Source: Stenomitos rutilans HA7619-LM2 (GTDB taxonomy: Bacteria > Cyanobacteriota > Cyanobacteriia > Leptolyngbyales > Leptolyngbyaceae). Taken from it: a stretch of DNA of 64,000 bases. The DNA lies in NCBI GenBank assembly GCA_019358945.1, contig JAHHIE010000005.1, forward strand, positions 1 through 64,000. The letters run 5' to 3'. Below are positions 1 through 64,000 of the stretch, piece after piece. Each line of letters starts with the position of its first letter. The first letter of the stretch is position 1. The notes below the pieces were generated by a model. It did not search any database. It saw only the letters and a list, made by a program, of their open reading frames with translations, and had not been told where the DNA came from. The position numbers were made by a program, and so were the translations under genes.

Positions 1-106
1 GACCTCCAATCATGACCCCGACCCAGCGAAAGCCTCCAGTCCTCAATATGAGCAGCAACTTTATCGTTTGGAGTTTCAAGTCCATACGGTTACCGCCGCT
101 GCTTAA
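1..106 (+). CDS. 3' end of a truncated gene, function unknown
   Basis: An open frame enters from the left edge (codons begin at base 2) and ends at TAA 104-106, giving about 34 C-terminal residues that finish with LYRLEFQVHTVTAAA. The composition looks like real protein (alternating hydrophobic and charged residues), but no motif can be assigned. It converges on the minus-strand gene ending at 119, only 12 bases away. Without the upstream part, product and family cannot be named. Confidence 0.4.
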   Translation, partial: TSNHDPDPAKASSPQYEQQLYRLEFQVHTVTAAA

Positions 107-118
107 GAGTTGTGTCAG

Positions 119-454
119 TCAATCAGGAGGGTAGCAGGTTGTTAGCTTAGGAATCGCTGAGTCATGCTCAATGATCCAGCCACTGCGAAGGGTTACACTT
201 CTATTTTGCCATTCGATTGTGAAGTCGAGCGTGTAGCGCTGTCCAAACTCATCTCGTCTTCCCAACTGGGCTTTCTGCACTTTGACAGCCTCAAGCAGGA
301 TTTGACGCAACTCCTCAGCATGATCAACCGTCATTCCAAGCATTGAGCCAAAAAGCCGTGCTTTGTGCTTTCCATCGTTATGTTCTAAGTTGAGGCAGTA
401 GTCACGCAGTTTACGAACATCAACAACGGCATTCTCTGAATTTGGAATGAGCAT
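119..454 (-). CDS. DUF6883-type small protein
   Basis: A 111-residue protein matching my recollection of the DUF6883 family: an N-terminal PNSENAVVDVRKLRDYCLN segment, then GKHKARLFGSMLGMT, a GRRDEFGQRYTLDF core and a C-terminal WIIEH...PKLTTCY. Members are short, have no known enzymatic activity, and are often found in toxin or defence-type neighbourhoods. That role is not visible in the sequence here. The gene lies 65 bases downstream of another small gene on the same strand (520-762), and the two probably form a two-gene unit. Family assignment is from memory of the conserved blocks; function is unknown. Confidence 0.7.
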   Translation of the reverse strand: MLIPNSENAVVDVRKLRDYCLNLEHNDGKHKARLFGSMLGMTVDHAEELRQILLEAVKVQKAQLGRRDEFGQRYTLDFTIEWQNRSVTLRSGWIIEHDSAIPKLTTCYPPD

Positions 455-519
455 CTTGAAGCAGCACTATTTCACAAGTGGCTATTGCACTTAAGTCTTT
501 GCCAATCAGCATCCGCCTC

Positions 520-762
520 TCATCTAGTTGCTACCCAACCCAGCGGCAAATCGGCTAACTGCATTACAGAGCAATCAAGCTCGACAATTCTTTTCAACGC
601 CACGACTTTAGCATCCGATTCATTCATCGTCGCACCTGTATGGAACTGCCAAGCACCGTCTTCTTCATCGTGACTCACATACAAAATTGTCTCGCCCTTC
701 AAGACCTGATGAGTTGTCAGAACCGCTACATTTGGCGGATCATCAAACAACCAATGACTCAT
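520..762 (-). CDS. small conserved hypothetical protein paired with the DUF6883 gene
   Basis: An 80-residue protein starting MSHWLFDDPPNVAVLT and ending ELADLPLGW-type (ADLPLGWVATR). The centre has a VSHDEEDGAWQFHTG block, then a helix-like segment with KRIVELD. It resembles small Imm33/DUF2185-style hypothetical proteins with a DDGAWQFxTG core, but I cannot fix a family. It is the upstream member of a same-strand pair with the DUF6883 gene. If DUF6883 is toxin-like this could be the partner; that is speculation. The ATG at 760-762 is the only sensible start. Confidence 0.6.
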   Translation of the reverse strand: MSHWLFDDPPNVAVLTTHQVLKGETILYVSHDEEDGAWQFHTGATMNESDAKVVALKRIVELDCSVMQLADLPLGWVATR

Positions 763-858
763 AACACAGACTTTGAAAGCATGGTTTTCTCAGACAATAT
801 AGCCTACAGCGAAGGCTAGTGAGCCATCCCCTAATCACTCAAGCAGCACAACAAGCCA

Positions 859-1707
859 TTAGTGGTACAGCACTTCGGCATGATGGCGAATGTGGTCTTC
901 GATAAAGGTGGAGACGAAGTAGTAGCTGTGGTCGTAGCCGTTCTGCATTCGTAGGGTTAGTGGTTGTCCTGCTTTCGCACACGCCTGCTCAAACACCTGG
1001 GGTATCAGTTGCTTTTCCAGGAAGTTATCTGCTGTACCCTGATCGATCAGAATCGGATGCTGGAGTTGAGTTTTCAAAACTAGTTCGCTGGCATCGTACG
1101 ATCGCCACTTTTCCTGATCCGCTCCTAGATAGTTAGTAAACGCTTTCTGTCCCCAAGGTACACAGGTAGGAGCGACGATCGGCGCAAAGGCAGACACCGA
1201 TCGATACTGGTCAGGGTTCCGTAGCGCGCAGACCAAGGCACCATGTCCGCCCATCGAATGCCCGAAGATACCCTGACGATTGACTAGCACCGGAAAGTTT
1301 GCTGCAATCAACGCAGGCAATTCTTGCGTGACGTAGCTGTACATCTGGTAGTGCGATCGCCAGGGTGCTTCAGTAGCATCTACATAGAATCCGGCTCCCG
1401 TGCCAAAATCCCAATCGTCATCTTCACCCAGAATTCCTGCACCACGTGGACTAGTATCTGGTGCAACGAGAATGACCCTGTATTTTGCTGCAAACTGCTG
1501 CGCACCCGCTTTCGCCATAAAATTCTCTTCCGTACAGGTCAGCCCCGACAGAAAATACAGCACAGGCAAAGGTTCAGTCTGCGATCGGGTTGGCAAGTAC
1601 ACCGCAAATTTCATCATCCCATTACAGCTCACTGACAGATGGCTGTAGAAACTGACGGTACCGCCAAAGCAGGCAGACTGATTCAAGAGGCTAAGTGGTT
1701 GAGACAT
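859..1707 (-). CDS. fghA: S-formylglutathione hydrolase
   Basis: A 282-residue alpha/beta hydrolase of the esterase D / S-formylglutathione hydrolase family, which cleaves S-formylglutathione to glutathione and formate in formaldehyde detoxification in the cytosol. Signatures: LYFLSGLTCTEENF near residue 50, the oxyanion/PDTSPRG region, nucleophile elbow GHSMGGHGAL, acid residue in DQGTADNF, and the catalytic histidine in YDHSYYF near the C-terminus. Length is usual for the family (about 280). The start is the ATG at 1705-1707. No glutathione-dependent formaldehyde dehydrogenase gene is adjacent, so the partner enzyme must be encoded elsewhere. Confidence 0.93.
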   Translation of the reverse strand: MSQPLSLLNQSACFGGTVSFYSHLSVSCNGMMKFAVYLPTRSQTEPLPVLYFLSGLTCTEENFMAKAGAQQFAAKYRVILVAPDTSPRGAGILGEDDDWDFGTGAGFYVDATEAPWRSHYQMYSYVTQELPALIAANFPVLVNRQGIFGHSMGGHGALVCALRNPDQYRSVSAFAPIVAPTCVPWGQKAFTNYLGADQEKWRSYDASELVLKTQLQHPILIDQGTADNFLEKQLIPQVFEQACAKAGQPLTLRMQNGYDHSYYFVSTFIEDHIRHHAEVLYH

Positions 1708-1801
1708 AATTTAATCAATAACCGACTACTTGAAGGTTTGGGCCACTTGATAGTGCTCAATCTACGGTTGGGTTAGTAAAGTAGAAGAGCATTTACTCTC
1801 A

Positions 1802-1843
1802 AACACGAGTTATGAAATGTGTAACACGAGCTATGGAATGTCG
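1802..1843 (+). repeat. 21-bp tandem duplication at the 5' end of the transposase relic
   Basis: Two near-identical 21-base units lie side by side (1802-1822 and 1823-1843), each holding AACACGAG followed by an ATG. The second ATG (1833) fits the natural start of the transposase relic (MECRLCGH); the first is a duplication product. Confidence 0.6.
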
Positions 1844-2217
1844 GCTCTGTGGTCATCCACCTTCGCATGAGTATGGCAAAGCTCTCGACAGCAGCCAGCG
1901 ATATTTCTGTCCCCAATGCCAGCAAACGTTCAACGAACGGTTTGATACCTCGTACTACACCAACAAGTGACTCCAGAACAAATTCGGCAGGTTCTACAGG
2001 CCCATAGTTAGAGCAGCAGTTTTAGAGAAATCAGTCGTACGAATGGACTGCGCATAACATAGTCGTTAATATTGTTCGTGCTGCTAGCTAGCAAGCGCAG
2101 TTGGCACATAATCCTCAGGTTCAAGCAGTACAAACCGAGAAGGTGAGTGCGAATGAGCTGTGGTCATGGTAGCAAAAAAAACAGAAGCAGTGCTTCCCCG
2201 ATGAGTTAGCAGTAGGG
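1833..2217 (+). pseudogene. IS1-like transposase remnant
   Basis: The translation begins with a two-CxxC zinc-finger-like motif (MECRLCGH...RYFCPQCQQTFNER), typical of IS1-type InsA N-termini. It continues after an in-frame TGA at about 1968 as VTPEQIRQVLQAHS, and later as ISRTNGLRIT, VNIVRAAS and KVSANELWSW. At least four stop codons or frame breaks interrupt it, and the catalytic DDE half is missing. The last recognisable transposase codons (QKKQKQCFPDELAVG) read in the same frame directly into a different gene fragment at about 2215. This is a decayed insertion sequence with a deletion to its right. The IS1-like family call rests on motif memory. Confidence 0.6.
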
Positions 2218-2631
2218 ATTGGTGAACTGCCCTCCCCGGAAGCTGTCAAAGCGAAGTTAGACGAGGCGTGGGGGTTCAATTTCTACCTGCCTCGTCAACT
2301 GCTACTTTTGCGCTTCCCAGCCACCTTTGCCCGTTGGTATGTAGACAACACTGTGCGCCACCCCACCTTTCGCTCGATCGCTTACAGTCGCCTGCCGGAT
2401 TTAGTTCGTCAGGAGATTCCTGATCCACTGGAGCAGCAGGAAGTCTTAAAGCTGATCGATCGGCGCTCCGCCAACGACGCTTATTCCGCTGTATGGATTC
2501 GGGCAGGCGATATTAACGTCACGATGCGCCTGCGCGACTGGCGACCCAATGGCGAAGTGATTGCACCCCTGTCACTAAGGCAAGACATTGCGAAGGAGGT
2601 AACCCAGGAGTTGGCACACTATAGTGATTAA
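2215..2631 (+). pseudogene. C-terminal fragment of a WYL-type, CRISPR-associated (TIGR03985-like) regulator
   Basis: About 138 codons are open from the junction with the IS relic to the TAA at 2629. The text includes LDEAWGFNFY, LLRFPATFARWYVDN, TFRSIAY, DAYSAVWIRAGDINVTMRLRDW and a final LSLRQDIAKEVTQEL. This pattern (aromatic-rich strand, then NVxMRLRxWxPxxEVxxPxxLRQxIAxxV) matches what I remember of the C-terminus of the TIGR03985 family of CRISPR-linked WYL-domain transcription factors such as sll7009. The N-terminal winged-helix and most of the WYL domain are absent and there is no genuine start codon, so it is a truncated relic. A TTG at 2308 could start a 107-residue peptide, but nothing supports its translation. 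No cas gene or repeat array is present in the window. Confidence 0.5.
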
Positions 2632-3114
2632 CCAAGCATGAGCCATTGCTTTGTCAGGTGATTAGCCAGAAACCCTTATAAAATAGGGAGATTAGCCAAA
2701 TGAGTCAGTTTTACATAGCAGGCTGCAAATTAATTCAAGGACTGTAGGGTGTGTGGCGAACGGTTATTTTTCTCTCAATGTTTACGTCGTAGACAATGCA
2801 CGAGTAAAAGAGCTAACGCCAAAACTGACAAAGGAATAACAGGCACTTCAGCCTTTAGACTGTTTTAAGCACAGTGCTTTTTTGAGTCCTGAAAAGACTT
2901 CTTGGCAAGCATTTCGGTCTTAGGCTTTGCGCTCGAATCCCGCCAATCTCGTATGTTTCAAGCCAAAATCGAAGACAGCTGGGGGTAAGCTGCAAGCCTG
3001 AGAACGTGGGAAAGGCGTTGGAACGGATTAGAGGCTTACGGTATCGGTCGTATTGCAAAGCATGGGCGTGAGATTGGCAGCGTGCTCATCGCTACTCTCG
3101 CAATCGCTGAGCTG
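2632..3114. other. intergenic stretch with no recognisable gene
   Basis: These 483 bases lie between the regulator relic and the histidine kinase stop codon. All frames are short or low quality, and I see no RNA gene, clear terminator or strong promoter. The position beside two gene relics suggests further decayed mobile DNA, but no protein motif is recognisable. Confidence 0.4.
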
Positions 3115-4377
3115 TTATGGGTTTAGCACAGGCAGTGTAATGCTGACGATCGTCCCCCGTTCGGCTGTCGATTGAATTGCTAATGTACCACCATGAGCAG
3201 TCGCAATGCGTTTGGTAATCGCTAGCCCTAACCCAGTACCACCAGGCTTTGTAGAACAAAAGGGCTGCGTCAACCTGGGCAGGATAGCGGCTGGAATTGG
3301 TTCGCCACCGTTATGAATGCGAATGTCAATCTGCTGAGTGGCTGTACTGTCGACAGCCCAGGTGACGACCTCTCCTGCTGCGATCGCCTCGCAAGCGTTG
3401 CGAATGAGATTAATAAACACCTGTTTCAGTTTATCTTCGTCTCCCAGGATCTTGATAGGTGCGGGTGCAGGTGTGAAGGCAATGCGTCGCTCTTGAGCTT
3501 CCGGCATCTCCTTGATTACAATCAGCAGCTTGTGCAAAAAAGCGTTGATCTCTAATTCAACCAGCTGCAATGTTTGGGGCTTGGCATACTGCAAAATCTC
3601 ACCCAGCAACCGTTCCAGACGGCTGGCTTCATCCAGAGCGAGTGACAGCCGTTCTTGCGCCGAGGTTGTCAGCACCGTTTTTTGAAAATATTTCAACCCC
3701 ATAGCGATCGTGGTGAATGGGTTCCGAATTTCGTGCACAATCATAGCTGCAAATTCACCAATCGCCGCCAGTCGTTCCCGTTCCACCAGCTTTGCTTGAG
3801 CGATTTGCAATTCTTCGGTTCGCTTTTGCACTTCGGTTTCCAGAGCTTCGTTAAACTGGCGTTGCTGCTGATAAAGATGAAAGTGGTCGATCGCGGTTGC
3901 AGCCCGTTCGGCAAACAGTTCCACGATTTGAATTTCCTCTGGTGTAAATTCGCGGGGCTGGCGATGAAAGGAGCAAACGGTGCCGATGATTTCACTTTCA
4001 GCCGTCCGCATGGGAATGCCAAGATAGGCCCGATAGCCCGGCGCTGGCTTACCATACTCTGGTTGCGCGATCGCGTCTCTGACCGCCAGCGTGCAGCGAT
4101 TTTGCATCACCGTGTTAATCAGCCGTCCATGTAGGGCATAAGTGCGAGGCGCATCGCCCATCTCTAAACTACTTGCCAGGACGTTCTCAAACCCTGCCTG
4201 ACAAATGGTTACAACTGTCCAATCCACATCAACCAGTTGGCTCACGGCGCAGGCAATGTTGTGTAAATAGCCGTTAAGTTCACCTGTGCGATAGTTGAGG
4301 GAGGATAAGATCGCCATTGCTTGCCGCTCTCGCTGCCAGGCAAGCTGTTGTCGAGACTCATCATCCGCACTTATCAC
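3115..4377 (-). CDS. GAF-domain sensor histidine kinase (orphan)
   Basis: A 420-residue soluble two-component sensor. Residues about 30-165 form a GAF domain (LGIPMRTAESEIIGTVCSFH, typical core strands), followed by a coiled-coil linker (about 168-205). A HisKA dimerisation domain carries the phospho-acceptor His215 in VHEIRNPF. The HATPase_c domain has an N box (NLIRNACEA), a G1-type region, FCSTKPGGTGLGLAITKRI, and a final strand. No membrane segment or PAS domain is seen, so sensing is probably cytosolic through the GAF pocket. No chromophore-binding cysteine motif stands out, so a phytochrome role is not supported. No response regulator gene is nearby. The start is GTG at 4375-4377; the next in-frame Met (residue 21) would remove only disordered sequence. 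Confidence 0.9.
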   Translation of the reverse strand: MISADDESRQQLAWQRERQAMAILSSLNYRTGELNGYLHNIACAVSQLVDVDWTVVTICQAGFENVLASSLEMGDAPRTYALHGRLINTVMQNRCTLAVRDAIAQPEYGKPAPGYRAYLGIPMRTAESEIIGTVCSFHRQPREFTPEEIQIVELFAERAATAIDHFHLYQQQRQFNEALETEVQKRTEELQIAQAKLVERERLAAIGEFAAMIVHEIRNPFTTIAMGLKYFQKTVLTTSAQERLSLALDEASRLERLLGEILQYAKPQTLQLVELEINAFLHKLLIVIKEMPEAQERRIAFTPAPAPIKILGDEDKLKQVFINLIRNACEAIAAGEVVTWAVDSTATQQIDIRIHNGGEPIPAAILPRLTQPFCSTKPGGTGLGLAITKRIATAHGGTLAIQSTAERGTIVSITLPVLNP

Positions 4378-4620
4378 AAGTCACAACCTGCATCATACGT
4401 GGAGCTATAGCGATCCAATTTGATTTGTGAAAATGATTCTGCTTGGCTATCAGCATTCAGCGTTCAGCGTTCAGCTTTAAACTCCAGGCTGATAGCTGAC
4501 GGCTGATTAACTCAAACACAGCATGCTTTTCACGAATAATTTAGGACTGCTATGTCAGAAATCTACCATGTTTGTTGGTCAAGTTTGTTAATTGAGATCT
4601 TGCATCTCTCGCAATAACCC

Positions 4621-4640
4621 GCCCTGTAATAATTACGGGC
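4621..4640. repeat. short interrupted palindrome
   Basis: GCCC and GGGC ends flank GTAAT/ATTAC arms with one mismatch, giving a small hairpin 250 bases downstream of nothing obvious. It may be a terminator-like or repeat-derived element. Confidence 0.35.
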
Positions 4641-4671
4641 TATAAATGGCAGTCAAAGATCATGCACAACC

Positions 4672-4754
4672 GCGTAGGGTGTGTTAGCGACAGCGTAACG
4701 CACCAAACTCAAGACCAGCGCTGCGTTACGGCAAAGCCTAACACACCCTACGCA
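4672..4754. repeat. large imperfect inverted repeat, dispersed-repeat type
   Basis: The left arm begins GCGTAGGGTGTGTTAGC (from 4672) and contains CGTAACGCA. The right arm ends GCCTAACACACCCTACGC (to 4754) and contains TGCGTTACG. The arms pair over about 33 bases with a few mismatches and a loop of about 15. This is the common cyanobacterial TGCGTTACG/GTAGGGTGTGTTAG interspersed element and probably folds into a long RNA hairpin. Confidence 0.7.
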
Positions 4755-4813
4755 ATCGTAGAGGACTTTGCAAATAGGTACGAACAAACATTGCTGGGTT
4801 AATAACAGTACGA

Positions 4814-4873
4814 AGTCCGTTAAAACGGACTGCAAAGCGTCTCAGTTGATTTTCAGTCCACTTCTAGTGGACT
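4814..4873. repeat. pair of AGTCC...GGACT hairpins
   Basis: Two hairpins lie 23 bases apart: 4814-4831 (arms AGTCCGTT/AACGGACT, two-base loop) and 4855-4873 (arms AGTCCACT/AGTGGACT, three-base loop). Paired AGTCC-GGACT hairpins recur in filamentous cyanobacterial genomes as intergenic repeats. Confidence 0.65.
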
Positions 4874-5232
4874 TTCCTCTGTTAGACCGCACTTTTAGTA
4901 CAGGGCGAGGCAAGGCGATCGCCAGAAAGGCCCAAAAGGCATTTTCTTGAGAATGGTGCAAGATTTGAATTGATCAAGTTTGTTACTCAAAGAGGCTCAG
5001 TGCCACACGACTTCACCACACCAAGCAGAATCAACGTTACTTCGTCTTCATCCTGCCAAAGCTGAAAACTGGCTGAGAAAACACTAAGAAGCTTCTCACG
5101 AAACTTTCAGTCTTCTAAATTAAATCCCTTAGACATTCATCATCTTGCCTGCGTGACCTTAAGCCACAATCAAGGAGCCTTCAAAGAACAAAACAACGGT
5201 TCATTAATGTTGTCTTAAGGACGGTTTCCATC

Positions 5233-5766
5233 ATGAAAGTAAGACGTTGGTTTTGCTTCAGTCTAGCGGCTCTGGTACTTGCAGGGTCTCTCGGAAGCAT
5301 TGAGAAGAGTCTGGCGATCGTCAATGCTATTTCTGGCATCACGCAATCTGCGACCTCACAAGAACAACCCACCACGATCGCCCAGATGATGGAATCGGCA
5401 AAACCTGTGGTGGTTAGTTCTGGCAGCTTTCGGTCTGGAGAACACCCAACTCAGGGCACTGCACGGATTCTTCGTCAAAATGGCAAGCTCTTTCTCGAAC
5501 TGAATCAAGGCTTTAACACCTCTAGGAGTGGGCCAGATTTGGTCGTTGTTTTACATCGCTCTGGTAACGTCATTGGTTCTACCAAACCGCCTGCCTATCC
5601 GCTGAAAACGGGTGATTACGTTATTCTGGCACCCCTACAAAAGTTCAGCGGCGCACAACGGTATCTCATCCCTGCCAATATTAATGTGGCAAATTACAAA
5701 TCTGCGGTCATCTGGTGTCGTAAGTTTAACGCAACGTTTGGCGCTGCCAGCTTAGGAGGGATGTAA
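5233..5766 (+). CDS. secreted DM13 domain protein
   Basis: A 177-residue protein with an N-terminal signal peptide or anchor (MKVRRWFCFSLAALVLAGSLG), a low-complexity linker to about residue 58, and a DM13 domain over residues about 60-172. The domain shows SGSFRSGEHPTQGTA, LELNQGFNTSRSGPDLVVVLHRSG and YKSAVIWCRKFNATFG. DM13 domains are proposed electron-transfer modules of extracytoplasmic proteins, and the cysteine in WCRKFN is the conserved redox-type cysteine. It should act in the periplasm or at the outer surface. The start ATG at 5233 directly precedes the signal sequence. The redox partner is unknown; the gene is followed after 169 bases by an invertase with no obvious functional link. 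Confidence 0.88.
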   Translation: MKVRRWFCFSLAALVLAGSLGSIEKSLAIVNAISGITQSATSQEQPTTIAQMMESAKPVVVSSGSFRSGEHPTQGTARILRQNGKLFLELNQGFNTSRSGPDLVVVLHRSGNVIGSTKPPAYPLKTGDYVILAPLQKFSGAQRYLIPANINVANYKSAVIWCRKFNATFGAASLGGM

Positions 5767-5935
5767 CGGGCAAGTCGTGATGATTTCTGGCGGCACAGTT
5801 TATTCTGTGGGGAGGCGATCGCACCATCAATTGAAAAGCAACCTCAATAGACCTGGTATCTTCAGACATGGTTGAGACGCGCTTTCTGTATCGTCTTTTT
5901 AAAGCGCGGGTGGATGACGTTTAGGGAATGGTTTC

Positions 5936-7327
5936 ATGCTGGCAAACAATGCTCTGGTGGAAGAGGCTACCGCAGCCCTTAATGATGCAGTTCTCTACTA
6001 TCAGGGTCGCCCGATTGGAACGGTCGCGGCTCGCGATCCAGAAGCAGATGCTCTTAATTACGACCAGTGCTTTGTGCGTGATTTTGTGTCTTCGGGCTTG
6101 TTCTTTCTCATGCAAGGCAAGCCAGAAATTGTACGCAATTTCTTAGTAGAAGTATTGCAGCTTCAAAGCCATGAAAGACGAATGGATTGTTTTCAACCAG
6201 GGCAAGGGTTGCAACCAGCCAGCTTTAAGGTGATTGTGCAGGAGGGAGAAGAACGTCTCCTGGCTGATTTTGGTGAGCAGGCGATCGCGCGTGTGGCACC
6301 GATCGATTCTTGCTTTTGGTGGCTGATTTTGCTACGGGCTTACGTCAAAGCAACGGGCGATTTGGCGTTAGCGCACCGCGATGATTTTCAGCACGGTATT
6401 CATTTAATTTTGCAGCTTTGTCTGGAAGCACGGTTTGATCTGTTCCCCACCCTTCTGGTACCTGAAGGCTCGTTCATGATCGATCGACGGATGGGCGTTT
6501 ACGGCTATCCCTTAGAAATTCAAGCGCTCTTCTATGCCGCTTTGCGATCGGCACGCGAATTGCTGCGATCGGATGATGTCGGTTATACGTATCTTCAAGC
6601 CGTAGAAACGCGGTTAAATCACCTGGCTTATCATGTGCGGGCCTATTACTGGGTTGACCTCAAACGCCTCAATGAGATCTATCGCTACAAGGGGGAAGAA
6701 TTTGGCGCAACGGCATTGAATCGCTTCAATATTTATCCTGATACGATTCCCTCCTGGTTGATTGAGTGGCTTCCAGATACAGGCGGCTACATGGCGGGAA
6801 ACCTGGGGCCGGGACAAATAGACTTTCGGTTCTTTGGGCTAGGGAATTTAATGGCGGTGATTGCATCACTGGCTGATGAAGTTCAATCGAACGCCATCAT
6901 CGCGCTGATCGAACAATGCTGGAATGATTTAGTCGGTCACATGCCGATGAAAATTTGCTTTCCAGCCGTTGAAGGGCAAGATTGGCGCACTATCACGGGA
7001 TCTGACCCCAAAAATATTCCCTGGTCTTATCACAATGGCGGCAACTGGCCTGTCTTGCTTTGGCTTCTCACAGCAGCAACTTTAAAGGTGGGCAAGGTTG
7101 AACTAGCCTACAAAGCACTGGCGATCGCCGAACAACGTCTCTCAACCGATCGCTGGCTTGAGTATTACGACGGCAGGCATGGCAGGCTCACTGGCAAAGA
7201 GGCGAGAAAATACCAGACCTGGACGATCGCAGCCTTCTTGGTCACACGAACCCTGTTAGAAAACCCAGACCATTTAGCGCTCATTTCCTTTACTGAAGAT
7301 CCGAATGTGATCGCGTGCACCATTTGA
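5936..7327 (+). CDS. invA: GH100 alkaline/neutral invertase
   Basis: A 463-residue cytosolic invertase of glycoside hydrolase family 100, which hydrolyses sucrose to glucose and fructose. Family signatures run throughout: [82 protein letters not shown], and in the last third [18 protein letters not shown] and [14 protein letters not shown]. Length is normal for cyanobacterial InvA and no signal peptide is present. ATG 5936 has an AGGGA ribosome site about eight bases upstream. No sucrose synthase or sucrose-phosphate synthase gene is in the window. Confidence 0.95.
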
Positions 7328-7384
7328 TGCCATCAATCCATAAATGGAAACACACCGTCATGATTATCGTAAACGAGGTCGCAG

Positions 7385-8707
7385 ATGATTAGAAGTCTTC
7401 AAGCAATCCACAACCCTTTCGCCAGAAGCGCCACCGCTGCTCTAACCGCATTTTCAGCCATTACGCTTGCGTCTGCGATCGTGATTGGTACCACTAAAGC
7501 AAAAGATGATGCCTACAAAACAGCCTTTTATGCCGCTTTAGCAGGTGCAGGATGTGGCGCTCTACTTGGATGGGTTTACGCTGGAACATCACAAACGACA
7601 GACGAGGTACGAGATGAGCCATCTTCTCCACCCCTTGAGTGGCATACCTGGAAAGATTGGCGTAATTTTGTGGTGGCTCGCAAAGTGAAAGAGAGCGAGG
7701 AAATTACCTCTTTCTATTTACAGTCTCAGGACGGTGGGGAACTGCCAAACTTTCAACCCGGTCAGTTTTTGACCATAAAATTGGATATTTCTGGACAGGC
7801 TAAGCCTGTGATTCGCACCTATTCGCTCTCCGATTATGTTGAACCACACACCTATTATCGGTTGTCGATTAAGCGAGAACCCATACCTGCTGGCTTAGAT
7901 GTCATGCCAGGGATTGCCTCTAACTTTCTGCATGACCAGATTCACGAAGGGGACGTGATTTCAGCCAAACCACCAAGCGGTAAATTTGTTTTAGATGTGA
8001 GTAAACCATCCCCAGTCGTATTAATTAGTAACGGGGTCGGTATTACACCCATGATCAGTATGGCAAAAGCGCTGACGCAGTTGAACCCTAACCGTTCCAT
8101 CTGGTTTTTTCATGGAGCGCGTGATGGTCGTTTTCATGCTTTTCGAGACGAAGTGAAGGCGATCGCAGCGCAAAATCCTAACTTGATGCTTCATTTCGCC
8201 TATAGCCGTCCCAGAGCAGAGGATATAGGTCACCACCACAGTGTTGGTTATGTGGATGCTGGCCTCATTCAATCATTGATGGTGCAAGATGCAGATTATT
8301 TTCTCTGCGGCTCTCCACCGTTTATGGAATCCATCCGTGAGGGCTTGAAACAGGCAGATGTACCTGAAAGTCGGGTCTTCTTTGAAATGTTTACGAAGGC
8401 CACAAAGACAACGGCTGAACGCCCCCTAGAGGATGCGAGTGACGTTGAGAATGCAGAAATTGTATTTGCGCAGTCAAACAAAACAGCGCTCTGGCAAGCT
8501 GGTGCAGACAATCTTTTAGAGTTCGCCGAGACCAATGGGTTAAATCCTCCCTATAGTTGCCGTCAAGGCATTTGTGGCACCTGCCAATGCAAGCTTTTGG
8601 AGGGTGAGGTGGAGTATGTGGAAACACCAACCGCTGCGATCGACGATGGTTCCGTCCTTATTTGCATTGCCAAACCCAAACCATCAAGGCTGGTGCTAGA
8701 TGTATAG
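7385..8707 (+). CDS. membrane-anchored FAD/NAD(P)H reductase with C-terminal 2Fe-2S ferredoxin domain
   Basis: A 440-residue fusion. Residues about 15-70 give two hydrophobic helices (AALTAFSAITLASAIVIG and AFYAALAGAGCGALLGWVYA). Residues about 95-200 form an FAD-binding barrel (RTYSLSDY is the RxYS flavin motif). Residues about 205-330 form an NAD(P)H domain (SNGVGITPMISM, FLCGSPPFM). Residues about 350-440 form a plant-type [2Fe-2S] domain with CRQGICGTCQC plus a distal cysteine in LICIA. It resembles the HCP reductase and phthalate-dioxygenase-reductase class, with ferredoxin C-terminal, and should pass electrons from NAD(P)H to a membrane or cytosolic acceptor. No oxygenase or hybrid-cluster protein gene is adjacent, so the acceptor is unknown. 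Confidence 0.88.
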   Translation: MIRSLQAIHNPFARSATAALTAFSAITLASAIVIGTTKAKDDAYKTAFYAALAGAGCGALLGWVYAGTSQTTDEVRDEPSSPPLEWHTWKDWRNFVVARKVKESEEITSFYLQSQDGGELPNFQPGQFLTIKLDISGQAKPVIRTYSLSDYVEPHTYYRLSIKREPIPAGLDVMPGIASNFLHDQIHEGDVISAKPPSGKFVLDVSKPSPVVLISNGVGITPMISMAKALTQLNPNRSIWFFHGARDGRFHAFRDEVKAIAAQNPNLMLHFAYSRPRAEDIGHHHSVGYVDAGLIQSLMVQDADYFLCGSPPFMESIREGLKQADVPESRVFFEMFTKATKTTAERPLEDASDVENAEIVFAQSNKTALWQAGADNLLEFAETNGLNPPYSCRQGICGTCQCKLLEGEVEYVETPTAAIDDGSVLICIAKPKPSRLVLDV

Positions 8708-8754
8708 ACATATCTACTTATTTTCATCATCTGCAATGGGTGTGGCAGATTGGG

Positions 8755-8800
8755 TGGAAGGTAGAAGGCAGAAGGTAAAAGGTAAAAGGCAGACGTTATT
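8755..8800. repeat. heptanucleotide (STRR-like) repeat tract
   Basis: Units of the type GGTAGAA, GGCAGAA, GGTAAAA repeat with a seven-base period. This is a cyanobacterial short tandemly repeated repetitive sequence; similar tracts recur at about 17600, 36830, 37970, 46190, 47640 and 52490. Confidence 0.6.
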
Positions 8801-8948
8801 GGTGTACAAGCGAAGCCGTCAATGATGTTAGATAGGAGAAAAATTAGCCCTGGGTGGGCGATGGCGGCACTTAGCAGCTGTGATAAGAGATTGTTGACTG
8901 GCAATTTTTTCCAGCTTTCAACCCCTCTCTCACAGTAAGGCAACTACT

Positions 8949-9827
8949 ATGACGGCAACCTGGCAATTCATTGGTACCATTCCATCTAAAGACTTGACCG
9001 AAAGTAGAGTGCAATTACACTACGCGATTCAATTGGCCGCCGCTGTGGGAGCAACACTAAAAGAGCCTTTACCAGACGCTAGCCACACGACTGTGGCATG
9101 GAATCCAGATCTCAAAGCATTTGTTGATACACTGCCCCGATCGCCTCAACCGTTTCAAGTCGTACTCGATCCTGCTCGCCTGACGCTTCACCTCCTGAAT
9201 CAACAGCGTGAGGCAATCGCCTCTCTGCCGCTAACTGGAAACACGATGGCAGAAGGATTGGACTGGCTCAAGCAAGCAGTGTCTAAATTGGGTATCGATA
9301 CCAGCAAGATCGTGGTTCTGGATGCTCCGCCCGATGATTTTCCGACTCATCCCCTGGCTCAAGGTGCCCGTTTTGATGCCAGTCATACCGCCGCTTTAAA
9401 TGAGTTGACCGCATATTATGCCAACACTCATTCTTTATTGGAACGGATCGTGTCAATGACTGACAACGTTTCAGCGATCCGCACTTGGCCTCACCAATTT
9501 GATATGGCAATTCTCATAACGCTTGCTGGCACAAAAGATGGTAATCCTCTCACGATCGGCGTTGGCTTATCCCCAGGCGACACGAGCTATGACGAACCTT
9601 ATTGGTATGTATCGCCTTATCCCTATCCCGATACAGCCAGTCTTCCCGCCCTGGACAGTCATGGGTTTTGGCACACTCAACACTGGGTTGGCGCGGTTTT
9701 AACCACCTCCCAATTACCGAAGCATGCTGGTGCTAAAGCGCAACAGCAACAGGTCGAGGCATTTCTCAATTCAGCCTTAGAGGCTTCGATCGCCCTCCTG
9801 CAATCTGCCCCCCCTGCCGAGGTCTAA
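8949..9827 (+). CDS. conserved hypothetical protein, possibly DUF5996-like
   Basis: A 292-residue soluble protein. The second half has RTWPHQFDMAILITLA, GVGLSPGDTSYDEPYWYVSPYPYPD and HTQHWVGAVL. These blocks look like the WPHHFD...PYFYVxPWPYP pattern that I associate with DUF5996 and related uncharacterised proteins, where conserved His/Asp could bind metal. The first half (residues 1-150) gives no match. There is no signal peptide or membrane segment. The ATG at 8949 follows an AAGGCAA region. Function is unknown. Confidence 0.7.
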   Translation: MTATWQFIGTIPSKDLTESRVQLHYAIQLAAAVGATLKEPLPDASHTTVAWNPDLKAFVDTLPRSPQPFQVVLDPARLTLHLLNQQREAIASLPLTGNTMAEGLDWLKQAVSKLGIDTSKIVVLDAPPDDFPTHPLAQGARFDASHTAALNELTAYYANTHSLLERIVSMTDNVSAIRTWPHQFDMAILITLAGTKDGNPLTIGVGLSPGDTSYDEPYWYVSPYPYPDTASLPALDSHGFWHTQHWVGAVLTTSQLPKHAGAKAQQQQVEAFLNSALEASIALLQSAPPAEV

Positions 9828-9846
9828 TACCATTTTCATTTCATTG

Positions 9847-9904
9847 GGCTACAGATCAAGAACCCCAAACAGTGATGGAACAGAGCCTCTGCAACTCAAA
9901 ACTC
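9847..9904. repeat. dispersed 58-bp intergenic repeat, copy A
   Basis: This segment aligns without gaps to 18438-18495 (51 of 58 positions identical by my count). Both copies lie just upstream of CAAAACTCAAAACTGGT-type simple sequence and a protein-coding gene. Copy A sits in what would otherwise be a long N-terminal extension of the next gene, which argues that the extension is not translated. Confidence 0.75.
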
Positions 9905-10006
9905 TCTAGCTTGTCGGTGCGTAAAGCCTCTGGCATACAAGAAACACGAAGTGGCTCCTTCGGAGTTAGTGCTACTGAAAACTCAAAACTCAAAACTGGT
10001 GTAACC

Positions 10007-11095
10007 ATGCCTGCACGCTGGACAAAACCCCTCAAACGATTGCTCCTTTCTGCGGTTGTTTTTACCGCGATCGCGCTTGCACCCCAACTACAAGCAGCCT
10101 CTCAGATTCAGCAAGGTACGGTCACAAACCAGACTGCACAAGCGCAAACGGCTCAAGGTGCAGTTGTTGCGATTGATTCGGTTGGGATGACGGTTGCAGA
10201 GATGGATCGGTCGCTGGCGTTTTACACCACAGTGCTCCCGTTTAAGAAAGTCTCTGATGTGGAAGTGCTGGGTACGGAATATGAACAATTGCAAGGGCTG
10301 TTTGGCGTGCGGTTACGGGTCGTCAAACTACAACTTGGTACTGAGTTCATTGAACTCACCGAATATCTCACTCCCAAAGGGCGACCAATTCCCATTGCTT
10401 CACGCAGCAACGATCGCTGGTTTCAACATATTGCGATCGTCGTAAGCAATATGGATCAAGCGTATCAACAGTTGCGCCAAGCCAAAGTGCAATATGCGTC
10501 TACGGCTCCCCAGCGTCTTCCTGACTCTAATAAAGCGGCTGCGGGTATTCGCGCCTTCTATTTCAAAGATCCCGATGGACACAATCTAGAAATTATTTAT
10601 TTTCCCAAGGGGAAAGGCGATCCCAAATGGCAAACACCCACAAAGCAAATCTTTTTAGGGATTGACCATACCGCGATCGTCGTGTCTAACACCGCAGCCA
10701 GCCTCAAATTCTATCGAGATGTGCTGGGGTTGAAGCTAGCTGGGGAAAGCATGAACAGCGGGACTGAGCAAGAACATCTCAACAATGTGCAAGGTGCACG
10801 GCTACACATTAGCGGCTTGCGTTCTCCGGCTGGCCCCGGCATTGAATTTTTGGAGTATTTAGAACCTAAAGATGGCCGATCGCTTCCTGCGGATGCCAGA
10901 CCAAATGACTTGCTGCACTGGCAAACCACATTGATCGTGAACAATCTTGCGGCAATGGCTGAGCAGCTACGACTCCATCAATCCACCTTTATTTCTCCAA
11001 ACGTTGTTACTATTCCAAAGCAAAGCCTGGGCTTCAAGAAGGGAGTGCTGGTACGCGATCCAGACGGGCATCCCCTGCGCCTAGTGGAACGGTAG
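10007..11095 (+). CDS. exported VOC protein with two glyoxalase-fold domains
   Basis: A 362-residue protein when started at the ATG at 10007, which directly precedes a classical signal peptide (ARWTKPLKRLLLSAVVFTAIALAPQLQA). A frame open further upstream covers a dispersed repeat and simple sequence and is rejected as coding. Two vicinal-oxygen-chelate domains follow, roughly residues 50-185 (DSVGMTVAEMDRSLAFYTTVL ... DPDGHNLEIIYFP) and 215-362 (GIDHTAIVVSNTAASLKFYRDVLGL ... DPDGHPLRLVE). The spaced His/Glu pattern is typical of metal-binding VOC enzymes (dioxygenase/glyoxalase relatives). The substrate is unknown. Location is periplasmic by the signal peptide. Confidence 0.85.
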   Translation: MPARWTKPLKRLLLSAVVFTAIALAPQLQAASQIQQGTVTNQTAQAQTAQGAVVAIDSVGMTVAEMDRSLAFYTTVLPFKKVSDVEVLGTEYEQLQGLFGVRLRVVKLQLGTEFIELTEYLTPKGRPIPIASRSNDRWFQHIAIVVSNMDQAYQQLRQAKVQYASTAPQRLPDSNKAAAGIRAFYFKDPDGHNLEIIYFPKGKGDPKWQTPTKQIFLGIDHTAIVVSNTAASLKFYRDVLGLKLAGESMNSGTEQEHLNNVQGARLHISGLRSPAGPGIEFLEYLEPKDGRSLPADARPNDLLHWQTTLIVNNLAAMAEQLRLHQSTFISPNVVTIPKQSLGFKKGVLVRDPDGHPLRLVER

Positions 11096-11380
11096 CCTAT
11101 ACTAGTTTTGAGTTTTGAGTGCCCAAACCTGCATGATATACCTATTTGGAGTACATTATCTGTAGCCGAATGGCATTGAAATAAACCAAAAACAGCCCCT
11201 TTTCTTGTATGCCCAAAGGGCTTTAAGCTCCTAGCCTTGGGGACTTTATGGTTCGGCTCCTCCAGATTTTGGGGTTTGGGGGCGATTCGGATCGTTCCGT
11301 CAGTGCCATTTATCCATAGCCCAATCAAAGGAAAATGGGATTACCCTCGCTTTACGCACCAAGCTTACTATCTGCCAAAC

Positions 11381-12286
11381 TTACTGCCTGTCAAACTTAG
11401 CCGTCTTCAGCAAATCTAAAAAGGCAAAAACGGCAGGTGTTTGCAGGGCATTCGCCAGCATCGCCACACCGATACTGCGTTCTAAAGGCACAGGCAGACT
11501 GAGAACCTGCACCTCTGGTGGGATTGGTTCCGCTGACAGACGTGCGAGGATAGCGGCTCCCAAACCCTGCACGGCCATGCTGACCATTGTGGAGCTTTCT
11601 TTGACATCGTAGGCAATTTTGATGGGAAACTGGCAGCGAGTCAAATGCTTGTGAATCAAGGTGTAGCAGTTGCCGCCATTGGATGGAAAGATCAGCGGGT
11701 AGGTGGCTAACTGCTCCCAGGTGAGCTGATCGACAGTGTTCAACGTTTTCGGCGGTAGCAAGACGATGTATTCGTCCCGTAACAGCTCCCATGTTTCAAA
11801 TTCGTCAGTTGTAGGCAATTGTGTAAAGCCTAAATCGACGCGACCATCGCGTAAGTCTTGCTCGACACCGATATAATCCCAATGCTCATTGAGCGTCACA
11901 GCAATATTGGGAAAGCGATCGCGAAAGCGATTAATGACGGCTGGCAACAAATGCGTGGCAACCGTGCGAAAACACGCAATCCGTACTTGGCCGCTTTGTA
12001 ACCGTTTTTCCAGGTTCACATCTTTAACCAGCGCACTTAATGGCTTGAGTACGCGATGGGCATGGTCAATAACACGATCGCCGACCGGAGTAGGATAGGC
12101 ACCATGACGACCCCGTGTGAATAACACGACCCCTAACTCTGCCTCAAGGTTCGCGATCGCGTGGCTGATGGCTGACTGTGAAAGCTCTAAATGCAGCCCC
12201 GCTTCACCAAAGTTGCCATAGGTTGCCACCGCGACCACAGCGCGCAATTGAGCAAGCGTAATACGACTCTCATCAATAGCCTTCAT
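11381..12286 (-). CDS. LysR-family transcriptional regulator
   Basis: A 301-residue LTTR. Residues 9-68 form the winged helix-turn-helix (TLAQLRAVVAVATYGNFGEA ... SQSAISHAIANLEAELGVVLFTRGRH), and residues about 95-295 the LysR substrate-binding domain (VRIACFRTVATHLLPAVINRF, LDLGFTQLP-like VDLGFTQLP). The inducer is not deducible. It is transcribed away from the small gene at 12467 across a 180-base spacer that could hold its operator; no metabolic gene is clearly co-oriented. The preceding VOC gene converges on it. Length and layout are standard. Confidence 0.93.
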   Translation of the reverse strand: MKAIDESRITLAQLRAVVAVATYGNFGEAGLHLELSQSAISHAIANLEAELGVVLFTRGRHGAYPTPVGDRVIDHAHRVLKPLSALVKDVNLEKRLQSGQVRIACFRTVATHLLPAVINRFRDRFPNIAVTLNEHWDYIGVEQDLRDGRVDLGFTQLPTTDEFETWELLRDEYIVLLPPKTLNTVDQLTWEQLATYPLIFPSNGGNCYTLIHKHLTRCQFPIKIAYDVKESSTMVSMAVQGLGAAILARLSAEPIPPEVQVLSLPVPLERSIGVAMLANALQTPAVFAFLDLLKTAKFDRQ

Positions 12287-12466
12287 GAGGATGACCGCAG
12301 CAATAGTTTCGATTGTTGCAAAAGACGCGATCGCTTGCCAGGGTCAATTGATGAATTTTTTTCATAGAAGCGATGCAGTGACTGCTTTGTTACGGCTTTA
12401 AGCAATTGGTAGAGTGTGTTTGAAGGTACCTGAAGGTAGTCCATTTACTGTTTGTAGGGTAATGCT

Positions 12467-12748
12467 ATGCAGCGATCGCACCTCGATTTAAAGCGAGAAA
12501 CCTTAGAGCGAATGTATCGTGTCGATAGTCATGAAGGGATGCAAACAACGCCTCTGCTTGTGGCAATCACTAAAGTTTGGCATCGCTTGAGCACACTGTT
12601 TCATAAGAGAAGAAATGTGATTGTACAGCAGCAGTGTGATGGCGCTGGCAAGATTGTCTGGCATGCATATGACCCTGTTACTGGATGCTCGCAAAATTTC
12701 GATACGACGACCAAACTGCTGAGATGGATTGAGCAGAAGTCGGATTGA
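12467..12748 (+). CDS. small cyanobacterial hypothetical protein
   Basis: A 93-residue protein. The C-terminal half has a WHAYDPVTGCSQNFDTTTKLLRWIEQ motif, the same pattern (WxxYDPxTGxxxxFxSExEVRxWLE) found in many short cyanobacterial proteins of unknown function. The N-terminal half is basic and variable. No domain name or activity can be given. Divergent from the LysR gene. Confidence 0.65.
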   Translation: MQRSHLDLKRETLERMYRVDSHEGMQTTPLLVAITKVWHRLSTLFHKRRNVIVQQQCDGAGKIVWHAYDPVTGCSQNFDTTTKLLRWIEQKSD

Positions 12749-12923
12749 GTGGAGAGTTCGCGATCTGGCAGAACGTCAGACACAACAGCCCCACTCCCAT
12801 CGCACGTTTATCCTCACTAATCTTTTTAGAATCGGTTCACGCATCGCGGTATCTGGTAATGTTCTTTTGGGCACAATTGCCTGTCTAACGGAGCTTAGTT
12901 GATTCCTGCGATCGTGACTCTTT

Positions 12924-13805
12924 ATGATTGACGCATCCGTCTTTGAGTTTGGCACTCTGACTGTTGATCCGTATGGGCAAATCTACGAGAAACGCCTTCA
13001 AACGGCTCCTGGCCGAACAGAAGCGTTAGGTGATGGCACAACGATGGATCTGGTTACGATTCCTGGTGGCACTTTAATGATGGGAGCGCCACCCACTGAG
13101 AACGGTTGGCACCCAAACCAGAGTCCGCAACACTTGGTGACGATCGCGCCATTCTGGATGGGCAAATATCCGGTGACGCAGGCGCAATGGAGTGCTGTAG
13201 CGAACTTGCCAAAAGTGAACCAGCCGTTATCGCCCAAAATTTCTTGCTTTACAGGTGCAACCCGTCCAGTGGAGCAGGTGTCCTGGCAGGACGCGATCGA
13301 GTTTTGCGATCGGCTCTCTCTTTCTACAGGCCGTTCTTACCGTCTGCCCAGCGAGGCCGAATGGGAATATGCCTGTCGGGCTACCACGACAACCCCATTC
13401 TGGTTTGGTGAAACGATTACAACAGAACTCGCTAACTATTCTGGCATTGATTGGGAGTACGAAGGCAGGGTGTGCAGCAAAGGTTCCTATGGCAAAGGAC
13501 CAACCGGGAGCGATCGCCGCGAAACCACCGAGGTTGGCAGCTTTGCGATCGCCAACGCCTTTGGTCTGTACGATATGCACGGCCTGGTGCGCGAATGGTG
13601 CATCGATCGCTGGCACGATAACTACAATGGTGCCCCAAGCGATGGGTCTGCCTGGGTCGAGAACGGCATGACTGACCAGCGAGTGTTGCGCGGTGGCTCC
13701 TGGAATTCAGGCCCCAAAACTTGCCGCTCTGCCTTTCGTGGCAAACTGAACCCTGATACGCATTTGTATGACATTGGGTTTCGCGTGGTGAGCGACCACC
13801 TGTAG
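12924..13805 (+). CDS. formylglycine-generating-enzyme-like (SUMF1/EgtB-fold) protein without catalytic cysteines
   Basis: A 293-residue protein with the C-type-lectin-like FGE-sulfatase fold: GGTLMMGAPPTE near residue 50, PFWMGKYPVTQAQWSAV, PVEQVSWQDAIEFCDRLS, YRLPSEAEWEYACRA, GLYDMHGLVREWCIDRW and the final RVLRGGSWNS...CRSAFRGK and GFRVV. In true FGE, two cysteines in the segment after GGS(Y/W) do the chemistry; here that segment reads WNSGPKTCRSAFR, so the pair is missing. It is therefore probably a carbohydrate/peptide-binding or other-activity family member, common in cyanobacteria. Its stop codon is inside a 30-bp palindrome. Confidence 0.85.
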   Translation: MIDASVFEFGTLTVDPYGQIYEKRLQTAPGRTEALGDGTTMDLVTIPGGTLMMGAPPTENGWHPNQSPQHLVTIAPFWMGKYPVTQAQWSAVANLPKVNQPLSPKISCFTGATRPVEQVSWQDAIEFCDRLSLSTGRSYRLPSEAEWEYACRATTTTPFWFGETITTELANYSGIDWEYEGRVCSKGSYGKGPTGSDRRETTEVGSFAIANAFGLYDMHGLVREWCIDRWHDNYNGAPSDGSAWVENGMTDQRVLRGGSWNSGPKTCRSAFRGKLNPDTHLYDIGFRVVSDHL

Positions 13806-13830
13806 GGACGTTACATGTAACGTCCCTACA
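13801..13830. repeat. 30-bp perfect palindrome spanning the stop codon of the FGE-like gene
   Basis: The half-sites TGTAGGGACGTTACA and its exact reverse complement abut at 13815/13816 with no spacer. The TAG stop codon of the preceding gene is bases 13803-13805. The element matches a widespread cyanobacterial GTAGGGACGTT...AACGTCCCTAC repeat and may double as a transcript end. Confidence 0.85.
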
Positions 13831-13886
13831 GAAACGTCCTTACAATCGTGGGAAAATGAAACGGTTCAATATCTTGCCGCATTTTT

Positions 13887-14813
13887 GTGATTTCTACTGT
13901 TAATGTTACGGTTCCAGCGACTACCGCTAACTTGGGGCCGGGCTTTGATTGTCTGGGAGCAGCACTGACGCTCTCAAATCAGTTTTGCTTTTCGCTGCCG
14001 CCTGGTGATGAGACGGTTGTGATTACGGCGATCGGTGCAGAAGCTCATCTGGTGACAACAGATGAGAGCAATCTGGCGTACCAGGCGTTTATCAGGGTTT
14101 ACCACCACTTAAAGCAAGCGCCGCCGCCTGTAAAGATTGAGATTCAGTTGGGTGTACCGTTGTCACGTGGGTTGGGTAGCTCGGCGACGGCGATCGTGGG
14201 TGGTCTGGTAGGAGCCAATAAGCTGGCAGGATCGCCACTCACGGTTGAGGTTTTGATGCAACTGGCGATCGCCCTTGAGGGGCACCCCGATAACGTCGTG
14301 CCAGCACTGGTGGGAGGATGCTGCCTGTCCGCAACGGGGATCGATCGCGATTGGGAGCTTTGCGAAATCCCTTGGCATAGCAGCGTCATTCCGATCGTCG
14401 CCATCCCAGCCTTTGAGCTTTCTACAAAGGTGGCTCGACAAGTGCTGCCAAACTCCTACAGCCGTGCTGATGCCGTCTTTAATGTGGCACATTTGGGTTT
14501 ACTACTGCGTGGGCTAGAAACGGGTAACGGGGAATGGCTCAAGGCTGCCATGCAGGATCGCATCCATCAGCCCTATCGACAGGCACTCATTCCAGGCTAT
14601 GAAGCGGTACAAACGGCTGCACTCAAGGCAGGAGCGTATGGCCTGGTGATCAGTGGCGCGGGGCCAACCCTACTGGCGCTGGCAAATCCGCAAACAGCAG
14701 AAACAGTGAAGGATGCGATCGCCACTGCCTGGACTGAGCAAGCGTTTGCCGTGCAGGTGCATAGACTTCAAATTGATCATCAGGGCGCGATCGCGCAAAC
14801 CATCACGAAGTAA
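13887..14813 (+). CDS. thrB: homoserine kinase
   Basis: A 308-residue GHMP kinase that phosphorylates homoserine with ATP in threonine biosynthesis. N-terminal [21 protein letters not shown] is the ThrB signature. The GHMP phosphate loop is [23 protein letters not shown] (residues about 89-111), with [14 protein letters not shown] downstream and a C-terminal [16 protein letters not shown] motif. Length is typical. The start is GTG at 13887. The gene follows an FGE-like gene by 80 bases with a palindrome between and appears to be its own transcription unit. Confidence 0.95.
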
Positions 14814-14911
14814 AGCAATCTCACTGCGATCAGCATCGTGCCAGCAGCATCGTGTACGTTACAACGTAGGAACCTCAGCTTGCTATCGACCCTTTGTTAC
14901 GATCGCACATT

Positions 14912-15835
14912 ATGAAACGCCGCTTTAGAAAATTACTTTCAAAAAAACGCCAACGCCGTATTCCGCACGTTCACATTAAAGTCCAGGATGGGCGCTTTCA
15001 GGTAGACGGTGCCGGGGCCTGGTATTCTTACTGGCGTGACCCCTACCATCTGCTGCTGACACTTCCCTGGAGCGGGTTTCTGGCATTCATCGTGCTGTCG
15101 TATGCTGCCATCAATTCGCTGTTTGCAGTGCTGTATCTCATCGGTGGCGATTGCATTGCCAATGCCCGTCCAGGCTCGTTTCTAGATGCGTTTTTCTTCA
15201 GCGTAGAAACGATCGCCTCGATCGGCTACGGGGCCATGTACCCCAGAAATGACTACGCCAATGCGATCATGACGATTGAGGCAATGGTCAGTCTGGTCGG
15301 TGTTGCTGTGTTGACGGGGTTGGCCTTTGCCCGCTTCTCTCGACCCACCGCGCGGGTGTTGTTCAGTCGTGTTGCCGTCATTGCACCCAATGATGGTGTC
15401 CCTGCCCTCTTTTTTCGCACAGCAAACCAGCGCCGCAACCAAATTCTGGAAGCCCAGTTGCGTGTGTATCTCCTGCGTGACGAAGTGCGATCGGATGGGC
15501 AGTTTATTCGTCGCATCCATGACCTTCGCCTGATGCGGGACCAATCACCAGGGTTTATGCTTAGTTGGCTGGCAATCCACTTAATTGACGAAACTAGTCC
15601 TCTCTATGGCATGACCGCCGAAGCACTGGTGCAAACTCAGGCAACCATCTCCGTTTCACTCAGTGGCATTGACGAAACCGTTGCACAGGTGGTGCATGCG
15701 CGTCATATCTACGCTGCCACTGAAATTCTCTGGAATAATCAGTTTGTTGACATTATTCGCCACACGGAGGATGGCGATCGCTACATCGATTACAACTACT
15801 TTCACGATGTCATCCCACTTGCACTAGACGAATGA
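14912..15835 (+). CDS. inward-rectifier potassium channel (KirBac type)
   Basis: A 307-residue channel. A basic N-terminus (MKRRFRKLLSKKRQRR) precedes a slide-helix region (WYSYWRDPYHLLLTLPWSGFL). Transmembrane helix 1 is about residues 45-70, and the pore helix and selectivity filter (SVETIASIGYGAMYP) lie at about residues 100-115. Transmembrane helix 2 is NAIMTIEAMVSLVGVAVLTGLAFARFSRPTARV in outline, followed by a cytoplasmic immunoglobulin-like Kir domain to the end. GYG gives potassium selectivity. It sits in the inner membrane. A TTG at 14894 would add six residues; ATG 14912 is preferred. Confidence 0.92.
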   Translation: MKRRFRKLLSKKRQRRIPHVHIKVQDGRFQVDGAGAWYSYWRDPYHLLLTLPWSGFLAFIVLSYAAINSLFAVLYLIGGDCIANARPGSFLDAFFFSVETIASIGYGAMYPRNDYANAIMTIEAMVSLVGVAVLTGLAFARFSRPTARVLFSRVAVIAPNDGVPALFFRTANQRRNQILEAQLRVYLLRDEVRSDGQFIRRIHDLRLMRDQSPGFMLSWLAIHLIDETSPLYGMTAEALVQTQATISVSLSGIDETVAQVVHARHIYAATEILWNNQFVDIIRHTEDGDRYIDYNYFHDVIPLALDE

Positions 15836-15847
15836 CGAATCGCTCAA

Positions 15848-16120
15848 TCACCTTGCCGCGTTATTGGCATCTGTAGGGTCTACTTCATCTGTAGGCGTCA
15901 TATCTTTGACCACAACCCGACCACGCTCTACAACGGTACATTGTTTTGGCACAACACGATCAGACGCGATCGTTACCCGACTCTTCAAGGCATTTTTTCC
16001 GCCAATATGGTCTGCTCTAGCTTGATCACTCTTAGCTTGAACACAATGTTCGTGGTGTTGCATTGCTTGCTGCTGCTGGTTAAGCACCACGGCACAACAA
16101 GCAGAGGCAGGAACTGTCAT
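15848..16120 (-). CDS. possible small protein, unknown
   Basis: A 90-residue frame starting with an ATG at 16118-16120 that has a purine-rich GAGAGAGG ribosome site at a sensible distance. The product starts MTVPASACCAVV and ends DEVDPTDANNAAR; it is rich in Gln/His in the middle and has no known motif. It converges on the Kir gene (12 bases between stops). It may be a real cyanobacterial orphan or a chance frame; evidence is only the ribosome site and the even amino-acid composition. Confidence 0.4.
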   Translation of the reverse strand: MTVPASACCAVVLNQQQQAMQHHEHCVQAKSDQARADHIGGKNALKSRVTIASDRVVPKQCTVVERGRVVVKDMTPTDEVDPTDANNAAR

Positions 16121-16294
16121 GTAAACCTCTCTCAATGATCTTATTCTTCCGTATTTCCTGGATTTTCTCTTCATTCCAATTGGGTATACAACGTAAGAGG
16201 TTCCCGTAGCAATTGCTTCCACAAGGCAAACAAGATAAATAAAACGGGCAAGACGGGCGCGATGCCCACCCCATACATTGCGAGGACACGACGG

Positions 16295-17518
16295 ATGGCT
16301 ATCATTACAGGCTTATCGGGCAATGAAATCTTTTGCCTCCAGCGCCAGGGGCTTACACCGGGCGATCTCGTCATTGGCAACAGTGTCATTTCGCTAGGGC
16401 TGATTGGCAGCATCAGTTCGGGACTCAAAACGCTTTTTGGAGGAGAGGTACATCAGGTGACGCGCATCATCCATGAAGGGCGGCAGCGAGCCTATGCGCG
16501 CATGGTTGCCGAGGCAAAGCGGCATGGTGGCGTGGGTATTACAGGCGTGGCGAATGAACTAGTGCTGCATGGGACAAATGTCGAGTTTTTGGCGATCGGC
16601 TCTTGCCTCCATCATGCTGAAGCCAGAACTGAAACGCTGGAGTTCTCGACGGCTGCGGATGGTCAAGCGCTCTATTGCCAAATGGATGCAGGCTTTGAGC
16701 CGAAACGGTTTGTGTTCGGCAACGTTGCCTACTCGATCGGGCTGGGGGGCGGTTTGATTGGCATCTTGAAAAGCTTGCAGCGCGGCGAAATCAAAGAGTT
16801 TTCGCAGATTTTCAATGAAACGCGACATCTAGCCCTCAAACGCATTAAGGCAGAAGCGCGAGAAGCGGGTGCAAATGCAGTCGTTGGCATCAAAACCTCA
16901 ATTCTGCCCTTTGCGGGAATGCAAGAAATGGTCATGATTGGCACTGCCTCAAAACATCCAGCCTTGCCGATCGGCTTCAATCAAAACCCCATTACCAGCG
17001 ACCTCACAAACGATGAAATGTGGGGACTGATGAATCAGGGCTATATGCCGATTCAACTCGTGCTTGGCGTTTCAGTGTATTCCCTCGGCCTGGTAGGTGG
17101 CATTACCTCCTTCTTCAAATCCTTTGTGCGCGGCGAAATCCAGGAAGTCACTACGCTGATCTACGAAGCGCGTGAAGAAGCCCTTGCCCACATTGCCGAA
17201 GAAGCCCGTCGTTGCAGTGCCGATCAGGTCGTTGGCATCAAAACTTACGTGTATAACCTGGGCGGCGGAATCATCGAATTTATGGCGATCGGTACCGCTG
17301 TCAAAAAAATGCCTGGAGTCGGCACCCACTCTGAAACGCTGCCACCCCAGGCAATCATCCGCGATCAAGACACCTTCATCAACACTGCCGAAGCCACGAA
17401 TGTTTCGTCGCTCAACCAACCAACCAACACAAAGAACGCCGTCACTACCTTTGTCGGCTTTGGAGTCTTTGCTCTCTGGCTAATCTTTATCTTCCTCCGC
17501 GTTCTCTTGCATCACTAG
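16295..17518 (+). CDS. three-domain YbjQ (DUF74) protein with C-terminal membrane anchor
   Basis: From the ATG at 16295 (GAGGA ribosome site eight bases upstream) the protein has 407 residues; an ATG at 16262 would add 11. Three copies of the YbjQ/heavy-metal-binding-type domain follow one another, each with a GNSVISLGLIG-like strand, an FKSFxRGEIxExTxxIxEARxxAL helix and a VVGIKT...EFMAIGTAV strand pair (residues about 1-105, 115-220 and 235-345). A single hydrophobic helix (TTFVGFGVFALWLIFIFLRVLL) ends the protein. YbjQ domains form pentamers of unknown function; E. coli members are single-domain. Confidence 0.8.
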   Translation: MAIITGLSGNEIFCLQRQGLTPGDLVIGNSVISLGLIGSISSGLKTLFGGEVHQVTRIIHEGRQRAYARMVAEAKRHGGVGITGVANELVLHGTNVEFLAIGSCLHHAEARTETLEFSTAADGQALYCQMDAGFEPKRFVFGNVAYSIGLGGGLIGILKSLQRGEIKEFSQIFNETRHLALKRIKAEAREAGANAVVGIKTSILPFAGMQEMVMIGTASKHPALPIGFNQNPITSDLTNDEMWGLMNQGYMPIQLVLGVSVYSLGLVGGITSFFKSFVRGEIQEVTTLIYEAREEALAHIAEEARRCSADQVVGIKTYVYNLGGGIIEFMAIGTAVKKMPGVGTHSETLPPQAIIRDQDTFINTAEATNVSSLNQPTNTKNAVTTFVGFGVFALWLIFIFLRVLLHH

Positions 17519-17643
17519 TAGTCAGCATGAGCAGTCAGCGGGCAGCGGGCAGCTATCAGCCATCAGCTTCTACCCATTCCCAACTCCCTATTCCCGACTC
17601 CCGACTCTGCCTTCTGCCTTTTACCTTCTGCCCTCTGCCTTCC

Positions 17644-18339
17644 CTACTGCATTTCCCCTGTTCCAAGATATGCCTCAAAGAAGGCCAGCACTCGTTGCCA
17701 AGAGTCGATCGCCGCATCAGCATCATACATACGACTGCGATCGTTAAAAAACGAATGCTTTGCTCCCTCATAGATCTTGATGTCGTGATCAACGTCGTAC
17801 TGCGTTAGAGCGGCTTCTAGCTTGCGCCCTGATTTTGCCGTGAAATCTTGGCTGGGATAAGACCCCACAACGGGACAGACACGGGCAACAGCTTCCAGTG
17901 GTCGCGGATTGGCACCGTAATAGGGAGCAATCACCTTGAGGCGTTCATCAGTACAGGCCCATGCCACTGCAAACCCTCCACCCAGACAAAACCCGATCGC
18001 GCCCAGCTTTTCTGCATCGACATTCGGTTGCTCAGCTAAAAACGTGAGTGCCGCTTTTAGATCATGAATGCCACCATGATCCAGCGCGTTGGTAAATATG
18101 TCAGCCAGGAAGCGCACCATGCAAACCACGCGATTCCGTCCCGTAAATAGATCAACAGCTAAGGCAGCATAGCCTGCATCGGCAAAACGTTGCGTAATGT
18201 CTTTAATATTCTCTGTCAGCCCAAACACTTCGTGAATCACAACCACGCCTGGAAACGTCCCCGCACCGTCGGGACACGCATAGTAAGCGTGAAGTGTTTC
18301 CTTCCCAGATGTGAACGTTAGTGATCGCAGCAGAGACAT
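17644..18339 (-). CDS. dienelactone hydrolase family protein
   Basis: A 231-residue alpha/beta hydrolase. The nucleophile elbow is GFCLGGGFA, so a cysteine replaces the usual serine as in dienelactone hydrolase. The histidine is in EGAKHSFFND near residue 203, and the Asp/Glu are in VIHEVFGLTENI and the late strand region. Cytosolic, substrate unknown; cyanobacterial homologues are generally annotated only by family. ATG at 18337-18339 is preferred over a TTG six bases earlier. The gene is single and converges on the YbjQ gene with a heptanucleotide repeat tract (about 17580-17640) in between. Confidence 0.88.
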   Translation of the reverse strand: MSLLRSLTFTSGKETLHAYYACPDGAGTFPGVVVIHEVFGLTENIKDITQRFADAGYAALAVDLFTGRNRVVCMVRFLADIFTNALDHGGIHDLKAALTFLAEQPNVDAEKLGAIGFCLGGGFAVAWACTDERLKVIAPYYGANPRPLEAVARVCPVVGSYPSQDFTAKSGRKLEAALTQYDVDHDIKIYEGAKHSFFNDRSRMYDADAAIDSWQRVLAFFEAYLGTGEMQ

Positions 18340-18437
18340 CGGCAAAATACTTTAACTAGATGGCCTTGAGTCTAGCAGGTTGCCTGTGGATGTAAGGCAT
18401 CAATCAGTTCCGGGGTTACACCATTTACAGGTAACTA

Positions 18438-18495
18438 GGCTACAAATCAAGAACCTCAAATAGTGATGGAACAAAGCTTCTGTAAGTCAAAACTC
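18438..18495. repeat. dispersed 58-bp intergenic repeat, copy B
   Basis: Gapless match to 9847-9904 with seven substitutions. It is followed by tandem CAAAACT units, as is copy A. Confidence 0.75.
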
Positions 18496-18613
18496 AAAAC
18501 TCAAAACTGGTATTAGCCATCCAAACTCACACCACCTTTTTGTGCAACGGGCTGTGTACTATTGTTAAAAGGCGATCGCCGCCAAACTCTTCGTTGCAGT
18601 AGGTATCTCAAGC

Positions 18614-20830
18614 ATGACCGCAGTGACTCCCAATTCCCAATCCGTGAGCGCTCCAGCCTTTTGCGAAGGCATCCAATATTTCAGTGATTCAGTTTCAGGG
18701 TTTGATGCCTACGGCAAAGCTCCGGTGATTGGAGACGGACACACTGCGATCGCTGATCTCGCTGATCCGGCTGCGGCGTACCAAACGCTTTTGTATGCGG
18801 ATGCGCTGCGCTATCTGATTTTGCAAGTCACGGCGAGTAAAGCATCGGGACATCCAGGTGGCTTTGCGAGTCAGGCAGAAGCCTACGCTGCCCTGGTGAT
18901 GCTGGGCTACAAAAATATCATTACGGAAGTAGGGCACCATGCACCCGGTTTCTACAGCGCCATGTTTCTGGATCGATCACTAGAGGACATGGGCATTACC
19001 ACCGTCCAGCAGTTGCGCGATCGCTTCCGCGAACAGCATGGGCTATTGGGCCATCTTTCTGGCTTCATTCCAGGCATTCTTGCGCCAGCAGGCCCACTGG
19101 GGCAGGGGCAGCACTTCGCCATGTCAGCCGCACTTCTTCATCGAGACAAGCTCTTTCCGTTCACGGTCGGTGATGGGGGCTTGGGTGAGCCATACATTGT
19201 GAGCGCGATCGCCCACTTCCACACGGCCTATCCACACGCCACCAACTTCCTGCCTGTCCTTGTCTGGAACGGCTACTCGCAAGAACACCACAGCATGGTA
19301 TCGCTGAAAACGAATGCGGAAATGGAGGCATACTGGCGCGGCAACGGGTTTGAACAAGTCGTGCTGATTGATGCCAAAGACTTTGACGACCAAAACCAGC
19401 CTGGAGCGTATGTAGACAACACCGCTTTCTCGTTTGAGCAACGACTCGCCTTTGGTCAGGCCGTGCTGGCAAAAACCGACGAAGCGGCGCGATCGGCGTT
19501 GGGTGGCAAACTTACCGTGCTTATCATCAAGCAGCTTAAAGGAGCCGGAGTGCATGCCCGTGGGTCAAAATCTCATAACCTTTATGCCCAGCACACGTTA
19601 GAAAACCCTGACATTATTGCAGCCCTTCATGCTCGTGCCTTGACTCCTGCTGCCTGGGAGCTAGTGCGGACTAACTGCGAACGGGCAAGCGGTGGCCCTG
19701 CGAGTAAAACAGCCGTTACGGAGTCTGTGCTTCCCTTACCTGATTTAGGTTCACTACCGTTAGAAGAATTTACGGTTGGTGGCGACTCAAAAGTCTCGAC
19801 AACGGCGATGGGCAAACTGGTTGCCGCTGTAGGGCAAGCTGATCCCGGCTTTGTGGTAACAAATGCAGACGGCAATGAAGCCTCTGGGATCGCCAATATC
19901 AACCAGGTGCTCAAAATCATTCACCCAACTGAAGATCCCCTTTACTACCAGAAACCCATTGGTCAGGTTTACGAACCGCTGAGCGAGGATGCTTGCGCGG
20001 GCCTAGCCGCTGGTTTAGCACTGATGGGATCGCGATCGCTCTGGTGTTCTTATGAATCCTTTGCCATTAACGGGCTACCCATCTGGCAGACGGTCACGCA
20101 AGCAATGGCAGAACTTCGCCGACCCACACCTGCCACCGTAACGCTCTTTACCGCTGGTGCGTTAGAACAGGGGCGCAATGGTTGGACGCATCAACGGCCA
20201 GAGATTGAAGCCTATTTTGCTGCCATGATGCGAAACGGCAATGTATTTCCGCTTTTTCCACCCGATGCTAATAGCATTCAGGTGTGCTACGAGTGGGCGC
20301 TGTCGCAGAAAAACAAGGGTGTTGTGATTACTGCCAGCAAATCCCCTTTGCCCATTCGGATGACGTTTGAGCAGGCAAAGCAAGCGATCGCCAACGGTGC
20401 CCTTACCCTCCGCGAAACTAGTGGTAGCAAAACCGTCGTCTTTGCAGTCATTGGCGATATGACGTTGCTGCCAGTCTTTGAAACGGCTACACGCCTCACG
20501 GCAGAAGGGATTGGTGTACGCATAGTCTCCGTCGTCAACCCTCGCCGCCTGTACCGCACTTCAGATGTTGCCTGGGATCTCTGCTCTGAACCCGATGGTG
20601 ACTTCTTGAGTGATACGGCCTTTGAGTCGCTGTTTGGCGGCGATGCGCTTGTGGGTGTGACGGGTGGCGCTAGCGGTATGCTAGAGCCAATCATGCTGCG
20701 AAGCGCTGCTAAACGAGATACGTTCGCTTGGAAACGTGGTGAAACAACGGCTAGCGCTGGAGAATTGATGTCAGTCAACGGTATTACAGCAGCAGCACTG
20801 GCAGAACGTGCCATCGCATTAATTGGTTAG
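18614..20830 (+). CDS. phosphoketolase/transketolase-like TPP enzyme (Xpk2-like)
   Basis: A 738-residue thiamine-diphosphate protein. The N-terminal half has KASGHPGGFASQAEAYAAL and the TPP/Mg motif starting VGDGGLGEP with the paired Asn in LVWNGYS about 30 residues on. The second half has transketolase-pyrimidine-like GNEASGIANINQVL, a WCSYESFAINGLPIWQTVTQ block and GRNGWTHQRPEIEAYF, which echoes the HxNGFSHQDPG segment of phosphoketolase. Overall length and order match the cyanobacterial proteins related to Synechocystis sll0529 rather than classical XFP (about 800 residues). Likely a carbon-metabolism enzyme; whether it has phosphoketolase activity cannot be told from sequence. Confidence 0.75.
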   Translation: MTAVTPNSQSVSAPAFCEGIQYFSDSVSGFDAYGKAPVIGDGHTAIADLADPAAAYQTLLYADALRYLILQVTASKASGHPGGFASQAEAYAALVMLGYKNIITEVGHHAPGFYSAMFLDRSLEDMGITTVQQLRDRFREQHGLLGHLSGFIPGILAPAGPLGQGQHFAMSAALLHRDKLFPFTVGDGGLGEPYIVSAIAHFHTAYPHATNFLPVLVWNGYSQEHHSMVSLKTNAEMEAYWRGNGFEQVVLIDAKDFDDQNQPGAYVDNTAFSFEQRLAFGQAVLAKTDEAARSALGGKLTVLIIKQLKGAGVHARGSKSHNLYAQHTLENPDIIAALHARALTPAAWELVRTNCERASGGPASKTAVTESVLPLPDLGSLPLEEFTVGGDSKVSTTAMGKLVAAVGQADPGFVVTNADGNEASGIANINQVLKIIHPTEDPLYYQKPIGQVYEPLSEDACAGLAAGLALMGSRSLWCSYESFAINGLPIWQTVTQAMAELRRPTPATVTLFTAGALEQGRNGWTHQRPEIEAYFAAMMRNGNVFPLFPPDANSIQVCYEWALSQKNKGVVITASKSPLPIRMTFEQAKQAIANGALTLRETSGSKTVVFAVIGDMTLLPVFETATRLTAEGIGVRIVSVVNPRRLYRTSDVAWDLCSEPDGDFLSDTAFESLFGGDALVGVTGGASGMLEPIMLRSAAKRDTFAWKRGETTASAGELMSVNGITAAALAERAIALIG

Positions 20831-21164
20831 AGGTATTACAGGCAACCGCTATCATCTCAAATTCCATGCCTGCCGAATCCCTATTTTTCGTCAATTTTTG
20901 CGAGATGTTACCTGAAACGCCACGATCGCACCTGATAAGATTCGTTCACATAGCCTTACGATATTTCAAGCGCTTAAGCTATGGTAATGTGCATAGGGTT
21001 CATAGTGTATGAGCAATGGCTTAAAGCTTATTCCTTTCGAGGGATTAATGATAGCGACCTGTTAGCTCTATAAATGATAGAGATATCAATTACAGGGGCA
21101 TTGCCTCGTTATCGATTGCTCAAAGACAGTCAATCACTACAGATTTATTGAGGAGAACTCCGCT
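20831..21164. other. intergenic region upstream of a secreted protein gene
   Basis: These 334 bases hold no gene. Low-GC sequence toward the right end presumably includes the promoter of the gene at 21165; no operator or hairpin is convincing. Confidence 0.4.
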
Positions 21165-21563
21165 ATGTTGAAACGAATTGCGATTGCTGCTACGGTTGCA
21201 CTTTCGCTGGGTTATGCTGCTGCTGCCTCTGCGGCCCCCTTGGCAGTGACCACTTCCCCCGACAGCGAAACGATTGTAGGCGGTCGCTCGGTTGATCTTC
21301 CTACGCCACCCGTCACACCGATCTATTTCACACTGCCGATCGAACTGGCGATCGTGAAAGACCCTGCTATCACCACAAATACCCCCATCACTGACGGTAC
21401 GCCGACCGACTATCCGGCTTGGGGTGAGAAAATTAGAGCGTGCTTGCTTCAGAAGCCAGTCTTCCTTAGAAAGGTTGGAGACGGCCAAGAGCCTTTCGTT
21501 GTTGGCGGTTCAGAAGGAACCATTAAGCTCAACGCCAACGACAAGCCTGTTTGCAGCGTTTAA
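21165..21563 (+). CDS. small exported protein, unknown
   Basis: A 132-residue protein with a clear signal peptide (MLKRIAIAATVALSLGYAAAASA, cleavage near AAP) and a mature part of about 108 residues rich in Pro/Thr. Two cysteines (in RACLLQ and at the C-terminal PVCSV) could form a disulfide. No known domain. The start has a strong GAGGAG ribosome site. A hairpin plus T-run at 21600-21658 closes the unit. Probably periplasmic; function unknown. Confidence 0.75.
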   Translation: MLKRIAIAATVALSLGYAAAASAAPLAVTTSPDSETIVGGRSVDLPTPPVTPIYFTLPIELAIVKDPAITTNTPITDGTPTDYPAWGEKIRACLLQKPVFLRKVGDGQEPFVVGGSEGTIKLNANDKPVCSV

Positions 21564-21599
21564 GCTTCAACTTGTCAGACCACTCTCAATATGAAGTAG

Positions 21600-21658
21600 G
21601 CGTAGCAAAGCAGCAATTAGGAAACTCCGTTTCATCTGATTGCCTTCGCTACGCTTTT
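21600..21658 (+). terminator. intrinsic terminator after the small exported protein gene
   Basis: GCGTAGC...GCAAT (21600-21617) pairs with ATTGCC...GCTACGC (21639-21654), with small internal bulges, followed by TTTT. It lies 36 bases after the stop codon. Confidence 0.7.
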
Positions 21659-21930
21659 GCATAAGTGGCTTCATCTGAACACGACTAAGAACTTGGGAAA
21701 CTGAAGAAAAGTCTGTGCGCCTACCACTGTGATCCAAAACCATTAGCCTCTAAGCAAGTCATCTTTAAACAAGGGGATGTCCTGGTTTTTAGGAATAGAT
21801 GGGCACCAGCAGGCTTGCTGTTTCCTTTAAGACTTGACACAAATGTATCTGTATTGCAACTGAGTGCTTTGCTGAGTGGATTTACGGATGCCAGCATGAA
21901 TTCACATATTACAGGCGGTTTTTGAGTAGG

Positions 21931-21956
21931 ATCTTCATTTTTTAATGAAGATTTTT
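21931..21956 (+). terminator. hairpin with T-run
   Basis: Perfect nine-base arms ATCTTCATT/AATGAAGAT with a four-T loop, then TTTT. It sits alone in the 530-base spacer between the exported protein gene and rfbC; the rest of that spacer (21659-22093) shows no gene. It may end a short unannotated transcript. Confidence 0.6.
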
Positions 21957-22093
21957 CCTACGCATTGAGTATTAACCGATCAGCAGGCTATAACGCTTAG
22001 AGTTAGCGCACAAAAGTTGGGAAAATTGAGTGCAAAGTTCTCATAAAACGCTTTAAATCTTGGGTGTAGGGGACGTATTGTGAGGATTCTTCG

Positions 22094-22639
22094 ATGAACG
22101 TTTTGCCCACTGAAATACCCGATGTCATGCTCTTTGAGCCTCGCGTCTTTGAAGACGATCGCGGCTTCTTCTTTGAAAGCTTTAATGAACGTGTCTTTGC
22201 CGATAAAACTGGCTTTACTGGTCAGTTCGTGCAAGACAACCACTCGCGTTCCTGCCAAAACGTCCTGCGGGGGTTGCATTACCAGATCCAACAGCCTCAG
22301 GGTAAGTTAGTGCGGGCCATTGTCGGCGCTATCTTAGATGTCGCAGTTGACCTTCGTCAGCATTCGCCAACGTTTGGGCAATGGGTGAGCCGACCCCTGA
22401 GCGCTGAAAACAAGCACATGCTTTGGGTGCCTGCTGGGTTTGGTCACGGCTTTGTAGTGCTTTCAGACGTTGCCGAAGTGCTGTACAAAGCGACCGACTA
22501 CTACGCGCCGCAATACGAGCGTTGCGTGCTTTGGAATGATCCTGATTTAGCGATCAATTGGTCTCTAGCCGCAGAACCAATTTTGTCTACGAAAGATCAA
22601 GCCGGAAAGCCGCTTAAACTAGCCGAAGTCTATCCTTAA
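22094..22639 (+). CDS. rfbC: dTDP-4-dehydrorhamnose 3,5-epimerase
   Basis: A 181-residue cupin-fold RmlC enzyme converting dTDP-4-keto-6-deoxyglucose to the rhamno epimer. Signatures: DVMLFEPRVFEDDRGFFFESFN at the N-terminus, QDNHSRSCQNVLRGLHYQ with the catalytic histidine, LDVAVDLRQHSPTFGQW, and AGFGHGFVVLSD. Length is standard. The start ATG 22094 follows GAGGATTCTTCG. It is 29 bases from rfbA and begins the sugar-nucleotide group. Confidence 0.95.
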   Translation: MNVLPTEIPDVMLFEPRVFEDDRGFFFESFNERVFADKTGFTGQFVQDNHSRSCQNVLRGLHYQIQQPQGKLVRAIVGAILDVAVDLRQHSPTFGQWVSRPLSAENKHMLWVPAGFGHGFVVLSDVAEVLYKATDYYAPQYERCVLWNDPDLAINWSLAAEPILSTKDQAGKPLKLAEVYP

Positions 22640-22668
22640 CACATAACGCTCATCCAGAGACCCTTTTT

Positions 22669-23742
22669 ATGAAAGCAATTATTCTTAGTGGTGGTAAGGG
22701 TACACGGTTACGTCCATTGACCCACACGGGAGCCAAGCAGTTGGTGCCTGTTGCAAACAAACCCATTCTTTGGTACGGCATTGAAGCCATTGTAGCGGCA
22801 GGCATTACAGAAATTGGGATTATCATCAGCCCCGAAACGGGTGAAGAAGTGAAGGCAAAAACGGGTGATGGCGAGCGTTTTGGTGCCAGAATCACTTACA
22901 TTTTGCAAGAGCACCCGGCTGGTCTAGCGCATGCCGTCAAGATTGCCCGTCCCTTTCTGGGCAATGCGCCCTTTGTCATGTACTTGGGTGATAACCTGAT
23001 TCAAAACGAACTTGGCGGGTTTTTAAATCACTTTAAGGATCAGCACATGGATGCGCTCATCATGTTGCGTCCTGTTGCTAATCCAAGCGCCTTTGGCGTT
23101 GCTCAGGTAGATGGGCAGGGGCGAGTCATCCACTTAGTCGAAAAGCCCAAAGTGCCGCCATCAAATCTAGCGTTGGTCGGCATTTACTTTTTTGCGCCTA
23201 CCATTCATGGGTCGATCGATTGCATTCAACCGTCTGCGCGAGGTGAGCTTGAAATTACGGATGCTATCCAAAACCTGATTGACCAGAAAAAGCACGTCGA
23301 GGCACGCCAAATCGAAGGGTGGTGGCTGGACACGGGCAAAAAAGATGACTTACTCGAAGCCAATCAGATTATCCTCGATACGTGTTTGACACTAGACCTT
23401 GGTGGCGAAGTGGATGCTCAAACCCAAATTTCTGGGCGTGTACAGATTGGTTCTGGTTCCAAGCTCGTCAATTGTACTGTACGTGGCCCTGTGACAATTG
23501 GGAAAAATTGCCACCTGGAAAACTCTTTTATTGGTCCTTACAGTAGTATTGCGGATCAAGTAACGCTCATTGACGCAGATTTAGAACATAGTGTGATCCT
23601 TCAAGGTGCACGGATTGTCGGTATTCATCAGCGGATTGTTGACAGTGTGATTGGACAGCGCGCTCACCTTAAAACGGCACCGCAACGTCCTAAAGCGCTT
23701 CGTTTTATGATTGGCGACGACTGCCAAATTGAGCTAGCCTAG
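22669..23742 (+). CDS. rfbA: glucose-1-phosphate thymidylyltransferase, long form
   Basis: A 357-residue nucleotidyltransferase that makes dTDP-glucose. N-terminal KAIILSGGKGTRLRPLT is the phosphate-binding signature, with YLGDNLIQNEL and EGWWLDTGKKDDLLEAN downstream. From about residue 245 a left-handed parallel beta-helix repeat region follows (IGSGSKLVNCTVRGPVTIG, IGPYSSIADQV and so on), so this is the long cyanobacterial/archaeal-type enzyme, not the 290-residue RmlA. Placed directly after rfbC and probably co-transcribed. Confidence 0.93.
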   Translation: MKAIILSGGKGTRLRPLTHTGAKQLVPVANKPILWYGIEAIVAAGITEIGIIISPETGEEVKAKTGDGERFGARITYILQEHPAGLAHAVKIARPFLGNAPFVMYLGDNLIQNELGGFLNHFKDQHMDALIMLRPVANPSAFGVAQVDGQGRVIHLVEKPKVPPSNLALVGIYFFAPTIHGSIDCIQPSARGELEITDAIQNLIDQKKHVEARQIEGWWLDTGKKDDLLEANQIILDTCLTLDLGGEVDAQTQISGRVQIGSGSKLVNCTVRGPVTIGKNCHLENSFIGPYSSIADQVTLIDADLEHSVILQGARIVGIHQRIVDSVIGQRAHLKTAPQRPKALRFMIGDDCQIELA

Positions 23743-23931
23743 CGGCACTAGCGTTAGTATTGCTCCTGCACTGTGATGTCGATCGCGGCTCGATCTATTC
23801 TCAACGCACTGATCCTCAATACATGGATTGAAACACCCAAACACTAACCAATAGTAGAAGCTGTTAGCCTGCACACCATGTTATAGAACTGCTTAGCCAA
23901 TGGGTGTATTACCAGTGTTTAAAAGCTTGAT

Positions 23932-25344
23932 ATGACTACCAATAAACCTCGTGTGCTGCTTGTGGCAGAACATGCATCGGCAAAATTTGGCGGTGAGGCG
24001 GTACTACCGCTCCATTACTTTCGCGTGTTGCGTAAACGCCAAGTGGAAGTCTGGTTGGTTGTGCATGAACGCACTCGTGATGAGTTAAAGCTGCTTTTGG
24101 GGAAGGATTTCGATCGAGTCTATTTTGTCTCTGATACCCACCTGCATCGGCTTTTATGGAAAGTTGGTCGTTTTCTGCCACATCGCCTAGCATATGTCAC
24201 CGTTGGCTTTGTATCGCGCCTTCTCACTCAGATGGAGCAGCGTCTTCTGGTGCGAGAAACGGTACAGCACCACCAAATTAACCTGGTACATCAACCAATT
24301 CCCGTCTCCCCTAAAGAGCCATCGCTGATTTTTGACGTGGGTGCGCCAGTCATCATTGGCCCCATGAATGGTGGCATGAACTACCCGCCCTCCTTCCAGT
24401 ACATGCAAAGCCGCTTTGTCCATCTCACGCTTGGAATTGGTCGTCTGATAGCAAATTGGTTGAATTGGCTATTACCGGGCAAGCGTCGAGCAGCAGCCTT
24501 ACTCGTAGCAAACGCACGTACCCATGCGGCACTACCTAAGGGTACCTGTGACTGCGTGGTTGAGCTGTATGAGAATGGCGTTGATCTGTCGATTTGGCAA
24601 CCAGAGCTTGCAAGCAGTAAGGTGGCTTCCAAATATGCACATTCAGAGTATGCACATTTAGAAGCAACGGTGCAACCCACAAAATTTGTTTTTGTCGGTC
24701 GACTTGTTCACTGGAAAGCGGTTGACCTTCTGCTGATTGCCTTTGAGCGCGTTGCCCGCACCCTACCCGTTGAGCTAGAAATTATTGGTAATGGGCCTGA
24801 GTCTGCTCAACTGCAACAGCAGGCGATCGCCTTGGGCTTATTGCACTCAGTTCCCGATCCAGCAAGCGATCAAGGCATTCTAAAGCAACCTCAGCACAGG
24901 GGTTCAGTGACCTTTCCAGGGTGGTTGTCTCAAGCTGAGTGCGCGCAGCGGTTGCAACAGTCAGATGTGATGGTATTACCAAGTATGCTGGAGTGCGGCG
25001 GTGCCGTTGTTCTAGAATCGATGGCGATGGGCGTTCCAGTCATTGCCACAAACTGGGGTGGCCCTTCAGAGTATTTGAACGAGTCCTGTGGCATTTTGAT
25101 TGAGCCGCGATCGCCAGAGTTGTTTATTGATGACCTCGCGGCAGCCATGATCCGTATGGCAGCATCTCCAGCGCTGCGTCGATCGATGGGGCAAAAGGGC
25201 TACTATCGCGCTGTGAGCCAGTTTGATTGGGATGTCAAAGCTGATGACATTCTCGACATTTATCGGCGACTCCTAAGCGACTCGTTGGTGCCACGATCGT
25301 TGACCAGGCAAAACCAGCCTGACCCTGTAATTAGTAGGGTGTAG
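23932..25344 (+). CDS. GT4-type glycosyltransferase
   Basis: A 470-residue protein with a GT-B layout. The N-terminal domain has HASAKFGGEAVLPLHYFRVL (residues about 14-33). The C-terminal glycosyl_transf_1 domain runs from KFVFVGRLVHWKAVDLLL to VMVLPSMLECGGAVVLESMAMGVPVIATNWGGPSE, carrying the ExxxxxxxE-type donor motif. It contains a small internal duplication near residue 225 (KYAHSEYAHLEA). It probably adds a sugar during polysaccharide synthesis in company with the flanking rfb genes, but donor and acceptor are unknown. The 189-base gap to rfbA suggests its own promoter. Confidence 0.88.
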   Translation: MTTNKPRVLLVAEHASAKFGGEAVLPLHYFRVLRKRQVEVWLVVHERTRDELKLLLGKDFDRVYFVSDTHLHRLLWKVGRFLPHRLAYVTVGFVSRLLTQMEQRLLVRETVQHHQINLVHQPIPVSPKEPSLIFDVGAPVIIGPMNGGMNYPPSFQYMQSRFVHLTLGIGRLIANWLNWLLPGKRRAAALLVANARTHAALPKGTCDCVVELYENGVDLSIWQPELASSKVASKYAHSEYAHLEATVQPTKFVFVGRLVHWKAVDLLLIAFERVARTLPVELEIIGNGPESAQLQQQAIALGLLHSVPDPASDQGILKQPQHRGSVTFPGWLSQAECAQRLQQSDVMVLPSMLECGGAVVLESMAMGVPVIATNWGGPSEYLNESCGILIEPRSPELFIDDLAAAMIRMAASPALRRSMGQKGYYRAVSQFDWDVKADDILDIYRRLLSDSLVPRSLTRQNQPDPVISRV

Positions 25345-25457
25345 CGCGTCATATGGCCGTCACGTCAAGTTTGCTGTTTTTCCAGTCGTCTTCAAGGCAA
25401 CGCCTTCTCGGTTCCGTTCGACCAGTCTAACGTTATACATGTGAGTACTTAGAGTTT

Positions 25458-26561
25458 ATGACCCTTATAGAGCACGAGCAATCTTTATCCAGAACCCCAC
25501 GCACCATTTTAATTACGGGCGGGGCAGGTTTTATTGGCGCTAATTTTGTTCATCACTGGTGCGCAAAGTATCCCGGTGATCGCGTGGTCGTGTTGGATGC
25601 CCTCACCTATGCAGGCAACCGCAAAACGCTAGCAGTACAGGAAGAGCAAGCAAATCTACGCTTTGTAGAGGGTGATATTTGCGATCGCGCCCTGGTTGAT
25701 GCCTTGCTGCAAGAAGAAGCGGTTGATACGATCGCCCACTTTGCGGCAGAGTCCCATGTTGATCGCTCCATCTTGGGGCCTGATGCTTTCGTGCGGACAA
25801 ATATCAATGGCACTTTCACGCTAGTCGAAACCTTTCGGCAGTATTGGAAAGCGCAGCAGGAGCCAACGCATTTTCGCTTCCATCACGTGTCTACCGATGA
25901 GGTGTACGGTAGTTTGAGCGCTGATGATCCGGCCTTTTCTGAAACCACTCCCTATGCGCCGAACAGCCCCTACTCCGCGTCAAAAGCAGGGAGTGACCAT
26001 CTGGTACGCGCTTACTACCACACCTACGGCCTGCCAACGCTCATTACAAACTGTTCCAATAACTACGGCCCCTATCACTTTCCCGAAAAACTCATCCCAT
26101 TGATGTGCATCAACATTTTGATGGGCAAGCCGCTGCCTGTGTATGGCGACGGGCAGAATATTCGCGACTGGCTCTTTGTAGGTGACCATTGCAGCGCTTT
26201 GGATGTGGTGATTCATCGCGGTACTCCCGGCGAGACATACAACATTGGCGGTAATAACGAAGTCAAGAATCTGGATCTCGTGCATATGCTGTGTGCGCTG
26301 ATGGACGAACTCGCACCGGAGTTACCTGTGCGACCCTCTAGCAGTTTGATTACATTTGTCAAAGACCGCGCGGGGCACGATCGCCGCTATGCCATCAACG
26401 CTACTAAACTCAAGACCGAACTGGGCTGGAGTCCTGCACAAACGATCGAAACTGGCTTGCGGCAAACGGTAGAGTGGTATCTGGCAAACCGCGACTGGTG
26501 GCAACCGCTCCTCTCTGAGGAGTACCAGGCTTACTACGCAAAAGTTTATACCAGCGTTTAG
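25458..26561 (+). CDS. rfbB: dTDP-glucose 4,6-dehydratase
   Basis: A 367-residue extended short-chain dehydrogenase that produces dTDP-4-keto-6-deoxyglucose with NAD+. It has the Rossmann motif [22 protein letters not shown], the active-site [11 protein letters not shown] with DE pair, and catalytic YSASKAG (YxxxK); [16 protein letters not shown] is also typical. With rfbC and rfbA it covers three of four steps to dTDP-rhamnose; rfbD is not in the window. Length matches RmlB with a short N-terminal extension (start ATG 25458). Confidence 0.95.
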
Positions 26562-26785
26562 GGTAGGCGTTGGGAAGACAACTCGTCGATGGGGCACGCA
26601 ACGGTGCATCACAGAGACTCTGCGCGATCGTGGGGCAGATGCTATGACGTGGAGAAGGCACAGAGAGTCACACCGTTCTACTTCACTCATGTCATCCCCC
26701 CTCGCCGATTCAAAGTGGACGAATCTCGCCACGAAGGAGTATCGTTATGGTTGAAAGCAACCTGGAGTAAGAGAAATAGCACCAC

Positions 26786-27514
26786 ATGGGAGTCACTTAC
26801 CAGCGAGTCGTGCTGAAATTAAGCGGTGAAGCCCTCATGGGTGAGCTTTCTTACGGAATCGACGCCAATATTGTGCAAGATATTGCTCAAGAAGTTGCCG
26901 ACGTGATTGCCACCGGAGTACAGGTGGCGATCGTCGTTGGGGGTGGCAATATCTTCCGAGGAGTCAAAGGCGCTGCTGCGGGCATGGATCGCGCGACTGC
27001 TGACTATATTGGGATGATCGCCACGGTTATGAACGCCATGACGCTCCAAGATGCGCTAGAGCAGATTGGAGTGCCGACACGCGTTCAAACCGCAATTTCC
27101 ATGCAAGAAGTCGCAGAACCTTACATACGGCGACGAGCGATGCGCCACCTTGAAAAAGGGCGAGTGGTGATTTTTGGTGCAGGCTCCGGCAACCCTTTCT
27201 TTACCACAGATACCACAGCGGCGCTTCGTGCAGCTGAAATTGGGGCAGACGTATTGTTCAAGGCAACTAAAGTCGATGGCGTTTACGACTCTGATCCACG
27301 TATTAATCCTGAGGCACGCCGTTACAAATCCCTTACCTACGGGCATATTCTCACGCAAGATCTACGGGTGATGGACAGTACTGCGATATCCTTATGTAAG
27401 GACAACAATATCCCGATTATCGTGTTTGACCTTTCCGTAAAAGGAAACGTGCGTCGAGCCGTTGCGGGCGAACAAATTGGAACGCTTGTCGGAGGTTCTT
27501 GTGAAGTTAGCTGA
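26786..27514 (+). CDS. pyrH: UMP kinase
   Basis: A 242-residue amino-acid-kinase-fold enzyme phosphorylating UMP to UDP. Signatures: [43 protein letters not shown]-like [27 protein letters not shown] and [19 protein letters not shown]. Hexameric and allosterically regulated in bacteria. Its last 14 bases overlap the start of frr, so the two are translationally coupled, the usual pyrH-frr order. Confidence 0.97.
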
Positions 27515-28049
27515 TGTAGAAGAACACATGCAGAAGGCGGTTGAAGCCGCTCAGCGATCGTTCAATACGATTCGGACTGGGCGCGCGAATGCCTCCATTC
27601 TCGATCGTGTCCAGGTCGAGTATTATGGTGCACCCACACCGCTCAAATCGCTTGCAAACATTAATACACCCGATGCTTCGACGATCACGGTACAACCATT
27701 CGATCGTGGCAGCCTCAGCCTTATTGAAAAGGCCATTTCGCTGTCTGATATTGGGCTGACGCCAAACAATGATGGCTCGACGATTCGTCTTAATATCCCG
27801 CCACTGACGAGCGATCGACGCAAAGAGTTAGTCAAAATGGCCGCAAAATACGCTGAAGAAGGTAAGGTGTCGATTCGCAACATTCGGCGCGATGCGGTTG
27901 ATTCGGTGCGAAAGCAAGAAAAGAGTAGCGAATTGCCCGAAGATGAAGCTCGCGATTTGCAGGATAAGATCCAGAAGCTGACGGATAAATACACTGCCAA
28001 AGTCGACGACGTGCTTGCTGACAAAGAAAAAGACATCATGACTGTTTAG
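27501..28049 (+). CDS. frr: ribosome recycling factor
   Basis: A 182-residue protein starting at GTG 27501, with GGAGG five bases upstream, inside the pyrH end; a longer frame start at 27462 lacks this ribosome site. RRF signatures: the three-helix-bundle N-terminal [56 protein letters not shown] and [17 protein letters not shown]. It splits post-termination ribosomes with EF-G. Coupling with pyrH is deduced from the 14-nt overlap. Confidence 0.97.
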
Positions 28050-28156
28050 ACGCGATCAGCCATCAGCCATGAAGCCACTCCAAGGAGCGTTACAAGCGAC
28101 ATTACCAGCCAAGGGGGTGACTCCTCCCAAGCTCTTTAACCGCTGACTGCTGCTAG

Positions 28157-28327
28157 CTAATGGCTAAATGCGATTTCCTGCGCTGGTCGTACAATGTAAG
28201 CAACATGCATCGGATAGCCCTCTAAATAAATGGTATCAATACGCTTGAGGGCTACTTCCCGATCTTTGTAGGAGCGAAGTGCACGTTCCTGTCCGTTGGG
28301 ATACCGAATACAAACTTCCCAAAGCAT
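28157..28327 (-). CDS. 56-residue conserved cyanobacterial protein
   Basis: A short frame from ATG 28325-28327 to TAG 28157. The product begins MLWEVCIRYPNGQERALRSY and continues KDREVALKRIDTIYLEGYPMH, matching a small hypothetical protein that I recall as common in cyanobacteria (MLWEVxxxYPxG...REVALxxxDxIYxxGYPMH). Probable alpha/beta fold with no known activity. It converges on frr with 107 bases between. Confidence 0.65.
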   Translation of the reverse strand: MLWEVCIRYPNGQERALRSYKDREVALKRIDTIYLEGYPMHVAYIVRPAQEIAFSH

Positions 28328-28922
28328 AAATTTAGCCTCACCAGATGGGTTGCAATGGGCATGAGCAGATGATCAATGGCTCGTCGTAAAGCTCAATTTG
28401 AACGAGCAGCCCCCTCTTGTTCAGCATTGTCCAGCACTGGAGTGCAAAGTCGATGACTCATGACTACTGGTACTGAGCGAGGCTGCGCGCTTTATAAAAG
28501 ATTTATGCTTCCATCCTAAGATTCTTATCGGAACTTTGCACTCCGTGTAACTGGTGAATCGCATAATTGAGGCGAGTACGTAGATGAGATTCATTGGCTC
28601 ACTTTCAAGCGTGTCTTCCCTAAGGCTTTTGAGCGAGAATAATCCATTTTGCACTGACTTACGTCAAATAACTGAGGCTTAACGCTTGCTACTTTTAAGA
28701 TGGGGCCGTCTTCAGTACAATTTCTGACGCATTTACAGTTAAGTGTATGACGATCATGTAGGTATTTTGAGCTTAGTCGTGCCTCAAATCGCAATCATGA
28801 TCGATGTGAGAGTGTAAGCGAGAGTGCTTATTTAACACATCGCCTTTTAAGAGACGTTTCTGAACAAAGCCGCCAAACTGCTAGCGTCAAAGGTCTTGGA
28901 GTGTTGAAGGAGAGTCGGTCTA
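28328..28922. other. 595-base intergenic region, no gene seen
   Basis: Frames here are low quality. The sequence is divergent-promoter space between the 56-residue gene and the reductase. AAGGAGAG at 28908-28915 is the ribosome site of the reductase. No repeat or RNA could be recognised. Confidence 0.4.
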
Positions 28923-30047
28923 ATGTTTGATTGCATTGTTGTGGGAGCTGGCCCTGCTGGAGCAAGTGCGGCTTACCATCTGGCAAAACGGGGTCGATCG
29001 GTGCTGCTGCTCGAAAAACAGCCGTTACCGCGCTATAAGTCGTGTAGTGGCGGGGTGTCTCCCGCGATCGCGCAATGGTTCGATTTTGATTTTGCGCCTG
29101 CCATCGATCGCAAACTGGAAAACATCTGCTATACCTGGAAGCTTGGTGATCCGGTTGATGCTAAGCTGCAAACCTCCGAGCCAATGTGGATGGTACGCCG
29201 CGATGTGTTTGATCACTTTCTCGTGCAGCAGGCACAAAAGCAGGGTGCGGAGCTAAAAGACAAGACTGAGGCAACAGGTATTGAGTTTAAAACTGATCAC
29301 TGGCAGGTAAACACTCCTAATGGTGCCATCACTGGGCGTTATCTTATTGCCGCTGATGGGGCAAACGGTCTTACATCAAAATGGCTTGGCTTTAAGGAGC
29401 CGAAGCGACGGTCTGGAGCGGTTCTAGAAGTGCCAGCAGCCAACGTTGATGCCGAGAAAGCTTTTTTTGAGTTCGGCATGGTCAAAAATGGCTATATTTG
29501 GCAGTTTCCCAAAGCTGATGGCTACTCTCTGGGCATTGCAACGTTTCGCGGCCATGATCCTAATGACTTGAGCAATCTACTAACTGAATACGCTCAGAAG
29601 TCTGGTCTGAACGTGAAAGCGGGTCAACTAACGGCTCACACCCTCTGCCTGTGGGATGGAAATCAACCGCTCCACGCTCAAAATGCACTGTTGGCAGGAG
29701 AAGCTGCCTGTGTGGTTGATCCCTTCACCGCTGAAGGCATTCGTCCTGCTATCTTTACAGGAGTTAAGGCGGCAGGGGCGATCGACGAAGCACTGGCAGG
29801 CAATGTCAATGCACTGCAAGGCTATACCGATCTCATCAATAACGAATGGGGTGCTGATATGGCTTGGGCACAGCGGCTAGCTGGAGTGTTTTACCGCATT
29901 CCTCACATTGGCTACAAGGTTGGCATCAAACGCCCTGCTGCCACTGAGCGCATTGGGCAGATTTTGTGTGGTGAACTGCGTTACGCCGATGTTGCCAGTC
30001 GTGCCCTTAAGCGCCTTAGCAGCAGCTTGATCCCTGGAATGGGTTAG
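28923..30047 (+). CDS. geranylgeranyl reductase family FAD protein (ChlP paralogue)
   Basis: A 374-residue FAD-dependent oxidoreductase. The N-terminal dinucleotide-binding motif is VVGAGPAGASAAYHLAKRG, followed by LPRYKSCSGGVSP (the PxxKxCGG-like family block) and VRRDVFDHFLV. A second FAD motif is YLIAADGANG, and the C-terminal part has LLAGEAACVVDPFTAEGIRPA. Chlorophyll-pathway ChlP is about 405 residues, so this shorter form is more likely a family paralogue acting on isoprenoid or lipid double bonds. It is a single gene with a good ribosome site. Confidence 0.85.
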   Translation: MFDCIVVGAGPAGASAAYHLAKRGRSVLLLEKQPLPRYKSCSGGVSPAIAQWFDFDFAPAIDRKLENICYTWKLGDPVDAKLQTSEPMWMVRRDVFDHFLVQQAQKQGAELKDKTEATGIEFKTDHWQVNTPNGAITGRYLIAADGANGLTSKWLGFKEPKRRSGAVLEVPAANVDAEKAFFEFGMVKNGYIWQFPKADGYSLGIATFRGHDPNDLSNLLTEYAQKSGLNVKAGQLTAHTLCLWDGNQPLHAQNALLAGEAACVVDPFTAEGIRPAIFTGVKAAGAIDEALAGNVNALQGYTDLINNEWGADMAWAQRLAGVFYRIPHIGYKVGIKRPAATERIGQILCGELRYADVASRALKRLSSSLIPGMG

Positions 30048-30138
30048 ATTTCAGTAAGGAAGCCGTTCCGTTGGACTGAGTATAGGGGACAGGGGGCACA
30101 CCCCAAACCCTTGTAACCGAGTTTGCAAGATCTGCTCC

Positions 30139-31521
30139 CTACACTTCTACAGGCACTTCTACCGCGATCGCTTGGGGAGCTGACTGGAAGCTTGGTTCGG
30201 CGGGGAAGATGGTGCGCGATCGCTGGGTGCCAATGAGCGAAACCTGGGTTGTGAGCAAAAAGCTGGTAAAGCTCGCAATCAAGATCACAGGCACCATCGC
30301 GGTATCGGATAAAACGCTCAGAATAACTGTGCTGCTGATGGGCGTTTTAGTAATGGCAACATTAACCGCTGCCATCATGCACACCATTGCAATGGTGGGA
30401 TGCATACCAGGAAAAACCTGCACGATCGCGCAGCCAAAGGCGGCACCCAGATAAAATAGCGGGAAGATAAAACCACCCCGAAAGCCAGAATGCAGCGTGA
30501 ACCCGATCGCCAGCATCTTAGTGAACCCGACAATCAGCAACATCGTTAGTCCTAACGTTGCGCCCGTTTCGACGATCGTCTGAATTTCTTTCTCACCAAA
30601 AAATAGTGTCTGAGGTACTGCCAGCGCTAGCAGACCAATAACCAATCCACCCAGCGTTGCCAACAAGATAGTGTGGTGCTCTAGCCGCTTCAGCAGAGAG
30701 CCAATCAGTCGAAAGATGACTACAAAGGTGACGGCTACCGCTGCGCCTGCTGCACCTAGTAGCAACCCATGTACCAAGCTCATCAGCGTCAGTTCTGGAA
30801 TGGCTTCAAAATGGTACATACCGCCGATCGTCAGCCCTGTGTTAAACCGAAACACAAAGAAGCTGAGAATGGCTGACAGAACGGCTGGAATTAGTGCTTC
30901 ATAGTATTCCAACCCGCGTCGATGCGGCAATTCCAAGGCAAACAAGGCTCCTCCTAACGGCGCGCCAAAAAAGGCACCCAACGCTGCACTCATCCCACAA
31001 AAGGTTAAGACACGAGTATTTGACAGAGTGAGCCGCAGTTTGCCACCTAACCAACCGCCAAAGCTGCCCAGAATTTGTACTAAGGGTGCTTCTGGCCCTG
31101 CACTACCGCCAGCCGTAATAGAAAACAGTGATGCCACAATCATTGCAGGCGTTTGCTTCACTTCAATCCGACCGGGATCGTGCACCTTGTCCACCACCAT
31201 AGCCACTTCACCGGGCAACCCCATAAAGCGCAGGGTCAAACCCACACAAAACCCACCGATCGTCGTTGCAATCCAGACGTAGTTCCAAACGGGGAAATTG
31301 GTAGGGAAATAGGGGTCGATCGCCTCTGGCACTGCATGCCAGACCAGGTGCAGACAGGCTTCTAAGACATAGTAGTAAGCGGTCGCGACCAGACCACCCG
31401 CAATACCAATCAACGCCGCGCAAATAATTAACTGTTGATAGCCCAGTTCATTCGAGCCATAGTTGCTCTGCACTTCAAAGCTTTCAGCCGCCGCATCGTT
31501 ACTTGAAGACTTGAGTACCAT
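30139..31521 (-). CDS. ClC-family chloride channel/antiporter with variant filter motifs
   Basis: A 460-residue polytopic membrane protein with about 10-12 hydrophobic helices and the ClC layout: FFGAPLGGALFALELPHRRGLEYYEALIPAV, LGAAFGCAIVQVFPG and MAAVNVAITKTPISSTVILS. The second-filter region reads GGSAGPEAPLVQI, where the classical GxEGP gating glutamate is an alanine, and the first filter reads GLPGEVAM in place of GSGIPE. So gating or coupling may differ from ClC-ec1. ATG 31519-31521 is chosen over an upstream TTG (31602). It lies 95 bases downstream of nrtP on the same strand, and a joint transcript is likely. Confidence 0.85.
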   Translation of the reverse strand: MVLKSSSNDAAAESFEVQSNYGSNELGYQQLIICAALIGIAGGLVATAYYYVLEACLHLVWHAVPEAIDPYFPTNFPVWNYVWIATTIGGFCVGLTLRFMGLPGEVAMVVDKVHDPGRIEVKQTPAMIVASLFSITAGGSAGPEAPLVQILGSFGGWLGGKLRLTLSNTRVLTFCGMSAALGAFFGAPLGGALFALELPHRRGLEYYEALIPAVLSAILSFFVFRFNTGLTIGGMYHFEAIPELTLMSLVHGLLLGAAGAAVAVTFVVIFRLIGSLLKRLEHHTILLATLGGLVIGLLALAVPQTLFFGEKEIQTIVETGATLGLTMLLIVGFTKMLAIGFTLHSGFRGGFIFPLFYLGAAFGCAIVQVFPGMHPTIAMVCMMAAVNVAITKTPISSTVILSVLSDTAMVPVILIASFTSFLLTTQVSLIGTQRSRTIFPAEPSFQSAPQAIAVEVPVEV

Positions 31522-31616
31522 AGGGGTTTCCAGTGAATATAGGATGAGAGGCGCTGAACGGCTCTCAGGGGCAGAAAGCCGCTCAGCGATCGCATAAACC
31601 AATCAACGACACAGTT

Positions 31617-33101
31617 CTAATGCCCTACAAGGACTGGATCTTCGGCAAATGCTTCGCTCTTAGCTACAACTGGCTCTTTCAAAACGAAGGCACAGAGGAA
31701 ACAAACCACGATCGCTGTCATACCCAAGCACTGAAAAAATGTGCGGTTCCCTTCAACCGTCTGAGGCAGCAAACTATAGGTGGTCGCGTAAATAACTGAC
31801 CCCACACTGCCGTAAGCGCCAATGTTTCCTGCAATTTGCCCTGTGACACGCCGTTTGATCAAAGGAGCAATGCCAAATGTGGCACCCGCACCGCCAAAGA
31901 CAAAGAACGCGCAGCACATCGTCATGGTGACGGCTAGAGCAAGCAACCAACCGCCTGTGATCAGGCTCATCATCATGTAGCCAACACCAACGCCGCCAAT
32001 CATGGCAGTCAGTGTCCACTTGCGGCTGCCAATTTTGTCTGAAATTAAGCCACCCGCAGGGCGGGAAATTAAGTTCATAAGTGGATAGGTTGCAGCGACG
32101 GGGCCAGCGATCTGGTGGCTGAGATTAAACGTATGCTCAAAAAATTCTGGAAGCATGGAGACAACGGCTAATTCCGAGCCAAAGCTGACAGCATAGGCAA
32201 GATTGAGCACCATGATTTGGCTAATTTGATAGCGATCGTCGGGCGGGTAATGTTTCGTGCCCTGCACCACTTCACGATTTACCTGATACAGCTGATAGGT
32301 CTGAATGGCAAACAAAACGATCAGAAACGCCCAGATGCCATACATCGCTGCGGGACTGAGAAATTTCACTAACTGTAAGCGCCAAGTAATGAGTGCCAGT
32401 GCGCCAAACATCGGGATGTTGGTGAGAACAAGTGCCCAAAAGCTTTTGCGGCTGGTAACTTCCATACCGCCGTTGCGAGTGGGGCGTTGGTATTCCCTAC
32501 CGGGAGGCGTGTTCTGTACGTTGAAATAGAAGATCACACCGTAAATAGCGGAGACGATTCCGCAAAGCGCGATCGCCAGTCGCCAGTTTTCATGCCCCGC
32601 ATACAGAAAGGCAGAACCAAACGCAATGAGAGGCAACACCGCTTCTGCTGCAAAGGAGCCAAAATTACCCCAACCGCCGTAAATACCTTGAGCAAAGCCA
32701 ATTTGCTTTGGTTGAAACCATTCCCCCACAAGACGAATGCCAACCACAAATCCAGCCCCTACAATGCCCATAGCTAAACGGCTAAGTACTAGCTGGTTAA
32801 AGTCTTGAGCCGAGGCAAAGGCAAAGCATGGAATAGCTGCATAGATTAAGAGTGCTGAAAACGTAATGCGGGGGCCAAAGCGATCGAGCACCATGCCAAT
32901 AATGATTCGTGCTGGAATGGTGAGTGCTAAATTACACAAACCAATGGTGCGAGCCTGAGCAACTGTGAGATGCAAATCTTCTCTAATAACGGTGGTAAAC
33001 GGCGCGTAATTAAACCACAGCACGAAGGTCAGAAAGAAAGCGAACCAGGCAAAGTTTAAGATCCGATAGGGACCTCTAAACGACAAAAGTCCTCGCAGCA
33101 T
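31617..33101 (-). CDS. nrtP: MFS nitrate/nitrite transporter
   Basis: A 494-residue major facilitator of the nitrate/nitrite porter family, with 12 hydrophobic helices. The motif SRLAMGIVGAGFVVGIRLVGEWFQPKQIGFAQGIYGGWGNFG in the first half and GGAGATFGIAPLIKRRVTGQIAGNIGAYGSVG in the second are the two nitrate signature regions, and NLALTIPARIIIGMVLDRFGPR is the MFS loop. It has an extended middle loop as in cyanobacterial NrtP. It takes up nitrate/nitrite across the inner membrane. No NtcA box with the strict GTA-N8-TAC spacing was found upstream. No narB or nirA is in the window. Confidence 0.9.
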   Translation of the reverse strand: MLRGLLSFRGPYRILNFAWFAFFLTFVLWFNYAPFTTVIREDLHLTVAQARTIGLCNLALTIPARIIIGMVLDRFGPRITFSALLIYAAIPCFAFASAQDFNQLVLSRLAMGIVGAGFVVGIRLVGEWFQPKQIGFAQGIYGGWGNFGSFAAEAVLPLIAFGSAFLYAGHENWRLAIALCGIVSAIYGVIFYFNVQNTPPGREYQRPTRNGGMEVTSRKSFWALVLTNIPMFGALALITWRLQLVKFLSPAAMYGIWAFLIVLFAIQTYQLYQVNREVVQGTKHYPPDDRYQISQIMVLNLAYAVSFGSELAVVSMLPEFFEHTFNLSHQIAGPVAATYPLMNLISRPAGGLISDKIGSRKWTLTAMIGGVGVGYMMMSLITGGWLLALAVTMTMCCAFFVFGGAGATFGIAPLIKRRVTGQIAGNIGAYGSVGSVIYATTYSLLPQTVEGNRTFFQCLGMTAIVVCFLCAFVLKEPVVAKSEAFAEDPVLVGH

Positions 33102-33819
33102 GGTGATGTTTCCTGTTAGAAAATAACGTCAACAGTTGTTCAATGATCTGTATTCTTCTTTGTCATCAACAATGTGTGCTGATGTCTATACATCCGGTCT
33201 AGCAAGAATGCGCCAACGATTTGGCAGGCACTTTAGCAATGATTAGCCTCAACTACGTGCCGTTTTGGTTGTGCAAAATCGTATTGGATATACCCACAAT
33301 GGTTTGATTTGGGCAGTAAGAAAATGCTTCCTTCAGGTGATGAGCCTTACGGTAAATTTGAAAAGCGTGAATAATTGTATTGAATGTAACGGTTAGAAGT
33401 AAAACTTGCATGATTGGCATTTGCTAAATGCCAATCATGCATTTACTTATAGGGGTGCCGATAAAAAGCTTAAATACGTGTCGATCGCAACGCCTAAAGC
33501 TTCAATGCTGACTACGATCGTGCCACTGTTTGTCAACACAATCTGTTTGCAAAAAACGCAATATTAAATGCTGTAAACGCATTGGGTTTAATGCTATACA
33601 AGTAATGATGCATTGCGGTGATGGATGAAATAGCAAATGGCACCAATACAGCCAACTGTAAGCGTGCTCCATTGCCTATCGCTTAGACCGCAGAATGCCC
33701 CCTTAAGTGCCTTGAGCATTGCAGAAACACCTCTAAAATTTACTGAAAGGTATTAACCCAATGCAAAAACGCTTTTCTAGAAAAGACTCCCTCGCTCAAA
33801 TGCGAACCAACTGAAGCAT
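33102..33819. other. long intergenic region upstream of nrtP
   Basis: These 718 bases contain no gene but include a perfect inverted repeat (33407-33441). A GTA-N7-TAC sequence near 33281 is one base short of an NtcA box. Low GC around 33360-33620 suggests promoter space. Confidence 0.45.
33407..33441. repeat. perfect 16-bp inverted repeat with 3-base loop
   Basis: Arms TGCATGATTGGCATTT and AAATGCCAATCATGCA with loop GCT. No T-run follows. It lies about 300 bases upstream of the nrtP start codon and could be an operator-like cruciform or a decayed repeat. Confidence 0.75.
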
Positions 33820-33948
33820 TTAATGGCGTTTTTGGTCTAGCTTGGCAAGCAACTGTTTGGCTTCTTCGCGTTCGGGCACGTTGGCAGCAACGGCTTGCAC
33901 TGTGATCAACAATCCCAACGCATCAACTAAGGTAAGGGCATGGTGGTG
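33820..33948 (-). pseudogene. IS5-type transposase remnant
   Basis: A 42-codon minus-strand piece reads HHHALTLVDALGLLITV, then AANVPEREEAKQLLAKLD and a stop. This is the (K)RHxLVDTLGLLLxVxVTAANVxERxGAKxLL core block of IS5-type transposases. The frame breaks upstream and the DDE residues are missing. Only a relic; the original element ends cannot be traced. Confidence 0.6.
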
Positions 33949-34015
33949 ACTAGCATTAGCGCTGGAATGATCACATGAGCGAATAACCAAAAACTAACCT
34001 TTACACGACTTCCCT

Positions 34016-34927
34016 ATGACCCTTTCCATATCCCAATTCTTTCGTTTTGCTGATCGTCCCTCCCTTTCTGCACGCATGACGCAGGTTGGGTTGCTCATCA
34101 CCATCTTCTTTTTGGGGCTGGCAGTGCTCGCTCCGGTGTTGCAACAATTTGGTTGGTTGCAAGACCCAACAGAGTTCCTGGCAAATCCGACGCAGGAGCC
34201 ACCGTCTTGGGCACATTGGTTTGGCACCACACGTTTGGGATATGATGTGCTGTCTCGCACAGTGTTTGGCAGTCAGGCAGCACTTCAGGTGGTCGTTCTA
34301 GCAACCCTGCTGAGTTTGGTCATTGGTGTACCGTTGGGCATGGTTAGCGGGTATCTGAGCGGTAAGCTCGATCGCTTGCTGCTGTTTTTGATGGATACTA
34401 TTTACACGCTACCGGGACTGTTGCTATCGGTGACGCTGGCCTTTGTGGTGGGTCGTGGAGTGCTAAATGCCGCGATCGCGCTCAGCATCGCATATGTGCC
34501 GCAGTACTACCGCGTTGTGCGCAACCACACCGTTAGCGTCAAAACTGAGCTATTTATTGAGGCAGCACAGGCAATGGGCGCTTCTACCTGGGCCATTCTC
34601 AGCCGATACCTGTTTTTGAACGTGGTGCAAAGTGTGCCAGTGCTATTTACGCTCAACGCTGCCGATGCCATTCTGACGTTAGGTGGATTGGGCTTTTTGG
34701 GCTTAGGCTTGCCCGAAGAAACCGCTGAATGGGGCTACGACTTGCGGCAGGCACTGGATGGTCTCTCCACGGGCGGTATCTGGTGGACAACGTTGTTTCC
34801 CGGTCTGGCGATGACGGTGATGGTTGTGGGCTTGTCGCTGCTAGGAGAGGGCTTGAACGAGTGGATTAATCCTGCGATGAGGGTGCGATCGATTGATACT
34901 AGTGGGTTGAAGCCAAGCGGGGAGTGA
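34016..34927 (+). CDS. peptide/nickel-type ABC transporter permease (DppC-like)
   Basis: A 303-residue inner-membrane permease with a short N-terminal cytoplasmic part, one transmembrane helix, an external loop containing WAHWFGTTRLGYDVLSRTVFG (the DppC/OppC signature HxFGTDxxGRDxxSR variant), then five more helices. The ABC-contact EAA loop is EAAQAMGASTWAILSRYLF. It should pair with a DppB-like permease and ATPases, none of which are in the window, so it is an orphan here. ATG 34016 lies two bases before the CCCTTTC run; no strong ribosome site is visible. Confidence 0.9.
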   Translation: MTLSISQFFRFADRPSLSARMTQVGLLITIFFLGLAVLAPVLQQFGWLQDPTEFLANPTQEPPSWAHWFGTTRLGYDVLSRTVFGSQAALQVVVLATLLSLVIGVPLGMVSGYLSGKLDRLLLFLMDTIYTLPGLLLSVTLAFVVGRGVLNAAIALSIAYVPQYYRVVRNHTVSVKTELFIEAAQAMGASTWAILSRYLFLNVVQSVPVLFTLNAADAILTLGGLGFLGLGLPEETAEWGYDLRQALDGLSTGGIWWTTLFPGLAMTVMVVGLSLLGEGLNEWINPAMRVRSIDTSGLKPSGE

Positions 34928-35205
34928 GGGGGGCGGAGGAGGCAGACGGAGCGAGGTTTGAGTTGCTTTAGCAGTGAGCTTCTTTCTTCAAAAAACTAGC
35001 CTTCTTCTACTCTCCCTGCTTCCCCCGCTTTCCTTACTTCCCTGCTCCTACCCCTGGCATCCGCACAATCTTGCTAAAAGCACAAAACGCTTCATCAATC
35101 CATCAAGACTACAAAAAGATTGCAATCCGGACTCACTATAGCTTTAAGGATACAAGCGGCAATGCTATTATTTCTGAGAACTCATTCATGGAAGGGCGAG
35201 TTTCT

Positions 35206-36804
35206 ATGGCGCAAGCGCCTATCTCTCCAGTAGTGCTGGTGATTTTGGATGGTTGGGGATATCGAGAGGACACTGATTGTAACGCCGTTACAGCAGCAAA
35301 AACCCCTGTGATTGACAGTCTTTGGACGGTGTATCCTCATACCTTAATTCGCACTTCAGGCAAGGATGTTGGGTTGCCAGACGGGCAGATGGGCAATTCA
35401 GAGGTCGGGCACCTGAACATCGGCGCTGGGCGAGTTGTACCGCAAGAATTGGTGAGAATTTCGGATGCGGTAGAAGATGGGACGTTGCTGAGCAACGCAG
35501 CTCTCGTTAAAGTCTGCCAGGATGTCAAACGAAACGGTACAAAGCTGCACCTGGTAGGGCTATGTTCGGATGGTGGCGTCCATTCGCATCTGACTCATCT
35601 GTTTGGATTGATCGACCTGGCAAAGGATCAACATCTAGATGATGTATGCATTCATGTGATTACCGATGGTCGTGATACGGCACCAACCGCTGGCAAAGTT
35701 TCCGTTGAAAAGATTCAAAACTACATTGTCGATCGTGGTATTGGGCGCATTGCCACACTCTGCGGACGCTACTACAGCATGGATCGCGACCACCGTTGGG
35801 ATCGGGTCAAGCTTGCGTATGACGTGATGATGCAGGATGGCGAAGGCGATGGGCGATCGGCTCTAGACCTTTTGCTAGCCTCTTATGAAGAAGGGACACA
35901 TGACGAATTCGTGCTACCCACACGGGTTGCGCCCGGTGCGGTACAGCCTGGTGATGGGGTGATTTTTTTCAACTTCCGCCCCGATCGGGCACGGCAGTTA
36001 ACGCAAGCGTTCGTTGATCCCGCGTTTGATGGCTTCCAGCGGGAGCTGATTTACCCCCTCTCGTTCGTCACGTTCACTCAGTACGATTCACAGTTACCCG
36101 TTGCTGTGGCCTTTGCACCCCAGGATTTGACCAATATTCTGGGCGAAGTGATTGCCCACAACGGTTTGCGCCAGTTTCGCTCGGCTGAAACCGAAAAGTA
36201 CGCCCACGTTACCTACTTTTTCAACGGCGGGATTGAAGACCCCTTTGAAGGCGAAGATCGGGAGTTGGTGCCCAGTCCGATGGTAGCCACATACGATAAA
36301 GCGCCTGCCATGTCTGCTGAGAAAGTAACGGAGGTGGCGATCGCAGCCATTGACAAGCGTATTTATTCGCTGATTGTGCTGAATTACGCCAACCCGGATA
36401 TGGTGGGTCATACGGGCAAAATAGAACCGACGGTGACAGCGCTAGAAACGGTCGATCGCTGCCTCGGTCGTTTGCTAGAAAGCATTATCCAGGCAGGCGG
36501 TACCACAATTATCACCGCTGATCATGGCAACGCAGAGGTGATGTGCGATGGGCAGGGTAACCCCTGGACAGCCCATACCACCAATCCTGTACCCTTCATT
36601 CTGGTGGAAGGCGAAGGACGCAAAATTCCCGTTCATGGAACGGAGGTGCCGTTACGCGAAGACGGTCGTCTGGCCGATATTGCCCCCACCATTCTGGATA
36701 TTTTGAAGCTACCTCAACCGCTTGAGATGACTGGTCGATCGATGATTCAGCCTGCTGAATTTGAGGTGAAGCCTAACCGGACTCCGGTACAGGTGTCGCG
36801 CTAG
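35206..36804 (+). CDS. gpmI: 2,3-bisphosphoglycerate-independent phosphoglycerate mutase
   Basis: A 532-residue alkaline-phosphatase-superfamily enzyme interconverting 3- and 2-phosphoglycerate in glycolysis; it binds two Mn2+. VVLVILDGWGYRED contains the first metal Asp. The catalytic serine is in DGQMGNSEVGHLNIGAGR. HVITDGRDTAP and RYYSMDRDHRWDR follow, and the late metal sites are in NYANPDMVGHTG and TADHGNAEVM. The start at ATG 35206 (MAQAPISP) gives the length usual for cyanobacteria; a frame open back to 35071 is not supported by similarity. Confidence 0.96.
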   Translation: MAQAPISPVVLVILDGWGYREDTDCNAVTAAKTPVIDSLWTVYPHTLIRTSGKDVGLPDGQMGNSEVGHLNIGAGRVVPQELVRISDAVEDGTLLSNAALVKVCQDVKRNGTKLHLVGLCSDGGVHSHLTHLFGLIDLAKDQHLDDVCIHVITDGRDTAPTAGKVSVEKIQNYIVDRGIGRIATLCGRYYSMDRDHRWDRVKLAYDVMMQDGEGDGRSALDLLLASYEEGTHDEFVLPTRVAPGAVQPGDGVIFFNFRPDRARQLTQAFVDPAFDGFQRELIYPLSFVTFTQYDSQLPVAVAFAPQDLTNILGEVIAHNGLRQFRSAETEKYAHVTYFFNGGIEDPFEGEDRELVPSPMVATYDKAPAMSAEKVTEVAIAAIDKRIYSLIVLNYANPDMVGHTGKIEPTVTALETVDRCLGRLLESIIQAGGTTIITADHGNAEVMCDGQGNPWTAHTTNPVPFILVEGEGRKIPVHGTEVPLREDGRLADIAPTILDILKLPQPLEMTGRSMIQPAEFEVKPNRTPVQVSR

Positions 36805-36956
36805 GCAGAAGATGAGGGATGAAGAGAAAGGCTAAGGGCTAAAGGCTAAAGGTGGTAAAAGCTGACCACTGACCGCTAATAATTGATAGCTGACTGCTAG
36901 ATAGAGGGCAGAAGGCTCGTGCTTGCTAGAAGTCCGCTTGATCGCAAGCACTGGCG

Positions 36957-37793
36957 TTAGAGCAAAAACGTTTCAATGGCGGTCGCAACCCCATCGTCTT
37001 CTACATCAGGAGCGACCCAGTTGGCTAAAGCTTGAACGGCCTCTGGCGCATTGCCCATGGCAACGCCAACGCCAGCGTACTCAATCATCTCAACGTCGTT
37101 AAAGTTGTCACCGATCGCCATCACATTCGCTGGTTGTAGTCCCAAATGCTCCTCTGCCAAATAGCGCACCGCTGTTCCTTTGCTGACGAGGGGATTGGTC
37201 GCTTCAAAAAAGGTGGCAACAGATTTCGTCAGGTACAGTTCAGCAGGCGTGTAACGAGTCTGCAAACTGCCTAATAGGGTATTGATTAAGTCGGTATCAT
37301 CGCTGAGTGCCAGCACTTTTGTGGGTTCCGTTGTTAAAGCGGTGCGCAAATCGCCAACTGCAAGTGGGGTAACGCCTGAACGCTCGGCATACTCTTTCGT
37401 TTCTGGCGTGATCTCGCGGACGTAAAGCTGGTCATTGATGTAGAAGTGGACAGAGAGGAGCGCTCGCAACTCTGGTTGTTCAAAATAATCCAAAAGCTGA
37501 AGCACCAATGCTTTTGGCACTGTCCAATGGCGGTAGACTTCCTGAGTCGTGGGGTCTTGAATCAAAGCACCTTGATACGCCATCAGCGGAAGAGTAGAGC
37601 CGATCGCCTGATGGAAGCGCACCGCCGCCTGATACATCCGGCCCGTCGCGATCGCGACCTGAATCCCCTTTGCCTGAGCAGCACGGACAGCCTCAATGAC
37701 GGGTTTGCGAATCTCGTTTGAAACACCCGCGATCGTGCCGTCAATGTCAAGCACGAGCAGTTTGATGTCGTTACCAATAGACTGATTTTGCAT
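36957..37793 (-). CDS. Cof-type HAD hydrolase
   Basis: A 278-residue haloacid-dehalogenase phosphatase with a C2B cap. Motif I is LLVLDIDGTI (two catalytic Asp), motif II the ATG-type strand AIATGR, motif III the Lys in LVSKGTAVRYL, and motif IV AIGDNFNDVEMIEYAGVGVAMGNA. The substrate is unknown (sugar phosphates and flavin phosphates for relatives). The start is taken at ATG 37791-37793. An upstream extension (to 37856) runs into a CAAAACTC repeat and is rejected. Confidence 0.9.
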   Translation of the reverse strand: MQNQSIGNDIKLLVLDIDGTIAGVSNEIRKPVIEAVRAAQAKGIQVAIATGRMYQAAVRFHQAIGSTLPLMAYQGALIQDPTTQEVYRHWTVPKALVLQLLDYFEQPELRALLSVHFYINDQLYVREITPETKEYAERSGVTPLAVGDLRTALTTEPTKVLALSDDTDLINTLLGSLQTRYTPAELYLTKSVATFFEATNPLVSKGTAVRYLAEEHLGLQPANVMAIGDNFNDVEMIEYAGVGVAMGNAPEAVQALANWVAPDVEDDGVATAIETFLL

Positions 37794-38076
37794 GGGAAGG
37801 AAGAAAGTTTTGAGTTTTGAGTTGGAAGAGCGGTCAGCTAACCCTGCGGGAAGCAAGCTACAGCGGTCAGCTATCAGCCGCTAGCGTAAAAGGTTTGAGT
37901 TAGCATTCGCCTCCCCTGCTTTTCCAAAAACTAAAAACCAACAACCAACAACTACTTCTGCCCTTTACCTTCTGCCTTAGCTTCCAAGTTTTTCTCGCGA
38001 TCATCAATTACTTTCCGTTCATTACTAAATTAACCGCTGATAATGTGAAAGCAAATCTCATAGTAGCTTGTAGGCT

Positions 38077-38970
38077 ATGGCTGAGGCACAGGGTCGTCGT
38101 CGGGCGGTGGGTCAAGTGTTGTTCGCATCACTTTGGCTGACACTGCTTGTTTTGGTTGTAAAGGTTTGGATTGGTTGGGCAACGCAGTCATTGAGCTTGC
38201 TTGCAGAGTCACTCCAGACGTTGGTTAATGGATTTAGCATTCTGTTGAGCGCGATCGCTATTACCTCGCGCTATCCGGCCGGCCGGGAAGTGAGCGGGCA
38301 CGGTAGGGTAGAAGCGATACTGGCACTCTTGCTAGCCGCCTTTATGGGGTTTGCGTGCCTTAGTGTACTGGCATCATCCGTACAGCAGCTAGGGGCGATC
38401 GCGCAAGATGCTGGAAATGTATTGCCGCTGCGGATGAGTCCGCCCCTCTTTCAGCTTTTGGGCGTGGTGCTGACCATTAACTTTTGCCTTGCCTGCTTTC
38501 AACGTTACGAGGCGGGTCTTTTAGAGAATACTGCATTGCGCTTCAGTGCCTCTTACCTCTTTCAAGATACGTGGCTGGTCATTCCGGTGATGGCTGCATT
38601 AGTGGGAGTCGGGCATGGATATCTTTGGCTTGATCCCTTGCTGGCGATCGTGATGCTCATTGTTGCCGTTTGCAACTGCTGGCGAGTCTTTAACTGGCAG
38701 TTGCCATCGCTGATGAAGCAAATGGCGATCGCGCCAGAAGCTCTCGCCCAAACCATCCATCAGGTGGAAGGGATTACCCACTGCTACGGCATCCAGTCAC
38801 GCGGGGTTGTCGGCCGTCAGGTCTTTGTCGAAATGCGGCTCATCCTGCACCCAGAATGCATGAGTGTGGCGCGCACGATCGCCGAACGGGTGGAACGGGT
38901 CATCCGCGATCGCTATGGCCCTGCGAAAGTGGTGATTTATATCGATAGCGATCGACCAAAGGGCGAGTAA
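38077..38970 (+). CDS. cation-diffusion-facilitator-like protein with degenerate metal sites
   Basis: A 297-residue membrane protein with a CDF layout: about six hydrophobic helices up to residue 210 and a cytoplasmic C-terminal ferredoxin-like domain (QTIHQVEGITHCYGIQSR ... VFVEMRLILHP ... IAERVERVIRDRYGPAKVVIYID). The helix-2 motif normally DxxxD reads ESLQT, and the helix-5 motif normally HxxxD reads YLFQD, so three of the four transport ligands are changed. It may transport a different ion or have a non-transport role. ATG 38077 is clean. Confidence 0.75.
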   Translation: MAEAQGRRRAVGQVLFASLWLTLLVLVVKVWIGWATQSLSLLAESLQTLVNGFSILLSAIAITSRYPAGREVSGHGRVEAILALLLAAFMGFACLSVLASSVQQLGAIAQDAGNVLPLRMSPPLFQLLGVVLTINFCLACFQRYEAGLLENTALRFSASYLFQDTWLVIPVMAALVGVGHGYLWLDPLLAIVMLIVAVCNCWRVFNWQLPSLMKQMAIAPEALAQTIHQVEGITHCYGIQSRGVVGRQVFVEMRLILHPECMSVARTIAERVERVIRDRYGPAKVVIYIDSDRPKGE

Positions 38971-39012
38971 CCTCAAGACCTTGGAGGTCTGACTAGCAAC
39001 CTTTTATGCCGA

Positions 39013-39582
39013 TTAGTCGTAACCCAAGAACCACAACATTCCAATGCGCTTGAGTGAGATCAGTATTATGCCTTCATCCCAGCAAGACCCTACGTTAAAG
39101 ACACCAAATCCGGCTTTATTTTCAAGATAGTAATCGTCAGGTGTCCGCCAGTGTATGCGCCGTTTAACGTTGGTTACAAAATGACAAGACTCGCCAATGA
39201 GTTGAAGCAGTTTGTGAGTGAATTCGATCGCTGGCTCTACGTAGTCGAAGGCAGAAGGCTCCGCTACTACGCTATGAGTCAGTAACCGCACGATTATCCT
39301 TTCAGCTTCTTGAGAAGACGGAATTTCCCACCAAGGCTGAATTGCATGATGTGCAGGTAAATACTTTTTGTAGGGTTCATCTAGACAATCGAGAAAGCCG
39401 TTAGCAAGGACAATTGGATCAATTGAGTCTTCTAAGCTTTCGTTAGTTTCAATCTCCTTGATGATTAAGAATACTGTACCAAGATCAAAGGTGTCCTCAG
39501 CATACGTCGCGCCAGCTTCAATCACCTGTTGAAGCTGAAGAGCTTCTTCAGACAAACATGGATGGAATTTAATCTGAGACAT
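39013..39582 (-). CDS. hypothetical protein
   Basis: A 189-residue soluble protein from ATG 39580-39582 (GAAGGTG ribosome site upstream). It has hydrophobic helices and a C-terminal IHWRTPDDYYLENKAGFGVFNVGSC block, with the end MLWFLGYD. No family is recognised. It converges on the CDF-like gene (42 bases between). The spacing and the ribosome site support a real gene; composition is slightly AT-rich compared with its neighbours. Confidence 0.6.
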   Translation of the reverse strand: MSQIKFHPCLSEEALQLQQVIEAGATYAEDTFDLGTVFLIIKEIETNESLEDSIDPIVLANGFLDCLDEPYKKYLPAHHAIQPWWEIPSSQEAERIIVRLLTHSVVAEPSAFDYVEPAIEFTHKLLQLIGESCHFVTNVKRRIHWRTPDDYYLENKAGFGVFNVGSCWDEGIILISLKRIGMLWFLGYD

Positions 39583-39703
39583 CGATCGCACCTTCAAAAC
39601 AGGAGTCAGAAGTCAGTTCGTAGTTCTAGTTCGTAGTTGATGCGTTACGCCATAGCTAACGCATCCTACGTAGAGGTAGCTTGAGACAGTAGAATACTGA
39701 ACC

Positions 39704-40018
39704 GAGCTATTCTGCAAGCTAGTTGAGCTATCTCTAAGATAGGACGAGCCAGTTCTGAGATGGGTTGAGTCATTAAATGACTTGAATGAGCTATGGCAGA
39801 GATAGGTTGAGTAAGCAAAACGATGGCTCGAGCAAGGGGTGAACTCAGTCGAGTAGTCTTCCAGATAAGTCAAGTTAACTTTGCGCTCAGTCGAGCAATC
39901 TTTTTACTGAGTTGAGCAATCTTTTAGCTGAGTCGAGTAATCTTTTAGCTGAGTCGAGCAACCTCTGAACTAGGTTGAGCAATATCTGAACTGGTTCAAG
40001 TGATCTCTGGGACTAGTC
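39704..40018. repeat. 15-unit tandem array with an exact 21-bp period
   Basis: Every 21 bases a unit begins (G/A)AG(C/T), most often GAGCAATCTTTTAGCTGAGTC, and 15 units fill 39704-40018 with no insertion or deletion at all, though individual units differ at many positions. The best-matched neighbours are units 10-12 (about 39893-39955). Because 21 is a multiple of three, a heptad-coding origin on the minus strand was considered, but stop codons occur in units 10 and 13. The array lies between the hypothetical gene (start 39582) and polA. Confidence 0.85.
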
Positions 40019-40120
40019 GGGCGATTGCACCCGCAGGACAGCCTATCCGAATCATGTGAGTGCGATCGTCCTTCACTGTTCCTTAAGGGAAAGAGTGCCC
40101 TCAAGCCTTCGCAGGTTTCA

Positions 40121-40153
40121 AGACCTCGGAGGTTTTGGAAACCTCCGAGGTCT
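40121..40153. repeat. perfect 15-bp hairpin upstream of polA
   Basis: Arms AGACCTCGGAGGTTT and AAACCTCCGAGGTCT with a three-base loop. Part of the sequence recurs at about 38978 (AAGACCTTGGAGGTCT). It lies in the supposed 5' coding extension of polA and argues for the later start. Confidence 0.8.
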
Positions 40154-40214
40154 AAGACAACGACGATCGCCTGAATTCCTTACAATAGACTTTGTCTCCT
40201 TCAATGGCATTCCC

Positions 40215-43133
40215 TTGGCTTCTCCTGCTAACTCCTCCACCAAACCGCTTATTCTCCTCATCGACGGGCATTCGCTGGCGTTCCGTTCCTACTTTGCGTT
40301 TGCAAAAGGACGAGACGGCGGACTCCGAACGAAAAGCGGGATTCCTACCAGCGTCTCCTATGGCTTTCTGAAAGCGCTGCTGGAAACGATGGAGGCGGAG
40401 AAGCCGCAGTATGTGGCGATCGCCTTTGACCTGTCTGAAAAAACCTTCCGTCACGATGCGGATGAGACTTACAAGGCAGGCAGAGCCGAAACGCCAGAGG
40501 ATTTCATTCCCGATCTGGCAAATCTGCAAGAATTGCTGCTGGCGCTGAATCTGCCCATTCTGACCGCAGAAAACTACGAAGCGGATGATGTGATTGGGAC
40601 GCTGGCACGACGAGCGAGTGCGGATGGCTTTTTGGTCAAGATTTTGAGTGGCGATCGGGACTTGTTCCAACTCATCGATCCCGAATCGGCGACAAAAGTC
40701 CTCTATCTCAGCACGGTTTACGGCAAAGGCACGCCCCCACCCAGAGAATTTGGCGTGGAGCAGGTGAAGGAAAAAATGGGGATTCTGCCGTCGCAGGTGG
40801 TGGACTACAAAGCGCTGTGTGGCGACAGTTCCGACAATATTCCTGGCGTGAAAGGCATTGGCGATAAGACGGCAGTGCAGTTGCTCACCACCTATGGATC
40901 GCTGGAAAAGGTCTACGAGTCGCTGGATCAGATCAAGGGTGCCGTCCGGCAAAAGCTAGAGGCAGGTAAAGACGAAGCGCGTCATTCGCAGTGGATGGCG
41001 CAGATTCACCTGGATGTGCCACTGGAGGTCGATTGGGAGTCGTGCCGCATCCGCGATTTCGATGAGACGATCGTCAATGAACTGCTGGAAAAGCTGGAAT
41101 TTCGCACGTTTATCGATCGCATCCAGAAAGTGCATCGCCAGTTTAGCGGTGGTCAAGAAGACACATCTGATACGGCTCCCGTAGATAAGGCAACCCCAAC
41201 GCCCCAGTACCGGGAAGATGGCGATCTGTGGTTTTTCAGCGCTGAAGATACGATCGCTGCGCAGAAGGTCTTGCCCGTTACTATTACGCCTCATATCATC
41301 GATACGCCTGAGAAGCTGACAGAGTTAGTCGATCGCCTCAAGACCTTCACCACCGTTGAAACTCCCGTCGCTTGGGATACTGAAACCACTGCGCTCGAAC
41401 CCCGCGATGCCGATCTGGTAGGAATTGGCTGCTGCTGGGGTGCCGCACTAGACGACATGGCATACATTCCGCTGGGACACACCAATGGTGGCAACCTCGA
41501 TAAAGCGATCGCGCTGGAGGCACTGCGCCCCATCCTCGAAAGCGCCGACTATCCGAAAGCGTTGCAGAATGCCAAGTTCGATCGCCTAGTGTTGCGCTGT
41601 CAGGGTATCAAACTGGCAGGCGTGATCTTTGATCCCATGCTGGCAAGCTACGTGCTCAACCCTGACGAAAGCCACAATCTGACCGAGTTGAGCGGCAAAC
41701 ACCTGAACATTACGGCGCAAAGCTACACCGATCTGGTACCCAAAGGGAAAACGATCGCCAATATCGCCATTCCTGCTGTCGCAGACTACTGCGGCTTAGA
41801 TGCCTACACCACCTTCCTCCTGGTGCCCAAACTTCGCGCTCTATTAGAGGAAATTCCCGCCCTGCATCGGCTGTTACTGGATGTGGAGCAACCGCTGGAG
41901 CCTGTCCTGGCAGAGATGGAATACTGCGGGGTGCATATTGACGTTGCCTATTTGAAGGAGCTTTCCAAGAAGCTAGAGACGGATCTGGCGGCGATCGAGC
42001 GTCACGCCTACGACGTGGCCGGACAGAAATTTAACCTTGGCTCGCCTAAACAACTCAGCGATTTGCTGTTCAATACCCTGGGACTGGACACCAAAAAATC
42101 GCGCCGCATGAAGACGGGCTTTTCGACCGATGCCGCCACGCTGGAAAAGTTGCAAGGCGATCATCCCGTCATTGATGCCATTCTGGAGCAGCGCACACTC
42201 AGCAAGCTGAAATCCACCTACGTCGATGCGTTGCCCCTGCTGGTGCGCCCCGACACCCACCGCGTCCATACCGACTTCAACCAGACGGGAACAACGACGG
42301 GACGGCTCTCTTCTTCCAATCCAAACCTGCAAAACATTCCCATCCGTACTGCCTTCAGTCGCCAGATTCGCAAAGCCTTCGTCTCCGAACCCGGTTGGGT
42401 GATGGTCGCCGCCGACTATTCCCAAATCGAACTCCGCATTCTGACCCACCTCAGCCAGGAACCCATCTTGCTCGACACCTACCGGGAGAATGGCGACATT
42501 CACACGCTCACGGCACGACTGCTGCTGGAGAAAGACGACATCAACTCCGAAGAACGCCGCCTCGCCAAAATCATCAACTTCGGCGTAATCTACGGCATGG
42601 GTGCCCAACGGTTTGCACGAGAATCAGGCGTAAAAGTCAGCGAAGCCCGCCTGTTTATCGATCGCTTCAACGATCGCTACTCCAACGTCTTCCAATACCT
42701 CCAGCAAATGCAGCGCGAGGCGATCGCCAACGGCTACGTCGAAACCATCCTCGGTCGTCGCCGCTACTTCAACTTTGCCAGCGAATCACTCAAGCGGTTG
42801 CGGGGGGCGGAACCGGGGGCGATCGACCTCACCAAACTCAAACTCCGCGACCAGTACGATGCCGGATCGCTCCGTGCCGCCGCCAATGCTCCCATTCAAG
42901 GCTCCAGTGCCGACATCATCAAAATTGCGATGGTCAAACTCCACGACCTCATCGAGCCGTACCAGGCGCGACTCTTGCTGCAAGTCCACGATGAACTCGT
43001 CTTCGAGATGCCCCCTGAAGAATGGGCAGAACTGGGACCCAAAATCAAAGCTACAATGGAATCAGCCGTCGAACTATCCATTCCCTTAGTCGTCGAAATT
43101 CACTCTGGCGAAAACTGGATGGAAACCAAGTAG
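40215..43133 (+). CDS. polA: DNA polymerase I
   Basis: A 972-residue polymerase if started at TTG 40215 (MASPANSSTKPL), which matches the usual cyanobacterial N-terminus; a GTG at 40056 would prepend 53 residues encoded by a dispersed hairpin. The 5' nuclease domain (residues about 10-300) has ILLIDGHSLAFRSYFAFAKG and a helix-hairpin-helix NIPGVKGIGDKTAVQLL. The 3'-5' exonuclease domain (about 385-590) keeps WDTETTALEP. The polymerase domain has motif A DYSQIELRI, motif B RRLAKIINFGVIYGMG and motif C LLLQVHDELVFE. So it should nick-translate, proofread and repair. No ATG is available near the domain start. Confidence 0.95.
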   Translation: MASPANSSTKPLILLIDGHSLAFRSYFAFAKGRDGGLRTKSGIPTSVSYGFLKALLETMEAEKPQYVAIAFDLSEKTFRHDADETYKAGRAETPEDFIPDLANLQELLLALNLPILTAENYEADDVIGTLARRASADGFLVKILSGDRDLFQLIDPESATKVLYLSTVYGKGTPPPREFGVEQVKEKMGILPSQVVDYKALCGDSSDNIPGVKGIGDKTAVQLLTTYGSLEKVYESLDQIKGAVRQKLEAGKDEARHSQWMAQIHLDVPLEVDWESCRIRDFDETIVNELLEKLEFRTFIDRIQKVHRQFSGGQEDTSDTAPVDKATPTPQYREDGDLWFFSAEDTIAAQKVLPVTITPHIIDTPEKLTELVDRLKTFTTVETPVAWDTETTALEPRDADLVGIGCCWGAALDDMAYIPLGHTNGGNLDKAIALEALRPILESADYPKALQNAKFDRLVLRCQGIKLAGVIFDPMLASYVLNPDESHNLTELSGKHLNITAQSYTDLVPKGKTIANIAIPAVADYCGLDAYTTFLLVPKLRALLEEIPALHRLLLDVEQPLEPVLAEMEYCGVHIDVAYLKELSKKLETDLAAIERHAYDVAGQKFNLGSPKQLSDLLFNTLGLDTKKSRRMKTGFSTDAATLEKLQGDHPVIDAILEQRTLSKLKSTYVDALPLLVRPDTHRVHTDFNQTGTTTGRLSSSNPNLQNIPIRTAFSRQIRKAFVSEPGWVMVAADYSQIELRILTHLSQEPILLDTYRENGDIHTLTARLLLEKDDINSEERRLAKIINFGVIYGMGAQRFARESGVKVSEARLFIDRFNDRYSNVFQYLQQMQREAIANGYVETILGRRRYFNFASESLKRLRGAEPGAIDLTKLKLRDQYDAGSLRAAANAPIQGSSADIIKIAMVKLHDLIEPYQARLLLQVHDELVFEMPPEEWAELGPKIKATMESAVELSIPLVVEIHSGENWMETK

Positions 43134-43203
43134 TTAGCCTACTGAGTGATTGCCTTTGTCAGCAAAGCTATAATTTCCCTCAAAAACAGAGCGGTAACAG
43201 TTG

Positions 43204-43401
43204 ATGTCACTTGAGAACATTGAAAATGCAATTCTCTCACTGCCGTCTCATGAGTTTGAGAGACTAAGGGCTTGGTTTTTCGATCTGGATTACGCACGGT
43301 GGGATGAACAGATTGAACAGGATATTGCAGACGGTAAATTAGAGACGTTGGCGCAAGAGGCGATCGCTGAATTTGAAGCTGGGCACTGCCGAGAACTGTG
43401 A
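43204..43401 (+). CDS. antitoxin of a type II pair
   Basis: A 65-residue acidic protein (MSLENIENAILSLPSHEFERLRAWF ... DGKLETLAQEAIAEFEAGHCREL). This pattern is found in cyanobacterial antitoxin-type small proteins that precede ParE/RelE-like toxins. It starts at ATG 43204 and stops six bases before the toxin ATG, a typical co-translated arrangement. The reading frame is intact. DNA-binding and toxin-binding ends cannot be assigned here. Confidence 0.75.
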   Translation: MSLENIENAILSLPSHEFERLRAWFFDLDYARWDEQIEQDIADGKLETLAQEAIAEFEAGHCREL

Positions 43402-43407
43402 TACCCA

Positions 43408-43667
43408 ATGCACCATACCACTCGACGCTTCTGGCAATGCTACGATGCTTTACCCGAAAGCGTTCAGCGAACGGCTGATCAGTGCTACGAGTTGCTCAAA
43501 ACCGATCCGTCTCACCCCTCGTTGCATTTCAAAAAGCTAGGGAACAAGTATTGGTCAGTTCGAGCAGGGTTAAGCCACCGTGCGTTGGGTGTGAGGTAAA
43601 GAACGGCATTTCCTGGTTTTGGATTGGAACACACGCAGAGTACGACAAGCTAATCAGCAACCTTTAA
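43408..43667 (+). pseudogene. frameshifted RelE/HigB-like toxin
   Basis: The first part reads MHHTTRRFWQCYDALPESVQ ... FKKLGNKYWSVRAGLSHRALGV and hits TAA at 43597. The next frame then continues EVKNGISWFWIGTHAEYDKLISNL to TAA 43667. Together they form a normal 86-residue ParE/RelE-superfamily ribonuclease-type toxin. A single base is missing around 43590 (GGTGTGAGG where GGTGTTGAGG is expected). The toxin is therefore probably inactive, with the antitoxin intact. A sequencing error is possible. Confidence 0.75.
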
Positions 43668-43710
43668 AGACCTAAGAAGAGTGGGCACTGCCCACCCTAC
43701 GATCTATCCG

Positions 43711-44079
43711 CTACGCGATCGGCAGAATTGCCACACTGCCACCTTCATAGGCTTGTACCCTGAGTTCAAACCCTTCCAGTAAAGCCATTCCTACTAAAGG
43801 TGCCGTATCAGAGGCATTGATCTCAACCACCCGAAGCTGACCGTCCCAGATGACTGTCCCACGATAGACATCAAATGTTCTACGACTCCCATCACCTAGA
43901 AACCCTTCCTGCTGTGTAAACCAAGTCAACGCCAGATCCGCAATCATGGTTAACGGCAGCGTCAAGCCTCCTGTAAAGCCCGTGTCAATGACGGCGCGAA
44001 TCCCTTGCTTCTTTTGCTGATCGCCAATCACCACAAGCTGAACAATTGCCTCTCGATGATGCACAAAACCAAAAATCAT
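43711..44079 (-). CDS. clan AA (retropepsin-like) aspartic protease
   Basis: A 122-residue protein with one catalytic motif AVIDTGFTGGLTLP, a flap-like middle and a C-terminal LVGMALLEGFELRV motif resembling the second hydrophobic triad, so it should act as a homodimer. Cyanobacterial homologues are small and of unknown substrate. ATG 44077-44079 overlaps the stop TGA (44076-44078) of the upstream gene in an ATGA arrangement; a longer N-terminal frame is rejected. Cytosolic (no signal peptide). Confidence 0.82.
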   Translation of the reverse strand: MIFGFVHHREAIVQLVVIGDQQKKQGIRAVIDTGFTGGLTLPLTMIADLALTWFTQQEGFLGDGSRRTFDVYRGTVIWDGQLRVVEINASDTAPLVGMALLEGFELRVQAYEGGSVAILPIA

Positions 44080-44375
44080 TGTGCTTCTATCGGGGTATGA
44101 AATCCCAAACGATGAACCGGACCAGTGCCAATCCGAACGCACCAAGGTTGAGCATCGGGAAGGCGTTGGAAAAGCCGATCGGCTGCACTCAAGCTATCAT
44201 CGCCAATCTCAAACTCACCCGTCTCGATATCGATCGCCACAATCTTGTTCCGGTGGTTTGGCTCAACCTGAAGCCGGATTTTGGATTCATAGAGGGCATT
44301 GCCCCGTTGGGTAAATTCTTCTTTACTATATCGGGGTCGTCGTTGGTGAAACCTCTCCTCTGGAGAAACTGCCAT
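44076..44375 (-). CDS. hypothetical partner of the aspartic protease gene
   Basis: A 99-residue protein (MAVSPEERFHQRRPRYSKEEFTQRGNALYES ... GDDSLSAADRLFQRLPDAQPWCVRIGTGPVHRLG). No domain name is known to me, but this type of gene regularly precedes clan AA protease genes in cyanobacteria, and here the two overlap by four bases. It might be an adaptor or specificity factor or have a toxin-antitoxin-like role; this is inference only. Confidence 0.7.
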   Translation of the reverse strand: MAVSPEERFHQRRPRYSKEEFTQRGNALYESKIRLQVEPNHRNKIVAIDIETGEFEIGDDSLSAADRLFQRLPDAQPWCVRIGTGPVHRLGFHTPIEAQ

Positions 44376-44585
44376 GAGTTTGACCTCGCTGCGACTTGCA
44401 CCCTTTATTTTAGCCTGGGCAGTTGATCGCTAGTTTCAAAATTTGTGTTGGGTTTCACGTTGTTCAACCCAACCTACAAGATCTACCAGTACTTCAGCTT
44501 AAAATAGCTGATGTTATTGGTGAGACAATAATGGACATCTTCTTTAGACAATCAACATCCATTTAGTTCACACGAGCAAGCATCT

Positions 44586-45095
44586 GTGGCTACTGATAAT
44601 TCTTCCGACCAATACTGGAAGCGTATGAGGTCACTTGGTGAATTGCGCTGCCAAGTGATAGCGTGTACAGTTTCTGATATTCCTAGATTCAAGCGCTACT
44701 TCAATCCACCTCCAGAAGCAAACTTGACTGAAGAGCTTCACATTCATTTGTTACAGCTATGGGAGCATGATCTGCCAAACGCGACAGGTAACCAATACAA
44801 TGGCATGGCGGTAATAGCGGCAGGAATTTTGACATTCGGGAACTTAAGTATGGTTGACTACATTCTTGCCAACTTGCCACCCCATCGAATTGTGCTCGAT
44901 CACGGCTGCGGATTTTGTAATTTATTAGCGTTTAGAGCCGTTGCAAGATTGCTGCCTCTACCGAAGGAACTTTCAAATTACTCATTGTGGGTAAAAGGAA
45001 GCTCTGAAGCTAAACAAGTTAAAAATTGGGTTCATGAGTATCGTTCACATTTAATTTGGAACCCAAAAAACGAACAATTTATTGTGAATGAATAG
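44586..45095 (+). CDS. hypothetical protein
   Basis: A 169-residue protein beginning at GTG 44586. A leucine-rich helical middle (HLLQLWEHDLPN, GMAVIAAGILTFGNLSMVDYILANLP) is followed by a cysteine/histidine block DHGCGFCNLLAFRAV near residue 108. It is not recognised as any family. Lower GC than its neighbours and the location between decayed or unusual accessory genes suggest acquired DNA. No signal peptide. Confidence 0.55.
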   Translation: MATDNSSDQYWKRMRSLGELRCQVIACTVSDIPRFKRYFNPPPEANLTEELHIHLLQLWEHDLPNATGNQYNGMAVIAAGILTFGNLSMVDYILANLPPHRIVLDHGCGFCNLLAFRAVARLLPLPKELSNYSLWVKGSSEAKQVKNWVHEYRSHLIWNPKNEQFIVNE

Positions 45096-45143
45096 CAGCA
45101 CAATTTCCAAGTAAGCTTTCTGACATCAATTAAAACTTATCCC

Positions 45144-45474
45144 TTATCCTTTAGCCTTTCTAGATTTTTCGTTACGATTCTTAGTTTCTGAGTTTGCGCC
45201 ATTTGCTAGCAAAATGTCTATCAGATCTTGATCTCCAGCCTCCATAAGTGCCGTCTTGCCACTATGGTTTTTGGCGTTGACATCTGAGCCTAACTCAATC
45301 AGTGTTTCTATCACTTCGACACGATTTAGCCCCTTTCTTGCTGCACAGTAGATTAAGTGGTGTTCTACCCCATTCATCTCGATGCTTTAAACTTGCCCCT
45401 TTCAATACCAAAAGGCGGATTTGACCCACATCACCATTTGCAATGGCATCATTCAGCTCTCGGTTTAGATCCAT
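45144..45474 (-). pseudogene. frameshifted ankyrin-repeat protein
   Basis: The N-terminal part, MDLNRELNDAIANGDVGQIR then a GASLKHRDEWGRTPLN end, is out of frame with the rest, which continues as IYCAARKGLNRVEVIETLIELG, SDVNAKNHSGKTALMEAG and DQDLIDILLANGANSETKN. A one-base insertion near 45360 (CTTAATCTAC against expected CTTATCTAC) would explain the break. Together there are about three ankyrin repeats. It is probably a pseudogene; a sequencing error is possible. Confidence 0.75.
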
Positions 45475-45652
45475 GACACTTAACATACGAAAAACTAGTT
45501 ATCAAGACCGTTTGCCGCGCTATTGGCACATTAGAGCTTGTTTAACTCAATGCTAAATGCCAACAAGTTCTTCAACGCGCTCAGCATGGCAACAATATGC
45601 AACCTAGCATAACGGCTTCTTAACTCCCCACTCCCTACTTCCCATTCCCTCT

Positions 45653-46180
45653 ATGTCCTCCCCCCCCATCGGTATCATCATGGGCAGCGATTCAGATTTG
45701 CCCACCATGCAGGACGCGATCGCCGCTTGCGAAGAATTTGATGTTCTCTGCGAAATCGGCATCGTTTCAGCACACCGTACACCTGAACGCATGGTCGATT
45801 ATGCCCAGCAAGCGCATGTGCGCGGGTTAAAAGTGATCATTGCAGGCGCGGGTGGTGCGGCACACCTGCCGGGAATGGTAGCAGCACTCACGCCCTTACC
45901 TGTGATTGGCGTACCTGTGATTAGCCGTCACTTACAAGGACTGGATTCGCTGTACTCGATCGTCCAAATGCCAGCCGGAGTTCCCGTCGCAACAGTGGCG
46001 ATCGGCAATGCCCGTAACGCCGGACTCCTCGCCGTGCAAATTCTGGCAACCCACGATCCAGCGCTACTCGAAAAGGTGCAGCAGTATCGTCAGAGCCTTA
46101 CTCAAATCGTGATTGAAAAGCAGGCGAAGCTCCAGGAAAAAGGCTACAAGCGCTATCTGGATGAGGAGATGAGGCTTTAG
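45653..46180 (+). CDS. purE: N5-carboxyaminoimidazole ribonucleotide mutase
   Basis: A 175-residue PurE that moves the carboxyl of N5-CAIR to give CAIR in purine synthesis. Signatures: [12 protein letters not shown], the histidine in [38 protein letters not shown] and [15 protein letters not shown]. Single-domain, as in bacteria with PurK; purK is not in the window. A cytosine-rich run precedes the start. Confidence 0.96.
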
Positions 46181-46213
46181 GAGGCAGAAGGCAGGAGGCA
46201 GAGAGCAGAAGGG

Positions 46214-46951
46214 TTAGAGCGTATCGGGATCGATGCCACGATCGCGCAACTTCGCCAGTAGTTCTTCGCGTAGCTGCCGTTCCTGTGCTGCCTGTTGTTC
46301 TGCGAGTGCTACCTGTTGTTCTGCGAGTGCTGCCTGTTCATCAGGAGTAGGATAACGATCGCCGTTCTCGTCAAACCAGTACAGCCACTCGCGTTCCCAG
46401 GCAGCATATTTGCCCTGTCCACGCCCGATCGCAATGCCAACTTCTGGCATCCAGAACGGTTCGCCTGACTGCTTGATATAGCGATCGTTGTCCAGACGAT
46501 AGACCTCAAACGGTTCGTGATTGGGGCGTTGACGACTGTGGTTGTAAATAATGTAATACAGCACACCCAGTTGGATATACTTCGCCATTTTGGTGTCGTA
46601 CTCACCGTTATAGGTTTCTGAAACGGTTTCCAACGCCAGAATCGGTGGAATGTTATTCTCCCGCCAGAGCAAGTAACTCAGCCGCCCCTGATCGCCTCGC
46701 GTCCGTCGCTCCACACCCAAACTCAGAAAGCCATCGGGAATAATTGGCACATACGGCGGTTCGGGAATGTAGTAAATCCCCATATCCACACCAAAAAACC
46801 AGTCCTGGCGATCGTCCCAAATAGTTGCCAGGATGGTCAGCAGCAGATTTGGGATCAGGTTTTGCAGCTCATTATCCACAGGGGTTTCATCCGAAGAAGG
46901 CAAGTCCTCATCGGTTGGAAGGTATCGCAACGGATCGTACTGTTGTACCAT
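46214..46951 (-). CDS. Uma2-family endonuclease (DUF820-type)
   Basis: A 245-residue PD-(D/E)XK-fold protein of the Uma2 family, very abundant in cyanobacteria. It has IPDGFLSLGVERR with the Asp, PPILALETVSETY with the Glu, and YIQLGVLYYIIYNHSR as the following helix. The C-terminus (about 205-235) has a coiled-coil of AALAEQQVALAEQQAAQERQ repeats. Biological role unknown; no transposase partner nearby. It starts at ATG 46949-46951. Confidence 0.9.
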   Translation of the reverse strand: MVQQYDPLRYLPTDEDLPSSDETPVDNELQNLIPNLLLTILATIWDDRQDWFFGVDMGIYYIPEPPYVPIIPDGFLSLGVERRTRGDQGRLSYLLWRENNIPPILALETVSETYNGEYDTKMAKYIQLGVLYYIIYNHSRQRPNHEPFEVYRLDNDRYIKQSGEPFWMPEVGIAIGRGQGKYAAWEREWLYWFDENGDRYPTPDEQAALAEQQVALAEQQAAQERQLREELLAKLRDRGIDPDTL

Positions 46952-47003
46952 GACCAGTCCCCTATAGGCTTATGGATTGTATTTTAGCCAGTCTGGGTAA
47001 TTG

Positions 47004-47579
47004 TTATGCTTTGGGTGATCGCTTCCTCGGCCGTTTCCAGACCTGACGTTCGGCTTTTTCGCGTTCGTAGGCGATGAGTTTGCCGTAGTATTCGTGCTTA
47101 CTCAAGTTCATTGATAGGTAGACGTGCTTTCGCATGTTGCCAAAGCCTTTGCGGGCAAAGAACTTGAGCGCTGGCGTATTTTCGGGGTCAGTGTCTACCA
47201 TCATGAACCGTGCGCCATCGTCAATCATGCGTTCAACGAGGCGATCGACCAGTTTGTCAGCAATCCCCCGTCGATGGAAGGCAGGATTTACACCCAGCCA
47301 GATAATGTAACCGTATGTCCAGGAGGCTTTGTTGATGATGGTACCCAGGATAAAGCCCGCCAATTGCTCCTGCACTTCAGCCACCAGGCAGTACTCTGGA
47401 TCGGTGTTGTACAGCCCAATTACCTCCCACTGATCCCAGGTGCGGTAGATGTAGGGATACAGATCGCTGGTAAAAAGGGTTTCGCCCAGATGAAAAACGG
47501 GCGCGAGGTCATCGATTTCCATCTCGCGTATGTCGATCGCTAACTGAGGTTCTTCAGAAGATTTTGCAGTGTCAGTCAT
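47004..47579 (-). CDS. GNAT N-acetyltransferase
   Basis: A 191-residue Gcn5-related acyltransferase: LVAEVQEQLAGFILGTI (strands 3-4), LGVNPAFHRRGIADKLVDRLVERM with the Q/RxxGxG/A acetyl-CoA loop, and FMMVDTDPENTPALKFFARKGFGN. It resembles RimI-like enzymes. The acceptor is unknown. ATG 47577-47579 is preferred; the frame to 47624 runs through a simple-repeat tract. Confidence 0.88.
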   Translation of the reverse strand: MTDTAKSSEEPQLAIDIREMEIDDLAPVFHLGETLFTSDLYPYIYRTWDQWEVIGLYNTDPEYCLVAEVQEQLAGFILGTIINKASWTYGYIIWLGVNPAFHRRGIADKLVDRLVERMIDDGARFMMVDTDPENTPALKFFARKGFGNMRKHVYLSMNLSKHEYYGKLIAYEREKAERQVWKRPRKRSPKA

Positions 47580-47695
47580 GGTTGAAGAGAGTTTTGAATT
47601 TTGAATTTTGAGTTGTCCTTGCACTCCTGACTCCTGCCCTCTGCCTCCTCCTTTTGCCTTTTACCCTTTGCCTCTTTCTGCCTTCTGCCTCCTGC

Positions 47696-47756
47696 CCCCT
47701 AACCCCCAGCCTCTAACCCCAACCCCCAATCCCTAACCCCTAATCCCTAACCCCAG
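47696..47756. repeat. CCCTAA-type heptanucleotide repeats
   Basis: A C-rich tract with units CCCCTAA, CCCCCAA, TCCCTAA and CCCCTAA at a period close to seven. It forms part of a longer pyrimidine-rich spacer (from about 47630) with CTGCCTC and CCTTTTG units. Telomere-like in composition, but best classed as STRR microsatellite. Confidence 0.65.
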
Positions 47757-47760
47757 TACA

Positions 47761-48621
47761 TCACAACGCCACTTCCTGAATATCAGCAAGACTCGGTAAC
47801 GCAAACGCATTCTCTTGATCGCTCGGCTGCTGCGATCGCGTCTCCTCTCGAAGCGTTACCCGATCGCACCGAATGGCAAAGCTACAGCGATCGCACTCTT
47901 TCGATTCTAAAGGCACCTGCGGAAAGGGTTCACCATTCTGATAGCGCTCTAACCAGCGTGTTAGCTGGGTTAGCAAGTGGATGAGATCGTGACGGGTTTG
48001 CTCATGCTGTATCGTATCGTAGGCAACACTGAAGCGGCGGGCTTCTGGGGCTTGCTCACCCGACTCAAAAAACCAGTAAATCATCGCCGTGTGATCGGCA
48101 TCGTAAGCACTCGTTTCAGCCAGTACAAAGGGGTAAAGCCGCGTTTGCCAATTGTGCAGCAGCCAACGTGGATTTTGCGGACGTGGATAGGTTTTCCAGT
48201 CCAAGATTTGTGCCTGCTGTTCGTTAGCAAGCAACAAGTCGTAGACCACCGTCAGCAAATAGCCTTCAAATGCCAAGGTTCGTGAGTGTTCGCTTTGTCC
48301 CCATACAGGGCGGTCGTCTGCCAGGGTCAAAATTTTAGGGGCCACTGCCATAAACGCGCTGAACCAGGCTTGCAGTTGAGGATCTTCCTGCACCAGCAGT
48401 TCTACAGGTAGCCCTAACAGCCACTGCTGCATTAACAAGTGAAAGCGTGTTCCCTGGGCTTGCCGCTCCTGCTGGTCGGGTTCGCTCGGTGCCGCCAACT
48501 GCTCCAGATCTGTATGCTGAAACTTGCGGGGACAAGCAGCCAGTCGGTTTAACTGCGACTGAGACAGGCGGAGAGGAGGTAAGGGGAGAGGGGAGAGGGG
48601 AGAGGTGTACGGGTTAGCCAT
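47761..48621 (-). CDS. PD-(D/E)XK nuclease with probable 4Fe-4S cysteines
   Basis: A 286-residue protein starting at ATG 48619-48621. The N-terminal YTSPLSPLPLPPLRLSQSQL region is followed by AACPRKFQHTDL (first cysteine), a helix typical of RecB/AddB/Cas4 nucleases, and LDWKTYPRP, the D-x-K catalytic strand (with LAFEGYL upstream). The C-terminal CDRCSFAIRCDR has three cysteines that complete an Fe-S cluster, as in AddB and Cas4. The gene is single, not next to helicase or cas genes. The first 15 codons contain a heptanucleotide microsatellite. Confidence 0.85.
   Translation of the reverse strand: MANPYTSPLSPLPLPPLRLSQSQLNRLAACPRKFQHTDLEQLAAPSEPDQQERQAQGTRFHLLMQQWLLGLPVELLVQEDPQLQAWFSAFMAVAPKILTLADDRPVWGQSEHSRTLAFEGYLLTVVYDLLLANEQQAQILDWKTYPRPQNPRWLLHNWQTRLYPFVLAETSAYDADHTAMIYWFFESGEQAPEARRFSVAYDTIQHEQTRHDLIHLLTQLTRWLERYQNGEPFPQVPLESKECDRCSFAIRCDRVTLREETRSQQPSDQENAFALPSLADIQEVAL
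48570..48609. repeat. heptanucleotide microsatellite inside a coding region
   Basis: On the plus strand the tract has GGGGAGA repeated three times in a row, preceded by a related GGAGAGG unit. It codes (minus strand) the SPLSPLPLPPL segment of the nuclease. A change of one unit would shift the reading frame. Confidence 0.7.
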
Positions 48622-48932
48622 ATAGAGTAGGGGCAGGGGAAGCGGTGGGAGCAGGGGAGGCAGGGGAAGGAAGAGGAACCAGAAGGGTGAAAGGGCGCAG
48701 AGGCAGTAGGGGGAGGATGAGTGAAGCATTTTGAGTTGATTGAGCGGTTAAGTATTAGCTGTTAATTGTTTTAGCTCTCCTGACTCCTGGCTTCTGATAC
48801 CAATTTGAATTGAAAATGCGACACATCCTGTAGGGGCAAGGCAATGCCTTGCCCCTACCCAGCGATTGATCTATAGCCGTCATTCTTTTAATCGGTATGA
48901 CTCCTCTCTCCTCACCCCTCACTCCTCTCTTC
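48622..48932. other. intergenic spacer with STRR and hairpin
   Basis: 311 bases with G-rich seven-base repeats at about 48625-48720 and a 14-bp-arm hairpin at 48830-48858. No gene. Confidence 0.5.
48830..48858. repeat. GTAGGGGCAAGGCA palindrome
   Basis: Arms of 14 bases (GTAGGGGCAAGGCA/TGCCTTGCCCCTAC) with a single central base. This dispersed repeat type is common in cyanobacteria and can act as a terminator-like hairpin between convergent genes. Confidence 0.8.
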
Positions 48933-49517
48933 TTACCCTTTCGTCAATACAAACACACTCCCTTCATTGCCGCGTCCAATCCGCATATCCTCATCAAGAT
49001 AGGTAATGTCGAGCCAGCCTTGTTGATCGCGATTGCCAATGCCAAAGTCGATCGCCGCAAATTTTCTGCCTGCTTCGATGTCTTGAATCAAGCGATTGGG
49101 AGATTGGTAGCCGATGAACCGCGTTAGCCCAATAATCGCTCGTTCAAATTTGACCTCTACCCGTCGGTCGGAGGCAGGGCTGAAGCGAGCAGCCACACTG
49201 ATGAGACCATCAAGATACGGTAGGCCGTTGATTTCAGCAATATTGTAGATCTTATTGTCAGCAACCCGAATGCACTGATAAATCTGTCCCAGCTTTGCAA
49301 GAGGCACCCGATCGAGGCCCAAAAGCTCCTGGCTGGTGGTGTAGAGTAAGCGCCAATCGCCTTCTAGCATGGCGGGTGTTTCGAGCGGGCGCGGGGTGGG
49401 ATTGCGATCTTCTAACTGCGCGATCGTCACACCAATAGCCTGCCGATCGCGATCGGTAGCCAATAAGCCCCGATTTGTGCCTGCGATCGCGTTAAGTAAG
49501 GCTGCTTTACCAAGCAT
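48933..49517 (-). CDS. PAP/fibrillin family protein (plastoglobulin-like)
   Basis: A 194-residue lipocalin-like lipid-binding protein. ALLNAIAGTNRGLLATDRDRQAIGVTIAQLEDRNPTP and LEGDWRLLYTTSQELLGLDR are the plastid-lipid-associated protein signature, with DITYLDEDMRIGRGNEGSVFVL at the C-terminus. It probably associates with thylakoids and lipids. Start ATG 49515-49517. Divergent spacer (49518-49797) to the DUF3134 gene. Confidence 0.92.
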   Translation of the reverse strand: MLGKAALLNAIAGTNRGLLATDRDRQAIGVTIAQLEDRNPTPRPLETPAMLEGDWRLLYTTSQELLGLDRVPLAKLGQIYQCIRVADNKIYNIAEINGLPYLDGLISVAARFSPASDRRVEVKFERAIIGLTRFIGYQSPNRLIQDIEAGRKFAAIDFGIGNRDQQGWLDITYLDEDMRIGRGNEGSVFVLTKG

Positions 49518-49797
49518 GTCTTATTAATCTCCAGGAAAACAACATCAATGAGAGGTTTGTGCGGATAGCGAGATATCTTTAGTGAAACGTACAGTAGTAG
49601 GGTGATTTTGGGTGTCTAAGCTACTGAAACCGCTAAACCAAATGAAGGTTGAAAGCGAAAGGCGAAAAAAACTCTTGCAATTCATCTCTATGGTGATACA
49701 CTCTGGTTGTTTCATCCGTAAAGGTCGGAGAAGTCGTCCGATTATGGCTAAGATTTGAATAGAACCGATCGCATGACTGAATCTCATCTAAGAACGT

Positions 49798-50037
49798 ATG
49801 ACATATAATCCTTCTCTTCGTGAAGAACCTCGTAGCCAACGAGCCGCTGTCATTCCACTCAAGCAAGAAGTGTCTATTCTAGACTGGCTGGAAAATACAG
49901 GTCGTCTGCTGGCACGCGATAGCCAGGATGTAAATTACCTTGAGGCCGATGGCGAAGAGCTGAACGATCTCATGGCGGGTGAGGACAACAGTTTTGATAT
50001 TGATGATGACGACGACGATTTGGAGCTAGAAGACTAG
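49798..50037 (+). CDS. DUF3134 protein
   Basis: A 79-residue conserved cyanobacterial protein: MTYNPSLREEPRSQRAAVIP, then SILDWLENTGRLLARD, and a strongly acidic tail of Asp/Glu. DUF3134 members have no known function; the tail suggests binding of a basic partner. Start ATG 49798. Confidence 0.88.
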   Translation: MTYNPSLREEPRSQRAAVIPLKQEVSILDWLENTGRLLARDSQDVNYLEADGEELNDLMAGEDNSFDIDDDDDDLELED

Positions 50038-50135
50038 AGCTTTAAGGCTGACGCGTTTCTAGTGGCTCGCATCCAAAGCTGATCTCAATTTTGACAGTGA
50101 GCGCGTGTGTGTAGTGTGGAGTGAATGAGGGTTTT

Positions 50136-51230
50136 GTGGACGCTAAGTTATTTTCAACTCAAACGTTAACGCTTTCGGGGATGCGGCTGTTCGTTCTGAT
50201 TGCGGCCGGGCTAAGCACCTTCGCGCTGATTGCCGATGAAGCAGCAGGCCGATCGCTGGCTCAGGTTTTTTCTCTGACCTTACCATTCTGGTTTTGCGCG
50301 GTTGCGGCAGCGGCGTTAGGCTTTTGGGCCGTGCCGTCGCTAAGAGCGTTTAAAGCGGGTCAGGTGATCCGTGAAGATGGGCCAAAGTCTCACCTGAAGA
50401 AAGCGGGCACGCCGACAATGGGCGGCATCTTCTTTCTACCGATCGCGTTGCTCGTGGCGATCGTCTGGTCTGGCTTTGCTCCATCGGTGATGGCGGTTTC
50501 CATTGTGACGTTTGCTTATGGCGCGATCGGCTGGATCGACGATTGGCAAATTATTCGCGGTTGCTCCAATAAAGGCATTACGCCTCGAATGAAATTGCTC
50601 TTGCAGGTGGCAGTCGGCGCGCTGTTTTGTCTTTGGCTAGCCTGGACGCAGCCTGCAACGATCACCACCATTGCCTTACCCTTTGGTTTGATGTTGCCCC
50701 TGGGAGGGCTCTTTTGGGTGGTTGCGGTCTTTGTTCTAGCGGCAGAAAGCAACGCGACGAACCTGACCGATGGTGTCGATGGCTTAGCGGGTGGAACGGT
50801 AGCGATCGCCCTTCTGGGTTTAGGCGCTCTGGTTGCGCCCACATCGCCAGAGCTCATGCTGTTCTGCGCGTGCCTCAGTGGCGGCTGTCTGGGCTTCCTT
50901 TTGCACAACCGTAACCCGGCACGAGTTTTTATGGGCAATACGGGTTCTACGGCGTTGGGTGGTGCGCTGGCTGCCGTTGCCTTGATGACCAATAGTCTCT
51001 TTGCCCTCTTGATTCTCAGCGGCCTTTTCCTGGTCGAAACCCTTTCTGTGATGATACAGGTTGGCTATTACAAGGCGACCAAAGGCCCGGACGGGATTGG
51101 CAAGCGCTTCTTCAAAATGTCTCCTTATCACAATCACTTAGAGCTTTCTGGTTGGTCTGAGACACGCATTGTGGCTGCGTTCTATGTTATTGCAGGCCTG
51201 TTATCGTTTGTGACACTAGCCATCTGTTAA
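50136..51230 (+). CDS. mraY: phospho-N-acetylmuramoyl-pentapeptide transferase
   Basis: A 364-residue integral membrane enzyme that makes lipid I in peptidoglycan synthesis. Signatures: DGPKSHLKKAGTPTMGG, WIDDWQII (Mg-binding DDxx), ATNLTDGVDGLAGGTV, FMGNTGSTALGGALA and SPYHNHLELSGW. Ten helices are visible. The start is GTG 50136 (MDAKLF), with GAGGG five bases upstream; another GTG at 50121 would add five residues. No other mur genes are near. Confidence 0.95.
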   Translation: MDAKLFSTQTLTLSGMRLFVLIAAGLSTFALIADEAAGRSLAQVFSLTLPFWFCAVAAAALGFWAVPSLRAFKAGQVIREDGPKSHLKKAGTPTMGGIFFLPIALLVAIVWSGFAPSVMAVSIVTFAYGAIGWIDDWQIIRGCSNKGITPRMKLLLQVAVGALFCLWLAWTQPATITTIALPFGLMLPLGGLFWVVAVFVLAAESNATNLTDGVDGLAGGTVAIALLGLGALVAPTSPELMLFCACLSGGCLGFLLHNRNPARVFMGNTGSTALGGALAAVALMTNSLFALLILSGLFLVETLSVMIQVGYYKATKGPDGIGKRFFKMSPYHNHLELSGWSETRIVAAFYVIAGLLSFVTLAIC

Positions 51231-51382
51231 TTGGCGAGGTTGTTTGTCATGAAAGGGCACAACGTTCCGATACCTGTGCTCTTTTGGCGATTCTTGGCGT
51301 TGATGCTGAGATTTCTACCAAAGCGATCGCACAACGCTGGTACGGTTGCAGCGAGATCTGCTATCATGATGTTCCAATGTCT

Positions 51383-51474
51383 GGAGAGATGGCTGAGTGG
51401 TCGAAAGCGGCAGATTGCTAATCTGTTGTACGAATCGTAAGACCGTACCGAGGGTTCGAATCCCTCTCTCTCCG
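51383..51474 (+). tRNA. trnS: tRNA-Ser(GCT)
   Basis: A class II tRNA: acceptor stem GGAGAGA (51383-51389) pairs with TCTCTCC (51467-51473), discriminator G at 51474. The D arm has GGCTGAGTGGTC; the anticodon loop TTGCTAA has GCT at 51417-51419. A long variable arm (about 51425-51450) and a T arm GAGGG-TTCGAAT-CCCTC follow. CCA is not encoded. It reads AGC/AGT codons. Confidence 0.97.
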
Positions 51475-51714
51475 TATCTTAGCTACAGCAGTGCTGCACT
51501 CAGTGAGCGATCGCCTTGTTAAAAGGGGTATGGAGTGAGGGTTACAGCGTATGGCGCAGGCAAACGAATCGGGCTGTAAGTCAACCATGCCTCTACGCTG
51601 ATGAAGCCTGGATGATTTTTGGGCTTGCTTTTGCAATTTCACCGGACTGGTGGTTCGTTGTCTGAAGGGATAGAAGGACAACGGTGTTGCTCAATCACAG
51701 GTCTTGCGTCAATT

Positions 51715-52476
51715 ATGGGAAACGGCTCTCGCGTCTATCTGGCTCCCTTTCGGTGCAAAGGATGGTTTCTGTTTGCCTCGGTGCTGCTGCTGAGTACAGG
51801 GTGCTCGCGGTTGCTGCAAGGGAAGCCTTCACAGGACATTAACTTGAAGTTTGCGGTAGACAATCGCTTACCTGGGATTTATGCGATCGCAGGTAAAACG
51901 AACCTGCCTGAAAAAACGCAGATTATGGTCGCAGCGATTCGCTATCTTTACCCAGCGACGATCGCGGCCAAAAATTTCAACCCTAACCCGACCTATGCGG
52001 TCTTGGCGTATCAACCTGTAGAGGTGAATCGAGGAACGTGGGACACCACGCTGAACCTCTGGGAGACTGGAACCGATGGACGGTTTCAGGAGTCTTGGCA
52101 GCTTGACCAAACGAAGCTAAACTTGACGGTTGCTCCCTCGAATGAGGTTGTGTTTCTGGCAACGCTCGCCCCGGTCGATCGCAGTGATCAGTTAAAGCAA
52201 CTCGAAAATCAGCTAGCCAAGCAGAACATTCAGCTTTCCCGCAAGCTTGTTCACGGCACGGCAGACGGTCAGCAATACCTTCAGGTGAGTCAGACGCTGG
52301 CGATCGCCCTGCCAACGGGAAACACAACGCCTCCTTCCATCCGTCCAGAAGACATCAACGGTGGCTGGGGCAATCGCTTTTTGATCCCGCTTGAGCCACA
52401 AAATCCAATCAAGCTGGAGTTGCCGAAGGAACGGCGGACGAATGCGCCTGTGACGGCTGAAGAGTTTTTTAGGTAG
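51715..52476 (+). CDS. lipoprotein, unknown function
   Basis: A 253-residue protein from ATG 51715 (MGNGSRVYLAPFRCKGWFLF). The hydrophobic stretch FLFASVLLLSTGC ends in a lipobox (LSTG-C), so it is a probable lipoprotein anchored in the periplasm. The mature part has no domain known to me; it contains a Thr/Asn-rich strand pattern (NRGTWDTTLNLWETG). A frame further upstream to 51619 has no supporting signal. Located after the tRNA-Ser gene. Confidence 0.78.
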   Translation: MGNGSRVYLAPFRCKGWFLFASVLLLSTGCSRLLQGKPSQDINLKFAVDNRLPGIYAIAGKTNLPEKTQIMVAAIRYLYPATIAAKNFNPNPTYAVLAYQPVEVNRGTWDTTLNLWETGTDGRFQESWQLDQTKLNLTVAPSNEVVFLATLAPVDRSDQLKQLENQLAKQNIQLSRKLVHGTADGQQYLQVSQTLAIALPTGNTTPPSIRPEDINGGWGNRFLIPLEPQNPIKLELPKERRTNAPVTAEEFFR

Positions 52477-52547
52477 AAAGGGCAGGAGGCAGGGGAAGCG
52501 GGAGGCAGAGGGAGCAGAGGAGACGGAGGAGAAGCTAAGAGGAGAAG

Positions 52548-53501
52548 CTAAAGTGATTGGCTTTTGGGCGCACTGCTTGCACGTGCGTAGTAAAGGCCAA
52601 CCGCGATCGCAACAAGGTACAGGACGGAGCCAAGCAAAAACACGAGGCTGCTGACAAGCCGAGTCTGTGCGAGCAGGTTCATGTCTAGCAGCAAAAAATG
52701 CCAGTCGTGCAGCACGCCTTCCCCACCCAGCAATGGCAACGATCGCTCCTGTGCATCTTGAATGTAGATGGAGACATCCCATACGTTTTGAGCAGCCCAA
52801 CAAAGCGCGATCGCCCCAGCATACATCTGACGTGTGACGACGAAATAGCCTGCGATCGCGGCTGGCACCATCACCTGCATCAGCGAACCACCCAGAATGT
52901 GCAGGAATTGACCAAACCCTGCTAGAAGGGTATGCCCTGCTTCGTGGAAGATCAAATTGACCCCATGCAAAAACATCATGATGGCATCGCTGCCGTCCAG
53001 AAAGCCGTCTACGGTGTAGTGAGAGGCTCCAAACAGGCCATAAAGCGCCAAACAAGCAATGCATGCTAGTTTCAGAGGATTGAACTTCGCTAAAAATTGC
53101 CTTACATCGTTAAATGTCAGAGTAAAGGGCGGCTTACGGTGAGTAGATTTAACAGCATGCGATGGTTGCTGCAAGGAGGTTGTGATCGCGGGGGCCGTCT
53201 CAAGCTGAAGTTCTTGCACCCAGACGGGTTGATTGGCTACCGTCTGTTTGCCGCTGATGGTGATGGTGGTGAGGGCTGGCAAGTGCAAGCGCAACAGTTC
53301 ACGCTGAAGCAGGGTTGTAGCAATCTGCTGGTCAGGGGTGAGCTCTGCTTCCAGGTAAATGTCTAAATGATGAGCGTCAAACACTACATGAGCGGTTATG
53401 TGCTTGTGAGCGATCGCACTTTGAATGATTTGGGCAATGGCAGCACGATCACCCAGTTTTGCCCGTTGCCTCATTGTTAAGGATCGATCGGGTTGCGTCA
53501 T
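52548..53501 (-). CDS. polytopic membrane protein with HEAGH motif, putative metalloprotease
   Basis: A 317-residue protein from ATG 53499-53501 (AGGAGG ribosome site ten bases upstream). Residues about 10-95 form a soluble domain related to the first part of the gene upstream (RAKxG...AIA, then DAxxLxI, LxRxLLxL, PxW). After a linker come four or five hydrophobic helices from about residue 145. The segment FHEAGHTLLAGFGQF has an HExxH zinc motif at a membrane boundary, followed by LGGSLMQVMVP, YIQDAQERSLPLLGG and LHDWHFLLLDM. This is reminiscent of a site-2-protease-like intramembrane zincin, but the fold is not proven. Confidence 0.7.
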   Translation of the reverse strand: MTQPDRSLTMRQRAKLGDRAAIAQIIQSAIAHKHITAHVVFDAHHLDIYLEAELTPDQQIATTLLQRELLRLHLPALTTITISGKQTVANQPVWVQELQLETAPAITTSLQQPSHAVKSTHRKPPFTLTFNDVRQFLAKFNPLKLACIACLALYGLFGASHYTVDGFLDGSDAIMMFLHGVNLIFHEAGHTLLAGFGQFLHILGGSLMQVMVPAAIAGYFVVTRQMYAGAIALCWAAQNVWDVSIYIQDAQERSLPLLGGEGVLHDWHFLLLDMNLLAQTRLVSSLVFLLGSVLYLVAIAVGLYYARASSAPKSQSL

Positions 53502-53559
53502 CCAGTTTACGCCTCCTGGCATCAGTGGTTTGAACGCATTATTCCCGTTCAGGGTAGCA

Positions 53560-54099
53560 CTATACGCCCATCACCATAAAATAGGCCATTGTGGCTAGCA
53601 CTAGCACAAATCCCATCTTGAAGAGTTCAAACCGTCGTTTAGGGGATAGTTCTAAGGATACTGACTGCGGCTGCGTTGACACAGGCTTTGAGGTGCTGCT
53701 TAAAGAAGATGATTCTGGAGCCTGACTGTTAGAGACAAGTGCTTCCGAAGCGGTCTTTTGTGGGGGGAAGGTGGCGATCGAGTTGAGATGGCTTTCGGGC
53801 GATGGTTCCAGTGGGAAGGTAGCAATCCAGAGTGGAAAGGCATCTCCGGTTCGCCACGCATAGGCTCTGACCTGGGAGATCGCCTGTGGCTGAAGCTTGA
53901 GTAAACCTCGATGCAAAAACGCGATACAGGTGGCTTGATGCAGCGGGTCAGGCGATTTGAGCATGATCTGAAGACAATCAGCATCCAGCGCAGCCTTTAC
54001 CCATACGTCTTGGGATTGCAACACGTTGTTCATCAACCCTGCGATGGCTTCAGCGTTTCCTTGCTTGGCGCGTTCTAGCAAACTCAGTGAGGTAATCAT
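53560..54099 (-). CDS. tail-anchored protein sharing the N-terminal domain of its neighbour
   Basis: A 179-residue protein. Residues about 8-95 (RAKQGNAEAIAGLMNNVLQ ... LDADCLQIMLKS ... LHRGLLKLQPQAI ... FPLWIATF) align with the N-terminus of the next gene. A Ser/Pro-rich linker follows, and a single C-terminal hydrophobic helix (FKMGFVLVLATMAYFMVMGV) anchors it with the domain probably in the cytosol. The shared domain is widespread in cyanobacterial proteins of unknown function. The stop is 58 bases before the start of the HEAGH gene, so co-transcription is likely. Confidence 0.68.
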   Translation of the reverse strand: MITSLSLLERAKQGNAEAIAGLMNNVLQSQDVWVKAALDADCLQIMLKSPDPLHQATCIAFLHRGLLKLQPQAISQVRAYAWRTGDAFPLWIATFPLEPSPESHLNSIATFPPQKTASEALVSNSQAPESSSLSSTSKPVSTQPQSVSLELSPKRRFELFKMGFVLVLATMAYFMVMGV

Positions 54100-54111
54100 A
54101 GGGAGAGAAAA

Positions 54112-54153
54112 GGGAAACGATCGCTCCCATTAGCCAATGAGCGATCGTTTCCC
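54112..54153 (-). terminator. intrinsic terminator (minus strand) after the dehydrogenase gene
   Basis: A perfect 15-base stem GGGAAACGATCGCTC/GAGCGATCGTTTCCC with a 12-base loop. Read on the minus strand it is followed by TTTTCTCT. It separates the dehydrogenase gene from the membrane pair. Confidence 0.75.
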
Positions 54154-54277
54154 TGATTATAGTACAAGTGTACGAATTTGAGCAAAATCTATAGGCTTTT
54201 GCGTTTGATTGTAGGCGCTGTCAGGTTGAACGAGCGAACAATTTCGCGTTGCCGTCCGCATGCTAAAGATCGTTCGT

Positions 54278-55348
54278 TTAGGGCGCGATCGCAACTTTCA
54301 CGACCTGTCGCTGCTTCATAGCTTCAAACACAGAGCCTAACTCGGTCAAGGGCTGTTGCTCACTCACCAGCAGCTCAAAGGGCAACGTGCGGCTTGCCAA
54401 CAGGTTGAGCGCGGCGCGAACATGGGTTGGCGTGTTATGAAACACCCCTTTGAGCGTCAATTCGCTGTAGTGCAGTCGCTCTGTACTCACTGTAATACTG
54501 GTATCACGAGGGCAGCCGCCAAAGAGATTCACCGTTGCGCCTGGACATGCACAGGCGATCGCGGTCTCCCACACGGATGGTACGCCTGTCGCTTCAATCA
54601 CCACATCAGATCCCCACCCATCGGTCAAGGATCTCACCAGCGCTGGAACATCCTCTACGCGGCGATAGTTGAAGGTTTTGGTGGCTCCCAACGTTTTGCC
54701 CAACTGCAACCGTTGCTCGTTGCCGCCAAAGAGAATAACTTCGGCAAAGCGATGACCGTCAGTTGTCAGTGGTTGATTGTGCCATTCGCCTCGGCCAGAA
54801 GCTAACGCGGCCACAAACATTAGCCCGATCGCTCCATCGCCCAAAACAACGACGCGATCGCCCGATTTGACATGCGAGCGAGCAGCTCCATGCAGCACAC
54901 AGGCTAACGGTTCGGTCATAGACGCTAACGCATAGGGCAGTGCGGCAGGAAGCGGCAGCAGATTGTGCTGGACGATCGGCGCGGGAATCTTCAGGTACTC
55001 CGCAAAGGTGCCGTTGTTAAACAGCAAGTTCTGACAGAGCGAATAGGCCTGTTTCTGGCAGAAAAAGCACGTCATGCAAGGGGCGGAATTGTTGGCAACC
55101 ACGCGATCGCCCACCTTCCAGCCTGTCACCCCCTGACCGATCGCCACAATTTCTCCGGCTGCTTCATGCCCAAAAAGGGTCGGTGGCTTCAGCATGCGGG
55201 CATGTCCACCCCGTCGCCATACTTTCAGGTCTGTGCCACAGGTGGTTGCGACTCCGACCCGCAGCACCACTTCACCGAGGCCTGGAGTGGGGTCTGCAAC
55301 CGTTTCTAAGCGTAAATCTTCTTGACCGTATAGGAGAGCTGCTAGCAA
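54278..55348 (-). CDS. zinc-binding medium-chain dehydrogenase
   Basis: A 356-residue MDR enzyme. Catalytic-zinc ligands are in TTCGTDLKVW and FGHEAAGEIV; the structural zinc lobe is CMTCFFCQKQAYSLC. The Rossmann segment VVVLGDGAIGLMFVAAL is followed by EVILFGGNEQRL. It resembles threonine/sorbitol dehydrogenases; the alcohol substrate cannot be given. Start ATG 55346-55348. A hairpin terminator lies 125 bases beyond the stop. Confidence 0.88.
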   Translation of the reverse strand: MLAALLYGQEDLRLETVADPTPGLGEVVLRVGVATTCGTDLKVWRRGGHARMLKPPTLFGHEAAGEIVAIGQGVTGWKVGDRVVANNSAPCMTCFFCQKQAYSLCQNLLFNNGTFAEYLKIPAPIVQHNLLPLPAALPYALASMTEPLACVLHGAARSHVKSGDRVVVLGDGAIGLMFVAALASGRGEWHNQPLTTDGHRFAEVILFGGNEQRLQLGKTLGATKTFNYRRVEDVPALVRSLTDGWGSDVVIEATGVPSVWETAIACACPGATVNLFGGCPRDTSITVSTERLHYSELTLKGVFHNTPTHVRAALNLLASRTLPFELLVSEQQPLTELGSVFEAMKQRQVVKVAIAP

Positions 55349-55418
55349 AGTTAGGTTGCCTTCATCGAACAGTACCGTTCATCTTAATTTTTGATGGCGA
55401 CAACCGCAGAAATTGTTA

Positions 55419-56528
55419 TCAAAAATGGCGATCGCGCTCATCGGGTGGCACGTCAAAACGAGCGATCGCCTTTTCTGGTTGACCAAGCTGTTGATAGGCG
55501 CGCTTCACTCCACCAGCAGGATCGGTTGTAATCGCACTTTTGGGGCAGGGATCCGTTTGATAGTAGCTGCCCTCCTGTCCCAAACGGAGAGAGGTTTCAA
55601 AATAGGCGATCGCGCCGAGCGGAAAGCCCAGCATCAGCAAGATTTCCCCAGCCAGATTGTTGAGAGGGGCGTGATTCGAGCACCATTCCAGTCCACGCTG
55701 ACACAAGAGACGAGTGGACTCCAGATCTTCGGCATCCAGCGATCGCCAGCCCAGTTCACACACTAATGTGGGCACCCAGAAAAACTCTGTGGGCGGTTCG
55801 CCGCTGAGAAGGTGAGGCAAAAGGCGATCAAAGGCTTCGGCATAACATTCCTGGGCGTGATCTGGTTGCTGAGTACGAATGTAGTTACGTGCCAGACAAT
55901 CCAGCAGCCAGAGGTTTAAGCCCTGTTCCTGCCGCATTTTTTCGAGTAAGGGGATATCACGCTCGATCGTTTTCTTTAAAACTGCCTGCTCATCACGATT
56001 GCCGTAATGCAGGATTTTAAGTGCGTGAAATGTATCGACCGTCAATGGTTTACCGTCTTGATGCCGCAACTGCTCGTGATAGCGCCCGACATACCGTAGG
56101 CGGAAATCGTTGCGAAACAGCCGGATGTGAAACCCGCCGCTGAGATCTCCTTCAAACAGGGTAATTTCTGTACGGGTGAGCGCATATCCCATCACTTCAG
56201 GGGTGGAAGCTGCCAACTGCTGCTGTAGCGTGTCAGTCTCCACTACCAGCGTTTCGTCGGCATCGAGAATGAGCACCCACGCACCCGTCACTTTTTCGAG
56301 AGAAAAATTCCGGGCAGCGGCGAAATCATCACACCAGTCAAAGTGGAAGAGGAGCGCACCAAAACGGTGCGCGATCGCCACTGTATCGTCCTGCGACCCA
56401 GTATCGACAACCACGATTTCATCGACATAGGGTTGGGCACTCCTTAGACAACGTGCTAGATGTTTGCTCTCATCTCTGACGATCATGCAGAGGGATAGAA
56501 ACGGCTTTGGGTGAGAACTTGCTGTCAT
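55419..56528 (-). CDS. family 2 glycosyltransferase with TPR-like C-terminus
   Basis: A 369-residue protein. The GT2 domain (residues about 8-180) has LSLCMIVRDESKHLARCL, EIVVVDTGSQDDTVAIA, and WVLILDADETL with the donor-binding DxD-like DAD. Residues about 210-360 are helical (TPR-like), with YIRTQQPDHAQECYAEAFDRLL and similar repeats. It resembles the SunS/LPS-type GT2-TPR proteins abundant in cyanobacteria. The acceptor is unknown. Start ATG 56526-56528. Confidence 0.9.
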   Translation of the reverse strand: MTASSHPKPFLSLCMIVRDESKHLARCLRSAQPYVDEIVVVDTGSQDDTVAIAHRFGALLFHFDWCDDFAAARNFSLEKVTGAWVLILDADETLVVETDTLQQQLAASTPEVMGYALTRTEITLFEGDLSGGFHIRLFRNDFRLRYVGRYHEQLRHQDGKPLTVDTFHALKILHYGNRDEQAVLKKTIERDIPLLEKMRQEQGLNLWLLDCLARNYIRTQQPDHAQECYAEAFDRLLPHLLSGEPPTEFFWVPTLVCELGWRSLDAEDLESTRLLCQRGLEWCSNHAPLNNLAGEILLMLGFPLGAIAYFETSLRLGQEGSYYQTDPCPKSAITTDPAGGVKRAYQQLGQPEKAIARFDVPPDERDRHF

Positions 56529-56680
56529 GAGAGTGCCATATGTCTACAACGCAGTAGAAATCTGAATATATTCTAGTTTGAGTCTTAGGGGCAGCTAGAG
56601 CTTATCGCAAGCCTGACTGACAAAATCTGTGATGAGCTGTCTGCTCCAACACTGCTGGATATTAGTTAAAGTGAAGAAAC

Positions 56681-57403
56681 ATGCCTATAGGTAGAGGACA
56701 TTTTTTCCAACGCATGACCTTCTTTAACGCCAGTGAACCGCTAATCCGCAAAAAACAAGAAGCGCTTGATGTTCAAGATTTACAAGGTCTATGGAGGCTG
56801 CGTTGGCAGGTTGGGCGCGTCAATCTTTTATCGTTACTTTATACCCGTATTGATCAGGTTTTTGTCGTTTGGGGCTGGATCACAGGACTCATCTTTATTA
56901 CGGCTCAATTTTTGCCCCTGAGCTGGCAGCTACAAGCGGTGTTGTGGTCAGTGCTAACGCTGGTTGGCACGCTCATGATGTCAGCTTTAGTCTGGTTTTG
57001 GGTGCGAGTCGAGCAGCTTTGTTGGCTGGTATACGTGTGGGCAGCGCTCATGTTCGTTGGTCTTGGCTTGACGGACTGTGGTATTTTTTTGGGTTGGGGT
57101 CAGGTTTTAATGCAGCTCTGCCCAATGTGGCTGGGACTAAGCGCGATCGGCTACTTCTGTACAGGTTGGGGGGTACGATCGCGCACCTTCATGCTGGCAG
57201 GTGTACTGCATTTACTGGGGATTGCAGTGCTACCCTACAGCGCTCCCTGGTCATTCGCGACAACGGGGGCAGTGATTGCTGGCACATTGCTGTTTTTAGC
57301 AGAGGTACAGTGGGATATGCGTCCACCTTCGGCAACAGCGCTGTTAACCGTTGAGCAACAACAATTCAACCGCGAACAGTACCAGCGTAGACTTGCTGAA
57401 TAA
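56681..57403 (+). CDS. six-helix membrane protein, unknown
   Basis: A 240-residue integral membrane protein with about six hydrophobic helices (residues about 60-85, 90-115, 120-140, 145-168, 172-190 and 195-215). The N-terminus (MPIGRGHFFQRMTFFN) and the charged C-terminus (VEQQQFNREQYQRRL) face the cytosol by the positive-inside rule. No transporter or enzyme motif was recognised. A start at 56714 is possible. Divergent from the glycosyltransferase. Confidence 0.65.
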   Translation: MPIGRGHFFQRMTFFNASEPLIRKKQEALDVQDLQGLWRLRWQVGRVNLLSLLYTRIDQVFVVWGWITGLIFITAQFLPLSWQLQAVLWSVLTLVGTLMMSALVWFWVRVEQLCWLVYVWAALMFVGLGLTDCGIFLGWGQVLMQLCPMWLGLSAIGYFCTGWGVRSRTFMLAGVLHLLGIAVLPYSAPWSFATTGAVIAGTLLFLAEVQWDMRPPSATALLTVEQQQFNREQYQRRLAE

Positions 57404-57843
57404 GAACACCACGGTTGGCACAGTTCATCACATCAGCCGCGTCCTAACTCGTCTCCTACTAGCGAGTGAGCAGTTAGTTCAGTAGCTCCACCAATAGGGG
57501 TAGGCTTACTCCAATCTTATGAATGAGTTGCTTCAAGCCGCTAATCGCTACATTAGACACATCATCGTAAAGACAGTTCACTGCATGGGCGTTGTACCGC
57601 TGTGGCCCAGAACTTTACCCCCAAGGAGAGCGACCGCAAGGGTAAGGGCAGTGCGAAGGTCAAACGATTGTAACGGTTGTGGAGTTTTTGTCGCTTCCTC
57701 CACTTTGCTACTACCAACGGGAGGCGAAACCCTCCATCAGAGCGGTCAGAGGTAGGGACGTTCGTGTTGCGGTGCAGAGTTTAGATTGAGTCTTGGGATT
57801 TACGTAGTCCCAGGACTCGATTCTATAGGTACTCCATAAGCTG
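57404..57843. other. intergenic region, no gene seen
   Basis: 440 bases without convincing coding capacity, RNA gene or long repeat. A 78-codon frame at 57519 has poor composition and no similarity to anything known to me. Confidence 0.4.
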
Positions 57844-57849
57844 GTGGCG

Positions 57850-58401
57850 ATGCGCTTTAAGCTCTTTGTAACTAACGGGATCGCTGACAGACGATGCCTT
57901 TACGGCAATGTACGATCGCGTTTCCCGCTCACGTTGCTTGCAGCAGCTATGATGCTAATGTTTCTAGTTCACCCTGCACAGGTTATAGCCACACCACGAT
58001 TAGTTTCAACGATCCAGAGCGAGGTAAGAGCGATGCCTGGTACCGTGCGATCGCTCATTGAACGAGCCGCAACCACCTGGATGAAAGGCGATGCCAAAGC
58101 GTTTGCAGCCTTGTTTACGCCGGATGGTGAATTTATTGTACCTGGACAACGCTGGGTTGGTCGTGAGGCGATCGAGAAGGTTGCGTTGGAGTTTGCTAGA
58201 GGCCATAGCCACGTCAAAATCAGCATTCAGCGCCTCATCGCTGATCAACAACAAGCTGCCGTTGAATGGCGATGGGAGGAGATCGAGACCAGCACCGGGA
58301 AAAAGACTCAAGCCGATGATGCGATCGTCGTTGATTTTGCCAATGGGTATATCAAGCGTTGGCGAGAATACATTGACAGCGAAACTCCCAAGGTGAGTTA
58401 G
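57850..58401 (+). CDS. exported SnoaL/NTF2-like protein (DUF4440-type)
   Basis: A 183-residue protein with a signal peptide (FPLTLLAAAMMLMFLVHPAQ, residues about 27-46) and a cone-shaped NTF2-like domain: VRSLIERAATTWMKGDAKAFAALFTPDGEFI, GREAIEKVA and VEWRWEEIET. Known relatives include polyketide cyclase-type and SgcJ/EcaC proteins; the ligand is unknown. Start taken at ATG 57850, with GTG 57844 possible. Likely periplasmic. Confidence 0.8.
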   Translation: MRFKLFVTNGIADRRCLYGNVRSRFPLTLLAAAMMLMFLVHPAQVIATPRLVSTIQSEVRAMPGTVRSLIERAATTWMKGDAKAFAALFTPDGEFIVPGQRWVGREAIEKVALEFARGHSHVKISIQRLIADQQQAAVEWRWEEIETSTGKKTQADDAIVVDFANGYIKRWREYIDSETPKVS

Positions 58402-58563
58402 AATCCTCTGGGTAACGTTAGGGCGCGTCATCAATTAAGCTCAAGAACCTTGAGTATCAGCCTTACAACGCCCGTCCTCACAAACAAGGTTAGGGCTGGA
58501 ACCCTTGCTAAAAGTCATGTGTATAAGTCATTGATGACAGCCCCTAACGCTGACGAACTGGCA

Positions 58564-59271
58564 CTAAAGTCGCTGTCGTAAGTTTAACCCGTGAGTGTCC
58601 GTGCCACAGGTGTTTAGCAGGTTAAAGGCAGCACTCAACCGTTGGACTCGCAGCGTTTGCTCAGGGCTGGTTTGCCAAGGATTCGGATTATTGTAGGCAT
58701 AGAACGTTTCTACGCCATCAATGCCAAACTGAGCTGCTTGAGGAATCAGGTCTTCGGGCGATCGCTTGTAGCGAACAGGATGCGCCAGTACGGCTAAGCC
58801 GCCCGCTTGATGAATCGCGCTAATGACCTGCTCAGCGTCTGCATTTGGGCCTTTCGGGGCGTGATGCAGGAGGTACGGATGCATTGAAGGATTTTCAGGA
58901 TTGAATGCATAGCCAAGAATGTGAACTTCTGTTTCCAGCAAGAGGGATGTGACCTCGATGCCAGTCCAGAGGTGCGGAAGAGGGCGATCGCGCTCTTCAC
59001 ACGGCTGTTCCTCTAGCCAGCGATGAGCGATACGGTAGCCATTGACCGAGTGATGATCCGTAATCGCTAACCCTTGTAGACCAATGGCGATCGCTTGTTG
59101 TACCAATCGTTCTGGCTGTAACTGCCCGTCCGAATTAACGGTATGCATGTGGAAGTTAAAAGAGGTTGGGCAACTGTCTGCGTGAATCTGTTCAAAGACC
59201 CGTCTCAGTGCTAAAGCGTCCTGAGCGGCAGGAATGAGCGGATTCGACGCTGGAGCCAGTTCGGCGGCCAT
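58564..59271 (-). CDS. PHP-domain phosphoesterase
   Basis: A 235-residue metal-dependent phosphoesterase. HMHTVNSDG carries the first H-x-H pair, ITDHHSVNGYR the second, and GIEVTSLL the Glu; VLAHPVRYK and GTDTHG close the set. Relatives hydrolyse 3',5'-nucleoside bisphosphates or oligonucleotides (YciV/RnaM-type); whether this one does is inferred. Start ATG 59269-59271. Confidence 0.88.
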   Translation of the reverse strand: MAAELAPASNPLIPAAQDALALRRVFEQIHADSCPTSFNFHMHTVNSDGQLQPERLVQQAIAIGLQGLAITDHHSVNGYRIAHRWLEEQPCEERDRPLPHLWTGIEVTSLLLETEVHILGYAFNPENPSMHPYLLHHAPKGPNADAEQVISAIHQAGGLAVLAHPVRYKRSPEDLIPQAAQFGIDGVETFYAYNNPNPWQTSPEQTLRVQRLSAAFNLLNTCGTDTHGLNLRQRL

Positions 59272-59678
59272 AGATGCCTCAAAAAATAGATGGGCTAGTT
59301 ATGTCTACGTCTGTATTTTAACCTTTGTTCCTCTGAAGCCGTTTTAGCTACCGAATTTTCTACAGCCAGAAATTTAAGGGGTATCAGCCTACGTCTTTCG
59401 GTTTGAACGCTTGGTCATGCTTAACAACCGCTTGAAGCATCGGAATTCCAGAGTTTTTTGGGATTGCGTTGGCGTGCGAAGGTAAGCGATCGAACGTGGC
59501 CTTACGATCCCAACTTAAACAAACCTCATACCCGATATTTGCTAATCAAAAGAGCTGGCTGCTCTAAAAACAATAACGAGATGCCTGTGAAAGCATCTCG
59601 TCATTATTTCAGCCTATCGCTTTACCTTTAACATCAACGAGTCCTTCTTCCTGCCTATGAGGACTAAGAAGATGAGGA
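59272..59678. other. intergenic region with terminator-type hairpin
   Basis: 407 bases without a gene. A stem ACGAGATGC/GCATCTCGT at 59576-59601 with A/T flanks on both sides is the only feature and probably ends the ferritin-like transcript, possibly also working in the other direction. Confidence 0.5.
59572..59608 (-). terminator. bidirectional-looking intrinsic terminator
   Basis: A nine-bp perfect stem (ACGAGATGC/GCATCTCGT, loop of eight) flanked by AATA and ATTATT. It lies 71 bases downstream of the ferritin-like stop codon. Confidence 0.65.
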
Positions 59679-60593
59679 CTAAGAAGGCGTGTTGGCCTGT
59701 GGGGTCTTGATCTGCTGTGCGCTGTTACGGTTCAGCCCACCCAAAAACATGGGCACAAACCGCTCCATGAATGCTTTTGGATCGCGCTTCCACGCCCGTT
59801 GAGCGACATCAATGCGCGTGAACTGAAGATCGGGAGAGAGCAGCGTTTGGGGTAGGCGTTCCATCAAATATTGAGGACGTTCCCACACAGACATGGTGTT
59901 GGCAATATCTAAAAGATTGCTCACGCGGCGGAGTTCGGCTCCTAACGTGATATCCAGTCCTGACTCAAAGGCAGCTTGCTCGATCGCAGCATACCGCTGC
60001 TTCGCTGTCTCAACCTTACGACGGTTTTCTGGACTTTTATCAGCCAGTTTTGCTAACCATCGATTGCCCCACCGCACATGCCCTGCTTCTTCGGGAAAAA
60101 TGCGCTCGATCGTCTCACGGATTTTGATATTTTCTTCAGTCTGGGGTGCTTGTTTGAGTGCATAGATGTGAGCCGAAAAATACTCACAGCCACGCTTCTC
60201 AGTAACGTTAATGGCTGCCAGCGTCGAAATGAGAAAGCCATCCAAATCGGTTTCTGGGTCGTGTAGTTCGGCATCCAGCAGGCGCTCAAATTCCTCGATG
60301 TAGGAGGAACCTGGTGGTGTACCCACACTGGACCCTAAAGCGACTAGCAAATCGGTTAGCCACATGGCATGGCGGGCTTCGTCAGAAATGTGTCGCGACA
60401 AGTCTCGAATCAACTCAGGCGATTTGCCATTCAGTTGCTCAATCAAGTTTGTGAGATCCTTACAGCTCCGCTGTTCGCTGTAGCGATAGCGGTTCAGCGT
60501 GATCAGGTGAATCTCACGATCACGCACAACCTGACTGAGAATTTCGCGTGCGCCTAGAGTTTTACTGAGTTTGCGGGGATAAGCGACTGTCAT
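59679..60593 (-). CDS. ferritin-like diiron protein
   Basis: A 304-residue, mostly helical protein with a four-helix-bundle diiron layout: YSEQRSCKDL (first Glu), SDEARHAMWLTDL (E-x-x-H), TEKRGCEYFSAH (third Glu) and PEEAGHVRWGNRWL (final E-x-x-H). These match ferritin-like or MiaE-like carboxylate iron sites. The C-terminal about 100 residues are specific to cyanobacterial homologues. Hydroxylase, oxidase or iron-storage function cannot be separated from sequence. Start ATG 60591-60593. Confidence 0.82.
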   Translation of the reverse strand: MTVAYPRKLSKTLGAREILSQVVRDREIHLITLNRYRYSEQRSCKDLTNLIEQLNGKSPELIRDLSRHISDEARHAMWLTDLLVALGSSVGTPPGSSYIEEFERLLDAELHDPETDLDGFLISTLAAINVTEKRGCEYFSAHIYALKQAPQTEENIKIRETIERIFPEEAGHVRWGNRWLAKLADKSPENRRKVETAKQRYAAIEQAAFESGLDITLGAELRRVSNLLDIANTMSVWERPQYLMERLPQTLLSPDLQFTRIDVAQRAWKRDPKAFMERFVPMFLGGLNRNSAQQIKTPQANTPS

Positions 60594-60658
60594 GGTTTAA
60601 GCTCGGTTTTTTAACTAGGGGCGATTGTACCGTTGTCAGGAGTGTGCTGATGAACGAG

Positions 60659-60856
60659 TTAAGCAGCCCAAAACAGTGCTTGTTCTTGCTGCAAAGCCTG
60701 GTGTATCAGCTTGTCAAAACCTTGAGGGCAGCATTTAGACACTGACAACTGTAACTGATTGTAACGAATCTCATCAGCAAATGCCGCAAACGGGTGAACA
60801 ACCAATCGCTCTGTCGGGGAACGATCGCTCCAAACAGCTAACACAAAAAGCGGCAA
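60659..60856 (-). CDS. possible small protein, uncertain
   Basis: A 65-codon frame, TTG start, product beginning MPLFVLAVWSDRSPTERLVV and ending ALQQEQALFWAA. Composition is protein-like, with a cysteine pair (KCCPQG). No clear ribosome site and no recognised family; it lies between glnA and the ferritin-like gene. It may be a chance frame. Confidence 0.35.
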   Translation of the reverse strand: MPLFVLAVWSDRSPTERLVVHPFAAFADEIRYNQLQLSVSKCCPQGFDKLIHQALQQEQALFWAA

Positions 60857-60956
60857 CCACTCTACCTTTCTCTAAGGGTGCCTGAAGGCAGGAGAAGGGG
60901 TTGAGCGATCGCCGCAAACAAAACATTAGATGTGCCGTTGCTTGTAGCCGCTTGGC

Positions 60957-62375
60957 TTAGCAGTCGTAGTACAGCGCAAACTCATAGGGATGAGGGCGAA
61001 TGCTGACGGGAATGACTTCGCGATCGAGCTTATAGCTGATCCAGTTTTCGATGAAGTCTTCCGTAAACACACCACCTGCCGTCAAGAATGCGTGATCCGT
61101 CTCCAGGTTCTTCAACGCATCCATCAGAGAACCAGGCGTCGAGGGCACCTTCGCCAATTCTTCAGGGGTGAGTTCGTAGATGTCTACATCCAGCGAATCG
61201 CCCGGATCAATTTGGTTCTTGATGCCGTCAATACCCGCGCACAGCATAGCTGCAAACGCCAGATAAGGGTTACAAGACGCATCCGGACAACGGAATTCCA
61301 GACGCTTCGCTTTGGGGTTGCCACCAGAAAGCGGAATCCGGATGGACGCCGAGCGGTTGCCCTGAGAGTAGGCCAGGTTTACAGGTGCTTCAAACCCAGG
61401 CACCAGCCGCTTGTAAGAGTTGGTGGTGGGGTTGGTGAACGCTAGCAAGGAGGGAGCGTGCTTTAACAAACCACCGATGTAGTGCATCGCCGTTTTGCTG
61501 AGTTGAGCGTACTCTTCGCCAAAGAAGGTGGGCTGTCCGTCTTTCCAAATGGATTGGTGACAGTGCATCCCGGTACCGTTGTCACCAAAGATGGGCTTGG
61601 GCATGAAGGTGGCAGACTTGCCGTACTTCTTCGCCACGTTCTTGATGCAATATTTGTAGGTCAGCAGGTAGTCGGCGGCTTTGACCAATGAGGCAAACCG
61701 AAAACCCAGTTCGCACTGTCCGCCAGTAGCCACCTCATGGTGATGCTTCTCGATCGGTACGCCGCAGTGCTTCATCGCCAGCAGCATCTCGGTGCGGATG
61801 TCTTGCAGCGTGTCGGTGGGTGCCACGGGGAAGTAGCCTTCTTTATTCCGAGGCTTGTAACCCAGGTTGCCGCCAGCTTCTTCGCGTCCAGAGTTCCACA
61901 CCCCTTCATCGCTATCGACGTAGTAGTAGCCCGAATTCTGGGTTTGATCGTAACGCACGTCATCAAACAGGAAGAACTCGGCTTCAGGCCCAAAGAACGC
62001 GTTGTCGCCGATACCACTAGTTTTCAGGTAGTCGATCGCTTTTTGGGCGATCGATCGAGGGTCACGGCTGTAGGGTTGCCCGGTACGTGGCTCGATAATA
62101 CTGCAAATCATGCTCAGGGTCGGTTCTGCCATGAAGGGATCGATCCAAGCCGTATCTGGATCGGGCACCATTGCCATGTCTGAGTCATTGATGGCTTTCC
62201 ACCCCCGGATGCTGGAGCCATCAAAGGCAACGCCATCGCTAAAGCTGCTCTCGTCAATCATGTCGTGGAACAGCGTTAAGTGCTGCCACGTTCCTGGTGT
62301 GTCAATAAATTTCAGATCGATCATCTGAATCTTGTCACGTTTAATCCATTCCAGGATTTCCTGCGGGGTTGCCAT
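60957..62375 (-). CDS. glnA: glutamine synthetase type I
   Basis: A 472-residue dodecameric GSI-beta-size enzyme that makes glutamine from glutamate, ammonium and ATP. Signatures: [43 protein letters not shown] (metal and ATP), [28 protein letters not shown] and the adenylylation-loop region NLYDLTPEE-type [23 protein letters not shown]. Cyanobacterial GS is controlled by inactivating factors rather than adenylylation. ATG 62373-62375 has an AGGAGT ribosome site. The NtcA-type promoter lies 305 bases upstream (62680-62721). Confidence 0.98.
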
Positions 62376-63146
62376 GTATTACTCCTTGTTGAAGTACTGT
62401 CTCAAAGTTGGGAGAAGAGAAACTACGGTAGAAACGGTTTTGGCTCGGAGGTGAATGAGTTAACCGTGAACGATACTTAAGCGATCAAGCAATGAAAGCG
62501 CGGACGAAAGCGTTGAGCCGCAGAGTTGAACCCGAATGAGAGATCACCTATAAGCCTCAAACCAGAATTGCTCTATGCCAAAGGACTTTGTTAAGTCTCC
62601 GAAGCTAAGAAAAGTGCTTTGCAGAGGCATCTTCGCCGCCAAAAAACACCTTAGATTTCAGAGCTTGTGTATCTGAATCATCCTAGAGATAGGCTTGAGT
62701 GGTTTTTGTATCAAATATTACAAAAAGTCGGTCTCTCTTGGTAAGCTTAAACTTAGATTAAGATTGCAATCTGTCGCTGCACTGAATGAAAGCACTTACT
62801 TTCGTCGTGTTGTCAGTCTTGTAACAGTTAATGTTTACAATCACGCTGCGTCACGATTCGGTTTCACGCGCATGGTAAACTTTACTAGGCGTTTAGAGGC
62901 TTCCAAAAAGCTGACAGTGTTGCCTTTTAAGCTGGGTAAAGGGTAATTGAGCCGTTGTTACCCGTTTGCGATCGCAACCAGCGGTTGTCACTGTGAGGCT
63001 GAGCGCTTGGGGAAATTTGCGCCGACGTTCATCTGAACTGTTCATCTGCAAAGTGGTGTTGATCACATCCCAACCTTGAACAAAGCAACTTGAACGAACC
63101 AACCATAGCCAAACGTCATATATAAGGATCATTGGGAGAGAACTTT
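62376..63146. other. divergent control region between glnA and apcF
   Basis: 771 bases with no gene. It holds the glnA leader and NtcA promoter on one side; on the other side the GGGAGAG ribosome site of apcF (63134-63140). A frame at 62695 does not look like protein. The apcF promoter cannot be placed. Confidence 0.6.
62680..62721 (-). promoter_or_regulatory. NtcA-activated promoter of glnA
   Basis: On the minus strand, GTA-N8-TAC (62708-62721) is followed by exactly 22 bases and then TAGGAT (62680-62685), a TAN3T minus-10 box. This is the canonical class II NtcA-dependent architecture. The transcript would have a leader of about 300 bases before the glnA start codon. NtcA and 2-oxoglutarate would activate glnA under nitrogen limitation. 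Confidence 0.9.
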
Positions 63147-63656
63147 ATGCGGGATGCAGTGACGAGTCTGATCAGAAACTACGACATTACTGGTCGCTAT
63201 CTGGACCGCAATGCCATCGACAGCCTGAAGTCTTACTTCGACACAGGCATCGCAAGAGTCCAGGCATCAGCCGTGATCAACGCAAACGCGGCTTCGATCG
63301 TCAAGCAGGCAGGTCTTCAGTTGTTTGATGAGCTGCCAGAGTTAATTCGTCCTGGTGGTAATGCCTACACAACCCGTCGGTATGCGGCTTGTCTGCGGGA
63401 TTTGGACTACTACTTGCGCTATGCCTCGTATGCACTAGTCGCAGGCGATACTGATGTGCTAGATGAACGGGTGCTGGAAGGCTTGCGAGAAACCTACAAC
63501 TCCCTTGGTGTGCCACCTGGCCCAACCGTCCGGGGCATTCAAATCCTCAAGGCGATCGTTCAGGAGCGGGTTGCTGAAGCTGGCATCACCAACACAGCCT
63601 TTTTAGACCAGCCATTTGATTACATGGCGCGCGAACTAAGCGAGAAGAATCTCTAA
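63147..63656 (+). CDS. apcF: allophycocyanin beta-18 subunit
   Basis: A 169-residue phycobiliprotein core subunit. It begins MRDAVTSLIRNYDITGRYLD (ATG 63147 preceded by GGGAGAG). RPGGNAYTTRRYAACLRDLDYYLRYASYAL carries the conserved Asn72 and the phycocyanobilin-binding Cys82. The C-terminal GITNTAFLDQPFDYMARELSEKNL is characteristic of ApcF rather than ApcB. It replaces one ApcB in a core trimer next to ApcE and helps energy transfer to photosystem II. Monocistronic, with a terminator after it. Confidence 0.95.
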   Translation: MRDAVTSLIRNYDITGRYLDRNAIDSLKSYFDTGIARVQASAVINANAASIVKQAGLQLFDELPELIRPGGNAYTTRRYAACLRDLDYYLRYASYALVAGDTDVLDERVLEGLRETYNSLGVPPGPTVRGIQILKAIVQERVAEAGITNTAFLDQPFDYMARELSEKNL

Positions 63657-63670
63657 CGCACCTAATTTTC

Positions 63671-63742
63671 AACGTGACTGACGATAGTGTCACGTTACGA
63701 GAACGGGCAGGTCACTCATTAGTGGCTTGCCCGTTCTCTTTG
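63671..63742 (+). terminator. apcF terminator region with two hairpins
   Basis: A first stem AACGTGAC/GTCACGTT (63671-63696) is followed by a second, GAGAACGGGCA/TGCCCGTTCTC (63699-63738), ending in TTTGG. The second is the better intrinsic terminator; both lie within 90 bases of the apcF stop. Confidence 0.8.
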
Positions 63743-63850
63743 GCTATTCTTAGTCTACTTTTCTCTATGTCTGCTGACGTACAAAGTGGTTTTTGTGGAC
63801 GGTTCGCGATCGTGACTTGTAAACTGCCGTCCACACGGGCAATTCACCGA

Positions 63851-64000
63851 CTAAAGAGCCGTATTGCTGTTTACCGTCAGGGTCAGATCAGCATCGGGAT
63901 TGATCACCACAACTTTGCTGTTGCCAGAGCGATCAAGAATACCGCCCAGGGTGGCACCAGCCGCTGCACCTGTTGTCACTTTTTGAGGAGTAATCGTGCG
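63851..64000 (-). CDS. 3' end of a truncated gene, probably secreted/surface protein
   Basis: The minus-strand frame runs off the right edge and ends at TAG 63851-63853, giving 49 residues: KVTTGAAAGATLGGILDRSGNSKV then VVINPDADLTLTVNSNTAL. The Gly/Ala-rich TGAAAGATLGGILD stretch looks like a glycine-zipper or surface motif. It converges on apcF. The start is outside the window, so the product is unnamed. Confidence 0.55.
   Translation of the reverse strand, partial: RTITPQKVTTGAAAGATLGGILDRSGNSKVVVINPDADLTLTVNSNTAL

Follow-up and report, generated by a model that had tools for sequence, protein, structure and literature searches.

Two adjacent genes lie on the minus strand of the window, the stretch of 64,000 nucleotides that was analyzed, and all coordinates are given as positions within it. 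The gene that comes first on this strand (53560..54099), defined by an ORF call and by its orthologues, encodes a tail-anchored protein of 179 amino acids. This protein contains an N-terminal domain, denoted here as the N-domain (53803..54087), which is identified by pairwise alignment and by a profile, and a single C-terminal hydrophobic tail helix (53563..53622), which is seen in the sequence and is the one helix counted by hydropathy. The second gene (52548..53522, from the ORF call) encodes a protein of 324 amino acids, the HEAGH protein, in which an N-domain (53196..53480) is followed by the HEAGH-HDW membrane module with five predicted long helices (52551..53114). The initial annotation had described two neighboring ORFs, one with an FHEAGH sequence and the other with a single tail anchor; both ORFs and both features are found at this locus.

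The two genes are separated by 37 bases, or by 58 bases if translation of the HEAGH protein begins at Met8 (window 53501). Met8 is probably the true start, since in a relative (L005/L032) a stop closely precedes the conserved MTQPDR. Orthologues of the HEAGH gene occur in five genomes of the genus at 65–81% identity. Against five relatives, dN/dS values of 0.10–0.12 and 0.15–0.26 were obtained for the HEAGH gene and the tail-anchored gene, respectively, and both genes are under purifying selection. A tRNA-Ser (gct) is located at 51382–51475, with an MraY-like gene (50121–51230) on one side and a gene for a putative lipoprotein (51619–52476) on the other. No site was found by a promoter scan.

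The alignment of the two N-termini reported in the initial annotation is significant, with 98 residues matched at 28% identity and no gaps (BLASTP, single comparison, E = 1e-9). In a search of the whole genome, one protein of the pair (P0001) as the sole query finds its neighbor (P0002) at E = 1e-4. The N-domain is approximately 95 residues long, and both proteins match the family profile over about this length, with scores of 1.8e-33 and 1.4e-30 against a profile built from 44 copies that include these two proteins. The profile is characterized by A..G...AI near the start, an invariant L39, and P-x-W near the end. In searches with the single proteins or with profiles, neither protein is covered by a family in Pfam or NCBIfam, which agrees with the earlier description of a novel domain common to the pair. 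Sequence searches of the PDB with both halves, as single proteins and as profiles, gave only chance-level matches, and the literature searched contained no publication on either the N-domain or the HEAGH family. A match of the tail-anchored protein to DUF4689 (E = 4.5e-4) falls below the cutoff of that family and spans the end of the N-domain and a low-complexity linker; it was taken as chance.

An alpha-beta-beta-alpha-beta-beta arrangement is predicted for the N-domain in the model of the full-length HEAGH protein (pLDDT about 93–97). The best structural neighbor is the alpha-lytic protease prodomain-like fold of PDB 4hlb, with a Foldseek probability of 0.96 and a target TM-score of 0.59. 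This likeness is not significant, since the E-value is 0.49 and the identity 18%. In contrast to that fold, the N-domain is found on many proteins other than secreted proteases.

Fifteen copies of the N-domain are detected in this genome with the 44-copy profile. The domain is present in 55 of 194 sampled cyanobacterial genomes and was found in none of the 32 non-cyanobacterial genomes examined that carry a HEAGH protein. A HEAGH protein with an N-domain, along with additional copies of the domain, also occurs in a metagenome bin labeled Chloroflexaceae (L048, JAAUTE010000156.1), which may contain admixed cyanobacterial contigs. As judged from these sequences, and apart from this doubtful bin, the domain was detected here only in cyanobacteria, in line with the uncharacterized cyanobacterial proteins mentioned in the initial annotation. 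It is usually N-terminal and is in tandem in some proteins. Its fusion partners include EcsC, Pilin_GH, CheW, PGA_cap, STAND- or NACHT-like ATPases, and pentapeptide repeats. A recurrent architecture of N-domain, membrane helix, and conserved C-terminal tail (EWxxVAxxWxxAIxLMxxVP...YAQ-like) was observed in L120, L137, L140, L141, L144, and L146; the two members that were scanned, L120 and L144, have no Pfam match.

Other partners are membrane proteins. In two other cyanobacteria the N-domain is fused to the intramembrane metalloprotease PrsW (PF13367), with E-values of 4.7e-29 and 2.1e-28 (L138:1282-2709 and L150:1483-3060), and the L150 fusion has two N-domains. A second family of HExxH membrane proteins (L013:904-2073, L016:733-1845, and L026:1450-2559), with the motifs HELGHA, HEMGHA, and HEIGHA, likewise carries the N-domain. 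These three proteins are polytopic, are weakly similar to Peptidase_M50B, and have GHG/GHGME and NDFVILA stretches in common. Another polytopic protein, with HEFGH and a weak similarity to Peptidase_M50B, carries the N-domain in L173 (895-2058). The N-domain has repeatedly been joined to different kinds of membrane metalloproteases or metalloprotease-like proteins.

The HEAGH half was used as a profile to search a collection of 84,980 species genomes; 161 relatives were confirmed and 80 were kept. The relatives are from cyanobacteria, Patescibacteria, Rokubacteria, Acidobacteria, Pseudomonadota, Deinococcales, Marinimicrobia, and other groups, and within the cyanobacteria the distribution is patchy (10 of 194 genomes). 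Most of the non-cyanobacterial proteins are about 170–190 amino acids long and have no extra domain. Several from Pseudomonadota start with a zinc-ribbon-like CxxC...CxxC stretch. In L085, L092, L102, L107, and L110, which are pseudomonadotal and other HEAGH proteins, a zinc-ribbon-like start of the form CPKC...CPxCG takes the place of the N-domain. No gene neighbor of the HEAGH gene is consistently conserved across phyla.

Twelve columns are invariant in the 80 aligned sequences: H193, E194, G196, H197, G212, P220, Y253, D256, L264, H272, D273, and W274. The window protein carries the family signature of HExGH, G212, P220, Y253, D256, and H272-D273-W274 on five helices. The HEAGH module represents a real, broadly distributed, and uncatalogued family of bacterial membrane proteins.

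The structure of the HEAGH half was predicted with AlphaFold2 as five long helices, with a mean pLDDT of 95.5 and a pTM of 0.89. Helices were counted from this model because simple hydropathy undercounts them in HEAGH proteins. The HEAGH motif (residues 193–197, 52932..52946) falls within the final third of the second long helix (residues 180–199). The candidate metal ligand D256 (52755..52757) lies where the fourth long helix ends, just past it, and H272-D273-W274 (52701..52709), a second candidate ligand region, is in the next loop. From these helix positions the three elements, along with Y253, are predicted to be on one face of the membrane, which by helix count would be the face of the N-terminus; the charge distribution in the HEAGH proteins leaves the orientation undecided. 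Such an arrangement of residues would be expected of a zinc site, and it is regarded as a candidate site. An AlphaFold check of this half had been suggested in the initial annotation; the membrane fold is predicted confidently, and the invariant residues on it form a metal-site-like set. A Foldseek search of the HEAGH model against the PDB gave no match at E ≤ 0.001, with a best query TM-score of 0.28 among the matches listed, and no match was found in a library of viral structures.

Site-2 proteases (MEROPS M50; PF02163 and PF13398) resemble the HEAGH protein in having HExxH within a membrane helix and a small polytopic core. That family is defined by HExxH together with an LDG motif on another helix, and in some groups its members are fused to a PDZ or CBS domain (PMC10202637). 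The HEAGH module could be a divergent member of the M50 clan, and 2 of its 80 members touch PF13398, with a best E-value of 0.022. However, the LDG motif is absent from the HEAGH family, in which the invariant aspartates are instead D256 (in DA) and D273 (in HDW). The window protein has no match to PF02163 or PF13398, and a comparison of profiles with the M50-type families of this lineage aligns 6–26 columns around HExxH. No site-2 protease appears among the 50 best PDB matches listed for the HEAGH module. Since LDG is absent and only the HExxH helix aligns, membership in M50 is not shown, and we consider it quite improbable. The HEAGH module may nevertheless work like a site-2 protease.

No other membrane protease family in Pfam matches the HEAGH family. 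PF13367 has no match in the module, and the membrane modules of PrsW and the HEAGH protein are unrelated here by sequence although the same N-domain is attached to both. The HEAGH module might be a metal-dependent membrane enzyme other than a protease, for instance one that hydrolyzes lipids, or else a transporter or sensor that binds metal. The lack of any PDB match to the fold, proteases included, and the missing LDG motif are in keeping with such a function, and we know of no protease signature that fits the invariant D256 and HDW. HExxH with its glutamate is the classical metallopeptidase signature, and it is intact in the HEAGH family with the glutamate invariant. The attachment of the same N-domain to annotated intramembrane proteases (PrsW) elsewhere also argues for proteolysis, and a nonproteolytic function is judged to be rather unlikely. 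From sequence and model, the most likely identity of the HEAGH protein is a polytopic zinc hydrolase of the membrane, probably an intramembrane protease.

In the initial annotation the common domain was taken to suggest that the two proteins meet. This argument is not supported: the 15 copies of the N-domain in this genome are on unrelated proteins, so that possession of the domain is a weak indication of a pair, and the two N-domains are placed apart in the domain tree. A 96/80 branch separates them, which does not favor a recent local duplication, although an origin by local duplication was not rejected when tested (p = 0.133). The tail-anchored copies do not group with the first domains of the tandem proteins, and a single clade of the two was not rejected (p = 0.376). 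The same is true of all HEAGH N-domains as one clade (p = 0.081). The tree tests reject nothing because the N-domain is too short to resolve these relationships.

Genome context and tandem-domain fusions provide better support for a link between the two genes than does domain sharing. The HEAGH gene is present in six genomes of the genus, and in each of them the tail-anchored gene adjoins it on the same strand; both are absent from the seventh, which is 91% complete. Beyond the genus, the tail-anchored gene is not adjacent to a HEAGH gene, including in genomes where the HEAGH protein has a single N-domain, and the best matches of the tail-anchored protein in other HEAGH genomes span little more than the N-domain. 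In five other cyanobacteria (L039, L040, L042, L046, and L047) two tandem N-domains are found on one HEAGH protein. These fusions point to two N-domains acting with one HEAGH module as a recurring arrangement.

The two proteins could also be functionally unrelated, with the N-domain serving as a generic cyanobacterial module for targeting or assembly and the adjacency being synteny inherited within one genus. The 15 copies on chemically unrelated proteins are compatible with this explanation, as are the restriction of the adjacency to the genus and the retention there of other neighbors, an alcohol-dehydrogenase-like gene and an MraY-like gene. The joint absence of the two genes from the seventh genome, the tandem N-domains on HEAGH proteins, and the common strand with a short intergenic gap weigh against it. 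An unrelated pair appears somewhat unlikely on balance.

In the preferred reading the HEAGH protein is a zinc protease of the membrane and has a dedicated partner. As a whole it is proposed tentatively, at a little below an even chance; what it says about the enzyme is more likely than what it says about the pair. In this mechanism zinc would be coordinated by H193 and H197 together with D256 and/or H272-D273, and E194 would serve as the general base that activates water. The zinc site would be at the membrane face that bears the N-terminus, and membrane proteins would presumably be the substrates that are cut. The soluble N-domain, presumably cytosolic, would function in cyanobacteria as a docking or regulatory adaptor. 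The tail-anchored protein would supply a membrane-tethered second copy of this domain and is most likely a dedicated partner of the enzyme, acting as an adaptor or regulator; a role as substrate is less likely. The two could then form a regulated membrane proteolysis pair, as suggested in the initial annotation; the adjacency and the tandem fusions speak for a link between the genes. A bolder proposal, in which HEAGH-HDW proteins across the bacteria make up an intramembrane zinc protease class of new structure, several unrelated intramembrane proteases are placed in cyanobacteria under one lineage-specific adaptor domain, and the tail-anchored protein is the dedicated partner, is decidedly unlikely in its entirety.

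The observation made in the initial annotation holds, and its interpretation finds partial support. The more interesting result, somewhat apart from that argument, is an uncatalogued bacterial family of HExxH membrane proteins, together with a single cyanobacterial domain that is joined to several kinds of membrane metalloprotease or metalloprotease-like protein. To our knowledge, intramembrane metalloproteases are few in kind. The HEAGH family, with a compact module of about 170 amino acids, is a good candidate for a further one because it is widespread, retains an intact HExxH and invariant candidate ligands, is modeled confidently with five helices, and lacks a counterpart in Pfam, NCBIfam, and the PDB. 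The HEAGH protein may represent a new type of protease that is embedded in the membrane and accompanied by a small partner. The N-domain would offer a handle on regulation: it is attached to PrsW and to further membrane proteins with HExxH as well, and finding its binding target would therefore test a shared principle of control.
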